A DNA stretch of 64,000 nt from Mesaphorura yosii (lineage: Eukaryota > Arthropoda > Collembola > Poduromorpha > Tullbergiidae), in the NCBI GenBank assembly GCA_009869945.1, contig WIXG01000189.1, positions 90,298 to 154,297 on the forward strand, written 5' to 3'. Positions 1 to 64,000 of this stretch are shown piece by piece. The notes beneath the pieces are model-generated. The model was not told where the DNA came from, did no database searches, and worked only from the letters and a program-made list of their open reading frames with translations. The translations under genes were made by a program, and so were the position numbers. Within the stretch, counting starts at the first letter, position 1. Each line of letters opens with the position of its first letter.

Positions 1-225
1 ATATTAATTGTTCCGTCAGCTTTGTATTACGTTAATGTAAACATTTAGCATTCAATTTTCGTGGTAATCTTATCTGAACATTCACAAGTCGAGTCAGAGA
101 ACCGGGACAAGTAACGCATAAAATCAGACTACTTACACAACTCGGCTCGCTGTGTAAATATGCGACATCATCTTTCCCATGTCATCATCATTTTCTGTCA
201 AACCTAATTTTAATGGACAATTATA

Positions 226-393
226 ATGGTGCGATCTCAAGTTTCCATGAAAAAGCTACTTGAGCTAACCAACAACTTGGACCAAGTGCAGTGCCTAGTT
301 ACGGTTATCAGTGCATTTATAATTCTCGTGGTGCTGTCGTTTTACTCTTGCCTAATGTCTCATATTGTCTTGCTTCTTGAGAATTTATTTTAG
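226..393 (+). CDS. Small ORF, possible single-pass membrane micropeptide (55 aa)
   Basis: An uninterrupted ATG-to-TAG frame of 55 codons. It starts with a charged segment (MVRSQVSMKKLLELTNN), continues through a hydrophobic stretch of about 20 residues (VISAFIILVVLSFYSCL) and ends in a short Leu-rich tail. This layout resembles animal transmembrane micropeptides, but I recognise no family. No intron, promoter or poly(A) signal supports it, and hydrophobic frames arise easily in T-rich DNA. It is listed only as a candidate. Confidence 0.15.
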   Translation: MVRSQVSMKKLLELTNNLDQVQCLVTVISAFIILVVLSFYSCLMSHIVLLLENLF

Positions 394-3300
394 TCGTCGG
401 GTTAGCTAACCATTCGTCACACCGAAAATTACCAGTCATTTCAAGAATACTGCTAAAAATATTTCAGTCTAACTCTTTCTATCAGCAGCCCCTTAAGTAC
501 AGGAAGTACTTTAAGATCATGCCCTGGAACAAATTGTAATGTGCGCGTGAGCCCATTCTTGGTACATGTTCGATCGAAGGGCTTGAGAAAGTAAGACTTT
601 AAAACTTGAATGACCTTTTCCCTTCAAACTTGGCTCCAAGCATTTTGCCCTGCTGTTGTGTGGTATTTATTCCTGGCTAAAATAAATATCACGTCCGTTT
701 CCCTTATCTTTGAAATTATTACTTTATTGCCATTAGTCACTCCCAAATTATAAAAGACCAATTTCAGTGGATTTCTGGGGCACAGTGCAATGCAGGAGGG
801 TTTCATGTAGCGTGACTTTGAAGTGCATTAGTAGATTAGAGGAGAAAAGGCTAAGCAGTAAAATAAATAATCTAGTCGAGATACACTGAAATGAATTACC
901 CGCCCGACAAATAACTTTAAGACATAATCACAATTTCACAATCGTGGAAACCCACAAAAAGTCATTGGTCGTACTGCGCCATAAATCTTGACAAGGGACT
1001 TTGTGCCAAAGCTGAGGCCTTGAAGTGAGGATAAATGGGATCAGCTTAGTTTAATATTTCCTTCAGATAATTATTCATTTAGCTCTGCTTGGGTCCAAAT
1101 TCCAAAAGTGGTGAAACCATGGCCAGGCTGGGCAAATTCAGTACAATAGCTTGTAATGGGCCAGCAAAGTTTCAGACAGAAAAGGAAAAATAATTACCTA
1201 AAAGTTCTCCTGTGCGCACAATAGAGTGGATTTCTCATGGGATTCGCAATTCTATAGAAATTCAATCCTTGTGAGCCGTGTCGGCTCTTGCTGCTCATAC
1301 CAAGCGTGCCTGCTAACCAGCCAAACTTACACCACGCGCTGCTGCTGCGTTTGTACAGTAAATCAATTCATTTCAATCGGCTCATGTTCAGATTTGGCAA
1401 ACGTCACTAATTTAAAACAATCAAATCAAATTGAAAACCTTCACTCGTGTGCCCAAGGGGTTGGAATGAATTCAATGTTGTGCGCGAGGTAGTGAACAGA
1501 AAGAAGAGCGTAGCACCCTTCTCTCGAAATCAATGATAAGAATAACAAAAGGCTCTCATTTGCTCATTCATGGCTTGGCTGAAAATTGAATAACGTGAAG
1601 GGTATTTTTCTGCACAAACACAGACACGGACACCGGCACAAATGCCAATTGTTTGTTCTTGCGGCCTCAGTCGTGTTTGTAACAAACCTGAACCACATTC
1701 GACATCGCCATTCATCATAATGGCACATCATCAAGCAATATTTGCATACGCCAGCCATAATTAATAATTTCTGTCCAAGCCAAGTAAACTTTCCCAAGTG
1801 TGCATGAATAAAATATGCGAGTATGATGATTGCTTGCAAGTGAATAAGCAAACGGTGAACGCGTACCGTATCGCAATACGATATACGATACACTCGTTTC
1901 TGGAAACTTATGAAGCCGTTTCCTTCGTGCGTAATTATTTCAACCCTCTTGTCAACCCATGCCAGCACGGTCAGCACCACGTCACTTTTCCCCACATGCA
2001 TGCGATACAAGTAATAAGTATCAGTTGACATACAACAATGACATTAGGGGAGAGAAAAGTAAGATTAGTCACTGCATTGTAGAGTATTAAATAAATTTTA
2101 GAATTGCATGCAAGGCAATGATAACACTCCTTGTGGTGTAGCTGATGAGTTGAAGTTGACGTAATAGTACAACAACGCATTGTTCTCGTTCGAATCTCGT
2201 AGCTGCTCTGGCATTGCCATTGCCACTGCCAAGTCTATTAGTTTAAGCTACATTACGAGGTTCGAGTATGAGTGGGGAAAATAATGGAATTACTATTTAA
2301 CTTGACATGCTCATCCGTACACGATTATAACGATGTGATGATGAGTAAAGCAGTAAAGAAGTGTTTATTTTATTGTAATCAAAATCTCAGTACCAGTAAT
2401 TGTCATCTTCCAAAACCAGTATTTGGCATTGGCACTGTCTAACTGTTATGAATTATTTGCTTTAGATTGGAGAAGCCAAGGGCTGACATTTCATCCTCGT
2501 CTCCAGCCCAAAACAAAAAACACGCCAGAAAACAACAATAGCGCCTGTTGAATTTGGGGCATTCAATAATCCTCCCAAGCAGCGAGCCAACGAGACTCTC
2601 GCAAGGCAGTGCCAGTCCTCATTTTCCTGACAAGCAATGTTAACGTAGCTCCATAAAATGAAGCCGTTCAAAGTTCTACATGGAAAAATTGACATACGAG
2701 CCACGGACTGGGACTGACTAGTTTCACTCAAACCGCAAGGGCTGCCATCAAAAATGCATCTTACAACTTTTCCTGTAACGAGTAGTAAGGCATTGTAAAT
2801 CCAGTTGCCTCGTTAATTCTACTACGCCATTGGAATTGTAGATCAGAACAGGTTATACCACACATAAAAATGTCAAAAAATATTATTTAAGGTTTCTGTC
2901 TAGCAGGAGTCCCTTTCCATTCTTGTTTAAGGGTCAAGGCAATAATATAAAGAAGAATGCAGAACAGAAGAATTCTTTCACGAGCTTCTGTGAATCTTGA
3001 AGGTTACGGCACAAACCAGCTTAAATTTCCGTCCCCCACAAACATGAAATCATGGATGAATTCCTTCCTTGTCTGCCTTTTCAGTTTTCGGGCTATCTCT
3101 CGGTTTCTTTTTTCAAGATCATCCTATTAAAAATGAGCGCAGCGGAGAACCCATTTCAAATCTCGGTACTGCTCTTCTTTCCTCAAATCCACAAGAAGCT
3201 TGTCAAAAACACCATCACCACAGCGCAGCGGTTGCAAGGAGTCAAGAAGCAGAAAAGTGCACGCACTCCCGACCAGCGAAAATTGAGGGAGCATGATTTC

Positions 3301-4140
3301 TCATTTTTACATGAAAATGGTTCTAAAATTAAGGTAATATTATTAAGCAACGAACACAAGATGTGGAGGAGTCATTTGGTTCTCTGCTGAGGTAAACGGC
3401 CTGGCCCGAGGGCGCTCTTTGCAAAAACGTACAAAAAATCAGACTATGGAAGCCCTTTTGTATTCGGCTGAAGAAAATTACAATGTTTCTTCTTCTAGCG
3501 TTGATGCTACTTTTTGTGTACCGAAATCAGAGAAGACCATGGCGAAGGCGATGAAGAAGATGAAGACGAGAAGGAGGAGAGGAGAGACGATACCTTCAAG
3601 AATATTAACCCAAAACCCACCTTGTTTGGAGGTGCGCGTAAGCTTCGGCTCGTAATAATACGTACAAACTGAATATAAAATTTTATGTTGAACAAAGTTT
3701 CGTCGAGTCGTTGAGTTTCAGTTAAGGCATATTACACCGAGAATAAAAGCGCAGAACCGTAACGGATAAAGTATAATAAAAGCGCGATGCGCGAGTCAAG
3801 CCAAACCAAGTCGGACAACAACACCTGAAGAAAAGTATCGTATCGTATTTTATACGTGTAATATTATATAATGTTATTGCACACACAACAATGCCCTTGC
3901 ACTTCTCTTCTGCGTGCGTGCATCTGCAACAACTCCTTTGACTTTAGTTGCTTACCAGCCAGAAGCCGTTGGCTTTTCCCTAATGCGTTTTCCACAGGGC
4001 ACAAGGAGCTCGACGAAGACACACGAAACCAATTTCAGGTGTTCTTATTATGTCTCTCATGAGAAAATATGATCTTTTACTCGGAAACTGTCTCGAACAA
4101 TGCAATTCGTGTAGTACCGAGCCAAGATTTGAACTTGAAC

Positions 4141-4290
4141 ATGAAAATCTTTCTTTTGTTATTTTTGTTCGGGTTCCTGCTGTCTGAAGTGCGTAATTCC
4201 AAGACTCTAAACCCTGTCACATTCAAGACTCATAACGGAACGACACACCATACACCTACAAGCGAGTCGCACCACCATAGGATAAAATAG
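4141..4290 (+). CDS. Small ORF, possible secreted His-rich peptide (49 aa)
   Basis: From the internal ATG the frame begins with a textbook-looking signal sequence (MKIFLLLFLFGFLLSEVRNS) and is followed by about 29 polar residues rich in Thr and His, ending HHHRIK and a TAG stop. The same frame is open upstream to 4069. A short secreted peptide is possible. I see no homologous family, no Cys pattern and no transcription signals, so a chance frame is at least as likely. Confidence 0.15.
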   Translation: MKIFLLLFLFGFLLSEVRNSKTLNPVTFKTHNGTTHHTPTSESHHHRIK

Positions 4291-7200
4291 TTTTGCTTTT
4301 GCAGTCCTGAAGTTTTATTCAGCCATCGAGAATGCTTTACAAACACGTAAGAATGCTTGAATATTTTAGAGACAAAAGGTCCTTTGTATTTTTTCTCAGC
4401 CAAATGACTTTCATTCAGACACATTTTTGCAATAAAAATGCAGAATTCAAATTTCTATTGATTTCGCACACATAAACAGGAAAGAAATGCGAAATATCAA
4501 TCATAAGTCGTAAAACGGAGACAGGCGAGCTTTTATCTTTCAATTTGGCTTCGCATTCCGAAATACCAAAACTGGCTTCTTTCTATCAACATTAAAATTT
4601 CGAATGCGTAAACAAATGTCAATTCGATCCATGATACCCAACATTTCCTGGTATGATTCTTCAAATACTGCGTGCTTGTTTGGTGCTGCTACCGCACGTG
4701 CTGTAATTTTGCAAAATTCACTTTCTTCGTTCACGGCACACATTAAGAAAAACACAAGACAAACGCTCCGTTCGTTTAGAGATCAAATATTTATGATCTC
4801 ATTCGTTTTTATGATAAATCTTCCAATGACTCATGCAAAGTGTGAGTGTGCAACACCAGTGCCAGTTTGGGCTAATGTATTCAAATGTCACACTAGTGGT
4901 GTTTCCTTCAGTTAGGAAGCACGTAAATTTAAGCAGTAAAAGTCCAAGGCCTTACTAAAGCATGGTCATAAAGCTGAAATCAGCGACACGCACAAAGAAA
5001 TTTAATAATCCTCAAACTTCGTGTGTTCTGCTCTTGCAGAGTACGCCGAGTTGAAAGCATTGCCATTGAGAAAACTGAAGAGACAGAATAACCACGAACA
5101 TTACAGCAATGAAACTCAATTTGTGTAATTTTATTTTCAGGTCAATTGTGTCGACCGGAGGGCATGACTGAAGAATAAAAATTTAACCACAACAGGACTG
5201 AATTTTAGTGCTCGTAAATAAATCTTAGCGAATTACTTTTTGCGAAACTTCACCCGGCCCAAACCGCAGAACACACAGGCGTCGAGACAGAACACTAATG
5301 CGAAAGGTAAATAATTTCAATTAGTAAAATTAAATTGGAGTTGGCATTTACGATCATGCCGATGCCCATTTCGAGTAATTTTGCGAGACACGTACAAAAG
5401 TTTAGATGCCACTACATGCCAGCTAATGCTGGGGAGAAAGTTGCAATGTACTTGCTACGGTGTCCGAGCCGGAATTAGCACCGTTCATTATTTTTTGCCA
5501 CTGCCATAAATTTCCATCCTTCCGCGCCCACGAAGCCCATGTGGTCTCAACTCCCAAGAAGACTTATGACCGGCCTACCTAACCCTCCCGCTATTCGACT
5601 ACTCAACTCCCTCACACTTTCACTGTACCACTTTTTCGGTCGGCCGTGGTCTGAAAGTCTCCGTGAATTTCCTCATTTCCTTCCTTCCCTCAATTATTAC
5701 GGCAATCATGAATCATACCTTATTTACAGTGCGTGTCTCTGTTAATGCATCGTATATTTGTATGCTTTGCCTTCACTTTACTGTTTCCTTGCTACTTTTC
5801 CGTGGCGTGGCGTGTCGTGTAAGCGTACTCTATGAGATGGCATGGGCGAGACTGAGAATGAGGCTATGATGGGGCTTATCTGCTTATGTGTTTTAAATTC
5901 ACTACTGTGATTCGACCGATCGGCCGCCAAATTCCCTACCCGAACATGCGGGGTAACAAAATGATACGTCTGCTACGTATGAAATGCATGCACGACAGTG
6001 AAAACCACTTTTATTAGATTAAGGGTGGAAGTTGCAGTGCAGTGCAGAGTGCAATAGCTTTCAATGCAATTCCATGCCGTACCGTACCGAAGTAACATAG
6101 CAATATCGTGCTTGCAATAACAACTGCAGGCAGCCTCATCGATTTCCTCGGAAATTCGCCGTGTGACTAATCGTAAGAACCCTCTACATCATCATCATCT
6201 TTTAGAAGAGCTTAGCTCCTTTCTCCAGCCCTTGTCGCATTCTCCGGCCGGAGAATGACTTTCTCCCTATTTCCGCAACCCGTCTCTTTTATTTTGCCAT
6301 CCTATCACTGCTACAGTCTTTTTGAGCACTAAAAGAAGGAGAACGTAAAAAAAAACATTTCAAAGTGCGTAACTTTTAAATTTCACTTCAAGTTTAGTTT
6401 AGCGAGTCGGTAAGTTCTCATTCTTAAACTCCATAAATCCATACTATGGGAGACCATGAGCTGTCGCATCTGTATTGTGTTTTGATAACGATTTATGCAA
6501 TCGAATTTTCAAGTGTTGATGGTTTTATGACTTTATATTCGCTCACTTTCCCTTTCCGTGCATTTCAGTCGAGATTTCTTCCGCTCCAGCCGAATATAAA
6601 TTCAAGCGTGAGTATTAATTTGAAAATTCCACGCGTGCATGAAATTCGCTTAAACTCAAGATGACAACAGACGAGATGCATGACAATCGTCAGCAAGTGA
6701 AGCATTCATCATTTTTATTTCGCACTCAAGAATATTTACTCAATCTTTCTCTCTCTCAATGCCACGTCGTGCCATATGAGACGAATGCCTTCGTGTTCCA
6801 TGCGGGCCGGACGGCGGAATAACCCGATACGAGACATGATAACTGACGGGTGCTATAGACACTGTGTGGCTGGCTTGTGGCGACTCATTGTTCTCTCCAA
6901 ATAATCTTGTCTATTCTTCTTTTCATCCTCACTTACTCTGAACTCCGCTGCGTAGTCATTACAAGTATGACATTCACATCTCACCAAGTGTGGCTACTCT
7001 ACAATGAACAACAAGAGTTTTAACGCGAGATCTCCTCTCCCGGTCTGACTACTTCACTTCAGCTTGCACAAGACAAAACTAATAACACGAATAATAAATT
7101 CTACCAACAACAGCGTGGATGATGCGCGGAGAGAAATAAAAATTACTACAATTTAATAGATGAATGAATGTATTCTTTTCTTTCTCCGCTGCTCGTGGAT

Positions 7201-10200
7201 GAAATAAGAATTACTGTTCCCTCTTTCATCTCGTCAAACATAAACCATCCATCACGCTCAAGTTCGCATCACTTGACTAAATCACAGAGACAAGTGCAGC
7301 TGCATGCTGCTAGGGCCGTGATACCACATAGGGTCTGGAACAAATGTCCAAGAGAGATTTTGCCACCAGCATGCACATCACTGCGATAAGTGACTAACAA
7401 TTCATTACAATGTGACGACCAGAACTTTAAAAGTTCCGCTTATTCCAGACTGATTGCCTGTCTTATCATTAAACGAATACTTAAGCCTAAAGCTAAGGCA
7501 CAATCAATCTCCAGTTCATTTACACGCCCATCGGGTAGATTTCTTCCTGCCTTTTTGTTTTGATAGTCTTCGACGAGTCGCGTTATGGGCCACACTAAAT
7601 GTTAATGAAAACGGTCAATGCCAATGTTTACAAACAGATAAATACTTCTTATTACATACCGTTCATGACTTCTCGACTTGTGAAGCAATTATAGGGGTAT
7701 TACATTTCAAACATGGCTGCGGTAAGCTATTAAATGTTCGAATTAATTGTGTAAACATGGTTTGGACCGTTGCTGACATGGCACGGCGGCTCGCGTGACT
7801 GGTACGCATTTTGCATAAACGTTGGCTGCTTGCTACGTGCTACCTACCCCATGCCGCCATGAGTCATGACCGGCTAAACTCCTTTGACCAATTGATTATG
7901 TATACTTCCATATCGTAAATCTGAACACAAGTCATTCATTAGCACGCTTGAAACTTGATTGTAACTGTGACTGAGAGTGTCGAGAGTCCACTACGCACTA
8001 TTCTAAAGTTCAGCCTCATAACCCTTCCACTTGTAGTGCAGTGCGTGCGGGGCATGAGGTCATAAAGTCAAAGGTTTATCAACGTGATTTGGTTTAGTGC
8101 GGTGCTTGAAGACCATTAGTCATAATTGTCATTGATGAACTTCATTCGTCAAAAATGTCATCTTTCACTCAACCCTTCCTCGTATTCTTGTGCGATACAT
8201 GCTTAACACATTAAAAAGTCACACTAATCTCCGTCTGCCATCAATTTATATTAAATGAGTGTATGAATAACTTAATTAATCCCTGCATTCCTTTCGTTTC
8301 ACTCATAATCACTATCGCACATTCAACTTCAACCTTCGCCTTACATGCACGCACAGAAATTTCTGACTGGGGACTAGCGACGAGTGATCGCTCGCGACGA
8401 GGCAACTCAAAAGACAGACGCAGACGCAATAAAACCACTTGATAAAATGAAATGCAATCACTCGGCCCCTATGCATCCATTCAAATGCCTCGCGCGTTGT
8501 AAATTGGGTGGGAAATTAAGTTAAAGGCTCAGAGTCACCAGCCACTTCAGAATTTGCAGGGCAGACGACTAACGGCTTTGTAGAAATTGTGATGTGATTA
8601 ATCATAGAATGATGAAACTCCAGTGATTGAGTCTTGAATCGAAACTACCCAAGCCTCATCTCTATTTCTCGTTCGCAGTCACGTCAGATCGTTTGATGAA
8701 GAGGATGACGAAAATTGAATATTTCCGTCCGCTTTCATAAAAAAACTTCTCACAAACAAAGTTGGACGTTTGTTGCTTACACTTACACCCAGTTTAGCAA
8801 ACAATTTGTTCCAGTTGAATATTGACCCTAAGGCAAGCTTGAGGATGTGCCGCCAAGCGTTGACTCACAAGATAATGACACCTCATGCTTGCTTAGTCAG
8901 ACTACCACAGATTAGACGTATAAACTCGCTTTTTAAATTGAAACAACCTATTTAGCTTGGCAAATTTTGGTCAATCCCATTCATTCTCAAACGCTAATTA
9001 GGTTAATTAAAGCCTGTGCAAGGGACGGATATGTGGACTTGCAACCAAATTCGAAAGTTCCATCGTGATTCCGGGTTCCAAAGCTACCATCCTTGTGACA
9101 ATTTAACAATTTACAACAACTGTGAGCAAGATGTAGGCGCTCGTACGATCAAATTTAGCCCGAAGTCATTGTCGTACTTAAGTTAACCATACGGCTTTTG
9201 TTCTCTCGTACGTGCAACCTCTTCTTGGTGCTATTTTGTGAATCTTACAAAAATTGCATCAACCCAAAATTGCTGTTATAACTTGAATTGAAAACAACAC
9301 TAATGGGCCCACGAGCTTGCCTGTCGCTGAAGTTCATGGTCTTCTTTCGTTTAATAAATTACGCCCGTATGCTCGAGATCGAGAATGCTTTTTTAATCTA
9401 CATGAAGTATGGGATGGATGCAGATAAATCCATTCTCTGGTGTATGGCATAGTTTAAACGAGTGCAAATGAGGTCTGGCCTGGTGTCCAGAGCAGGCGAG
9501 CAGTGTACCAGACCAGAAACTCATCTCATCAATAAACAAGTGACACCAAAAATTCATTCGGCTAATGGGCCTTATGTGAATGTGATTGGACTGAGAAAAC
9601 AAACTTTGTCGTTCATTGCATGCATCGAGACCGTGATCGTGATCATGAGCGTCCATTTGTGTTTCCTTCATTTACTCTTCCTTCCATGCTCAAACTCGCC
9701 GCTCACGTACGATTTTCGTATGGCTAAGCGAGAATTAGGAAAATACGTCCCCGTGTCGCAGTCGAGTAGATTCCGGAGTAGAAAACAAGACGGGGTTCAA
9801 TCCTACCAAATGAATCATTAGACAAGAACAAGATACATGACCATGACTCTGACTCGGATGAAACGGAAAGGAAGATGAGCCTACCTATTTCAACTTTTGT
9901 CTGAGTTCAAGGCAAAGGCAAATTAAATCTATCGTCTGCACTTTAGGGAAAACGACTGAACAAAGTTGGCGGCGCGGCGTCTCTTTACGGGAGGAAAGAT
10001 ATATTTCCCCTGCTTTTGACAGAGATAGCAAACTCCTCAGTTTATTTGCAAAAGAAAGCACAATCCGAAGTAATTTGTCTTTCTTGCAATGCAAGGCATG
10101 GTGGTCATTTTGCTGCGCCAGAGACAGAGCATAAAAGAATAATAGAAGTCATGGTGAGTTGTGAGATTCATTCCTATATTACACGTCCCATTTGTATACA

Positions 10201-12171
10201 GGTCGCTGTGCTGTATGCATCGCTGTTGCTGGGTCTTGTTGCCGTATTTGCTCAGAGTCTGACTCATTTCATTTTTATGGTAAAATCGAAGGAAGATCGA
10301 TGAGTCATAACGGAGTAATTTCGCACAGGCTTGGTCGGGACGAGTAAGTCGAGAGGGGTAGTTTGGTGATGCTCTGCGTATTTCTCATTTGTTCGCCGTC
10401 TTCCTATTGTTTCCGTGCTCATCGTTCACATAATATTCCGCGAGTCAGCCAGCCAGTTCCTTTTATTACTATCCTTTTATGTTTCATGAAATGATACCAA
10501 AGTCTTTTCGTCCATTTGGACAATTTGGAGAGAGTTTGCCACTCCACTTTTGAATCTATTTCGGTGACCCAGACATTTTTATTACTCATTCAATATTTGT
10601 GCAGTGCACAATGCCGAATGGCCGTAAAATACTACATGGGCTAAATGAAATAAATATTTCGCTTTAATTGGCCATGCCATGAGTTCTATGGATGTCCACA
10701 ATAAAATTCAGATGGATGGGCTTTGCATTGCATGCATACTGCAAGAGGATCAATCATAACGGCAACAGCATCATGCAAAAATACGAGATGCATGTTTAAT
10801 TTCTGCAAAATACTAATGGCTGTGACACTTCTCGAATATGAGCATGCATTTACTCGGAACAAGTGCGTTTTTCTGAATGCGTGGATGGTCTAAACAGTGA
10901 ATATTTTGGCGAGTGTCATGTTCGATACCTCAGTCTCCAACTACAGAACTTCAATTACGCCAACAACACGGCTTGCATACACGCACATTGCATTGCAGTA
11001 ATTTCAAAATGGTTGACGGCCGACTCGAAACGAAGAAATGGAACGAGCTGCCAGCCACAATAAGTGCCGTACGCACTGCGCCTACTTTTGTCCGTTACAC
11101 GTACTTCAGCATCAGTGTCTGTGTTTACATAAATTAATTTAACGTCTTTTCTAGTGATTGAGTTCACACACATGCCAGCACAGTACAAAAGTGCTCAATT
11201 GCCGTGCCGATGCCGCGACCACATCCAAAGCCGGCAGAGACATCGAATTGAATGCCTTCACTGTTGGTTTAGGAATCGTACGCAGAGATTCGCTTTTTTT
11301 TACACTGTCATTCATCTTCGCACTTGTTTATACAAATAACGTAAAATGTACAGTTATAATTATGATATGCTGCTAGTATGCTGTAAAAGTAACTAATGAA
11401 TATATGCAAAGAGCGTAAGAATGTCATTCGGAAATTTCTACTGGTTTGCCCCAATACCAATACCCAAATACCAAAACGTGTTTCCGGTCGCCGGCTCTAA
11501 TACCACAAGTGACAAAATGTATTAAAGTTCTGTGCTCATCGTCATCATCGAATTTAGGAGCGAGTGCACTTGCACTTCACTGCAACATGGTTTTCGGTAT
11601 GCCTGATTTTCAGAATTGTCACATCACGCACGAAATTGTTCCAAGCATATGTTACGTGCTGCATGGATACAAAACCCATGAGAGTAAACGAGAAACTGAA
11701 AAAGGGTTAATTCCATAATTGCTTTAGCCTTCCCTTCTCTTACATTTTAGCCTGATCCAATATTGTTCTTTAATAACAGCCATTTTACAGTTAAAATTAC
11801 AAGGTACCAGTTCCTCGTGGTCGTTTGCTCATTTCTTTTGAAATCCATTTCAGGCCGTGTTGTCTTTTACGTTACCTTCATGACAGTTTTCTTTCATTTG
11901 CTAATGCTTTTGCTATTTTATACCGTCGACCGTCTAGGCTGTTATCTCAGCAGATATTTCTCAACAGCAAATATTACTTATGACTGCAACCCTTTTCGCT
12001 TCCTTCCCCTCAGAAACATAATCTTGGTTCCAAAGTTAAATTTCCCCACGACTTGTCTGCTTCCAAGACCCAAGTTGAGCCTCAATATTTCCTTTCAGCA
12101 TTATCAACCTGTTTAACTTTGCATGACATTTTTCTCCGTTTGGATTTCAGGCCAGTGTCACTTTGAAACTA

Positions 12172-12179
12172 TATAAAAG
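12172..12179 (+). promoter_or_regulatory. Orphan TATA-box match (TATAAAAG)
   Basis: The sequence CTATATAAAAGTG is a very good match to a core-promoter TATA box. No coding gene is visible downstream on the plus strand before the minus-strand mRpL48. It could drive a non-coding RNA, an unseen 5' exon, or nothing. Confidence 0.15.
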
Positions 12180-15100
12180 TGTCATTTCTGTAGGTTGCTT
12201 GCAATTGTCCCTGTCTCCTCTCCTCTGGAGCAGAAAACGAAGACATAAGACAAGACACGAACGCCATATCGAACGTGAAGGAAGCCATGCCTTGGCCATC
12301 GGTTAGTGCGATTGCCTGCGAAAGCACTGCAGAGTACCGTTGACATTCGACGGTTGTAAATAAGAGCGTTACTTGAGTACTGAGAGTGTTCAATGCTAGG
12401 CGAGAATTCAGAGGAATGTTCAGCTTCAGCAGTTTTACCATTCTATTGAAATCACGGAAAGAAAGGAGAACAACAACTGAACACGGCATACACGACACTA
12501 TTGTAAAAAGAAGGCATAAATAACAAGAATGATGATGATGACAATTATGATAATAAATTATTCTACGACGACACGACAGTGCGACGTTCTTGCTCTTTTG
12601 AAAGCGCACACGTCTGCAAGAAAAGAGTACTTGTAGTCAGTCAAGAGTCGAGTCGGAGTTGTGATTGCAAAAGTATTACAATAAAACATAACAAGAGCTA
12701 AAGTCAAAATTGCAAATGCGCCATTTATCAAAAATGTACAAATTATGCAAAGCATAAAAATCTGTAATTAGACACTTCTGCTTCGCTTTTGCCTGTTCGC
12801 TTGACTCGCTTCTTAAGAAGAAAATATCTTTGGCATGGAATTCCTTCTTCAGAAACGGATTACGTTTTAGCGTGTATTAGTTTGTTAAAAAGACTGGCGA
12901 CGGAAAAGGATATTCTCAAGTTACATGTCTGTATCATCAAGTCAGCCTTTTGTGCTATGAACTTGCAAGCTACCCTTTCCCATGTCAAAATTCCAGTCAT
13001 CATGTCATTACTTTACTCTTCTAGGTTGGCACGGTTCTAATTGGTCAGCACCGACACAGACGGACATCAACATGTTGGACATATGAAGATAACAACAATG
13101 GAATGTGAGTTGATGCGCAATTAATTTGCGAATAAGTTTTCCATTCCATGTCCAGCTCCAGCTAGGCAGTTAATCATCCAAGTATTTATTGCGTTTTTCC
13201 ACAACAATGGAACGCCTGACCCTTTTCCCGTTGCCTCATGGCTTTAACTTGAACCTGTGTTAACTTTGCGAACTGCAACCTACAATTACCATCGCGTGTT
13301 TGCCAATTAGTACTCTTGAACTTCACTTCGTTGCGTGTTTTGAAATGAATATTATTATTGTACAGCTCAACAAGATGCGATTAAGATGTTCGACAACATA
13401 ACGCGAATTCTAAACATTAAAGTGTTATTTTACGTCGCGACGAAGATGACATGAGACCGCTTAGCTCATTAGCTGGGTTACGACAAATAAGTCGAGCTGA
13501 CATTAAATGACAAAGACATAAAGCCAAATTAAATGCCTGAATAAGTCTCTTTATCAATGACACAAACAAGTTTTGAAAACACTGAGTCAAGTCAAGTCAA
13601 CTTCCTTCCTAGCCTTTGCGCTTGCAAAAAATTGCGTATGTGTCAGAACCGACGCGGCATGGCTGGCATGACACATGAGGAAACTCATAATCTCAAACTC
13701 ACTTGACATTCCGTTCCACGCACTCGCAGACCCGCAAATACCACGCGAAATGCGCATGTGAAGTGCGGATAAAAATATTTCCACATTGTTTACTGTTTCT
13801 CGTCTCTCTCGGTGGTGTTATTGTCGTTTACCAGTCAATGTCCGATTGCAGGCACACCGAGCGCGAGGGCAAGTGTGAGTGCGATATTATGGTCACACGC
13901 ATTAATAAATATCAAAAATTGAAGGATGTTCATTGTCAACTTTACTATAATGCCAAACAATGACGACCCCATCCCAGAAATGGATGATTGGAGTTGCGAG
14001 CATTTAAACCTGCGGCTTTTTGACCGAACCTTATCAAATTGGATACTTGAGCCCATTCAATGCAAAGTGCAATGGGTACGAAGATATTGTGACAAATGTT
14101 TGCAATTTCGCGTGAACCGCAGATTCCGATTCCCTTCGAACTCTGAATACAAATACGCATACGAGTATGCAAAGTATTTGCTCATGCTGCGCTGAGAAGT
14201 CCGTCCGCTGCCGCAGCGAACGCAGAATCGGTCGGATTCCTTTTGGTCTCGTACGTGGAGTGAAGAATGATTAATATACAGTGTATCAAAACAATTATTT
14301 ACATAACCCTTGTAATGTGTAATATTTGTGCACAGCTATTTTTTAAATAATAAGCAAATAGCAGACAAGCCAAAGCCAAAGCAATTTGCAATGGTAAAAG
14401 CACGGTTGACATTTTCCTGATAAGATGGGGGTAATGCGAATGTGCGAGCGAACGACCAATGCAATGCGAAATGATGACATCCCATTAATGTAAATATTTA
14501 AATTAAATGTGAGTGTCCTGTACTCTCGTGTGCGTGTCATGTAATCGTGTTCAATGACTGTTGCATATTCCCAGTGCAACGGTTTCCAGTTGGCAGTGGA
14601 CATCGTCGTTTTATAAGTTATATAATTTATGTAATTTTCCTTAATGAATTGAGTATGAATATGAAGTTGTAAAATAAATGCTAATTAGATTAGAATCATT
14701 TCAAGCATGATGTGTGATGCATCGTTGAATGAAATTCTTGACTTGAGGATATGAGAATTACTCACTGCATGTTCATTACGTAACTGACAATGGTACAGTG
14801 ACCTCTTCACTTGATGCAACTTTATGCTGATTTCAAACTCCAGCTAGGCTTGTTGTGTTTCTGGTCACAGACATGGCAATTTTTGGCAAAATTGGATTTG
14901 GGCTCGAATTCGATGCAGAAATTCACCATCCACCATCGAATACGACGAATACGAATAGTCGAAGAGCAACCCTCATGGACGTATTACAAAAAGTTTCACT
15001 TGAGGCGTCGACCGGCGAATTGCACTTTAAGCATCAAATAAGCAGATTTCGAGCTTGCTACGGAGTTTCATGCAAGAAAATGGTCAAAACGATGCAATGC

Positions 15101-18100
15101 TTACCAAAAGTTGTTTAAAATTCTTTCGAAGTTTGGTTGATGTCCAAGTCTTTAAAATCGCAGTCGCTCCGATTTTTTGCGTGCGGTCACTTTTCGTCGT
15201 GTAGCTGAAAGGAAGCACCTTCAGAGATTACAAAATCGAACCAATGTAACTTGTTCGTTAAACAAGTGCAAAATTTCAGATAAAATTGTCGATGTACCTC
15301 AACAAAATTAAAAGATCTCAAAAATCGTCGGCGAACGAACGGTGAACTTGAGATGAAAGAAACTGAACAACAGCTAAAAGTTGACTGATGAAAGACCGCG
15401 CTATTTCTCTCTCCGCCAAGCTTGGGTGAGTACAAAGAGTGGTTCCTTCCTTCCTTTTCTGTACGAACGAACGATAGAGCAGTTGCAGTGCAACAAAAAG
15501 ATTCAACCTTTATAACGACAAACAGTGAGGTACAGAAAGGCTGGGAGAATAGAATGAGTGCGAGTACGCGATGAACCAACTGAACTCCTTCGGGGTAAAA
15601 TGCACAGTGAATTCTGCTTTAACTTTAACTGAAGTGACGCTCTTTCCCTGCTCGAATGTCTCTCGCATGCCCCATCGTTCCATGCACAATTCATGCAGAG
15701 CAGAGTCGTATTGTGCTACTACCCATTGTATTTTGCATGGGTTCAGTCAAACCATTTCGATATACAGTAAGTTTATTAGCGTGAGTCTGAGCTATATTAT
15801 TGAGTCCGGCATGACGGGCAAATCCCGAAACGAAACGCAACAGTCATGAGCAACAATGCATGGCTAAGCTGAATTTTTGTGCGAATACGAGCCTTGGTGG
15901 CACTGCCTTAATGAACCCGGAGAATTGTCAAATAGCTTAAGAGGCAACAGACATTTTCCCTCATGTGGAGAAAGCACCATTTCATAGCTGACGCATTTCG
16001 ACATATAATTCTGTACTCGCTTTTCTCCGTCCGTCTCAGCCGGTGACGAATGACAATGCAGTATGTAAAATCCCATGAATCAAAAAGGGAGATGAGACAT
16101 TCGAAGGAAATTCGGACGAGAATTTGGTTTGAAGGTAAAAGCCCAAACCATGCGTGCGTGCGAGGAAATTGCGAGATGGCTTTAGCCTCCCTCTCGTTTG
16201 GTAACCACCATTATTGTTGCAATAGTGTGTTCGAGAGTTCCACCGCACTTGCACTATTGTTACGTTCTGCTTTCTGACGAACCGAGCGCCCGGTTGCAGT
16301 TGCAGTTGTTGCTGTTAATTAAATTTTAAGATGCATCAAACACTGGTAATACATGAACATTCAACAAATCTGAAGAAAAGTCGTGACCCATGAACCACGA
16401 TTGAAGAATGAAGATGTGAGATGTCTGCTGAATAAGCTGCGTTTGCTAAAATCTCACCAATCTTTTGAGTTTTTTCTTCGCCTTTTTTGTAATATGCCTG
16501 TTTTGTGTGCCGAAATTCTGCATTCGATGTAAGATTACGCGATTACGCATCGTTCACATTCTCACTTGAGAAGTGGGCTGGGAATTTGAGATTGTTGTTG
16601 AAGAAGATTAAGATGAATGACCGAAGATGCGAAGAAATCATATTGAATTTGTTCAGTTAGTAATTATCAAGCTGCAGACGGTAATTATTGCCCACAACGT
16701 ACATGAGTTTTTGTACTTGTGATTTTCGTCAGCACAATCAAAATTCAAAGACGCGTTAATCATCAAAGAGTTGTATGTGGATTTGGCTGCGTTGTTGTGT
16801 TGAATCCACGGCACGGCTGCGAATTCCGGTCTTTCAAGTGCTTGAACAATGCAGATGCACGATTGATTTAGGGAGTTATTGTGTGTTCATGTCCAAGCCC
16901 ACTACGCACATGACCCCGTTCAGCCATGTCAATGGCGCCTTAAATTATGACAATGTTGGAATGGAAATTTATGGAGCTGCAAACCGTCACGGTCGGACAC
17001 GCACAATAATGCTCAGCTGTCCTCTTCTGAATCATACGACGTCTTTACATACTTAACTGAGTCATCAGTCATCATGTCATCAATCCTCGAAGCTGTTCTG
17101 GAGAGTTCATTCATGCAGCCGTATGTGTAAATAGCCACACCAGTATTCAGTCAAATATTAGTTCCAATAATCAGTAGTCAATAGTGCGCAGTGCGTACAG
17201 GGTGATTCACGCCTAATCTTTTTGTACTCATATTTCTGTGCTGCGCCTGTGACCTTTTTTGAGGGTAATTAAATTGTTTGAGAAATAAAATGTCTCATGT
17301 TTCTTCGCCGAGAAGAAATTTTGTTTACGGACGCAGCTTGACATGACACAAAATATGTTGAGGGATTTGATGTGCTAATCTCAGGCTCAGCTGAACCGAA
17401 GTCAAGATAAGTGCAAGAACAGCTAGAACTCTCAGTTGTTGCTCAAAGGATTAAATTTCGAAATTATGTCGCATTCCAAGAGAATGAATCACACAGCTTG
17501 GTGCGAGATGCGTAAAAAAAATACAGACTATGTACATGTACGCAAGATTATGAAGCTCATTTCAATCTCAAACGAAGACGCAACCCATCGGATCATCGAA
17601 AATTAGTTTTAGCTTGAAATTATCTCACTCGCCTTGAATCAACTCAGCTTGGCACACATGAATACCTTGAAGGTATCGAAAATGATCAGTTTTGGAATAT
17701 CGAACATTGCTCTTTTCAGCATTTTTAGAATGGAAATTCATCGTAAATTGAGATCAAGTCAGAACCATTTCTTAGAATAGAGCCTATTGTTTTGGAAGAA
17801 CTGCACTACTACTCTGGATTACTGACATTTTTTATTAGTCGAAACAAGACAGAGGACTGCACACCAAATGAATAAGGAAACAATCTCTTGTTAGATGCAT
17901 TGAGACAATCACGGAAAACTAGCGCAGTATAGAAAGGTTGCTTGTATTTGTGTCAAACCAAGACAGAAGCACCCGGTGACCCAAAAGATTAGTACAATGT
18001 TGCATTGTATTGTCTTTGTAGCAGTAGAATCGCGCGAAAACCATAAGGAAGTGCTCCAAAAGTATTTATGTCAGTCAACTCATTTAGCATTCTTGCCAGT

Positions 18101-18123
18101 CCATCCTCAGGCTTAACTCGATA

Positions 18124-18129
18124 TTTATT
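18124..18129 (-). terminator. Candidate poly(A) signal of mRpL48 (AATAAA on minus strand)
   Basis: TTTATT on the plus strand is AATAAA on the minus strand, about 180 nt beyond the mRpL48 stop codon. It would give a 3' UTR of ordinary length. It is chosen by position only. Confidence 0.35.
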
Positions 18130-18309
18130 ATTGCTTGAATTGGGGCCATGCTCATGCATCTGTAGTTCATTGAATGACATTGCTTTGCTTGAAAACGGTT
18201 CGTCTAATCAAAATTGAAATGATTCAAGTCCAGGAAACCGATTTAATAAACAGAAAGAGTGCTTACTCGGATTGGTATAATTTACAAAATCTACTAACAA
18301 TTCTATAAT

Positions 18310-19448
18310 TTAAAGAAGCTGAGTCGAATTCTTAGGAGGTGTTGCTGTTCTTCTGAATTTCGATGATATCTTCACCCTGAGTTTCTTTTTCTTCAATGCT
18401 GTTCCGTCCATCTGTAATTGCTCCTTCAAGTCTTTCAGTTCCAAATCAGGGATGTATCGAATCTCTTCATCTGCTTGCTCGTGTTCCTTTACGGTCAGGG
18501 TCACACCAATTGGCAATGCAGATTGCACGATACTAATAAAAATCGGAAGCATTGTTGTCGGAATATCGCCAAGCTGTTTAAGTTGAAAAATCAGAATAGA
18601 CTACAGGTTAGAATTGAGTCTGAAAATAGTGCATGAGTGCGCGTGTGGATTTAATAGAGTCGTGTGCTTACCTGAACAGTTCGTTCGTAAATGTTGAGCT
18701 GGTATTCTGCGTCCACAACTGTTGTTTCCGGTTTTAGTTTTGTAATCTGAAGCTTCTGTGAAGGGATTCCCCAGCTGAAAATTTAAAGTCATCGGTGACA
18801 TGGAGGGACTTCACACACAAATAGCTAAATTGACAAAACGAAAACATACCAGTCTTCAACGTCAAGACCTATCCGTTCCGCAGTCCTGTGTACAAATGAC
18901 TCGAACTTCTCTAGGACTGGATAATCGTAGCCCTGTATTCGCAAATTCACTAGGTCATAAGTGGGGATCCTGTGACCTTTAGGCTGAAACCATAAACGAA
19001 GATAACAGGTCAGGCCACGGACACATCAGCATCCACCACCGAACTAAGCGACTTTTCTTTAATACTTACATCAAGGTAATCTGGTTCATATATTTTCAAA
19101 ATTTTCGGAGGATCCACTACCACAGGAGCATCGGTCTGTAACAAAAGATGACATTAGTCTTTAGGGTGAACTCGAAGGCAAGCCATTTTTTAAACGAAGC
19201 GAGACTTACCGTCGTGCCCGGCACAGCTACATTACCTTTGGTCTTATCAGCAGGCTATACGAAAGAACAAATCTTTAATTTATGATGGAAACTCGATAGA
19301 AGGAAAGCATTCTACAAGCATAATCAATGAATACCTTTTGCCTGCAAAGAGTAGCGCTATGAATTAGTCGACAGTAGCTGCTCGTCGTATATCTGATTTG
19401 CAATGACGTGAAAGACTTGGATAAGCACCGAAGAATTGATTGTTGCAT
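18310..19448 (-). CDS. mRpL48: Mitochondrial large-subunit ribosomal protein mL48
   Basis: Six exons in minus-strand order: 19448-19335, 19254-19210, 19135-19070, 18983-18850, 18774-18672 and 18573-18310. All phases agree and give about 241 residues. Residues 1-38 form a basic, Ser/Thr-rich mitochondrial presequence (MQQSILRCLSKS, then RLIHSAT). A YEPDYLD segment follows, then the S10-like fold typical of mL48: GYDYPVLEKFESFVHRTAE, WGIPSQKLQITKLKP, YERTVQ, and the C-terminal block SALPIGVTLTVKEH. A basic tail of about 30 residues ends the protein. uS10m is related to this fold, but the VxLxVKEH block and the long C-terminal tail favour mL48. The protein would act in the mitochondrial ribosome large subunit. 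The gene is divergent from Prx5, 572 bp between start codons, and the two share presequence similarity. Confidence 0.85.
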
Positions 19449-20020
19449 TTGTGCTTTTGGGATACTCGTCCGCCTCCGAGCAGGTTATGCCGCCACTTGT
19501 CACGCTGAGCCCTTGAATTCCGCGAAGTGAAAATGCTAAAGACTGGTCACTCGGACCGAGACCACCTCACTAAATATAATGTAGAATCAATCAGGACACC
19601 ACCATCGAACAAATAGAAGGTCAGCAATTCTTCAGCTGTATTAAGTAACACGAACACTTGCGAATTTCCTTGATTCGAAGCTGAAATACAGGATTCCGTA
19701 TATTTGTAAGGAAACAAGGGTCTATTTGAATTGCGAATTCCCTCATTTCTGCACAATGTTCATGAGACACCATGCATCACGAGGAAAGGAACGAGGAACC
19801 TCGCCAATACTATGAAGAAGACGTCTAAACTTTCCATTCCACTTGCAAAATGCGTATTTTTGCACGCTAGTGTCTGTGCGCGTGTAAAGTCAATCAAAAG
19901 TCACGTCAAGTGGTCAAGGCCAAGGACAAGCACCTATATAACTGAGCCCAATTATTTCGTGTTCTAGAAGGACAGACACCATTTTCATTACACCCCTCAG
20001 TCGACCGAACACCGTATCAA
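19449..20020. promoter_or_regulatory. Shared divergent promoter region, mRpL48 / Prx5
   Basis: These 572 bp separate the two start codons of head-to-head genes, so both 5' UTRs and promoters must lie here unless further 5' exons exist. A TATATA run at 19935-19940 lies about 85 bp before the Prx5 ATG. An arthropod Inr-like TCAGT occurs at about 19998-20002. These two are too far apart to be one TATA/Inr pair, so the actual start site is undecided. Confidence 0.45.
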
Positions 20021-20971
20021 ATGCAACAGCAAGTTTTGAGACTTCTCTCTAAGTCATTACAATTCAAAAATTGTTTCAACAGTCGATTAATTCATACGAC
20101 TCGAATCGCAAACATGCCGATAAAGGTGAGTTGCAGTTTTTCTTAATTCAGTACATTCATACATTATTATCAACTAGTCTATTGCAAGACTTTTTAAGTC
20201 CTGTTGGTTTTTAGGTTGGAGATAAGCTTCCCAGCGTAGATCTGTTCGAAGGAACACCAGGAGGAAAGGTTAACATCGCCGATTTGCTTAAGGGGAAAAA
20301 GGTAAGGAATCCAGAGAACGGGATATCGGGAATTGACATAATTTCAGAGCCTGTCTGCACAATTGACATGATGAATAATTTGACTTAAGAACCTACATTA
20401 CAGTTAGCCCATTTTCTGCTTTTGAACAGGCCATCATCTTCGGAGTCCCAGGTGCTTTTACTCCAGGTTGCACTAAGGTAGGTTCCGTGTTCTCCCTAAC
20501 CTTCCTTTCAAGTTTCGTATCAAATTAGAATCTAAATTGAAATGGTAGACTCATTTGCCTGGATACATCCATGACGCTGACGCTATTCGCAAGAAGGGTG
20601 TTGCTGAAATCATTTGTGTGAGTGTGAACGATCCATTTGTCATGGCTGCGTGGGGTGAGGCCAACAAAGCTGGCCCGGCCCAGGTAATGCTGCACGACCT
20701 TGACACATGATATAATTTCATACAATCAATACCCCTTCAATTCTTCCAAAAATTTGTAATTTGCCTGCAGGTGCGCATGCTTGCTGATACAACAGGAGCG
20801 TTTACGAAAGCCATTGGTTTACAAATTGACATGACACCTGTGCTTGGAGGAGTTCGGTCAAAGCGGTACTCCATGATTGTGGACGACGATGTTGTGAAAG
20901 TTCTGGAAGTTGAACCCGATGGCACCGGGCTAACATGTTCGCTGGCAAACAACATTTTGAAGAGTCTCTAA
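20021..20971 (+). CDS. Prx5: Peroxiredoxin-5, mitochondrial (atypical 2-Cys thioredoxin peroxidase)
   Basis: Five exons: 20021-20125, 20215-20301, 20430-20477, 20549-20683 and 20771-20971. They encode 191 residues. The enzyme reduces H2O2, alkyl hydroperoxides and peroxynitrite using thioredoxin. Residues 1-31 are a presequence (MQQQVLRLLSKS, then RLIHTT). A second Met (NMPIKVGDKLP) sits where the cytosolic/peroxisomal form of Prx5 usually starts. The peroxidatic Cys lies in the classic motif GVPGAFTPGCTK, immediately followed by THLPGY after the intron. Other family blocks are SVNDPFVMAAWG, RMLADTTGAFTKAIGL and GGVRSKRYSMIVDDD. The end is LANNILKSL; this resembles a C-terminal SQL/SKL-type peroxisomal signal only loosely (KSL). 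A poly(A) signal AATAAA lies at 21169-21174. Alternative starts at Met1 and Met32 could give dual targeting. Confidence 0.96.
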
Positions 20972-21168
20972 CGTGTTCAAACGATTCCAACGTAGTTTTC
21001 GAAGATATATTTTGACAAATTAATTTTAGTCTTCGAATTTCTCTCGAGCACCTGTCATCGTCTCAGAAGCGTGTAAATCTTGTGATGTGAAAAAATTGCA
21101 GAAAAAATACTTTTCTGGTTTGGCTTACTATGAATGTTAAGCAAGTGTAGTACTTAGGGAGCAAGAAT

Positions 21169-21174
21169 AATAAA
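21169..21174 (+). terminator. Poly(A) signal of Prx5 (AATAAA)
   Basis: A canonical AATAAA about 200 nt past the Prx5 stop codon. The convergent CutA gene has its own AATAAA (TTTATT at 21294-21299 on the plus strand), so the two 3' ends are about 120 bp apart and need not overlap. Confidence 0.6.
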
Positions 21175-21293
21175 GGTAATATGATAAAGGTAACTCCTGC
21201 AGATATGATATTTAAATTATTGCATATAAGGTATAACGCGTAAGGATTCACGTTTTCGACCATCACACGCACTTGTTGGGCTTAACTAAAACA

Positions 21294-21299
21294 TTTATT
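21294..21299 (-). terminator. Poly(A) signal of CutA (AATAAA on minus strand)
   Basis: TTTATT on the plus strand, about 115 nt beyond the CutA stop codon on the minus strand. Confidence 0.55.
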
Positions 21300-21413
21300 G
21301 CAAGTTATCCTTAGTCTTAATGTTGAAGCTAACAAAAAAACCGCATTGTGAATTGCAACTATTTAACTATTGTTACAATTAGAAAAAAACAGGGCTGGGG
21401 AAGCAAGAGTAGA

Positions 21414-21827
21414 TTATTGTTTTCTCGTCACTTGTTTAATCCACTCCAGGTATGGCTTACTGCCCTGTTCAATTGGTAGACCAATCACTTCAGGCACATC
21501 ATACGGGTGGTTTTCTTTAACAAACTTTTCCACGTCATCGAATAGGTGATTTTGCGTTTTAATCATAAGGAGGAGTTCGGAATCTTCATTAATTTTGCCC
21601 TCCCACTCATAGACCGAGGTAATCTGAGGAATAATGTTGACACACGCAGCCAGTTTGTTGCCAACCAAGCCTGGAATCGAACAGTGCAATTTAAAATGTG
21701 TTGACATTTTCTATTTTCAAGTGACGCAAGCTTCCACTGGCTATTATAGCAAACCTTGTGCGATTTTCTTTGCAACTTCAATTGAAGGGGCCGTGACGAA
21801 TACAGCACGAAACGTCGATGCCGCCAT
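21414..21827 (-). CDS. CutA: CutA1-family protein (divalent cation tolerance homologue)
   Basis: Two exons, 21827-21755 and 21670-21414, give a compact protein of 109 residues, the size of the bare CutA1 domain. CutA1 is a very stable trimer with a ferredoxin-like fold. Bacterial members were linked to copper tolerance; animal members have been linked to acetylcholinesterase anchoring, and their molecular role is still unsettled. Hallmarks seen: [15 protein letters not shown] (strand 1), [20 protein letters not shown] followed by EGKI, LLLMIKT, and the C-terminal [16 protein letters not shown] and YLEWI blocks. The donor of its only intron is weak (GTTTGC), but the phase is correct and the protein would otherwise break. 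There is no clear signal peptide or presequence, unlike the long vertebrate form. The gene is convergent with Prx5 and divergent from the CEBPZOS-like gene. Confidence 0.95.
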
Positions 21828-22402
21828 CACTTCACCTCTTCGTCTTGAAGTTAAAAGGAGAAATGTTAAGACTGAAGTGACCAAAAATACGATAACGAAG
21901 TGCTTCATGTACATAAAACTCTTAAAGACAGTAGTTAAACCATTATTACTTCATAGGACTTGATTGAGGAAAAGTCGAATCGTTCCAGAAATAAAATATC
22001 CGAGAGTCCACTTCGGTGCCTTTAAACCGGCGATATAAACAATCGACGAAGTTACATGGGAAGAAGTTTCAATTTCAAGTCTTTATTGGGTTTCAGTCAC
22101 TTAATCCTTGACTCTTGCCCGAAGATTTGTTTTGAATTGCACGTGAATAAGTTCTAGAAATCTTTCGAATCTATCGAGTTCTCCAGAGTAGCTTAAATTC
22201 GTATCGCGTAGCGAACGACAAAAATTAATCAAGTGGATCAGCGAATGTGGATGAAGTAAGTTTAAATTGTTTGCAAAAGATTGATCTTACTGCTTTTAGT
22301 TAAAAGGCTAATTTCGTTTTGAGATCTTCAGAATATCTCAGCTCAAGGACAGGAGGTTAAGACAGTCAAGATAAGAAGGGTACGGCGGCGGAGGGCGTAC
22401 AG
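21828..22402. promoter_or_regulatory. Divergent promoter region, CutA / CEBPZOS-like
   Basis: These 575 bp between two head-to-head start codons must hold both promoters and 5' UTRs. No strong TATA box was seen, as is common for housekeeping genes. Confidence 0.4.
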
Positions 22403-22763
22403 ATGATAAGGAACACGCCTAAGACGCGTTCCGTCTGGAAGCCAATCGCTGGTGGTATAATTCTACTCGAAGTTGTCGCGTTTGGTGCAGCTTATATTTG
22501 CTGGAGAAGTATTAACCATTCGAGGGGTAAGCTTGGTTGCACTTGTCTCATCCCACTGGGCTCGTAGATTCCTGATATTTTATTTACCACTCTTATCTAA
22601 TACTTGCCTTTGAACTCTATTTATAGATCGAAGATATCAAGTTTATCAAACCTTCCCATCTCTTCTAAACGGATATTATAAGTTCGGAGAATTCATGGAC
22701 AAGAACAGCAAGATTAGGCAATTAGATTTGGAAACTTGGCGAGCGGAAGGGAGGCAGCTTTGA
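22403..22763 (+). CDS. CEBPZOS-like small mitochondrial membrane protein
   Basis: Two exons, 22403-22526 and 22627-22763, encode 86 residues. The layout matches the small CEBPZOS family known from vertebrates. There is a basic N-terminus with a Trp and a Pro, then one hydrophobic segment at about residues 16-36 (AGGIILLEVVAFGAAYICW). A conserved soluble tail follows: DRRYQVYQTFPSLLNGYYKF, then IRQLDLETW. In the human protein I recall the equivalent order of a membrane segment, a Phe-Pro followed by a YYK motif, and an IRELDQKTW block. The family is reported as mitochondrial; its function is not established. It opens a tight head-to-tail trio: the next ATG is only 87 nt after its TGA stop, with no AATAAA or ATTAAA in the gap. 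Confidence 0.75.
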
Positions 22764-22850
22764 AGAATATTTGCGAAGACGTTCTAGTTCTGGTAGCCAC
22801 TTGTACTTGCGGCCCTTGCGAGATCAATATTGTCTCCTTGCTAACCTATC

Positions 22851-23281
22851 ATGTCCGCTGTCCTTAAAATGCTCGCCTACACGATAATTGGAGGTGGTGT
22901 CGGTGTAGCTCTCTTTTCTGTATGTAGACCAAGTGAAGAAGAACTTGAAAAAGTAAAGGCCAATATTGACTCAGTCAGTGAAACTGGTAGATGTTTAGAT
23001 TTTCAAGCTATCTTTTCTGAATTTTAAATATTTAGAAGCACAGTATATATCGTGCAATTCTCATATACCAGTTTCAATTTCTTGCAAATCGACATCAGTT
23101 CTTACTGTATATCCGGATAATCTGCATTTTTCGTTAATAGGTTAAAAACATCGACTTCACCAAACGCCCTACCAGATTTGCAAATAAAAAAAGCGACACC
23201 GACACGGACAACCCATTCTATCGTAAATCACCAGCTGACATGCAAAAACTTGTGACATCACCAGGTGGAAAACAGAACTAG
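22851..23281 (+). CDS. Small single-pass membrane protein, UQCC3-like (tentative)
   Basis: Two exons, 22851-22952 and 23141-23281, encode 80 residues. An N-terminal hydrophobic segment with a Gly-rich core (LAYTIIGGGVGVALF) runs directly into RPSEEELEK, and a polar tail ends NPFYRKSPADMQ, then KLVTSPGG. That pattern (short N-terminus, glycine-zipper membrane helix, then PSEE/PGE and charged residues) is the pattern of UQCC3, an assembly factor of respiratory complex III in the inner mitochondrial membrane. The similarity is short and the identification is tentative. I chose the GTAAAG donor because it keeps phase 0 with the acceptor at 23141. A second in-phase donor-like site lies 24-27 nt downstream. 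The next gene, TBCC, starts 154 nt after the stop. Confidence 0.5.
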
Positions 23282-23435
23282 CAGACATTTGTGATAGTGA
23301 TTGCTGCATTAGGCTTGAACTTGTTGTATTGTGTAGGATTTTATACCTATGCATGTGTAGCACTTTTTATCGTTTAAGGTAAAGTTTAAACTGCTCATTA
23401 GTCGTTCAGAAATTAGAAATTAGTTAACAGTCATC

Positions 23436-24737
23436 ATGGAAAAGAAAAAGAGCCAATTGGCAGATGAGTTCCGAGTAGAGTTTATTACAATTAAGGAGAA
23501 AATTGTGAGAGACACAGCTGAATTAGATCAGGCCCCTGTGGTCGATCTCAAGGAGAAGATAAATTCAATCTACTTGGACATACAAAACCTCAAGGTCAAG
23601 CTCCAAGACTCCAGCAAGTATCTGCCGGCTTACACGTCAAAAGTGTGTGCCGAACCTCAAAACCTCACAACAAAATCAGATTCACTAAGCTACTTTTATA
23701 ACCTTTATCTTGTAATCTTGTTATGCAGTGTCGACAAGACGATTTAAAAGCCCTCGAGGAAGCAATACAAGAAAAAGAAAATCAACTCGTTCCCAAATCG
23801 AAATTTTCCTTCAAAGGTAAACTCCCAGTGCCAGCAAAACAAGATGCGGAGGCATCAAAACCAACAACCCACGAACCCACAGTTGCCACACTTCAAGACG
23901 ACATCAAGGACCGAATTGAACCTATCGGAACAAGGGTAAGACACAAGGCGCATGACGAAATCTTACTAATTAGTAACAAAAAACAATTCTTCTGTCTGTA
24001 TGCGTTACAGAATGATCCGAACTTTCTGACCATTCAACATGATACAATTAGGAGTGGGCAAGAATCCAATAATATGTTCGTGTTCAAAGAAGATAAGTTG
24101 AATAAGATTGATGTTATGGTGCAAGAATTGGACGGCAAGAAAATATGTCTCTTGGGAAGTCCCTCAACTTTGCATCTCTCCAAGTTGACTAATTGCAACG
24201 TTTTATGTAAGCAATATACAATTGCCAGCATGTCAGCTGGTGCTGGTACCACCGGTACCTTTCCGTGCCTGGCATGGTATACATAGTTTACAGTACAACT
24301 TCTACTACACTTCACAGGTGGTCCAGTTCAGACATCCGTCTTCATCGACAAGTGCAAAAATTGCACATTTTATCTGTGTTGTCAGCAGTTGCGCACACAT
24401 GATTCCAGTAACCTGGACATTTACTTACGTGTAAGTTCTCGCGGAATAATAGAAAACTGCTCAAAACTCCGATTTGCGCCTTATGCATGGAATCATCCCA
24501 AGTCATGGGAATTGCACAAAATGGCAAATATCAAAGAAGATTTAGAGAGGTAAGTTGCTGAACAAAATTACGCCAATGTCCGATCTTTCGTCTTTGCCCG
24601 TTCGTGTTTGCCATTTGAGCTGATGGCTACTTTTCATTTGCAGGTTTGATGCTATAGATGATTTCAACTGGCTGGCCTTTACGACACAATCTCCCAATTG
24701 GTCGGTGCTACCAGAAAACGAACGCAAATTTTTTTAG
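23436..24737 (+). CDS. TBCC: Tubulin-binding cofactor C (tubulin-specific chaperone C)
   Basis: Five exons: 23436-23642, 23729-23935, 24011-24206, 24318-24549 and 24644-24737. They give 311 residues, close to the usual size. TBCC acts at the last step of tubulin folding: in the TBCD-TBCE-tubulin complex it stimulates GTP hydrolysis by beta-tubulin and releases the dimer. Residues 1-100 are a charged helical region that fits the N-terminal three-helix bundle. A linker with KFSFKGKLP follows. From about residue 140 comes the C-CAP/cofactor C beta-helix domain: LLGSPSTLHLSKLTNC, GGPVQTSVFIDKCKNCTFYL and CCQQLRTH, whose Arg is the proposed catalytic arginine finger. After these come VSSRGIIENC and FAPYAW. 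The C-terminus DDFNWLAFTTQSPNWSVLPE is typical of the family. It is convergent with NPAT. Confidence 0.95.
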
Positions 24738-24889
24738 TAAACCTCAGGCGGTCGGACAGGCAGTACACACAATTGCACCTTGCACAGTGCTCATAATGGA
24801 CACCAGGACAGACTCATCAAAATTAACTTACTGATCTTGTGAAAATATTAAATTATCTATGAAGTGAAATGTTTGCTGAAGTAAATGCT

Positions 24890-24898
24890 TTTATTAAA
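24890..24898. terminator. Overlapping poly(A) signals of TBCC (+) and NPAT (-)
   Basis: Nine bases, TTTATTAAA, read as ATTAAA on the plus strand (160 nt after the TBCC stop) and as AATAAA on the minus strand (about 195 nt after the NPAT stop). The two convergent genes therefore appear to share one 3'-end region, and their mature 3' UTRs would overlap by a few tens of bases. Confidence 0.5.
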
Positions 24899-25089
24899 AC
24901 TGAATGCAAATATAGCTCTACCTATCGTATATACAATTATACAATTTAGCGTCCTATGAATGTACGACTTCGTATGTCTGATAATTAAAAAACGCCAAAG
25001 TGTTTAAACTTAACTATCTACTAACGGTCTCAAACAATAGGCGAGGTCTGAATTAAGAGAGTATTTTCTTCTTGAACACATATTGAAAA

Positions 25090-28000
25090 TTATTGTTTTC
25101 TACCATGCAACATTAACAGGAGGTCTTCAATTCCATTGCTGTCCAACTTTTCCTGAAATCGACAAAATTTGAATCATCAGTCATCTGACAAAAAGACGCT
25201 CAATGCAGTTGAATTTACTGAACTGCACTGCAGCGACTGCAATCTGATTACCAATTACCTCTACTTCAGGAGGAGGAGAAGAGCGTGGAGTCATTAGCAA
25301 TTTTGGATCAGGTGACCCCACCTGACTTAACTGGCAAAGGCTTATCGCTGTCGCATGTTCGAGACGTGTCAATTGTTTCGATTTTCCAGCCACCGCAAAT
25401 TTAACCGATTGTGACTGCGAATTCCGGACATTTTGTCTTGACTCAGGATGCTGAGTGAGCTTCGGCTTCGCAATGCTGAAATGGATTGCACAATTTTACA
25501 ATGAAGTCAATAACTCATGAATCGATATGAAAAGAATACTCACCTCCGAAGTTCGTCCGGTCGATTTGGAGGGTGTGCCGACTGCTTCATTCCACTTTGA
25601 CTTGTTTTTGCTTGACTCTTAGTTTCTATCACTGAATTCTGTTTAGGTTCGGGATTATTTTCCTTCTTAACATTACTCTGACTTTCACTGGGCTGTTGCA
25701 CCTCAGAGGTCGGAGTCTGCTTCACCAGCTGTCCGTGCCCTTGAGGAAATGCAGAACCTGGCATATAGTCAGGCTTCTTGAGTTGCGAGACAGAATTATT
25801 TACATTTGGCGTGTCCAATGCACGCTTTTCGGCTTCTCTTCGGAGTGCGGCGTTCATGGCGGCAGAAAACATTGACTTCCTTTCAGAAGTTTTACCTACG
25901 TTATCATTAATACCTCTTTGTAAATCTAGATTTTTGCCCGGAGTAATTGGCAAGTCAATATCTTTAATGGGCGTCAGGAGGGGAAGTCGTTGAGAAAATA
26001 TGCTTTCAAAAGTCTCCGAAGATTGACTTTCCCAATCCGAGTCCACGACGCCTTTATATCGGGGAGTGCGTGGAACAACAAAATTTAAGTCGGTATAGCT
26101 GCCGGAAACCGGAAGCTGTGATAAAGCTTGCTGCAAATTCAAGTTTGCTGTTGCTTCTGTTGTGACTACTGCACTTTGAGTTGCTGAATTTTGACTTAAT
26201 TTTTCGCCAGCCATTAGCTTTCCCGGTTCCTTCCTTTTTCTTAGAGACTTGATGCTGGGGCGTTTCGTCTCATTGCTCAAAATGAAAACCTTGGAAGATG
26301 AGACTACGGAAGCTGTCGCGTTTTTCGCAGAATCACTGCACCTTGCTTCAGTTTTAGTTGATTTTTGACTTGCAGGAGGGGTGGACGTGGAATTCCGCCT
26401 ATTGTTTTGCTTCGCATCATTTTGAGGACTTGGCTTCCTTGTATCTGGTTGTGGTTTTTGGATTCCAGCAATAGGTCGCTTCTTTGTTTGATCCATCTCT
26501 ATTTTCAATTTTTTCGGTGGCGAAGCCGATACGGTTGAGGTAGTCGAGGTTCTATTTTGAAGAGTTCGGTTGCACAGTTTGCTCATTTTGTCCGGCGAAC
26601 GACTACGCTTCCTGTCTGGTTTTGCAACTTCTGATTTTGGTACCTCGCTTATTGCTTTGTCCTCATTTTGAATTTGTCCGATATTATGATTATGCACAGG
26701 CACAGAGTTAGCCGCAGGCTGTACTTCATTTGCTTGAGAGAGGGACGGAAACAGGGCTTTTTGAGCTTTGCCTTTGTTGGAATTGGTTGGTTTAAACTCC
26801 GGAATTGGCAGACCTTCAGTCTTATTTGGAACTAAGTTGACCGTCCGAATGCTTTCGTTATCGTTCGGAATTTGGGGACTATTGAAGCGAAGATTTCGAA
26901 CATATTGTTTTCTGGGAGTTGTATAACACTTTTTCTCTCGTTCTAGGACATGTTGTAAAGTATTCGTGTTGACCTTTGTTTGACATTTTAGAAATTCAGC
27001 GTTTTGCATCTTTGTTACTGATCCAATTAAGTGTTGGAACATTCCGGGTTTGCTTTCAGGATTCGACGTCTGATTCAATGGTGTTGAAGGTCGCTCATGT
27101 ACGACATTGGCCGCTGGGGTTTGGCTTGCGGATATTGTTGCAGCGCAAACTGCTGTTACAGGTGTAGTTAGTGCAGAACTTTGATTATTTGGTATTTTTG
27201 GCGCGATCGACCGTCTGCCAATCTTCTGCCAAGCAGTTTGAGCTCGTTTTGGGAGTTGTGCCTTTTGCAGTGGAGCTCTGTTTAACCCTTCTGAAGATTT
27301 AATGCCTTGCAAGTCTGCGTTCGTTTCTGGTGAAATCGAATCAGGCAGATGAGTACTCCGTTGGATCGGAGGTGTAGCATGTACCAGTATGAATGACTCC
27401 GTGTCATTCACGGCATGATGTGAAAGACTCTCTTCACCTATTTTGTTTGTCTTAACTTGCTCGTGCTGTGAAACCTAAATATGTTAACGGTTATTAGTGA
27501 TAGTATGACTGACTGGATAGGTTAATGGTTCCTGATATGGTATTTTCGCTTACCAATTGAAATGATGCATTTGTATTCACAGTTCTGGCCTCAGCTTCCA
27601 AGGAGGAGGACACAGTGACAGCAATCGGAGAGGAAGTGGGTGTTTGACTTTTGAAATGCGAGATAAGGCTTCTCTCTGCAGCTTGAAATTCGCCAATGTT
27701 ATCTTGCGAGTCATCGGCTATTTCTCCTTCCTCCATTTCTGTGTCCGGATTAGGAAGGTCAGGGTCATCGGAGATAAGATCGTGCAAAAATTTATCTATC
27801 TCTGCCGGAACGAGGTTTGGTTTGACTGAAATAACAAATCTACGTTAGATCGAGGGCAACCGCAATACACTCTGCCTTGATGTGAGCTATACTAATACTA
27901 ACCTGGGCTATCTCGGTTCTCTTCCAATTGCTGCCTATAGTGATTCGCAAAATTAGCGATGCTATTCTGAGCAAATTCATCTTCCAATAACAAAGTATAG

Positions 28001-28947
28001 AAAAATGAGGCAGTCTTTTCCGCTGATATCTTTTGATTCTTTTCAGCATCGGCATCTCCTTCAATTCTTTCGGTGATGTCACTTTCATTTTCGTCTTCAC
28101 CCAAGGCATTCACCTCATTCTCGTTGTCTAAAATATCTTCCTCTTCGCTAATGTCAATGAATTCTTCACGAATATCAGTACCGGCGCTCTCATCTATAAT
28201 GGCTGACGGCACTATTGCGCCATTGTCTTCGTTTTTGGGGAAATCAGTTTGAGTTGACATCTCCAACACATCTTTAACTGGACTTGAGGTATGTAAACAT
28301 GAACATATGGACCAGCAACCACTCAACACGCCGTCCATAGATGTGCAAGTCGATGCAACCTTCTTGGTACGAATGACAGGCGCATCTGGCGATGTTTGAA
28401 CCGACTTCGAAAAATCCAAGGTCTTTGGTTTGTCGTGATCTTTCCGCTTCACCGGAGTAATTTGGGATGACGAAGAAGGGCCAAATATGGATGAGAGAAG
28501 TTGGATGATGACGCGAAGTTGAGTCGTTAACGTGTCGTGAGGACTCACCCCATTTTCAGAAATTGCCTCCCATTGTGCTAATTTCGTCACTAGGTCCTTC
28601 ACTGCAATGTTCAGAGCTAGATTGACTCCGCGAAAACAAAAATTCATTGACAATTGAACGACCTGCTTACCCAGAAGCTTCGTTCTCCCATAATCATTAA
28701 GAATATCATTTAAGCCACCAAATACTGAAGGCAGAATAAGCGTTTCCGGGTTCTTGCACGCATTCTTCAAGCATGTCATTTCATTCATAAATTCTGCTGC
28801 TGTCTTTCTGCAGCCCTGTGAATAAAGGTAGCCTGAACACAAAAGGAAAATAGTCAACATTTTCATTCCACTTTGCATTATCTACAAGATAGTCAACTTA
28901 CGGAGGATCATGAGTGAAGTTTCGTAAGGAAGAAACGGTTCCGCCAT
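25090..28947 (-). CDS. NPAT: NPAT-like histone gene transcription coactivator (Drosophila Mxc orthologue)
   Basis: Six exons in minus-strand order: 28947-28902, 28832-27903, 27825-27554, 27474-25544, 25475-25259 and 25152-25090. All are in phase and give about 1152 residues. NPAT/Mxc nucleates the histone locus body and activates replication-dependent histone genes as a cyclin E/CDK2 target. The N-terminus has a LisH motif (residues about 8-34: ETSLMILRYLYSQGCRKTA), followed by LPSVFGGLNDILNDYGRTK, the same order as in NPAT. The middle is acidic, then long and disordered with basic nuclear-localisation-like stretches (KRSRSPDK, SPPKKLKIE, LRKRKEPGK). It has many Ser/Thr-Pro CDK sites, including the full consensus TPVKRK. 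A 20-residue last exon ends IEDLLLMLHGRKQ, resembling the short hydrophobic C-terminal peptide of NPAT that contacts FLASH. The rest is not conserved enough to align by eye. Confidence 0.82.
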
Positions 28948-29979
28948 TTTGTTGCCTGTCCACCGACTCCACCCTCGGGTGTTAGCAAATAATTCTCGAG
29001 GAACGGAAACGAATTTAAGAGTAAACCACAGCGTATTGCTCGACCCTCCTTCCCAAAGTCTTCTCAATCACTGATCAATCCGCCATGATGATGCTCTTAT
29101 TTCATGACGTTTCACATTTTCAACGTTTTCTTCTGAACTTTCTTTCGACTTCTCAACCTCACGCTCCGAAGAGACATGGTCCCAAAATTTTGACAAGACG
29201 TAAACACTCCACACAATAACAGTGAACAAGTAGAGGACGATGTTTGAGGGTGAATAAAAGTCAGCCAGATGAATTCACCCCGCGCACCCTCCAAGAGAGT
29301 GCATATCCTTGCCTAAAGCCTTTGTTTCTCTAAATTTGGCTTGGCAAGCAGATTTCGGGATTCGGTCATCCTTGTCTAATTAATCTTGCATTGAGCTAAT
29401 TGCATTACTGTCTCCTTATCTATAAGAACAAGATCCAGCGTTAAGTCCAACTTCACTGGCTGATTAAATGCGATGCTATGCTGAACTGGCGGAAGTGATG
29501 AAAGTCGAACTCGACAGATTTTTCATTTACCCTCTCGTGGTTTGCAAAATGTATGTCTTCAAACAGTGATACTCAGCGAAAAGGGATGAAGATCTAAAAT
29601 GCGAACTGAATTTAGTTTCGTTTAGGGTCCATGTCATCAGTATCATAGTTGCAAAATTCTTTATTCAAATTAGCCATAAACGGTCTTTTGGCGCATTTGT
29701 TTAAGTTAAAGTATTCAGGAAGATTACCCGCGAGTTCACTGCCAGGCGTGCCAGTGATTCTCCAGTGGTGCGTCATGAACTGTTCTTATTCTGCTGGAAA
29801 ACAGTTAAAGCATAGTAACTAGCATGTTAAGAGACAACTTCCTTTTCCTACTTCGTGGAACCTGAAAACGAAGGGAAATATGCTTGCATTCTTGAACTTG
29901 AGTCTAGTGTAATGAAACCATGCAGGCTTCTTCGATGTCGTCTGATCTATCCAGGACTTTTGTACCACGCGACCGGTGA

Positions 29980-30045
29980 GTCGATGAGATTCGAATCCCA
30001 ATAAAAGCGTCTTAAAGCTATTAAAGCCACAGTGCTTGGCCAGGT
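29980..30045 (-). repeat. tRNA-like element (A and B boxes), probably tRNA pseudogene or SINE head
   Basis: On the minus strand an A-box-like TGGCCAAGCACTGTGG (30042-30027) is followed, 45 nt downstream, by a B-box-like GGATTCGAATC (30000 to about 29988). That is the spacing of a pol III tRNA promoter. A 3-bp D stem (GCC/GGC) can be drawn, but the T stem has an A-C mismatch at the invariant 53-61 pair and the acceptor ends do not pair, so it is not a working tRNA. No second copy was noticed in this window. Confidence 0.3.
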
Positions 30046-33000
30046 TCGAGATCATAATCAAAGTTTTGACTTTTCTCAAAACGCGATCTTGATGCTTGAG
30101 CCTTTTGTTTTGTCCAGTCACTTTCGGTCGAACGCGCTCGCGTTGGCTGGCCTGAACTCAAATTCCTTTAAACTTCAGACCCCATTACACGAATCTTGTA
30201 TTTTATATTTGTGGCTGTTCCTTGGCCGCTAATCTAAAGTATCCAGTCACCTGAAAGAATTTTATTTTAGATAAAACGAAGGAAAGAATGTGGTTTCTTC
30301 TTTCCTTTCTTGACGTCTGTCGTTTTCACGCAGCAAGTCAGGCACAAGCAATGAGTGGGCATGCACACCGTGACGATGTACGCTCAAGCTGCATTTCAGG
30401 TTTTGCGTTCTCTTCATTGAACTGGATGACTTAAAAGATTAAAGAAGAAAAATTGACATCGCATCACAACGGACTTCGAAATTGATTTTTAATGAGCTGA
30501 AATGCATTTTCGCGTTAAGAATTTCCTTTCTCGTAGCTGACATGGGATTATACTGCAAGATTTCTTCGGCTTGGCATGATACACATTTTCGTAATTATGC
30601 AAATGTCCGTTGTGTACGCGTTTCAATGATTTATTCAGAGAAATTAATCATTAAATCAGGTTTGAGGCTCAGACGACCACAAAAATGTTGAATTGAGAAT
30701 TCAGCAGTACGCGACGACTATGGACTGTGCTCTTGTCCGTCACAAATGTACACGTTTACCAAGCGATTAAAGCAAAAGCAAAGTCTAGACAGCCACCAGT
30801 GCCAGGCGGCGGGGTCATAAAAACTTGTCGAGGGAAATGCACAAGTTAAGTTGACAAACATTTTGCTAATGATTCTACTCCTTCTCTACTCATCATCCTG
30901 AAGTTAAAGCAACTGGTTCGCATGTTGAGTTCACGGCGACTCGTCTTCGCACATGCGTTTTATTTCGTTTGCATGAATGACTTTTATTTCTTTCTCTGGA
31001 ACTAGACCCTAAGAATTAAACTCACGTAAAGAAAATTAAAGACCGGATGAAAGTGTTCTGTTTCTTACTTGGATCGAAATGCTAGCAGCACTTCAAACGA
31101 CAGTAGAACTTAGTTAATTGACAGCTTTTAGTTTGTAAAATGTGAAGTATGTGGAAATGAGAAGCGATTATTTAACAGTGCAGCAATGCAAAAAATGCAG
31201 ACACGTTAATGTGTCGCCAATTGCGTACTTACGTAATTACGACTACTACGACGGCGACGTGAATCCGTGAATGCTTTGCAGAAACTATAAATATTCAAAC
31301 CCCGTGCGTCATATCATTCATTTTCGAGATCACAATGCAAGTCTTGCTAACTTGCCTGTGAACATATGAAATTAAGCATACTAAACCAAGACTGAACAAA
31401 GCTTAAAGTTATGTGTGGGCTGTCAATTTAAAATTCTCATTCGTAATTCCTGTTTCGCATTCGCCTTGTGCCTTTGCCATTTGTCATTCTCCAATCACGC
31501 ATTCCATTCGAATTCATAAATATTACGGCGACTACGCTGCTGCAGCACAGCGTAGCCTAGACTTTTGACAAGCTGAAGCGTAATGCGTTACGTGACCAAC
31601 AACTTTTAGGGAAGAATGCTGCATTTTTCATTTAAATAAGGACAAGAACAAACAAATGGACAGAGGAATTCGCTTGTACTTTTGATGTGGCTTGGTGATT
31701 CTGGAAAATGCTGACAGGGAGAAGCACAAACGTTCACATCCGCGTCCTTACGGCACAATGAAATGCAACAAGCCTCATCCTGTCCTTTTTCCTAAACAAT
31801 GGCTCGCGACCTGTTCGCTCACCCGTACTCCAAAGTCATGTAAGATTCGTGCGCTGCTGTGTTGGCTTGGCTTAAACACAAAATTTAAGATTCTACGCAT
31901 GCATAAAACCTCTTCGCTGGAAGAGAATTGAAATACCTTGAAAAATGGGCCTAATGGGAATATAATGATACCGTGCCAGGCAAAGCCAAGCAAGCAAGCA
32001 ACAAGGAATGAATTGCTGACCACGATGATGATGAGGCGTATTGTTGAAACCTCAAATCTACAGTATGTGAAACTCATAGTCTACTGCCAGACTTATCCAG
32101 AAGCGGACTCGAACGTCTGCGTGATTCTTCATCTTCAGCGTGATTACCATTACATTGGAGTCGTCTATAGCAAAAGAATAAAACTCAGCCTTACTGTACC
32201 AGTCGGACTTACTCGCTTGAGGAAATTACATCATCGTAACTTTTATGATAGTTTACGTTTTGGCTTCGGTGCTTTCCAAGAAGACCGGTTTTATACTTCG
32301 GTTCCGTCTCCATCTGTGCACTGCTGGCAGGTTTTTGGTGTTGCATTTTTGAAGAAGCCACAGGTGGAATCATCTGGAATCTAAAATACTCACAGTCGCT
32401 CATGAAATATGTGAAAACTTATCACGGAAAAGGCAACCAATTTAATAAGATGAAAATTATTGGCATTTTCAATTCATAATTCACTATCCCAGTGTCTGTC
32501 TCGAGCTCGACTCTTATTCAGAATTATGAACCTCCCATTCTTATCGGGTCAAAATATTGCCATTAAATCAATCTAGGAAGACCCATCGCATTCCTCCCGG
32601 AGTGATTACAGCCAGACTTTCACTTGGCTGTAGTGCCACTTACTAAAACACTTGTATAATTTCAAGGAACCTTTGGAGTATTTGAAGTTGGATTTTGTTA
32701 GATCTTGGAAACACATGACTCAGAAACATCTTGTTACAGCTGCCCTGTGGCCATTAACCGCCTCATTTATTGTGGACACTATTGCTCATGCATATCAGAT
32801 TCAACGGTCAAGATTTGACCAGTAATTTCACATTCCACAGAGTAAAGCGCGTGCTCGGATGACACCTTCTGCCCATGAACGTTGCAGTATGTCTGCTTTT
32901 GTCTTAAAAAATCTTTCAGAAACAGCATCGGTCGCCTATGCAATGTCATTACTTTCAAAGTCTTTCTTGTACTGTGCTTTCTGTACAATAATTATTTTAA

Positions 33001-36000
33001 ACACATAGTCCGAGTTATATTTCTTGAGAAAAATGAAAAATGTAGTGAAATGACAAGGAATTCCTAACAAATCTCAAGTGCTTTGACCACAGGTTTACGG
33101 TAATTGCTCTCCGGCTGCAGACGCAGAGTAAAGTCTAATTGAAGATGTCTGTTAACCTCTCGAGCTCACGCATGGGCTGGACCGCCGGACCAAGCTTGAG
33201 ATCCTACGAAACAAAAACCTAAGCTCAAATCTGGGGAAAACGAAACTAGGAAACAGGTCCTGCACAAGATCATCTCATCAAAGCAAAAGGGTGTGTTCTA
33301 TAAGTTTCATTTCCATTTTGTCATGTACGCTCGCTCGTCTCGTGCATCTTGTCGTAATTTCGTAGCCCGAAGGATCAATAACACCTTTTTCTTCACCAGA
33401 ACGCTTTGTTGCATTGCGCTTGTAATGTGCCTTATGTGTTTAAATTTTATTATTGTTGTTCGTAACAATGTAAATAAACACGCAAACGCAGCGGAACAAC
33501 GAGTAATAAAAAGTGGTGGAGGACGTGAAGAGATGTGTTAAAATTGTGTAAAATGGGAAAGAGTGAAAACCTGGCTTGCCCAGGCCCTAACCCAGCATAG
33601 CACTTTAAGTACGACGATTTTATTCAACTTTAATTATTGCGCCATGACCACCTTCCCCAGGTTCGGCCGGGTCGAAATTGCCCCCACATTTTTTATGGGT
33701 TTAACGAAATTGATGCGTCAAGTCAGAATTCAGCCAAACCTTCATTTCTCCTGCAGCGAGAAGGTTTCATTGCCTTCGAATTCATGATTTGAGTAAGACT
33801 GCTTCACCATGTTGCAAGGACTAAACGTTTTCTTTCATTTGATGAGATAACGACCGTGATTTGAACTTGGACCTTTTCCTCGTTCCCTCTCGCCTTGTTT
33901 TTCTCAACTTTCAAGAATAATGTTCCGATCTGACTCCCCTGACTGCAGAAGAAACACACTTTTTAGTCCGAGTCGTAGCCCACCGATGCAAGTGCAGTCG
34001 AATGCCTGCTCCGTCGATTTAAGGGTGGTAATTTCTGACATGAGTAATGTTCCTTTTCTTTATGGTCCATCGTACAATAATGTTGATGGGTAATAACTTA
34101 ATGTTTGCAGTGGTTTCCCTCCCTCAGCCATCCTGTGCGTTGTCGCGTCGCATCGAAGAAGAATGAATGAACTTTAAAAAATTTGAACTTATGACGTTTT
34201 GAGGTAGGCTTGCACAAAACGGAAACGGATTGTGTGCCTGAAGAAATGTTTTGAGGAATTAATTGCTTTTGTGGAATGCGCACCGTACTGTGAAAACTCG
34301 CAATGCAAAAATCAATTCAGTTGAACCCACGCGCAGTGTAAAATTAACACCACAATTTACGATGGCAGAAAGGGTTTAACAATTTTGTACGTCATAATCA
34401 TCATAAACGTCAAGAGAGAATATAAAAACTTTTATGTTCTGTTCCAGCAGAGCAGCAGCAAGCGAGCGAGGGCAGGACGCCCGACCGTGATTGAGTATGC
34501 AGTGCAATTAAAATTTCCGACCGTGCGAGTGCGAGTCAGTTCGAGTAAGGTACATACACAAGTCAAAATATTTCTGAGATGCACACACCTGTAAACTCTG
34601 TGGTCATAAATACTTTTGAACTTGGACTTGAGTAATTCTCCCTGCTCATGCTGTCTCTGCCTTGAAATTCCTTTGGCGTTTGCTCAGGTACAAGCCTAAA
34701 ATCTTGCGCAGACAGCACATACGTTTATAGCGTAACCAAGCAAGCAAGTATACAATCCGTCAAAAACACACAGGCAAAAATGGGCGAGTGCAACTTTTTA
34801 TATTAAACTAATGCTGTGGTCTCTTCACTAAACAAAGTTATAGCTCTGAATTCTTCCAGTTCAAGATTTTGAAAGAGTAATAAACGCGTACTTTTTTTAT
34901 TTGTTAAGTAATTTTTGTAAACTCCAGGTCCCAAATCACATTTAAACGAATGTGAAGTGATATTTCGGAGCGAAATTTTTGGCATCTTTACCTTTCCGCA
35001 TTTCGGACTCAAATTAATGGCTTGCTTTTATCTAATTTCATAATTATGCAATATGCCTCCGGTACATAAAAAAAATAGGCCTTAGATATTTTGGACGGAG
35101 TTTGGGTGGACAATGGGCGCATGCAGCATTATATTACAAGAGCAAACCGAAGCTGACCATTCCGTCTCCAGATCTCAGTTGCGTTGAGGTCTCTCCGGCC
35201 TGGATGCTGCGGCTGCGGTTGTGGCACGACGTGGTGTTCGCGTTGCGAAGCGATAGAATTACAGTGCTACACAATGCTCCTTCAACTATCAAAAATCTCA
35301 GTCAGTCTTCTTCATCGCAACATCGCATCACAACTTCCTTTAAGTGCAACGCATGCAGCGCACAGTACGCACAAGAAAACCAAACACGAAAAAAAAACTT
35401 TTAGTAGCTCAGGAATTTGCCCGATGGGCTCAAAATGTTATTTCTTTTCATTTTGTATTCTTCAGGGAAAAAAAAACTTGTCTTGTACACTACGTACTGC
35501 CCGTACGAAACCCAGTACGATGGATGTGGCATCGCATCATCATAATTCTTCGTGTTTAAAAACCTTCAGGATGAACGCTGCATACCTTTTCCACCAACAC
35601 AATAATGTGAGATGGTACTGGCGCTGGTGGAGTAGAAATAGGAAGGAGAGTCAGCTTGAAAGGCAGTCTCAGCAGCAAGATTGAAGATTTTTCATTCTGT
35701 GAACTCAACTTGAAGCTATCCATCTGCATCTAGCGTACTTGGCTCATTCCCGTACTTCAAGGTACTTAAATTTTGAACAGCACAGTGCAAGAAGACTTTT
35801 GTGTACCACAAAAATCACTGCAACATATTATTCGGCTTGGCTGACGCTGCGTGCCTGCTGCCCTGACTGCGTTACAGTATAGCCAGTGCACACATTCTTG
35901 ATTTCGAATATCATCATCAGCATCGTCAAACAACATTGTTAAAAGTTGAAAGAATTTATGCCTTTCGTCCACGTCCCATCCGCCAGTGCCAGTCCGCGTA

Positions 36001-38842
36001 CATTGTTGTACTCGCTTCAGTCTTAATGTGGGCATAACAGAAACACAAGTGCTTCGGATCGCATCTCGGAATAGCGACTCGCGTCTTACGCACACCGTTC
36101 GCCAATATATTGGCCAAGATTTGGAACCTTATCAGCAAATTCAAGTTAAGGTGCATCAAGTAGCTAACAAGTGCAGTGAAGATTTGTGTTGTGCTTGTGA
36201 ATTAAGTTTGTGGAGTGAAACTGAATGGATCAATGCGTGGTCCAGAATAAATTACCGTGACTAAAAGAGTCTTACATTATGCACCGTGTTTGGCGTCAGT
36301 GGATGCCTGATGCTAAAAATACCACAACCAATTTCAAATTGCACAAGTCAATTCAAAGGTCGTAAATTTTTTTCGCCTGACACTCGAGCAACTACTGTGC
36401 AATGCGTTCGTAAATCATACGCAGACTACAGGCACAAGAAAGGTGGAATGTGCAGAAACTGTGCAACAACACAGGAGATTGCATATTAGCCGGTTATTGC
36501 TGTAAATTGTAAAATGAATTTTCTTGATAAATTCTTTCCTTCGTCTCTTTCCCTGTGCTGTAAGCTGCGGTCGTTTGTAATGGATTCTTCTCTTCATTTA
36601 TGAATATAAATACAATAATAATAAACCGCATTCCATAGTGGTCAAGTTGCTTTTCTTCATTATACTGCGACGACTCGTACTTCTGGTACATCAATCTCCG
36701 TACACAAGAATTTCAATACACTTCACCTGCACAGTGCTGCAAGCAACAGCGACGCGTTGTATCAGTGAATTGATAATCCCCGCTCGCAGGATTGTTGCTT
36801 GCGATTGCGATTACATAGTCAATGAAATGTGTGACAGCCAACAAGACAAATAGTAATCCCAGAAGCGAAAAGCTCGTATAATCAAAGTACGCTGTACATG
36901 GAAGTTTATGCGTACTATAATCACTAATTAATAAAATTTCAGACAAGACAAATGTGAAAGTTGCGAATAAGGGAAGTTCATCTTACCACAACGGCGAATG
37001 ACAAGCAATTCATTGTAAATGTGAAGGTGCGGCTCGACTTCAGGAATGACATGAGAAACCGTACAGGTGTTTGCTAATTTGCAACAGGCAGTAACTGAAG
37101 ATAGCCTTTGCTCGTGAGAACCTCTTAAGTGAAGTCAAGTTAAAATGATCGACCGCATTAAGAGTATGGATCTCGCTTTGATCGTACATCGTGGAACCGG
37201 GGAAGTCTTGGACGATTGTTTGATGGTAAGTAACAAGTTCAAGTATGATCAACGGACTACGGCTACCGGTATCAGTCTCTCAATGCATCGAATTAATGTG
37301 GCTCTGAGAGACCACTTGACTTGACGCCTGACGCGCAGCATCCGGAATTGGCAGTTGCGGTTCACATCCAGCTGGCTCACAAATTTGCAAATATTTCAGC
37401 CAGTGCAGATTGAATTGAGATTATTGCGCCGTGCAGACCACAGACACAGGTTTCAAATTTCAAAGGAATGCATTGACTTGATGAAATGATGAGATGAACA
37501 ATGCAACGGATTATTATTATCAACGCTTTATAAAGTTATTTGATAAATGATCATGAAACGCAACGAATCCTCTACCGGGCACAGTGCAGTGCAATTTCTA
37601 TCGCTGCCTTTAACGTGTATAATGAGTTCAGTGGGAGTCTCACTTCATTGTAATGATTTGCGCTTTATATCTCATTATTTCCACGCACACCGTGCATGTG
37701 TTACGTGATCTTGATGGAATGCGATGAATGCCAAGAATTTGGTGCATCCGATGTCAAAAGTAACCGCATCCCATCGCGTAAAAAGTAAATTGCATCAGCA
37801 TCGCATTGCATTGAGCGACTCCACAAATTCCTTTCTGAAAAGCATTTAACCTTTTATCGTCCCTTCCTTCTTTTTATTAGAGCCGAACGAACTTTACAGC
37901 GCAGCACAGTAGCGTTAAAAATTACACCCAAAATTTATCGGTAAAGAGCAGCAGCCGAACAAATAACAAAGCCTGACAGCCTTACATTATTGTGTTCATG
38001 CGCCTGAATTTTTTTTAGCTCTTGTGTCCAATACTTCAAATAGATTCTATTATTAATTCTGCTTTGTCTATAGCGAGGCTGTTTGGGATCACATTCTTTC
38101 GATATCGTACATTGCTCCCATTCTTCAAACACTGGCTGGCTGGCTTAATGTGAGGCTTTGAGTGATTTGTGCCTTGCACTACGACAAATCCCGATGCCTA
38201 CGCTCCATGTTAATCATGAGACCCAATTTCTGGATGCGTACGCAAAGGAATTGGAGCAAATCATCTATTTGCATTTTCCACCTTTAAAATTCACTTAACT
38301 CACGCACAACTGAATTTAGTACGCGTTTTATGCTAAATATTCCCATGCTTATGCTTGGGAGAATGCGTAACGACATTCTTGCCATTTATAGTATTTCGTT
38401 ATGCTTTTGTTACGCGCGTTCCAAATACAAGATCAGCACCTAGCCTCCTGTGTTAAGGCTGTTACAGTAAGGCACGGGATTGCCTTGTCTTGAGAAGAAT
38501 GCATTGGAATTCACACAAAAAACATTCAGAGGTGCTATTTATGAGTGCCCTCTTCCTTCATCCATCATTCCATTGTATTTCGTTCGTATTCAATTTACAC
38601 GGCAGACAGTCTGGCATTCTGCTGGGCAGCGGCGGCAGACAGCGAGAAGGGTGTACCGTGTACAATTCAATTCATTATTCGCATTCGCACAAGGCGCTTG
38701 CAGAAGGTAAATTTTAGCTTTAGCCTTTACATTCCTTTCCTTATTTGAATTGTTCACACTGAAGGCAACAACGGACGACTCTGTAATGCGGCACAGCGTA
38801 GCAATGATATTAATAATGTTATAATAATTTGAATTTTAATGA

Positions 38843-38854
38843 TATAAAAGGGGG
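38843..38854 (+). promoter_or_regulatory. TATA box upstream of expanded (TATAAAAG followed by GGGG)
   Basis: An excellent TATA match with a G-rich flank, on the same strand as expanded and about 610 bp before its first candidate start codon. It would place a transcription start near 38,875. Whether this is the expanded promoter cannot be decided from sequence, because 5' non-coding exons may lie further away. Confidence 0.3.
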
Positions 38855-39455
38855 ATTGTTTGATTTTAAGTAGCACCAAAGCAGCAAGCACAGACGCAAG
38901 TAGTCGTAGTATTTGGCATCACACTTTTGGCACGACACGGCAGGCATGGTGTGAATGCGTTGAGGTTGCTGAGTACATTATTTACACACGCATTCCATTC
39001 TCAGTTAGAGTCACACTACGACTACGACGACGACAGAGCAGAAAGTTCACTTCCATAGTGCGCTGGCTACCTTCGCAGTTTGCCCTGTGCTGTGCTGGTT
39101 AGCCAGCGACCGAATGTACCCCTTGCAAAAATACATTGCATATTTTGGCGTTATTGAGATTTTGATGCTGAAATCGCGTCAGTTTGAGATATCGCGTGAA
39201 CTGTGAGTGACGCTACAGTTCAGAGCGCAATGCGCGACGACCTTTCTTCTCATTTCTCTGTGATTACTGTTCTGTGGCCAAATGACTCAGTTTCGTCCAA
39301 TGCCAATTTCCTGTTCTCCTAATTTGCACTTTGTCGCACGTTGAACCAAGCGCGCTGGGAAGCAAATACGTGAGAAATGTGAACAAATATTCTGTGCCTC
39401 TTTTGCTGCCAATTGTGTTCATCTTCGGTTTCGGTCTTCGGTGTTCTTTCTCAAA

Positions 39456-42400
39456 ATGATGTGTCCTGAGAGTGCCAGTCCTTCCACCGGAACTGGTGCT
39501 GGTGCCACATATTCTATACTTAGGAAAAAGTACGCGGGACTTCGGTGCTCACGAGAAATCGTCATGATCGAATAGTTTCATTGCAGTAAGTGAATGAATC
39601 ATTTTACTTTCAGGGTTGAATTATGGAGAGATCGGACAACACGCGTCATTATGCGAAACGGGACTGTTGACGTGTTGAATGCGAACGTAACGGTAGAGTT
39701 ACTGACTGGAGAAACCATCTTCATATGCTCCTTCGAGGTAAGTCAGATATTCAATAAATTCTTCTCAAATGCACAAAATTTAATCATACTACCATCACCC
39801 GAAATTGCAGCTTAACTTGCCAAATGTCAAGCGATTAAGTGGTTGGCGCCTTGTAACTTTTAACATGCATGCAACAATGCGTAATTATCAAAGGAAAACG
39901 TGTTTCTTTGCAATATTGGCGAGTTTACATTACAATTTTACAAAATGTAGTTCAAGTAAAACGTAAAGTTGGTGATTTTTTGTAATTTCTCTCGATAATG
40001 AGGCTAGTCATGACTCTTGCGCTCTGTGCTGCATTGTGCATTGGAATGCTACTGAATTTTCAATAATAATTAACGATTTTTGTTGTAGATTGAATGGCCA
40101 GTCAGGGATAAAAAAATCCTGATGGTCAACTCTTTTTTCACATAACGTTCTACACGCACCGCGTCATAAACCGTGTTGCTGTACGCTATGATCACATCAC
40201 ATCTCTCTAGGGCTTCCTCTTCTCTGTAGTAGTGCAATGCAACATGACGATTATATTGGGATTGCGAATTCTTGCTGCATGAATGTTATTCATGAATCGA
40301 ATACTATCGGCGGAATTCTTTGCATTATTCATAATGTATGCGATGCGAGCACCGAGCTGAGCACGTACGTACGTGTGTAGAATGGAATGCGAGGACAAAT
40401 CTCAGAACGACGTCGACTAGTGAAAGAATCTCTCTTTGTATTGTTGGCATGCAAAGTGATACTGGTTAATGTCATTAATTTTGAAAAGAGGTGTGAATGG
40501 TGCATAATTCAGGCATACATTATAACATTGTTGTGCTAATGCTAATAATGCATAGTATCAGTAGAATGTAATCTCGTCTTTTGCTTGCGTGCAGAATTCT
40601 TTATCAATATGAAGAATTTCTTGTTGCTTTTTGCAGGGAAAAACAACATGTAGTACAATATGGAATCGTGTTGAAGGAGAGCTCCTGTCACGTGGAGTGG
40701 TCCATCCTCACATCTTTGGGCTCGCTATTAAAATTGGTAAGTTTGATATTTTCCATTGATTAGAGTTCATTTCGCAAGATCACGATAAGTGGATAATCTG
40801 CAAACGGGTATAAATTATTGTTAAACTCTGACTAGTGCCCGGGCACATGCTTTGGACATGCACATCTTTAAACCACAATTCTGTTACAACAAATCAGCGA
40901 CTCAACGAGTGCTCAAATTATGATTAATCACCTGCCATACTCATGTTTTGTTTTCGTGCATTACAGGAGCTGATTGGATATTTGTGGATCCAGAAGCCAA
41001 AGTTTCCAAGTACTTTCCCAAGGAATGGAGGTGTACCGGCGGCTCAAGCAACGTGAGTACCCCAAAATTTCTTTCTTATATAATGTTCATGCTAAATGCT
41101 AAATTCCATCCCGATGACACACGAAAGGAAAAGTTCATGCACATAATTAGCAAATTCTAATGCCATAACACGAGTACACGAGCACCGAATCAGAATGGCT
41201 AAGAAATTTGAGCGCCACTGCAAACTTCGGCAACTTTTTCTTCATGCCTCGGCAGACTTTAACCTTCGATTTGCTAAATGGTGGGTGGAATTTCCAACAT
41301 AAACTGTTTATCAGCTCAGCTAATGGGCTGCCGGCTACTGTGTTGCAGACCGCATTATATTTTACGACTTTGTTTTTCTAAATTTGCTTATCAGCACTTG
41401 CAAAAAATAAGTTTACTATGAACGTCCCCATTCATTCAGTTGTTAGAATTGAAAGTAAATTGAACCTTGACGAAGGAATGCGAGCTGAATGCATGCAGGA
41501 AACCACTTTCAATGGAATGCGAGCCGTAACATTTGAGAGTACCTCTTAGCCTTAGTTCAAGGAATTATACGATGCCTGAAGTAATCGAGTTCCTGAAAAG
41601 AAATTCTTTAGAATCAGTTCAATTTTGTGAACTATCACCAGCTCAAGCAATGAACGATTACAGTTCAAGGCTCAAGATTTCTTGCAGCTGCATCTTTTGT
41701 CCGGTTTGATTATCGTTCACATTCTTATTAGCTGGAATTATTGCACAGATTTTATAGTTCCAGTTTTTCATTCCCTACGCATCCCAGTTATTGCACATTT
41801 AATATATTGTACTTCCAGAACAAAAACGTGTTTCAAGCGTAATAATACGCCCACAAGCGTGACAAGATGCTTTTTGCCGTTCTTGCTATTATGAAATATT
41901 AACTATTAAAGGAACGGAGCAGTGGTTACATACAAGCATTCATATTTCTTTCCATTTCAAGTCGTAATAATGATATAAAAATATTTTTATGACTTCTTGC
42001 CTTGCATTCGGTTTCAAAACCCATTTTGAAAATGAAATTTTTCTGAAGGACGAGCTCGGCCGTCCGCGAACGTAAACGGGAAATATTTTCACCTCCTTTT
42101 CTATTTTACAAATATGTTTCCTGAGTAATTTCTTTCGAGATCGTATTCATTACAACTGTTATGCAACACGATGCAGCAAACAGCATCTTGAAAAGGTTTA
42201 TTGTTCGTTGTAGTTGTACGGCCGAGTTTTACGCGCTTGGCAGATTCCTCGACCATTTCTTGTAGTCGTGGGGCAGTATAACAAGAAAAGAGCACCCCTA
42301 TCATCATTAAGCGTCGCTGTAGGAGAGAAACCAAGATTATATTCTCGACAATGTACCCACAACTGCAGTGGATTGTAGAGACACACCTGAATTTTTGAGA

Positions 42401-45400
42401 GTTCCATAATTTCCATTTATCTCTGCTGGAGAATACGGACGGACGGACGGTCGAGTGTGGAGATGGATGGAAGAGATAGATTGAATAAAATACGAAGAGC
42501 ATTGCATCAGCGTTAGCATTCGCTCTGGGCTTAGCTTGGGTTCTCGTCTCGCGTTCTCCTCCACATAGTGTGGATAATATATGATGACCCCCATTGTACG
42601 ATGCGGAGTACAGAATTTAAGTTTTTCTTGAAGCTGCATCTCGCAGTCCTTTTCTTACTTTTTTCTGCCCTGGAGAGATTGAAATTCTTAAGAAAAGCCA
42701 TTATATACATTATTATATTAAATTACATACATTACGTAACTCCAATGCAATGCTTGTACTCGTACCTTCTTCATTCTATAATATTTATTGTTCGGTACAA
42801 GATTTAGAATGCATTTTATATAAAACGCGCGTCACATTCTACCTTTGGCATCATGATGCACGATGCACGGCGATGGCATTATAAAATGCAGCACTGGACA
42901 CATGCATTTTATTATACTCGGAATATTTTGTATTGTGTGACCACAATCACCAATGAAATGGAAAGATGAAAACCTGAGTCGGATTAGCCAGCAATGAATT
43001 GCATCCCGTCCTGTCCACGTCCACCCAGCACAGCGTAATGCGCATTCCAAGCTATTATTGTGTAATTTCAATTTATTATGTACTCGACAATGCCTTGTCT
43101 GCTTGACATGCTTTACGTGTAGGGCTTGAATTTCAAGCAACATTGTCTGCCAGTCTGTCGTAAACTTGTAAGCTATAAATAGGCATAATGCTCAGACGCA
43201 CGGTTGAAATATTTGTCTGAAACCAGCGTGAGACTTCTTGAGCACATCATTTAAGTACTCGGGACGTACTTCATGAAGAAGTTCGTGTACTCTTTTCAGT
43301 AACCAGAATAACCGTATTAGATGAATGGTGAAAAATTGGGAATTCGAATTTCTGTAATCTACGGACAAGTTATTAAAATAGAAAAGAGGGACCGCGAGAC
43401 CGGGACAAAATAAAATTGAGATTAATTTGGGATTCTTCACAGCTCAGCGGCAGCAACATGAAGTTTATTAAAAATTGAGCATGACACGTTTTATTATGGC
43501 CGACTCCAGACACTTCAACCGTATATTAATGCATTATTTTCGTACGGTCAAGATTGTCTTGTCTTGTCGGTCGTCACATTATTATCACGGCTGTCGGTGC
43601 CTTGACTTGTCTTCGAAAAGAGACTTGAAGGAATTAGATGAAGAGACTTTTCTATTCATTGAGATTAGTCATGCTCATCATTATTTATTACGATTAATAA
43701 ACAGTAGGAGTAGAATCTGTAATAATAAAAATATCAATCCGTCATGTAATTTTGAGCAGTGCAAAGCGGGTCGCGGATGAAGATGATGAAGAATAAGAGT
43801 CTCGCCTGATTTGATCTCACCTTTTCAAAGACGCATGCAGGCGGCTTGCATTAGATTAGGAATTTGAAGGTCTTCAACTTTTGCCTTGTCTTGTCATTGT
43901 GCTCTTATTAAGGGATTCTTTGCTTTAAGGGATTAAGTGTTTTAATTCTAATAGGGAGAGGATTTAATTTTGATCTGTCAACTTTGAATTGAGGATTTCG
44001 ATTCTGTAGCTTTGAGTTGATGAGATACAAATCAATTAATCTTATACTTCCACACCAATTAGTAGTCGGCCGTAACAGCCAGGCACAACAGTTTCATTTC
44101 ATATGTGCTTTCAAATAGGAATCTTATCATTTCGAGTGAAAGCGAAAGCATACAGCATCGAGCACTACAGTGCCAGGATATGACTTAATAGCATTCTAAT
44201 GCCGCAATCATACTGCCGACCTTCACATATTTTTCTAATTGCCTGATATGATGATACGATACGAGTGCGATAAATCCTGTGGAATGCATGTCAATTTTCC
44301 ATGCTGTTTTGCACTCGAGCAGGAACAAGTGGTTGCACACGGAATACGAACGAAAATACTAGTTGTTTAGTCCAAAGTTCAGGTAGACTACTCCCGCAAT
44401 TCCTGATGAAGTGTCATGCAATTTCTACATTACGCTCAGGCTCTAATAGAATTTTCTGCTAAAAAGTACTGAATGACAACTCGAATCATGATTGCCTTGC
44501 TTTAGGAATCTGAATGAGATTACTCCGTCGAGTCGAGTGGGATCGAGTTGACGTAAAGAGCGTAAACATGAGAATAATGACTTATTGTCCCTAATTTCTG
44601 TGCACAGACGCATCTGTCAGGCATGGTCTCATGTGATGCGACGCGACACTCCCGTGGTTGCCTGTAATTGCACACAACAATGTAAAAATTACGCGTAATA
44701 TCACCCACAATGGAATTTCAGTTTACTACGCGTTACGTAATGCATGCAGTCAGGGAAGCGTAACGTAATTTACGACCAGGAAAGGACCAGCGCAGTACAG
44801 GGTGATTGGAATGTTTCACAACAAACTTGAAACTGCACTGCCGCTTAGTTTATACAAATATTTATAATTTTTCAACTTTTTTGTACAATTTCTTCCTCGT
44901 ACCTATAATTTTTTGGTAAATGCTTCAGAACACGTCATGTTAAGACTCGGTTATGGCTAGCGTCTTGGGAACTCTTCGCACACAAGCTGTGGAATGATAA
45001 TGATGATCATCATGCAGACTGAATATGAATTTGTTGCGTGTTTGAATAAGGAGGGTAAAAGAAACATAGGAAAATGGAATCTCATAATTTTAATAATAAT
45101 GTACGAGAGTTGAGAAGTACGAAGACTGGATAGAAACAAAAAAGAGTTGAAAATTTGGAATTTAACAAGAGACTCTTCATTAAAGCAAGCTGGCAAGATG
45201 GACAAGCAGAAGTCCATGAATTCACGCTGGCTGGCAAGACACGAAATACGGAATTGGAAAATATGCGGAGCATAGACAACAATGTAGCATTATTCTAGCG
45301 CGGAGCTGCCTTTCGTGGCTGACGAGTCGAGTCTGTTTATTATTTAACTAAGAGGCTGGATGGCATGACATGCCGGATGGACAAAGCGAAGACGAGAGAA

Positions 45401-48400
45401 GAAAGAAACGTGTTAATATTTGTGCAAGTGTGAACTTCCTTGAAAGTATTTCGTTGTTGTCTTGAGTTGTATTTGTCCGGTTTACGAAACGGAAACGAAA
45501 GAATTCGAATTCAACGCGAGAATCAAGGGGAATGAAAGAATCAGCATTCCTGGGAAGGGTGAGTCGGTGAGCGTGTAAAACGCGAAAGATTTCCCAAATG
45601 CCCCAAAATTCAGTCTTCCACCCGCACCAAGGAACAACCATGCATGAAATGGATGGAATGTTGCGTTCTTGGGTTTCGACCTTTTTCCTGGCTACTGGAA
45701 GAGTAACGTGATTACTTAAAATTAGACATGGTATGGCATAAAAGGAAAACGACGCCTATCCATCGAACGCACTGGAATTTTGCACCTGCTTGTTTTTCGT
45801 TCGGTCTACCATTGCCTAGCCGTAAGCCGTAGCGTGTTGGAAGTAAAATTGTATAGTCAGCTTTTTCACCCTACAAAAAATCAACCTTGAAAGGTTGAAT
45901 GCTGATTTATTTTCATGCTGCATGGATCTGATTTCCTTCCTCTGGCAGCTTATTTGCATGTGCACGAAAACAAAGGAAGAAGATCCAGTGCTGAGTTTCA
46001 TGTTACGCCATGAGTGACGTTTAATGTTTAAAGGTGACCTCAGACTGAACAAATAGTTATGTGTCGCAAATTTCCTCGCATTCCAATTTATGAGCAAAAT
46101 TTTCTTAAGTTACGGTAGGCTGAAATTGTAAAACGGAGACACTGCGCACTTTTTGGTGTGATAAAATCTTTGATGGTAACAGTTCCGAGGTTTTTCATCA
46201 ATACGATTAAATCCAACGGACACCGGTAGCAGTTTTCTTACCACAGGAATGTTGCACATGTAATTGAAATCTTCATATATCATTGATTATAACGTCTGAA
46301 GATGTGTTGCTAGGTCCTATTCGACCATATAAAGCGATAGTTGGAATGAAGCGGACAGGTGAAGAAGATTGGAGATTGTGGTGCATGCTAGTAGCTACCA
46401 AGAATCTATTTTCTCTTCAATACCTAATATGTACAGCTTAAGGCAATTTGTTACCAGCAACAATAATCATAGGCAGCCACTATAAAGCCTTCCTCTGGTA
46501 ATTCCAGTAGCTCTTTTCAAAAATTTTTACGAGGTGTAGTCACTTAACTTTTTTATTATAATTTAAGAAAAAACTTGTACAACCAACGAGCGGGCTTGCC
46601 TTCATGTGTTCGCGTTCGCATTGTATTGTTGAACGTACAAGAATTCATTTAATGGAGGATGGATGAACGTCTTCCTCGGGTTGAATGACGACGTGAAGGA
46701 AAGCAAATGGCATTCATTTAAGATAAGAAGAATTCTGACACAAATCCATTCCAATCCATGTTCCATTATAAGACGCGATGCTTTCGTCTCCGTTGTGCCT
46801 CTGCTGCCTCTTTTCTCTCAATCATTCTCTAGAGCCGTGGTATTATTATAAGATGAGGATATAATAATGAGGATTCATCCATCCAAAATCAGAGAAGTAA
46901 GATTCCAGCAGTGGAGAGACCTTCACAGCCTGTGCATTACACATTAGTTACACAGCACGCAGAACTTGTTTTATAATGTAAGCCCTTAAGGGATCCATGA
47001 CGAACGAACAAAATGAAGATCATGGTATAAAAAATTCGTGTGCACGGGTACATTCTTCAGTATGGAGGATCGTAATAATAACGAGCCTGCGTATCCAACT
47101 TATGGCACAACGATCTTGGATCTTGAGGCGCTTCTTTAATTACACCATATTCGACGAGCGCTGGCCAACGAACGTTTTAATGAGTTTCAACTTTTCTCGT
47201 TTTTCAGGAAAACAAGACTTTAGTCCTCTACTGCCGAATTCATTTCTACTTGGAGGCCATTCCACCGAACTTGTAAGTCCATATTTTCGAATATTACTGC
47301 AACGATGTCTACGTTCTGCCATCATTGACCTCAACTCGCAGTTCAAAGTACTTCCTTCTTCAAATACTGACTCATAAATTCCATAGAAGGGTGTCTAATT
47401 TTAAGATATGCAAACTACACGGATTTCTTTATCTTTCTCGGACGAAACGCGCTAAATCAAAATGTATTGCTATAAAATTCTTCATTCGTTCATTTTGCGT
47501 TCATTCGGTGAACTATAAAATACATGGACAATTTTGGTCATAATAGCCGAGATTTGTCCCATAAATTTCAGGCTCTCATGTCTTTTAGCAGGTACAACAA
47601 AACAAGGTTACGAAATAGTGTCTTTGCTTCTAACCCAGCAACTCCATAAAACTGACAACATCCCTTGTAAAACTCAGAAGTAAATTATGGCCATTACCTC
47701 TTTCATTCAAACTGAAATTCTTGCCTTGGCGTAATTTTTTCTCATCCTCATCGTGATTATTGTCATTAGCATCCATGTTTGGCTTGAACTATGAGAACCA
47801 AGTCAGAAATCCTAACCTTATTCAAAACAGAATTCCTTAACGCGGGTTTATAGAATATCATTTGTCAAATTTTCTGAGACGGGAATGTTTGGTTCTCAGG
47901 CATGACATTCTCAGGCTACGACAACACACGACGGCTAAGACCAAATTCCTACCTTGCCTCAGGTTTATAGTTTACTGCCTTGCTGAATAGAAAATCATTT
48001 CCTTTTCTATAATGCTTGTCGAGGTTCAACGTAAATTCATTCATTCGTACTTGCGTCGTAACATTTCTTTACAAATGCGTCGCGTACTTATTCCCTTCAC
48101 ATTCCTTCGATAATGTCTCTTCTTGTAACTGACTTGATGTGTCTGCAGTCTGCGTCGTCTTCCACTTGTGCGCACATAAAATCGTAAAATATGAGTCGTG
48201 ATTCATTTTTCATTTTGATACCAACTTACAAACCTTTATGCTTCTCTTAGTCGCTTCTATTTGACAAGTGAACCTCACTTTCGTATCCCTTTGCTCAGGC
48301 ATCGTGTCGTTTTCACTCATCATTTGTCTTGCATCATTTGCCATGAACTGGAACCTTTTCCCGTCAAACCCCTTTGACTTGAATTATTTTTTGTCCCATG

Positions 48401-51400
48401 CTAAGAATTCTTCTTGTATGATTTGTTGTGGGAGTAAAGAAACTATGCGAGTCTCGTCATAATTTCTCCACTGTGTCTTGTCCTTGTCTATTGCTGCTCT
48501 CAAATCTGAACCTGGATCACTTTCCATGTTGTTAAATGTCAAAGAAATGAGAGTTCACGTCGGACTGGCTGAATGGATGGGATGGAGAATGACTTTTGAC
48601 GTGAGCTCATAGTGTGCAAGTTGTCAAGGGTCAGCACGCTGAGCAGAGATGAGATAATAAGGGTGAAATGCCACGCTAAGAACGCATGCACGAAACTGTA
48701 AAGCCAACTTTGGGCGAGGCCCGATTTTTAATGTAATTTCATGTACCCTTATGATAATGGGTTTACGAAGACGCTAGACTCAGACTCTTCAATCATTTTT
48801 GACGCCTGACATGATGCCTTGACTTTGGACTCAAGACGAACTATCTATTAAAATACTTTGACGCGAGAAGGGGATCAATCCATCGTCCAGTATCTGATGC
48901 CTAATCGATGTTTTTTTCTTTCCAGTGACGTGGTCTCTCTTCAGCACTATTACATCCAGCTTCGACAGAATCTTGTCTCAAATCCGAAGCTTGTATCAAC
49001 TAATTTAGCACAAGCCGTGGCATTTGCTGTACAAGCCGAGCTAGGCGACTGGAAACGTAACCAGACCACAACCACAAATATTTCATCAGCATGTTCCTCG
49101 ACGGCAGCTTCAAATTCTTCCCTTTCCTCTAACACAACTTCTGCATCTTCTTCCACGAGTCATTCCATTGAATTTCCAAGTTGGGTCCACTCATTAAACT
49201 TGGACTATGCCGTTCTGACGAGGACGTACTCAGCGTTGGCTGGTCTGGGACAAAATGCGGCCCGCATTGCCTTCATCAAAGCCATGAGCCCCCAGTGCAA
49301 CATGCACCTGTACGGAATGACAATGGTACGCGCCAAAGACGGGAAAGACTGTCCAGCGTGGATTGGTGTGACGCCAAAGGGAATAGAAATCTATCAACAG
49401 GTGAGTGTCGAGTGGAGTGTCGCAAGAGGCAATGCAATAAATTTGGTGTATTTTTGACACCCACTTGAAACTTTCTCTTTGCGATCTGTAATTTCATTCT
49501 CGAGCGCGCAGCAAACCTGTGAAACAATGCGCGAACACGGACGTGCGTAGACGTTGATGGGTTTGCGTGCGGCACTCTGTGCCACGGCCGTGCTATTAAA
49601 CGTTTACAAATTTGGTCTGCGGTAATAAATTATGAATTCTTGATCTCATTTTCTCCTCTCTTCTTCACAGACTGCCACGAATAATAATCACTACCACCAG
49701 ACACATGGCCAGATGAATGGGCAGAATGAAATTCTTGAACAGCCCAGATTCACGTTTTTATGGGCCAACATCACCAAACTTTCTTTCGAGGTAAGTGTGT
49801 GCGTGTGCGCTGCGTACTTAATTCGCTGTCCTGCCTAGTCTGCTGCAGTGAAGTTGAAGTTGAGAATGGATTGTGCATTGTATCGTAATAACATGATTAG
49901 TGATCTGGCATTGCAATGCAGATGCAGTGTGTACATTATTAATATCACTGCAGTTTGGAATGCAGCACCGGGCATTGTCATGTGGCTACGAGTTTACGAG
50001 TACGAGCAGTAATGAAATGAAATATCCAACCATTGTACTTGAAACATGCTTGCTATTATTGTGTAAGAGAGTAAGTCAGTCAAGAGAAGCTCAGAGATTG
50101 ATAGTTGACCCTGATTCATGAATATTTAATTTATCTATTAAATCACAGACTTGTCAAAATCTCTCTTACTTGATTTGATTTTGTATACTTTCATCTTCCT
50201 TTGTTACCTGCTGCTCGTGCTCGTCGCTCGTACAATTCAGGCAGGCAAGGCAATGACAAGCAAGAAAGATTGTTGAGGCATAGCTTTAATTACAATTTGC
50301 ATGGGGCAAAGCCAGCATTGTTTGGGATGCGATTGTGTGAGACGTTGACTATAATCAAAGTTTCGTTAATTTTATCACAGAGAAAGAAGTTTGAGATTCG
50401 TGGCAGAACTCTAAAGTGTTCGTGTGGGACCACAACCGAAAAGCTGACGTTTGTCGGAACCAGTGAACTTGTGCCCAGACACCTTCTCCTACTTTGTCGC
50501 TCCACACATCAATTTTCACTCTCAACTGCTCACTCGAAGCTGGAACAACTCCAGGCGCATCTTCTGGTGACGGCCAACAATCTGAAGGGCTTAAGCAATA
50601 GTACAAATGCTGTAAACAGCCAGCACCAACACCATCACTCTTCATTGACCGGAGGACTGCTTGGGAGCAGCAACGATTCGCTCCTTCAGCACGCACATAA
50701 CTTGAATTCCTCTTCAGCGTCCAAGATGAATGATGAGAAAATGTTGGATTTGTCGTTACTGGATTATGGATTATTGCTTGGGAGCAGCACTGGAAGTGAA
50801 TCCAATGATCATCAGCGAGTTTCAGTCATTAGCAACGCTTCTTCAAACACAACTTCGGGTAAGTACAAATCAGAACCAAGAACTAGCTTACAGGATAGAA
50901 GAATGGTACTAGGAATGCATATTCCACTTTGTGTAATTCAGGTAATTACTAACAGGAAGGAATGAGTATTAGCTAAAAAGTAATGATTAAAAATTACAAT
51001 TGAAATTATTCTAAGCTACCCACCGTGTCCATTAACTCCGCCCCGACCTAGACCCTTAAAATTGTAAGCACCAGTATTACGCTTGAACTTGTCTTCAATA
51101 ATTTTTTCGTTTTTATTTGCCGAAAGCTTGTGTAAAATTGTCATTTTCCCGATATCACGTCCAGTTAGTTGATGTTCATAGGAAAAGTGTACATCAGAAT
51201 CACGTCGAAAGTTGTCTGGATCATGATTTGTTGAAATGAATTGACGAATTTCTTGTGATAAATACTTCTGCGGCTTTCCACCTCCTGAAGTGTGTGACTT
51301 CGTACCGTCGAAATGGTGTAGAACACGTTGGTGCACGTTTCCTGTTGATCCAGTGTGGTTGGCACGTTCGCCTGATTCTTGACACGCGTGGCAGTGTAGC

Positions 51401-54400
51401 ATGTACACTACGCCAGGAGTGCCACTGGTGAATCTCTTGTCCAAAATAATCTTTTGTTCATAGCCATAATCAACTTCCGACGAATCAGTAACCACGTCTC
51501 TTAGAAGTCATTCCGCCTGCCTGCACCAGAATGTTCCAGCACCGTAATGCCCGAGCGCTGCGTTTTCGTTGATCAGGTTCCTAAACCTGGAAATATAATA
51601 ATTATAAAATTGCACTCATTTCAATCTGATCATGGTCTGGTTGTAGTAGTTGATCATACTTACCTTGCTGCGATATATTTCTCGTTCAAACTCAGTGATG
51701 GTTCTCCTCCAGGAAGTTGTGTATATGGCTTCAAGTCTTCCTGGAACTTGGTGACATGTAATTTTGGCGCCCAGTTTCCTTTCGATCAATATTTTCTTAA
51801 CATCACCAGACAGAATTCGCCTGAGAATTCTGTTTCAATCTTGTCCCGTTTACAGTCTCCAGAAATTGAAACGGATAATTTCTGATCATTGCTCTCCATT
51901 CCGTGCTTAAAGCGGCGAAGGATGTTCTTTTCTACTGATGTGAAACTGGTTTTAGATTTCGCAGATGCTTCGGTGAACGGGTTGGGCACGTTTCTCTTCC
52001 ACGTTGTGTACTATGAAGCTTTGATTATGATTACGCTAGCAAATGAGCTGTTCGTTTTTTAAATTGTGACTTACGTGTTGAGGGGTCTTCAAATATCGGA
52101 GCGCCTCTCTCGGTGTCCCGTTGCCAAAATGTAGCCAGTCAGGCATAAACAGTTGCATTGGAAGGTGGTTTGTTTGTCTGATTAGCTTTCTCAGTAATTT
52201 CAGCTGCTAATTTGTTCCTTTTTGGAGTTCTAATAACTTGAATTGCTCTCATAACGTCGTCGCATGTTGATAAAGCATCAATAACAACGCTGCGCCCCTA
52301 TCTCACTTGTCTTCTTTTGAATCTTTGGTGGCGGGGTGTCCGGCACAGCCTGGCCAGGTTCAGTAGGCACTAGTCTTCCCTTGCTTCAGCCATCAAGTGG
52401 AATTGGAGCTTCGTCGTTTGTTGGATCTTCTTCAGCACAGTCTAACTCGCCTAAATGGCTGGCGAAAATCCTGTTAAGAATTCGTGCCGAAGCAGGTGAC
52501 GACATTCTCAACAATATTTGGAAATTGTTCGATCAATTAGCGTAATCAGTGCAACTCTGGTAAATGAATAACAACTGAATTGAACCGAGTGTGCAAACTA
52601 AGCATGTTTGGACCAAATTAAATAACAAACGTTTTCTTTCAAACAAATTACGCCGTGGCCAATCAGAGCGTTGCAGTTATGGAACTTGATGTCTGATTGG
52701 TTCTCAGCTATCATTGGAATTTCATTGATTGATGTAACTATGATTCATGGAATTATCATTAAATTTGGTTGTTTCAGGCATTGTGTCGGATCGAGTCTAC
52801 AGCCTGGATGGAAGTGAGGGTAAGAGCGATAACTTGAATTAGGACCGATGAAAACATAATTGTAAACTTAAATCTGTACATCTCCACTGGAAATGTCAGG
52901 TTGGAAAGCGCAGTTTTTGCTCCACAACAATTTACATATTTTCACGATGATGGATGTGCTCGCGGACGGAGCAATAATGTAAATATGATTGTATCGTAAT
53001 TGCATATTACGCGTGCATCCAGACATCCATCAAATTCTGTAGAATTGTTCAAGAGGTCACGTCACGTCCTCGCATTATGTAACAATAATAATGACAGGGA
53101 AAATTGAATATGCCGTGAACTGCATTGCACTGCATCGCTGCGTGTTCCATGACTGACTTCATTCCAGCAGAGATGGAGATGCCTTTGAGTTGTAAAGATT
53201 ATTTCTGCTTGCTGGATTTGAATGGACCCTTCTTAGACTCTTTTCATGATTTATATTAACGTTTGTACGGTATGCTATATGCTGAACCTTGTGCATCCAG
53301 AAGAGCCTTAATCCTGCACTTTTCCTGATGCACGCACTGCACGATACGCAGTTCCATTGTTATGAACACTATTTACATATGCCCTTTCTGATGGTTTTTT
53401 CCTGCAGAAGAACTGGATTTACGAGAAGCAGACTGCTGTTCGGAGCATGCAGCCTCACATCATAACACGAATAATTCTACATCTTTGGAGTCCCTTAGTC
53501 AGAAACCACCACCTCCAACTTTTCCAAGGTTGCACAATGCCCATCATTTGTCAACCAGCAATGGAGCTACTACGTCGAGTACGGCTTCATCTGCAAAGAG
53601 GACTGCAGCAGAAACGACGGTGAGCACGCAGGGTATAGCAGAAGAGGAAGCGAAGTACTGGTACTGTGGCTCAGACTGTGAGGACTGTTGCGAAGAGGCT
53701 GCAGCAGCAGCTGCAGCTGCCGCTTCATCGTCATCGGTAACTGGATCGTGTCGATCACTTTTAGTGCGAACAATCGGCGGTGACAAGCCATCGCATTCCT
53801 GCACAAATAGTGTCAATGGACAGTGTGTGTGCATTTCCTGTGCCTTTGAGGAAGATGATCTGGACGGGCTGGATTTAAGCGACAATAACCCCACAAGCAG
53901 CCTTCCAGTGCATCACCACCATCACCACAACAGCACTCCGTCGATGGCCAGTGAAGCGACTTTGAAGGCAATCGACATTCTGTCCGACAGTTGCAGCGTA
54001 CACACAGTCACGACTGAGAACGGTTTGCAATACACCAGCGAAATGCGACTCGGCAACAGTGAAGGCGAGAGAGTTCATACTGGTGAGAAAGTAGCAATGA
54101 CTGGAACACAAGAAAGCTCTCACGAAAAGCTTGTGTACGGGAAAACCAGCGAAACTGAGCCAAACATGCAAGCGCAGAAAATGCCAGTTCCGAAACCAAG
54201 ACTGACAAAGACCCAGCAAGAAAGTGCAGCTGAGGACAACCCACAACTCTCTCACTCAAAGCCCCACCAGAATGTCACAAGTAACATAAAGTTAATGAAT
54301 GGAAAGGATATCATTAAATGTAGACATAAGAATCACTGTGCTTCGAGCAATCCTGATGCGCCCTCAAAAACCCTCGCACCGAAGGAAAGTGAATGTTTGA

Positions 54401-57400
54401 CAACCAAAATTGCTTCAAGAAAGTGCCTGAGAACCCAGCGAGACTCGCCGATCACCAGCAATTGGTTGATCAAGTCGTCATCAGAAAACCAAATCAACAA
54501 CAGTAGCAATGGTCTTAATGGAGATAAGTTCTTAGGCGTTAAGTCCAAGAAAATGACAGCCGTGTGCGCATCAGCGTCGGGCCTGGGTGGAAGCGGTAGG
54601 AAGAAACAGATGAGGGATGAAACCGACTCTGCTCCTACGATTGTGCATAACAATAGCATAAGTGCCTTAAGCAATACGAATGGTAATCTGAATTACAGTG
54701 ACCTGGACATGCAAGAGAGACTGCTCCACCAAGGACGCTACCCGTGCACTAGAACCGTTAGTGATACCTTTGACACTGATTCCGACTATGTACAGCTACC
54801 ACCGCTTAAGCACCGGTCAATTCCACATCCGCCACCTCCGCAAAATGTGCGCGGACTGAATAAGAAGCAAAGTGGTGCGTCAAACCGTCCGTCATCGAAA
54901 TTGTGGAAGTTTGTCACAGGAAACAAATCGTCTGCATTAAACAAGAGTTGCGGGAATTTGAACTTGATGAGCAATTCTGGAGAATCTATCGGAAACCGCG
55001 GCATACCACCGCAAGCACCAGCAGAAGCAATAACAGATGACAACACAGCTTCCATGCCCAGGAGATTCAGCCAGAATTTGCCGCTGGAAGGCAAGGAGCT
55101 CCACAACATTAAAAAGGCCTATAAATTAACGTCGAGGTCTACAACAGCTTTAAACCAAATTACGAACGAGGACGATGTTAGACCTGAGCCTCCACCGAGA
55201 CCAAAGAAACTGACCCCTGGAGTTGAGCTCTTGGCTTCAATGGCTGCCAACACCACCACCAGCAAAGGTGCTCTTAAGACCGATGGCAAAGCTGTAGATG
55301 CGCGCATTATTGCGACCAAACCTCAAATTCTCATACAAACTGCATATGCGACAGCAGCCACGATAGCTAAGCCCAGCCAGGCGCAGGTATTGTTTCGAGA
55401 ATCACAGATTCCAGTCAGTGGAGTTCCGTCAGCCACACCAGGTGCGCCACCAACAGTGCTGACAGCAAGCGCTAGGTCGAAGTCACAAATTGTATCTCCC
55501 ACACACGAGACTGGTTTGTACCACTCCCAGAGTATGGACAACATCTACGACACGGTGGCCACCGAAGACCCGGTGACACCCAGAAGACCCAGATCGCCGC
55601 CACCACCATTGTACCCAAGGTCAGAGAAAACTAAGATGGCATCAGCCGCAGCCAAGAACAAGGGAAAGGCTGCGCCAATGATTATCCGGTCAAATAACTA
55701 CATTGATGTCCACGCATCAGCTGCAGTTAGACAGAAGAGAGCCGTACCACCACCAAACACACTGAACAACTCGTCATCAATTATTGGGAGTGGGTTAAAG
55801 CGTCCTGTCAGCGACCCGATTCCAAATAATCGTTTCGGAAGTGTGCCTGCAATTAACAACAATTTTATGCATGGGCTGTTGAACATGAAGCCTCTTTCTC
55901 GAGCTCCCATTGTGTTTCCCAATAACTCAGCTAATCAGCAGCAAGGAGTTGGAGCTGCCAGTTCTGGTAACGTCAACGCCAGCCCTGCAGCTCACACTTC
56001 AGCTCCAGTAACTCATCCACTGAAGAATCAAATGACGTCGGCTGCAAACGGTGCGCCGAACTCTGGAGCTGGGGTCCAGCAGAAAATTTACACAAGTCAA
56101 CTTAACCGCTCCCAGATACAGCACTTTAAGGCTCAGTTGTATTCAGACACAGATTATGTCACGTTTCCCTCCAAGGATCCACGGTTAAGCCAGCAGGAGT
56201 ATTTCGATTCCAAGAGTCTACATTATACTCCTACTTCGTCAAGTTCTGGAGTTAACGGCAATCCTCTTATAAATTGTCTTAGCATGAGCACGCCATACTC
56301 GCTTAACGACTATCCACCTCCATATTTGCCACCGCCGCCACCCTATCCGTCAACTCCGACATCGTCAATGCACAATAACGGCAGCAGCAATAGTGCCAAC
56401 AGTCCCAACAACAGAATGTCAACCAGTTCCGGCGGTCCAGTTTCACAACTGCCTTCCTACCAAGACGCGGCCGCGGCGTCGTCTCAATCGCTGTACAACG
56501 CTGCAATGAGTTCGAATACGTCTCAGTGCTCCTCATCGCAGTATGGCTACTATGCGATCCGACCAAATTCTCACCCTCCCCAGGCACAGCCTTGCAATGG
56601 TTACGGCCCCGGCATGGCCGTCAACGGCCTCCAAAGTCATCTCGGACTCAATGCAGAAAACCTGCAAAGATTCCTCTCAACACAAAGCCTGATGGGCGGC
56701 TCCGGTGCTGGAAGTAACAACAGTAACAATAACGTCGCGTCCACGACACCGGTGTCGATTTACTACGCAGCTTCGACCCAGTCCGCTCCACCATTACCAC
56801 CCTATAAAGATTCGGACCAGCTCATAATCGAAAATGGAATGAGGAAAGCTGTTCACAAACTTCTTGCTTCTAGTCATCTGAAACCCTCGGACTTGCTGGA
56901 CCATCAGGAAAGAATTAGGCTGAAGCTGTGTCGCTCGGATGATTCTTTGTACACACAACCAACGGCAGAGACCGAGCAAACACTGCAAGCAATTTACAAT
57001 CTTCCTCCACCTCCTCCTTACAAACGAACCTCGGTAGGTTTTTCTTTTTATAGCAAACAGATCAAAATCTCAAACTCGAGTTTCCTAATTGCCTTATCTC
57101 TTTGCAGCTGATGTCTCCGAGTGATGTTGACCTGATCAAATTGAGAGCCAAGTGCAGCGCGATGGAGCTGCCATTGTTGAAGGCGCTCTGTAGCGAAACG
57201 GATTTGTTAACACAACAGAAACAGCAGGTAGTACAGTCGAGACTAGGGAATAGTCGCGGAGTGCGCCCAGCGGCTCATGCACACCCAACTCCAAACACGA
57301 CTCCCAGATCATCGCTCACACCCATGCCAGTACCTTCCCAGCAACAGCAGCAACTGCCCAAATCGCTCCTAGAAAATGTCCCTCTCCAAGTCCCACCTGC

Positions 57401-57443
57401 GCGTCCACCAAAGCCAGCTAAAATGCGTCAACCTACAAACTGA
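39456..57443 (+). CDS. ex: Expanded, FERM-domain scaffold of the Hippo pathway
   Basis: Exons: 39456-39529 (tentative first exon), 39614-39737, 40637-40736, 40967-41052, 47208-47272, 48926-49400, 49671-49790, 50381-50858, 52778-52819, 53408-57033 and 57108-57443. All are in phase and give about 1841 residues, or 1804 from the Met at 39651. Expanded sits at the apical junction, binds Crumbs, Kibra, Merlin and Yorkie, and restrains growth. The FERM domain is spread over eight small exons: F1 (VTVELLTGETIF, then ADWIFVDPEAKVSKYFPKEW), F2 (HYYIQLRQNL, AVQAELGDW, with a Ser/Thr-rich insertion) and F3 (FLWANITKLSFE joined to RKKFEIRG). Next comes the TSGIVS degron. The long tail has poly-Ala and poly-His runs, SH3-type proline motifs, and PPxY motifs that bind the WW domains of Yorkie: YPPPYLPPPPPYP, LPPY and PPPPPYKR. 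The last exon holds the conserved ELPLLKALC block. It is longer than the fly protein (about 1430 residues). Confidence 0.93.
41053..47207 (+). other. 6.2-kb intron of expanded
   Basis: This lies between the last F1 exon and the 65-nt exon that opens F2. No coding exon or RNA gene was recognised on either strand. It contains a short simple repeat (GGAC)n near 42,430-42,450 and a 12-base match to 17196-17207 at 44796-44807. Its size contrasts with the 60-120 nt introns of the compact genes nearby, so regulatory elements are plausible but not shown. Confidence 0.6.
47273..48925 (+). other. 1.65-kb intron of expanded
   Basis: This lies between exon 47208-47272 (phase 2) and exon 48926-49400. Nothing recognisable was seen inside on either strand. 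Confidence 0.6.
51016..52505 (-). pseudogene. Decayed antisense gene with a C-terminal GIY-YIG-like domain, inside an expanded intron
   Basis: Collinear coding-like blocks run on the minus strand from an ATG at 52505 to a TAA at 51016. Parts of the splice structure still fit: 52075 and upstream (donor GTAAGT), 52010-51664, and 51586-51016, with matching phases (0, then 2). The frame is broken by in-frame TGA codons at 52386-52388, 51786-51788 and 51508-51510, and by apparent frameshifts near 52,285 and 52,160. The last block has GVVYMLHC, an 11-residue spacer, and HTGSTGNVHQRVLHH. This fits the GIY...YIG two-strand motif with its catalytic Arg (Tyr of YIG replaced by His), and is followed by a Glu-rich helix and a Gly-rich end. 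Other blocks (PREALRYLKTPQH, LPGGEPSLSLNEKYIAAR) are unknown to me. Retained introns argue against a processed copy. The host intron is expanded 50859-52777. Confidence 0.5.
52820..53407 (+). other. 588-bp intron of expanded
   Basis: This separates the 42-nt micro-exon from the large 3.6-kb exon. Nothing else was recognised in it. Confidence 0.55.
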
Positions 57444-57672
57444 ATCTGCGAAGGAGTCTTGAACTAAAAATTGTATAACGTGCTGTCATGAATCCCACCT
57501 TTCTAGCGCTGATAAAAAATTCTTTAGTTCTCCAAAATCATCGCCAGTTTTACGGTTTTTACGTTACGACTTCCGCGTTTTTTATATGTGCGTTTGAGAA
57601 CGCTTGATATTCTTTTAGAATTCAACTTACCATCGTGAGATACACAGGAATATTTTTTTTTACAAAAGCTTT

Positions 57673-57678
57673 AATAAA
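57673..57678 (+). terminator. Candidate poly(A) signal of expanded (AATAAA)
   Basis: The first AATAAA after the expanded stop codon, 230 nt downstream. Further AATAAA hexamers follow (for example near 58,217), so longer 3' UTRs are possible. Confidence 0.4.
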
Positions 57679-58989
57679 TTGTTATATGGAATGTTAGATT
57701 TTAGAAAATTGTTGCTACTATTTTGATACGTGAAGATATTAATGAACTACAATTTTATTTGAGTACAATTAAACCAAATGATTGCAACGCGACTTCAGAA
57801 TGAGCTGAGATTTTAACGGGAAAGGGACTGCATGCAAGTTGAAGATATTGTGTTCTAATTTTGTAGCTCATGAGTTTAGTAAATATATTACTTTGTGGCC
57901 ATATTTAGTAATGAAATTAATTATACGTAGGTTGTTATTAGATTAAAAGGAAAAGACAAAGAATATTATGCTAGTTTTTATGTAACATATTTTCTTGTGC
58001 AAGACAATCAATCTTCCATGCAAACCTTTACTAGATTTAGAATTAGAATATCATAGCATGTTTCAAGTTTAGATGTTTAGCCTCTTAGATATTGGTAGCT
58101 TAACCATTGTTCACATCCTACGAACGAAAATGACTGAGTTTTTACGTTTTGTTCATCAGACAAGTAGCCGAACGGCTGCATCTTTAAAGACTTGACTTTA
58201 GAGTAATATGATACGGAATAAAATCCACACAAGACAAAATATGACAATTCCTTTTCATTTATCAGACCATTGCATTACTCCGAGCCAGACGAGGCTTCCT
58301 AAAACATCCAATGTTGTGCGAAGGTTATCTACGACACTCTAATCTTAATAACATTTTCATCTTTTATACTTTATTTCATTCAACTATGTCGTTTCATAAT
58401 TTTAGCAGTGAGATAAAATGCCACTTTATTTTGAATCTGAGAGGTATTTTCTCTTTGCGATGTTTTCGATTGTATTCCACAGATTATTTGCGAATGTAGC
58501 TTTTTCTGGAGTTTTCGGCTTGCATTCAGGTTAAATATTTCAAGTGCATTGGCATTGTTGTTGGAAATCATTTTGAAACGATTATGCATAAACAAATCTG
58601 TCGAGATGGGCGTGTTACAAGCAATGAGACCAGGTAATTCGCGTTCATCTATCTGCAAAATCGTTCAGCACGTCCGTCCCTGTCCTATGCATAGACATTC
58701 AGGCATGACACATTTTGTGGGGTTGCATTTGCACCGTTTTTTTGCAACTCCTCAGTCGTCCAGCGCATTCAAGCACCGAAGCTGGTATTGAAAAGTTCCA
58801 TAACCTTGCCGTGGTTTCCTTGGAACTTGACAACAACAAATCATTTGAAATTTTTAGTCGCAGTTCTTTTGCGGATCGACTTTGGGGTGATTGTGTCTTA
58901 ATTTCCCACACAAATCAGATATTGTAGTTCAATTGTGGAATTGCAACAATCGAAGCAATCTCGTGCTATAAAGCTGAGACATACGTAAT
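57679..58989. other. Interval between expanded and Pcmt
   Basis: About 1.3 kb that probably contains alternative 3' UTR of expanded and the promoter of Pcmt. The frames seen here have no recognisable product. Confidence 0.5.
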
Positions 58990-60202
58990 ATGAGAACTGA
59001 GCTGCGGAGGACTCGAAACATACTGTCAGTGTTATTGAAGAAGTCGTATTCGCGCTCACTTGTATGGTTGTACTTTTTAAATTGCCAATTAAGTTTGACA
59101 GCAGTCATGGCTTGGAGATCGCATGGAACCGATAACAATGACCTGGTCAGGAACCTCAAAAGTGAGTGTTCAATGGTTTTGACACCTTTCCATCTTTTGT
59201 ACTGGATCAGTTGATTGAGTTTGAGTTCAATGTTTACGCCTTCTGTTCATTCCGTAGAACACGGAATAATCCGTTCTACCAGCGTTGAACACGCAATGAC
59301 AGCAATTGACCGTGGTGACTTCTCAAAGAATAATCCATATTCTGACGCACCCCAAGGAATTGGTTTCGGAGTCACAATCAGCGCTCCTCACATGGTAAAT
59401 GGATGAAATCTAAGTTAATAGTTCATTGTTGTTGTGATTCAGACTGTTTACATTGAATGCATGATTAACAGCACGCCCATGCGCTGGAAGTATTAGAGCC
59501 CCAACTTAAACCTGGTGCCACGGCCCTTGACGTCGGTTCTGGTTCGGGATACTTTGCTGCCTGCATGGGGAAAATGGTATGACCAATAAAACGCAAAAAA
59601 ATTTCAATACAAGCAAGTTCACATTAAGTAATGTTGCTTGTGCTTGGGTGAAAAGGTTGGAGGAAATGGAAAAGTCATCGGTATTGAACACATAAGCGAG
59701 CTGACTGACATTTCAATACAAAACGTACGGAAGCACAACGCCGACTTACTGGACAGCGGCCAGCTCGAGCTAGTAACTGGAGACGGAAGACAAGGATATG
59801 AACCTGCCGCACCTTACGATGCAGTAAGTGTTGACATTCAATTTTAGACACCTTAAAGATCGGGTATTTTTACGAAGTTACGTTACTGTACAGATTCATG
59901 TTGGAGCCGCGGCTGCTAAAATCCCTCAAGCACTCATTGATCAACTGAAGCCAGGTGGGCGGCTGGTCATTCCTGTTGGTCCTGCAGGAGGCAATCAAGA
60001 ACTGGAACAGGTGTGAAAACTTAAATTCACGCGAGTATTTTTCTAGAAATGGGGTCGTAATAAATGCATGACGGTCTGTTTTCCTCAGATTGACAAACTC
60101 CCGAGTGGAGAGCTGAGGAAGCAATCTCTGATGGGTGTCATCTACGTCCCGCTAACGAGCAAGAGCAATCAGTGGCCGAGTTCTAGGTGTGGTGCCATGT
60201 AA
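58990..60202 (+). CDS. Pcmt: Protein-L-isoaspartate (D-aspartate) O-methyltransferase
   Basis: Six exons: 58990-59161, 59258-59394, 59472-59576, 59656-59823, 59894-60010 and 60089-60202. They give 270 residues from the first ATG after an in-frame TGA, or 231 from the usual start MAWRS at 59107. The enzyme transfers a methyl group from S-adenosylmethionine to isoaspartyl residues in damaged proteins, starting their repair. Family marks: [23 protein letters not shown], then SAM-binding motif [11 protein letters not shown], then [29 protein letters not shown], the block [20 protein letters not shown], and MGVIYVPLT. The end reads [11 protein letters not shown]. Vertebrate forms differ here by alternative splicing, and a GT at the SSR codon could be an alternative donor. 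A hydrophobic 39-residue N-terminal extension is present if the upstream ATG is used. Confidence 0.95.
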
Positions 60203-61699
60203 TCATATACATTACATTCTTGAATAACGCCTTTCTTGAATTAATATTCCTTTTTCTTTATCTAGCTGAATTTATCTTTCCCGCAGGTTGGTAATTCTGC
60301 TTATGTTTGTCCAGAGGTATATCACTCACTCCTTTTTTAGGTCAGATCTCTAAACCAGGACACGTGGAGTGATTACGGCTCAAGCAAGTGCTGGTGTTTC
60401 TAAACCAAATTTCAGCCCCCACCACCATCAACATTGATGGCTAAACAAAGAAAAGCCTTCAACTTGAACATCGTAATTTATGACTGTTTGGATTGAGTAA
60501 CGTGAGATTAGCGTTCGTATTTTCATTACCTTTGCCTCATAGCTATCACATCACCAAAGCCAAGTGTTCTGTACCGAGTATAAGGATACTTTAGTCTTGG
60601 AACATTTTTGACGACCTGTATGCGTAGCTTTAACGATTCTCTCAGGTTAGAATAGCAAATTATAGAACTAGTATTTAAGTTATGTGTTCTCGTGCATTTT
60701 CTTGCATCTTCTGTTTAACGTCAATACTCACTTGAATATCGGCAGCCGGTAACAGTTTTTTTTTAAATTTATGACGTAGAGAAGTACATTTCCCTGTCGT
60801 TTGTTAAATTTGACGTCATCAAGGAGCCGTGCATTCAAGAAGCAGTGAAAATTGTTGCTTTATACTTTGACACTAAATTCTGTACATGAGCATCTTCTGT
60901 TCGTAATAAATGTTCGGACTAGTTTAGTGAATTCAAAGTTATTTTGTATTTAACCAAACTTGGTTGTTGACGATCTCCAGATGATTTTATCTTGAACATC
61001 TTGACATAACCTAAAACTCGCATTTTGTACCTGCAAGATTTCACCGACCGATAGACTCAAATTATCGACTAAACATCTTCGCGTACTCCGGATCGGAGTT
61101 CTGCAACAATTAATGCTTCTGGGGCCTGGGGTCTTGTCGAGATTAACCTGGCATGAATTGATTTACACCTACTTGGTGTTCATGATTAATAAGAAGTAAT
61201 TGCAGTGACATGATTAATGAGTCTTGTAAGGCTTTCTATTTAATGTTATTCAGAATCACAAGTCATCCTTTAATCGTACTGATTTCTTGGGATTTTAAAG
61301 AATGGCTGTTTTTTCTGGCTCATGGATCATTCGACTAGACTCCGGTCCCACTAACGTAAAATCCTTCTGAATATCTTCGCTCTAATTAATATTACTGGCT
61401 GTGGGCTGCAAAGAATTGTCTCATAGTGAGTTGGCGTTTTCAAAGCTTTTCACAAAGAACGGTTTGCGCTATTTGTTTCTGCACTGCGGTGAGGTTATCT
61501 TCATTTTTATTGCAAAATCATTCATTAAATTGCATATACTTAATAAACGTTTAAAAGTTGCGTACAAATACTGTGCATTACTTTGCCCTGCATGAATAAA
61601 TCCAATTTGTGGTTGCAAGTGCTACAACTCGACTGCACTCCTATAAAAATCTGAAAGAATGTAGTAACTAGAATCCGCTGCACGTTATCTAGTGCAAAT
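60203..61699. other. Interval between convergent Pcmt and the LRP11-like gene
   Basis: This holds the Pcmt 3' UTR, with an AATAAA at about 60905-60910, and the 3' UTR of the minus-strand gene ending at 61700. No coding gene was recognised. Confidence 0.5.
60905..60910 (+). terminator. Candidate poly(A) signal of Pcmt (AATAAA)
   Basis: AATAAA about 700 nt past the Pcmt stop. I noticed no earlier canonical hexamer in the interval. Confidence 0.35.
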
Positions 61700-63242
61700 T
61701 CAGAGGTACATGCCGTCGACCAAGTAATCAGGATCAAGTCGATTCTTTCCTCTTCGCCTTGCACCAGATTTTCTGTGACGGATTCGACAGCCGAGGATGA
61801 GAATCATCATAATCGACATGGCGATTCCCATTATAAATGCGAATATAGCACCACCACCAGGAACACTGTCCACTGCATCTGAAATCACCAGAGCCAAATA
61901 TGAGCTTGCGTTTTATAGTCATTCGGGCACACAATTTTTCGTAAAGTTACCTTTGTCAACTTCGAGATTCGGATTCGATACGGCTGCGAGAGCGGTTTTC
62001 TGCAGCAAATTTTGCACAAGTTTATCCTCGTCATGAATTTCATGCTTATGATCGTTTGCGAAATTTTGTTGCACGGACTTCTTGGTTGTTGGTGCCGACG
62101 TTGTGGTTGTTGACGACGTCATGGTTGGAGTTACTGCATCTTTGACTTGTGGTGGCAGCAGCGCAGGTGCTACATGTTGACCACCTACGCCAGATTATGT
62201 AGCGCGATAAATATGGCAGATTGTTTCTACTGTAGCTCCATAAATAGCATTAGGCTGATGAACTTACCGTTGAACACGGGATTGAAAAAGGGTTGCTGCT
62301 GTTGTTGTAATTGTTGTTGATTCTCTAAAGAAAGTTGCATATTGTTATTGTACTGCAGTTGCGGTAGTTGTTGCTGTTGCATTGACGGAGAATTTAACAT
62401 TTGCTGTCCTGCACCTTGGTCTTTGCTTAGAAACCCGGGAGCATACGGTGGCAGATATCCATAATTATGGTTGACTCCTCCTACATCAAGTGCATATTCA
62501 AGTTCATTATTAGGAAGATCATTGCACGAATGGAATGGCATTTCCGAAGACGTTACCATAATTTGGACTGTGAACCGGCGGCCCGTAAGGAGTCAGTATG
62601 TCGGCATTGCTGTAGTCGTACGATTTCCAATACGGATTGTTTCTGCAAACGAAAAGGCGTCAAATTTTCAAGATTGCATGATGCATAAAACAATTACACC
62701 GGTTTCTACAATTTCTAATAGCCAAACAACATCTGCCATTTTTTCATCTCGCAATACGATTGTTCCGTAGCGGTGCGCTCCGATAGAAATTCACAAAGCG
62801 AAGCCAGAGATGAAATTAATTAACATTTCATTGTCAAGTGCTTACTGTTGCTGCTGCTGCAGTCTCCGCTGTTGCAAAAGGGCTTGCTGCTGCTGCTGTG
62901 ATGATCCGTACGTCTCATCAAGAATGCCACCATCTTTGTGGCTGAAGATGTTGCGATGATCAATTGCGTTAACATTGACATCATCAAAATTGTTGTAGCC
63001 TTTGTCAACAATGCTTCCTCCTCTTGAGTTGGGTGGCTGCAACAATTGCTGCTGCTGCTGTTGCAGTTGACTGAGACGCAAATCTTCCGCCCGTGACGAA
63101 GATAACAAACTTGGTGGTAATCCTTTATCCAAGAGTAGCGAACTGTCACCAACTGCAGAATTTCCGGATATGCCAGTCGCGGATGCGCCGCTGCCGTGTG
63201 AAGCTTGAGCGTCCTTCTGTTGCTGCTTCAGAACTTGATCGA
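61700..63242 (-). CDS. C-terminal part of a Gln-rich single-pass membrane protein, LRP11-like tail
   Basis: Six exons in minus-strand order: 63242-62846, 62642-62557, 62480-62268, 62184-61951, 61878-61700, plus at least one upstream exon not found (the first one seen needs one base from it). About 368 residues are visible. The extracellular part is low-complexity: runs of Gln coded by CAG/CAA, Asn/Pro/Tyr-rich blocks (NNPYWKSYDY, YGYLPPYAPGF) and a Thr-rich stem. A single membrane segment follows (GGAIFAFIMGIAMSIMMILIL), then a short basic tail ending LDPDYLVDGMYL. I recall a similar C-terminus, YLINGMYL, in the LDL-receptor-related protein LRP11 (MANSC, PKD and LDL-A domains outside the cell). 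The diagnostic extracellular domains would lie in exons beyond the right edge, so the family is an inference. The 76-nt intron at 62481-62556 is needed to keep the frame. Confidence 0.6.
62835..63070. repeat. CAG/CTG triplet tracts coding for poly-Gln
   Basis: Interrupted CTG/TTG triplets on the plus strand (CAG/CAA on the minus strand) encode Gln runs in the LRP11-like protein at 62845-62900 and 63040-63070. A similar tract is at 62283-62385. Mixed CAG and CAA codons suggest selection or age rather than a recent pure expansion. Confidence 0.7.
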
Positions 63243-63400
63243 CTGAAATTAAGTCAACGATAGCGAAATGAATTAAAGAGAGTCGAGATTCAGAAATGCC
63301 ATGCCACATCCGAGATTGGACTTGTTTCGACAACCCTTTGCCTTTTTGGCAACTCTGACTTTGCTAATTCAAGAACGCCAGCGCTGTGTGGCTTGATTTG

Positions 63401-63758
63401 CTAATCATAAACTGCTAATCTGCCTGGGCCTCTCCGTCTTTGGTCAAGATCAGTTTCTATCTGCAATTTAATTGATGAAACTACAAAGTGAGATGACGAG
63501 ATGACTGATTACGTTACGCTCTATTTAAGAAGCACAAAGATTAAGCGTCAAAACAGGAGACAAGTTTTATCGGAAGCACACATTAGAGTCTAATTTTGGT
63601 TTATTTACTTCATGCAGTTCATATCCTTTGATTTGTATGAGACCTGAGACCACGTTTAAACTTGGAGGAAGCAACTTTCTCGGTACAAGCGGAGTCATCA
63701 TTTGAAAGTGGCTAACATTAACATCCTCACCGAGTCGTAATTTCACTGGCAACGCCAT
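63401..63758 (-). CDS. Possible small two-exon gene (78 aa), family unknown
   Basis: Exon 63758-63582 (59 codons from an ATG) joins in phase 0 to exon 63460-63401 through a 121-nt intron with a weak donor (GTGTGC) and a good acceptor (TTAAATTGCAG). The product would be about 78 residues, starting MALPVKLRLGEDVNVSHFQM, with a middle block GLIQIKGYELHE and a basic end (QRRRGPGRLAVYD). Its even composition looks more protein-like than the chance frames around it. I do not recognise a family. It lies on the same strand as the LRP11-like gene, either upstream of it or nested in one of its introns; its donor phase does not fit that gene's next exon, so I keep it separate. Confidence 0.35.
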
Positions 63759-64000
63759 TTAATGCTCTTGATCTCGATCGTCATTAAACAAAATAGGGGA
63801 GCGCAAACGTTTGCTTCAGATTGTCAATGTCATTGTATACTTCGAGACAAAAGAAAATTTCATCAAATCAACAATGAAATTGCACTCGAAATCAGGTTAA
63901 CTGCAGCGCAGCACAAAAGAAACCTAAAATGTGACGAATTTCATTTCATTGTGAAATTAGTCGTTAGTTGTTAATTTGACTAATTGGAAGAACGTTTTTT

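Follow-up and report, generated by a model that had tools for sequence, protein, structure and literature searches.

Mouse L-Prx V loses its mitochondrial presequence in two steps: MPP makes a first cut and MIP then takes away a further octapeptide, in keeping with the R-10 rule, R-X↓(F/L/I)-XX-(S/T/G)-XXXX↓ (PMC7996597). In human, a figure legend places two in-frame ATGs in exon I of PRDX5, a gene whose neighbour TRMT112 runs in the opposite direction, and targeting of the protein to mitochondria is described as apparently conserved among animals (PMC3759418). In plants, rice rps11 and cytochrome c1 are cited as genes that gained their presequence when an exon was duplicated or shuffled (PMC2031878).

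The window analysed here, a 64-kb stretch of DNA from the collembolan Mesaphorura yosii with a G+C content of 41.4%, carries the genes mRpL48 and Prx5, whose first coding exons encode similar mitochondrial presequences (Table 1). mRpL48 is made of six coding exons on the minus strand, with its stop codon ending at 18310, and Prx5 of five on the plus strand, reaching 20971. Joined together, the later exons of mRpL48 encode a Ribosomal_S10/mL48 protein (Pfam Ribosomal_S10, E 1.4e-18; PDB mL48, E 9.1e-18) and those of Prx5 a Redoxin/peroxiredoxin-5 protein (Pfam Redoxin, E 1.4e-34; PDB peroxiredoxin-5, E 3e-61). Both gene names, assigned in an earlier note from the letters alone, fit these matches, and the coordinates, frames, peptides, splice phases and quoted DNA of that note were all correct when checked again. 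The same note had proposed an inverted duplication of a promoter-proximal exon, by which one gene would have received a ready-made targeting signal from the other. The evidence leans against such an origin. With a probability of roughly 0.65, the likeness reflects convergence on the rules of import and processing together with some coincidence, a reading that is favoured over an ancient duplication.

Table 1. Features of the mRpL48/Prx5 gene pair, in window positions
Feature	Position	Strand	Details
mRpL48 coding exon 1	19335-19448	-	38 codons; ATG at 19448; MQQSILRCLSKSFTSLQIRYTTSSYCRLIHSATLCRQK then GTATTC donor
mRpL48 later exons	19210-19254, 19070-19135, 18850-18983, 18672-18774, 18310-18573	-	
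Weaker, R-10-like motif for the processing of mRpL48 (RLIHSA)	19353-19370	-	motif scan
Inverted repeat arm 1, within mRpL48 exon 1	19358-19375	-	18 nt, 16/18 identical
Spacer between the divergent start codons	19449-20020		572 nt; head-to-head genes
TATATAA upstream of Prx5	19935-19941		found by eye
Prx5 coding exon 1	20021-20125	+	35 codons; ATG at 20021; presequence and MPIK; MQQQVLRLLSKSLQFKNCFNSRLIHTTRIANMPIK then GTGAGT donor
Inverted repeat arm 2, within Prx5 exon 1	20079-20096	+	18 nt, 16/18 identical
Two-step processing site predicted for Prx5, RL↓IHTTRIAN (R-10 motif)	20084-20113	+	motif scan
Second in-frame ATG of Prx5 (MPIK...)	20114-20116	+	sequence
Prx5 later exons	20215-20301, 20430-20477, 20549-20683, 20771-20971	+	

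Compared with mouse L-Prx V, the Prx5 presequence likewise has Arg at -10, a hydrophobic residue at -8 and Ser/Thr at -5, and its predicted mature end similarly falls where the short form begins. The hydrophobic residue is Ile here whereas it is Phe in mouse, and the first residue of the mature protein, Ala in mouse, is predicted here to be the Met of MPIK (PMC7996597). As in the human PRDX5/TRMT112 locus, exon I of Prx5 includes the targeting sequence and a second ATG, and the neighbouring gene runs in the opposite direction, but this neighbour is here mRpL48, itself a gene for a mitochondrial protein (PMC3759418). Since exon I of human PRDX5 carries both ATGs in the figure legend, the Prx5 first exon looks ancestral by this comparison and need not be a borrowed one. 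With rice rps11 and plant cytochrome c1 the locus shares the idea of a targeting signal copied between genes; unlike these plant cases as they are cited in PMC2031878, it displays neither flanking homology nor a donor-recipient polarity.

In Prx5, RL↓IHTTRIAN↓MPIK is a strict match to the R-10 rule, written as R-X-(F/L/I)-X-X-(S/T/G)-X4 before the mature end, and the predicted site ends directly before the second in-frame ATG, which is likely the start of a short, non-mitochondrial form. Judging from the sequence, MPP would cut after RL and MIP would then take off the octapeptide IHTTRIAN, leaving a product that would start at MPIK, as would the short form from the second ATG. Because the site ends just before this ATG, the short form would be almost the same as the mitochondrial product, as is the case in mouse. 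The pattern has low stringency, as Prx5 matches it strictly once more, at residue 7. Unlike the R-10 presequence described for mouse L-Prx V (PMC7996597), mRpL48 has Ala at -5, so RLIHSA fails the strict rule and matches a loosened pattern only; a strict match at its residue 7 (RC↓LSKSFTSL) is probably spurious. Both presequences are basic, each with six K/R and no D/E. Their best amphipathic moments over 18 residues (0.40 and 0.39) are not above those of shuffled sequences (P 0.16 and 0.32), so that the argument for an import helix is one of composition only.

The two presequences are collinear, aligning with one gap of three codons and one of two, and BLASTP finds 16 of 31 columns identical (22.7 bits, E 1e-5 for a single comparison). 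Their protein Smith-Waterman score of 50 was reached by none of 20,000 full shuffles, by 2 of 20,000 half-wise shuffles and by none of 20,000 block shuffles. As the shuffles are beaten and the exons are mutual best DNA matches, the likeness of the two presequences, on which the earlier note had built its proposal, is real and above simple chance. That both exons end at a phase-0 Lys is correct as well (the Prx5 junction reads K|VGD) and has little weight as evidence, since AAG followed by GT is the usual context of a donor site. A phmmer search of the presequences alone against PDB chains returned nothing up to E 10, a result that says little because the filter removes short, weak matches.

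A presequence-aware null was built from an informal set of 76 comparison presequences (61 human, 11 yeast and 4 fly), which give 2850 pairs, or 2832 once 18 orthologous ones are set aside. A score of at least 50 was found in none of these 2832 pairs (highest 48; P 1.8e-4 from a Gumbel fit) and in 5 of 100,000 Markov-simulated presequence pairs. The mRpL48/Prx5 pair is thus a rare one, at roughly 1 in 6,000 to 1 in 20,000 per pair, and the best score of either member with the 76 comparison presequences is no higher than 28. R-x-[FLIVY]-H is present in 10 of the 76, against 1.6 in shuffled ones, a count of 10 being reached in none of 1000 shuffles. [LI]RxL is found in 13 against 5.8 expected (3 of 1000 shuffles), and LRxL[SAG], with 2 against 1.7 expected, is not enriched. 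Among random peptides with the composition of the two exons and carrying R-x-hydrophobic-H-[STA]-[STA], 104 of 50,000 pairs scored at least 50. When LRxL[SA] was added, 530 of 50,000 did so, a simulation that is generous to convergence because LRxL[SAG] shows no enrichment in the comparison set. The chance of reaching the pair's score among motif-carrying random peptides is consequently 0.2 to 1% of pairs. In a motif-filtered comparison set (11 sequences, 9 passing the filter, 36 pairs), one pair scored 62, presumably the human and fly ATP synthase alpha orthologues, and the next 43. A likeness this good could then easily arise when the choice ranges over numerous gene pairs and numerous ways of being alike.

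Under convergence, both first exons would encode ordinary cleavable presequences of two unrelated proteins. Shared needs of import (absence of acidic residues, with Arg/Lys interspersed among Leu/Ser) and a common matrix-processing motif, R-x-hydrophobic-His-[S/T], would lead to similar peptides, on top of which MQQ and a run of 14 nt that differ at a single position would be extra coincidence. The likeness in RLIH[ST] would have a selective reason, judging from its match to a processing motif, and the excess left to be explained shrinks to that extent. Convergence of this kind would show how far short targeting peptides can look alike without common descent, and that any claim of homology should first be held against a presequence-aware null.

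In the DNA, the stretches quoted as alike in the earlier note are present. They lie in an 18-nt inverted repeat with 16 of 18 nt alike, and 14 of 15 nt are identical in GTCGAYTAATTCATA, found in both exons, but the meaning of this likeness was overstated, a short likeness of this kind being by itself at chance level in 64 kb. The window has 5 inverted pairs within 1.2 kb that score at least as high as the 18-nt core, against 5, 9, 6, 5 and 5 in the randomised controls, which were five Markov windows only. Of the ungapped inverted pairs at distances up to 1.2 kb, the best lies near 23243 and 24228 and scores 30, against 26 for the first-exon pair. Local alignment of the two first exons against a shuffled background sustained the claim of similar DNA: none of 10,000 codon shuffles reached the whole-exon score of 167, and 34 of 10,000 reached the score of 26 for the core under a stricter scheme. 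When both strands of the window were scanned at step 3 (about 42,500 stretches per exon), the exons were each other's best match (167). The margin is small, as the next best stretches score 153 for the Prx5 exon and 147 for the mRpL48 exon. With a coarser tiling in which the mRpL48 exon is split, its tile ranked fourth of 2238 against Prx5 (135, after 151, 148 and 142).

Inverted likeness of the 5' flanks was equalled by 322 of 1000 shuffles over 150 nt and by 89 of 1000 over 285 nt, and that of the first introns by 940 of 1000. Within the exons, identical codons are used at 7 of 15 identical residues against 4.6 expected (P 0.13). Third positions match at 16 of 32 sites of the whole alignment against 10.5 expected (P 0.029), and at 11 of 26 against 8.4 (P 0.18) without the RLIH core. 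By segment, these matches amount to 3 of 9 in the N-terminal part (2.88 expected), 7 of 11 in the middle segment (4.0 expected), 5 of 6 in RLIH[ST][AT] (2.1 expected) and 1 of 6 in the tail (1.5 expected). When all nucleotides are counted, 51 match over the whole alignment against 43 expected (P 0.019) and 21 in the middle segment against 14.5 (P 0.005), and no other result speaks as strongly for shared DNA as this last excess. When codons were resampled 5000 times with the peptides held fixed, 52, 235 or 389 trials reached the observed DNA score under three scoring schemes (52 under the whole-exon scheme), codon usage being taken from mRpL48, Prx5 and five long stop-to-stop ORFs with a clear family match for CutA1 alone. 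The DNA excess beyond the peptides (P 0.01-0.08) is a small and weak residue favouring shared descent, weakened by the fact that similar DNA was part of what first drew attention to the pair.

That mRpL48 long ago received an inverted copy of a part of Prx5 exon 1, by duplication or gene conversion, stands as a tentative second reading, unlikely on balance. Silent and non-coding sites would since have decayed while selection kept the targeting peptide, and two unrelated mitochondrial proteins of this animal lineage would share a homologous presequence. Prx5 could be the donor, as its exon with two in-frame ATGs is common to human PRDX5. Such a copy would account for the mutual best matches of the exons in the window, for the collinear peptides with their gaps of whole codons, for the slight DNA excess beyond the peptides and for a score that none of the 2832 comparison pairs equals. 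It accords poorly with flanks and introns that lack likeness, with N-terminal codons that agree at chance level and with an 18-nt core that is expected by chance alone and whose peptide is a recurrent processing motif. Presequences normally diverge fast, and a copy keeping 16 of 31 columns with its N-terminal codons scrambled would need strong selection on exact residues. If the copy were real, it would be a transfer of a targeting exon from neighbour to neighbour in an animal and would show how presequences spread between genes; no such animal case was among the matches listed from the open-licence literature, by titles and the starts of abstracts, and its absence from print is not claimed. 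Pattern searches for relatives gave three stretches in viral contigs for Prx5, and five in viral contigs and 26 in prokaryote genome contigs for mRpL48, none of which was confirmed by tblastn.

A recent inverted exon duplication that gave one gene a ready-made signal, closest to what the earlier note proposed, is highly improbable. The near-identity of both exons over GTCGAYTAATTCATA speaks for it, but a recent event predicts shared silent sites, 5' UTR or intron, whereas the flanks and the intron show nothing and the N-terminal codons agree at chance level. In addition, Prx5 need not have gained its signal here, as the mitochondrial targeting of PRDX5 is described as seemingly conserved in animals (PMC3759418). 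The shared 14-nt run might otherwise be a DNA element, such as a regulator site, lying inside both coding sequences, which is very unlikely too. With up to two mismatches, TCGAYTAATTCATA occurs only at these two places of the window, but two matches are what chance gives (mean 1.44; at least two in 47 of 100 shuffles), and the run sits in coding sequence and in the same frame in both genes. As a regulatory element it was rejected, its count being equal to chance.

Scans of the whole window for tRNAs and Rfam families gave no matches. On the plus strand, a small ORF at 22845-23027 resembles UQCC3, a factor for the assembly of mitochondrial complex III (E 0.0026, below the cut-off), and is therefore a third possible mitochondrial gene near mRpL48 and Prx5. 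An exon of the CutA1 family (21417-21710, minus strand; E 8.9e-34) is convergent with Prx5, and the stretch at 23424-23744 (plus strand) is like the N-terminal domain of tubulin-specific chaperone C (E 7.3e-6, with a score just under the cut-off). A possible FERM-domain gene lies at 48852-50962 on the plus strand, where successive ORFs match FERM_M (E 1.7e-4) and FERM_C (E 0.039), both below the cut-off. It is followed by an open stretch of 1239 aa (53392-57108) that has no Pfam match at E 0.001. A 163-aa ORF on the minus strand (51019-51507) has, by eye, a GIY-YIG-like start (VVYMLHCHAC...TGSTGNVHQRVLHH); its Pfam matches to DUF7848 (E 0.0092) and GIY-YIG (E 0.33) fall short of the cut-off, and it is perhaps the remnant of a mobile-element endonuclease.
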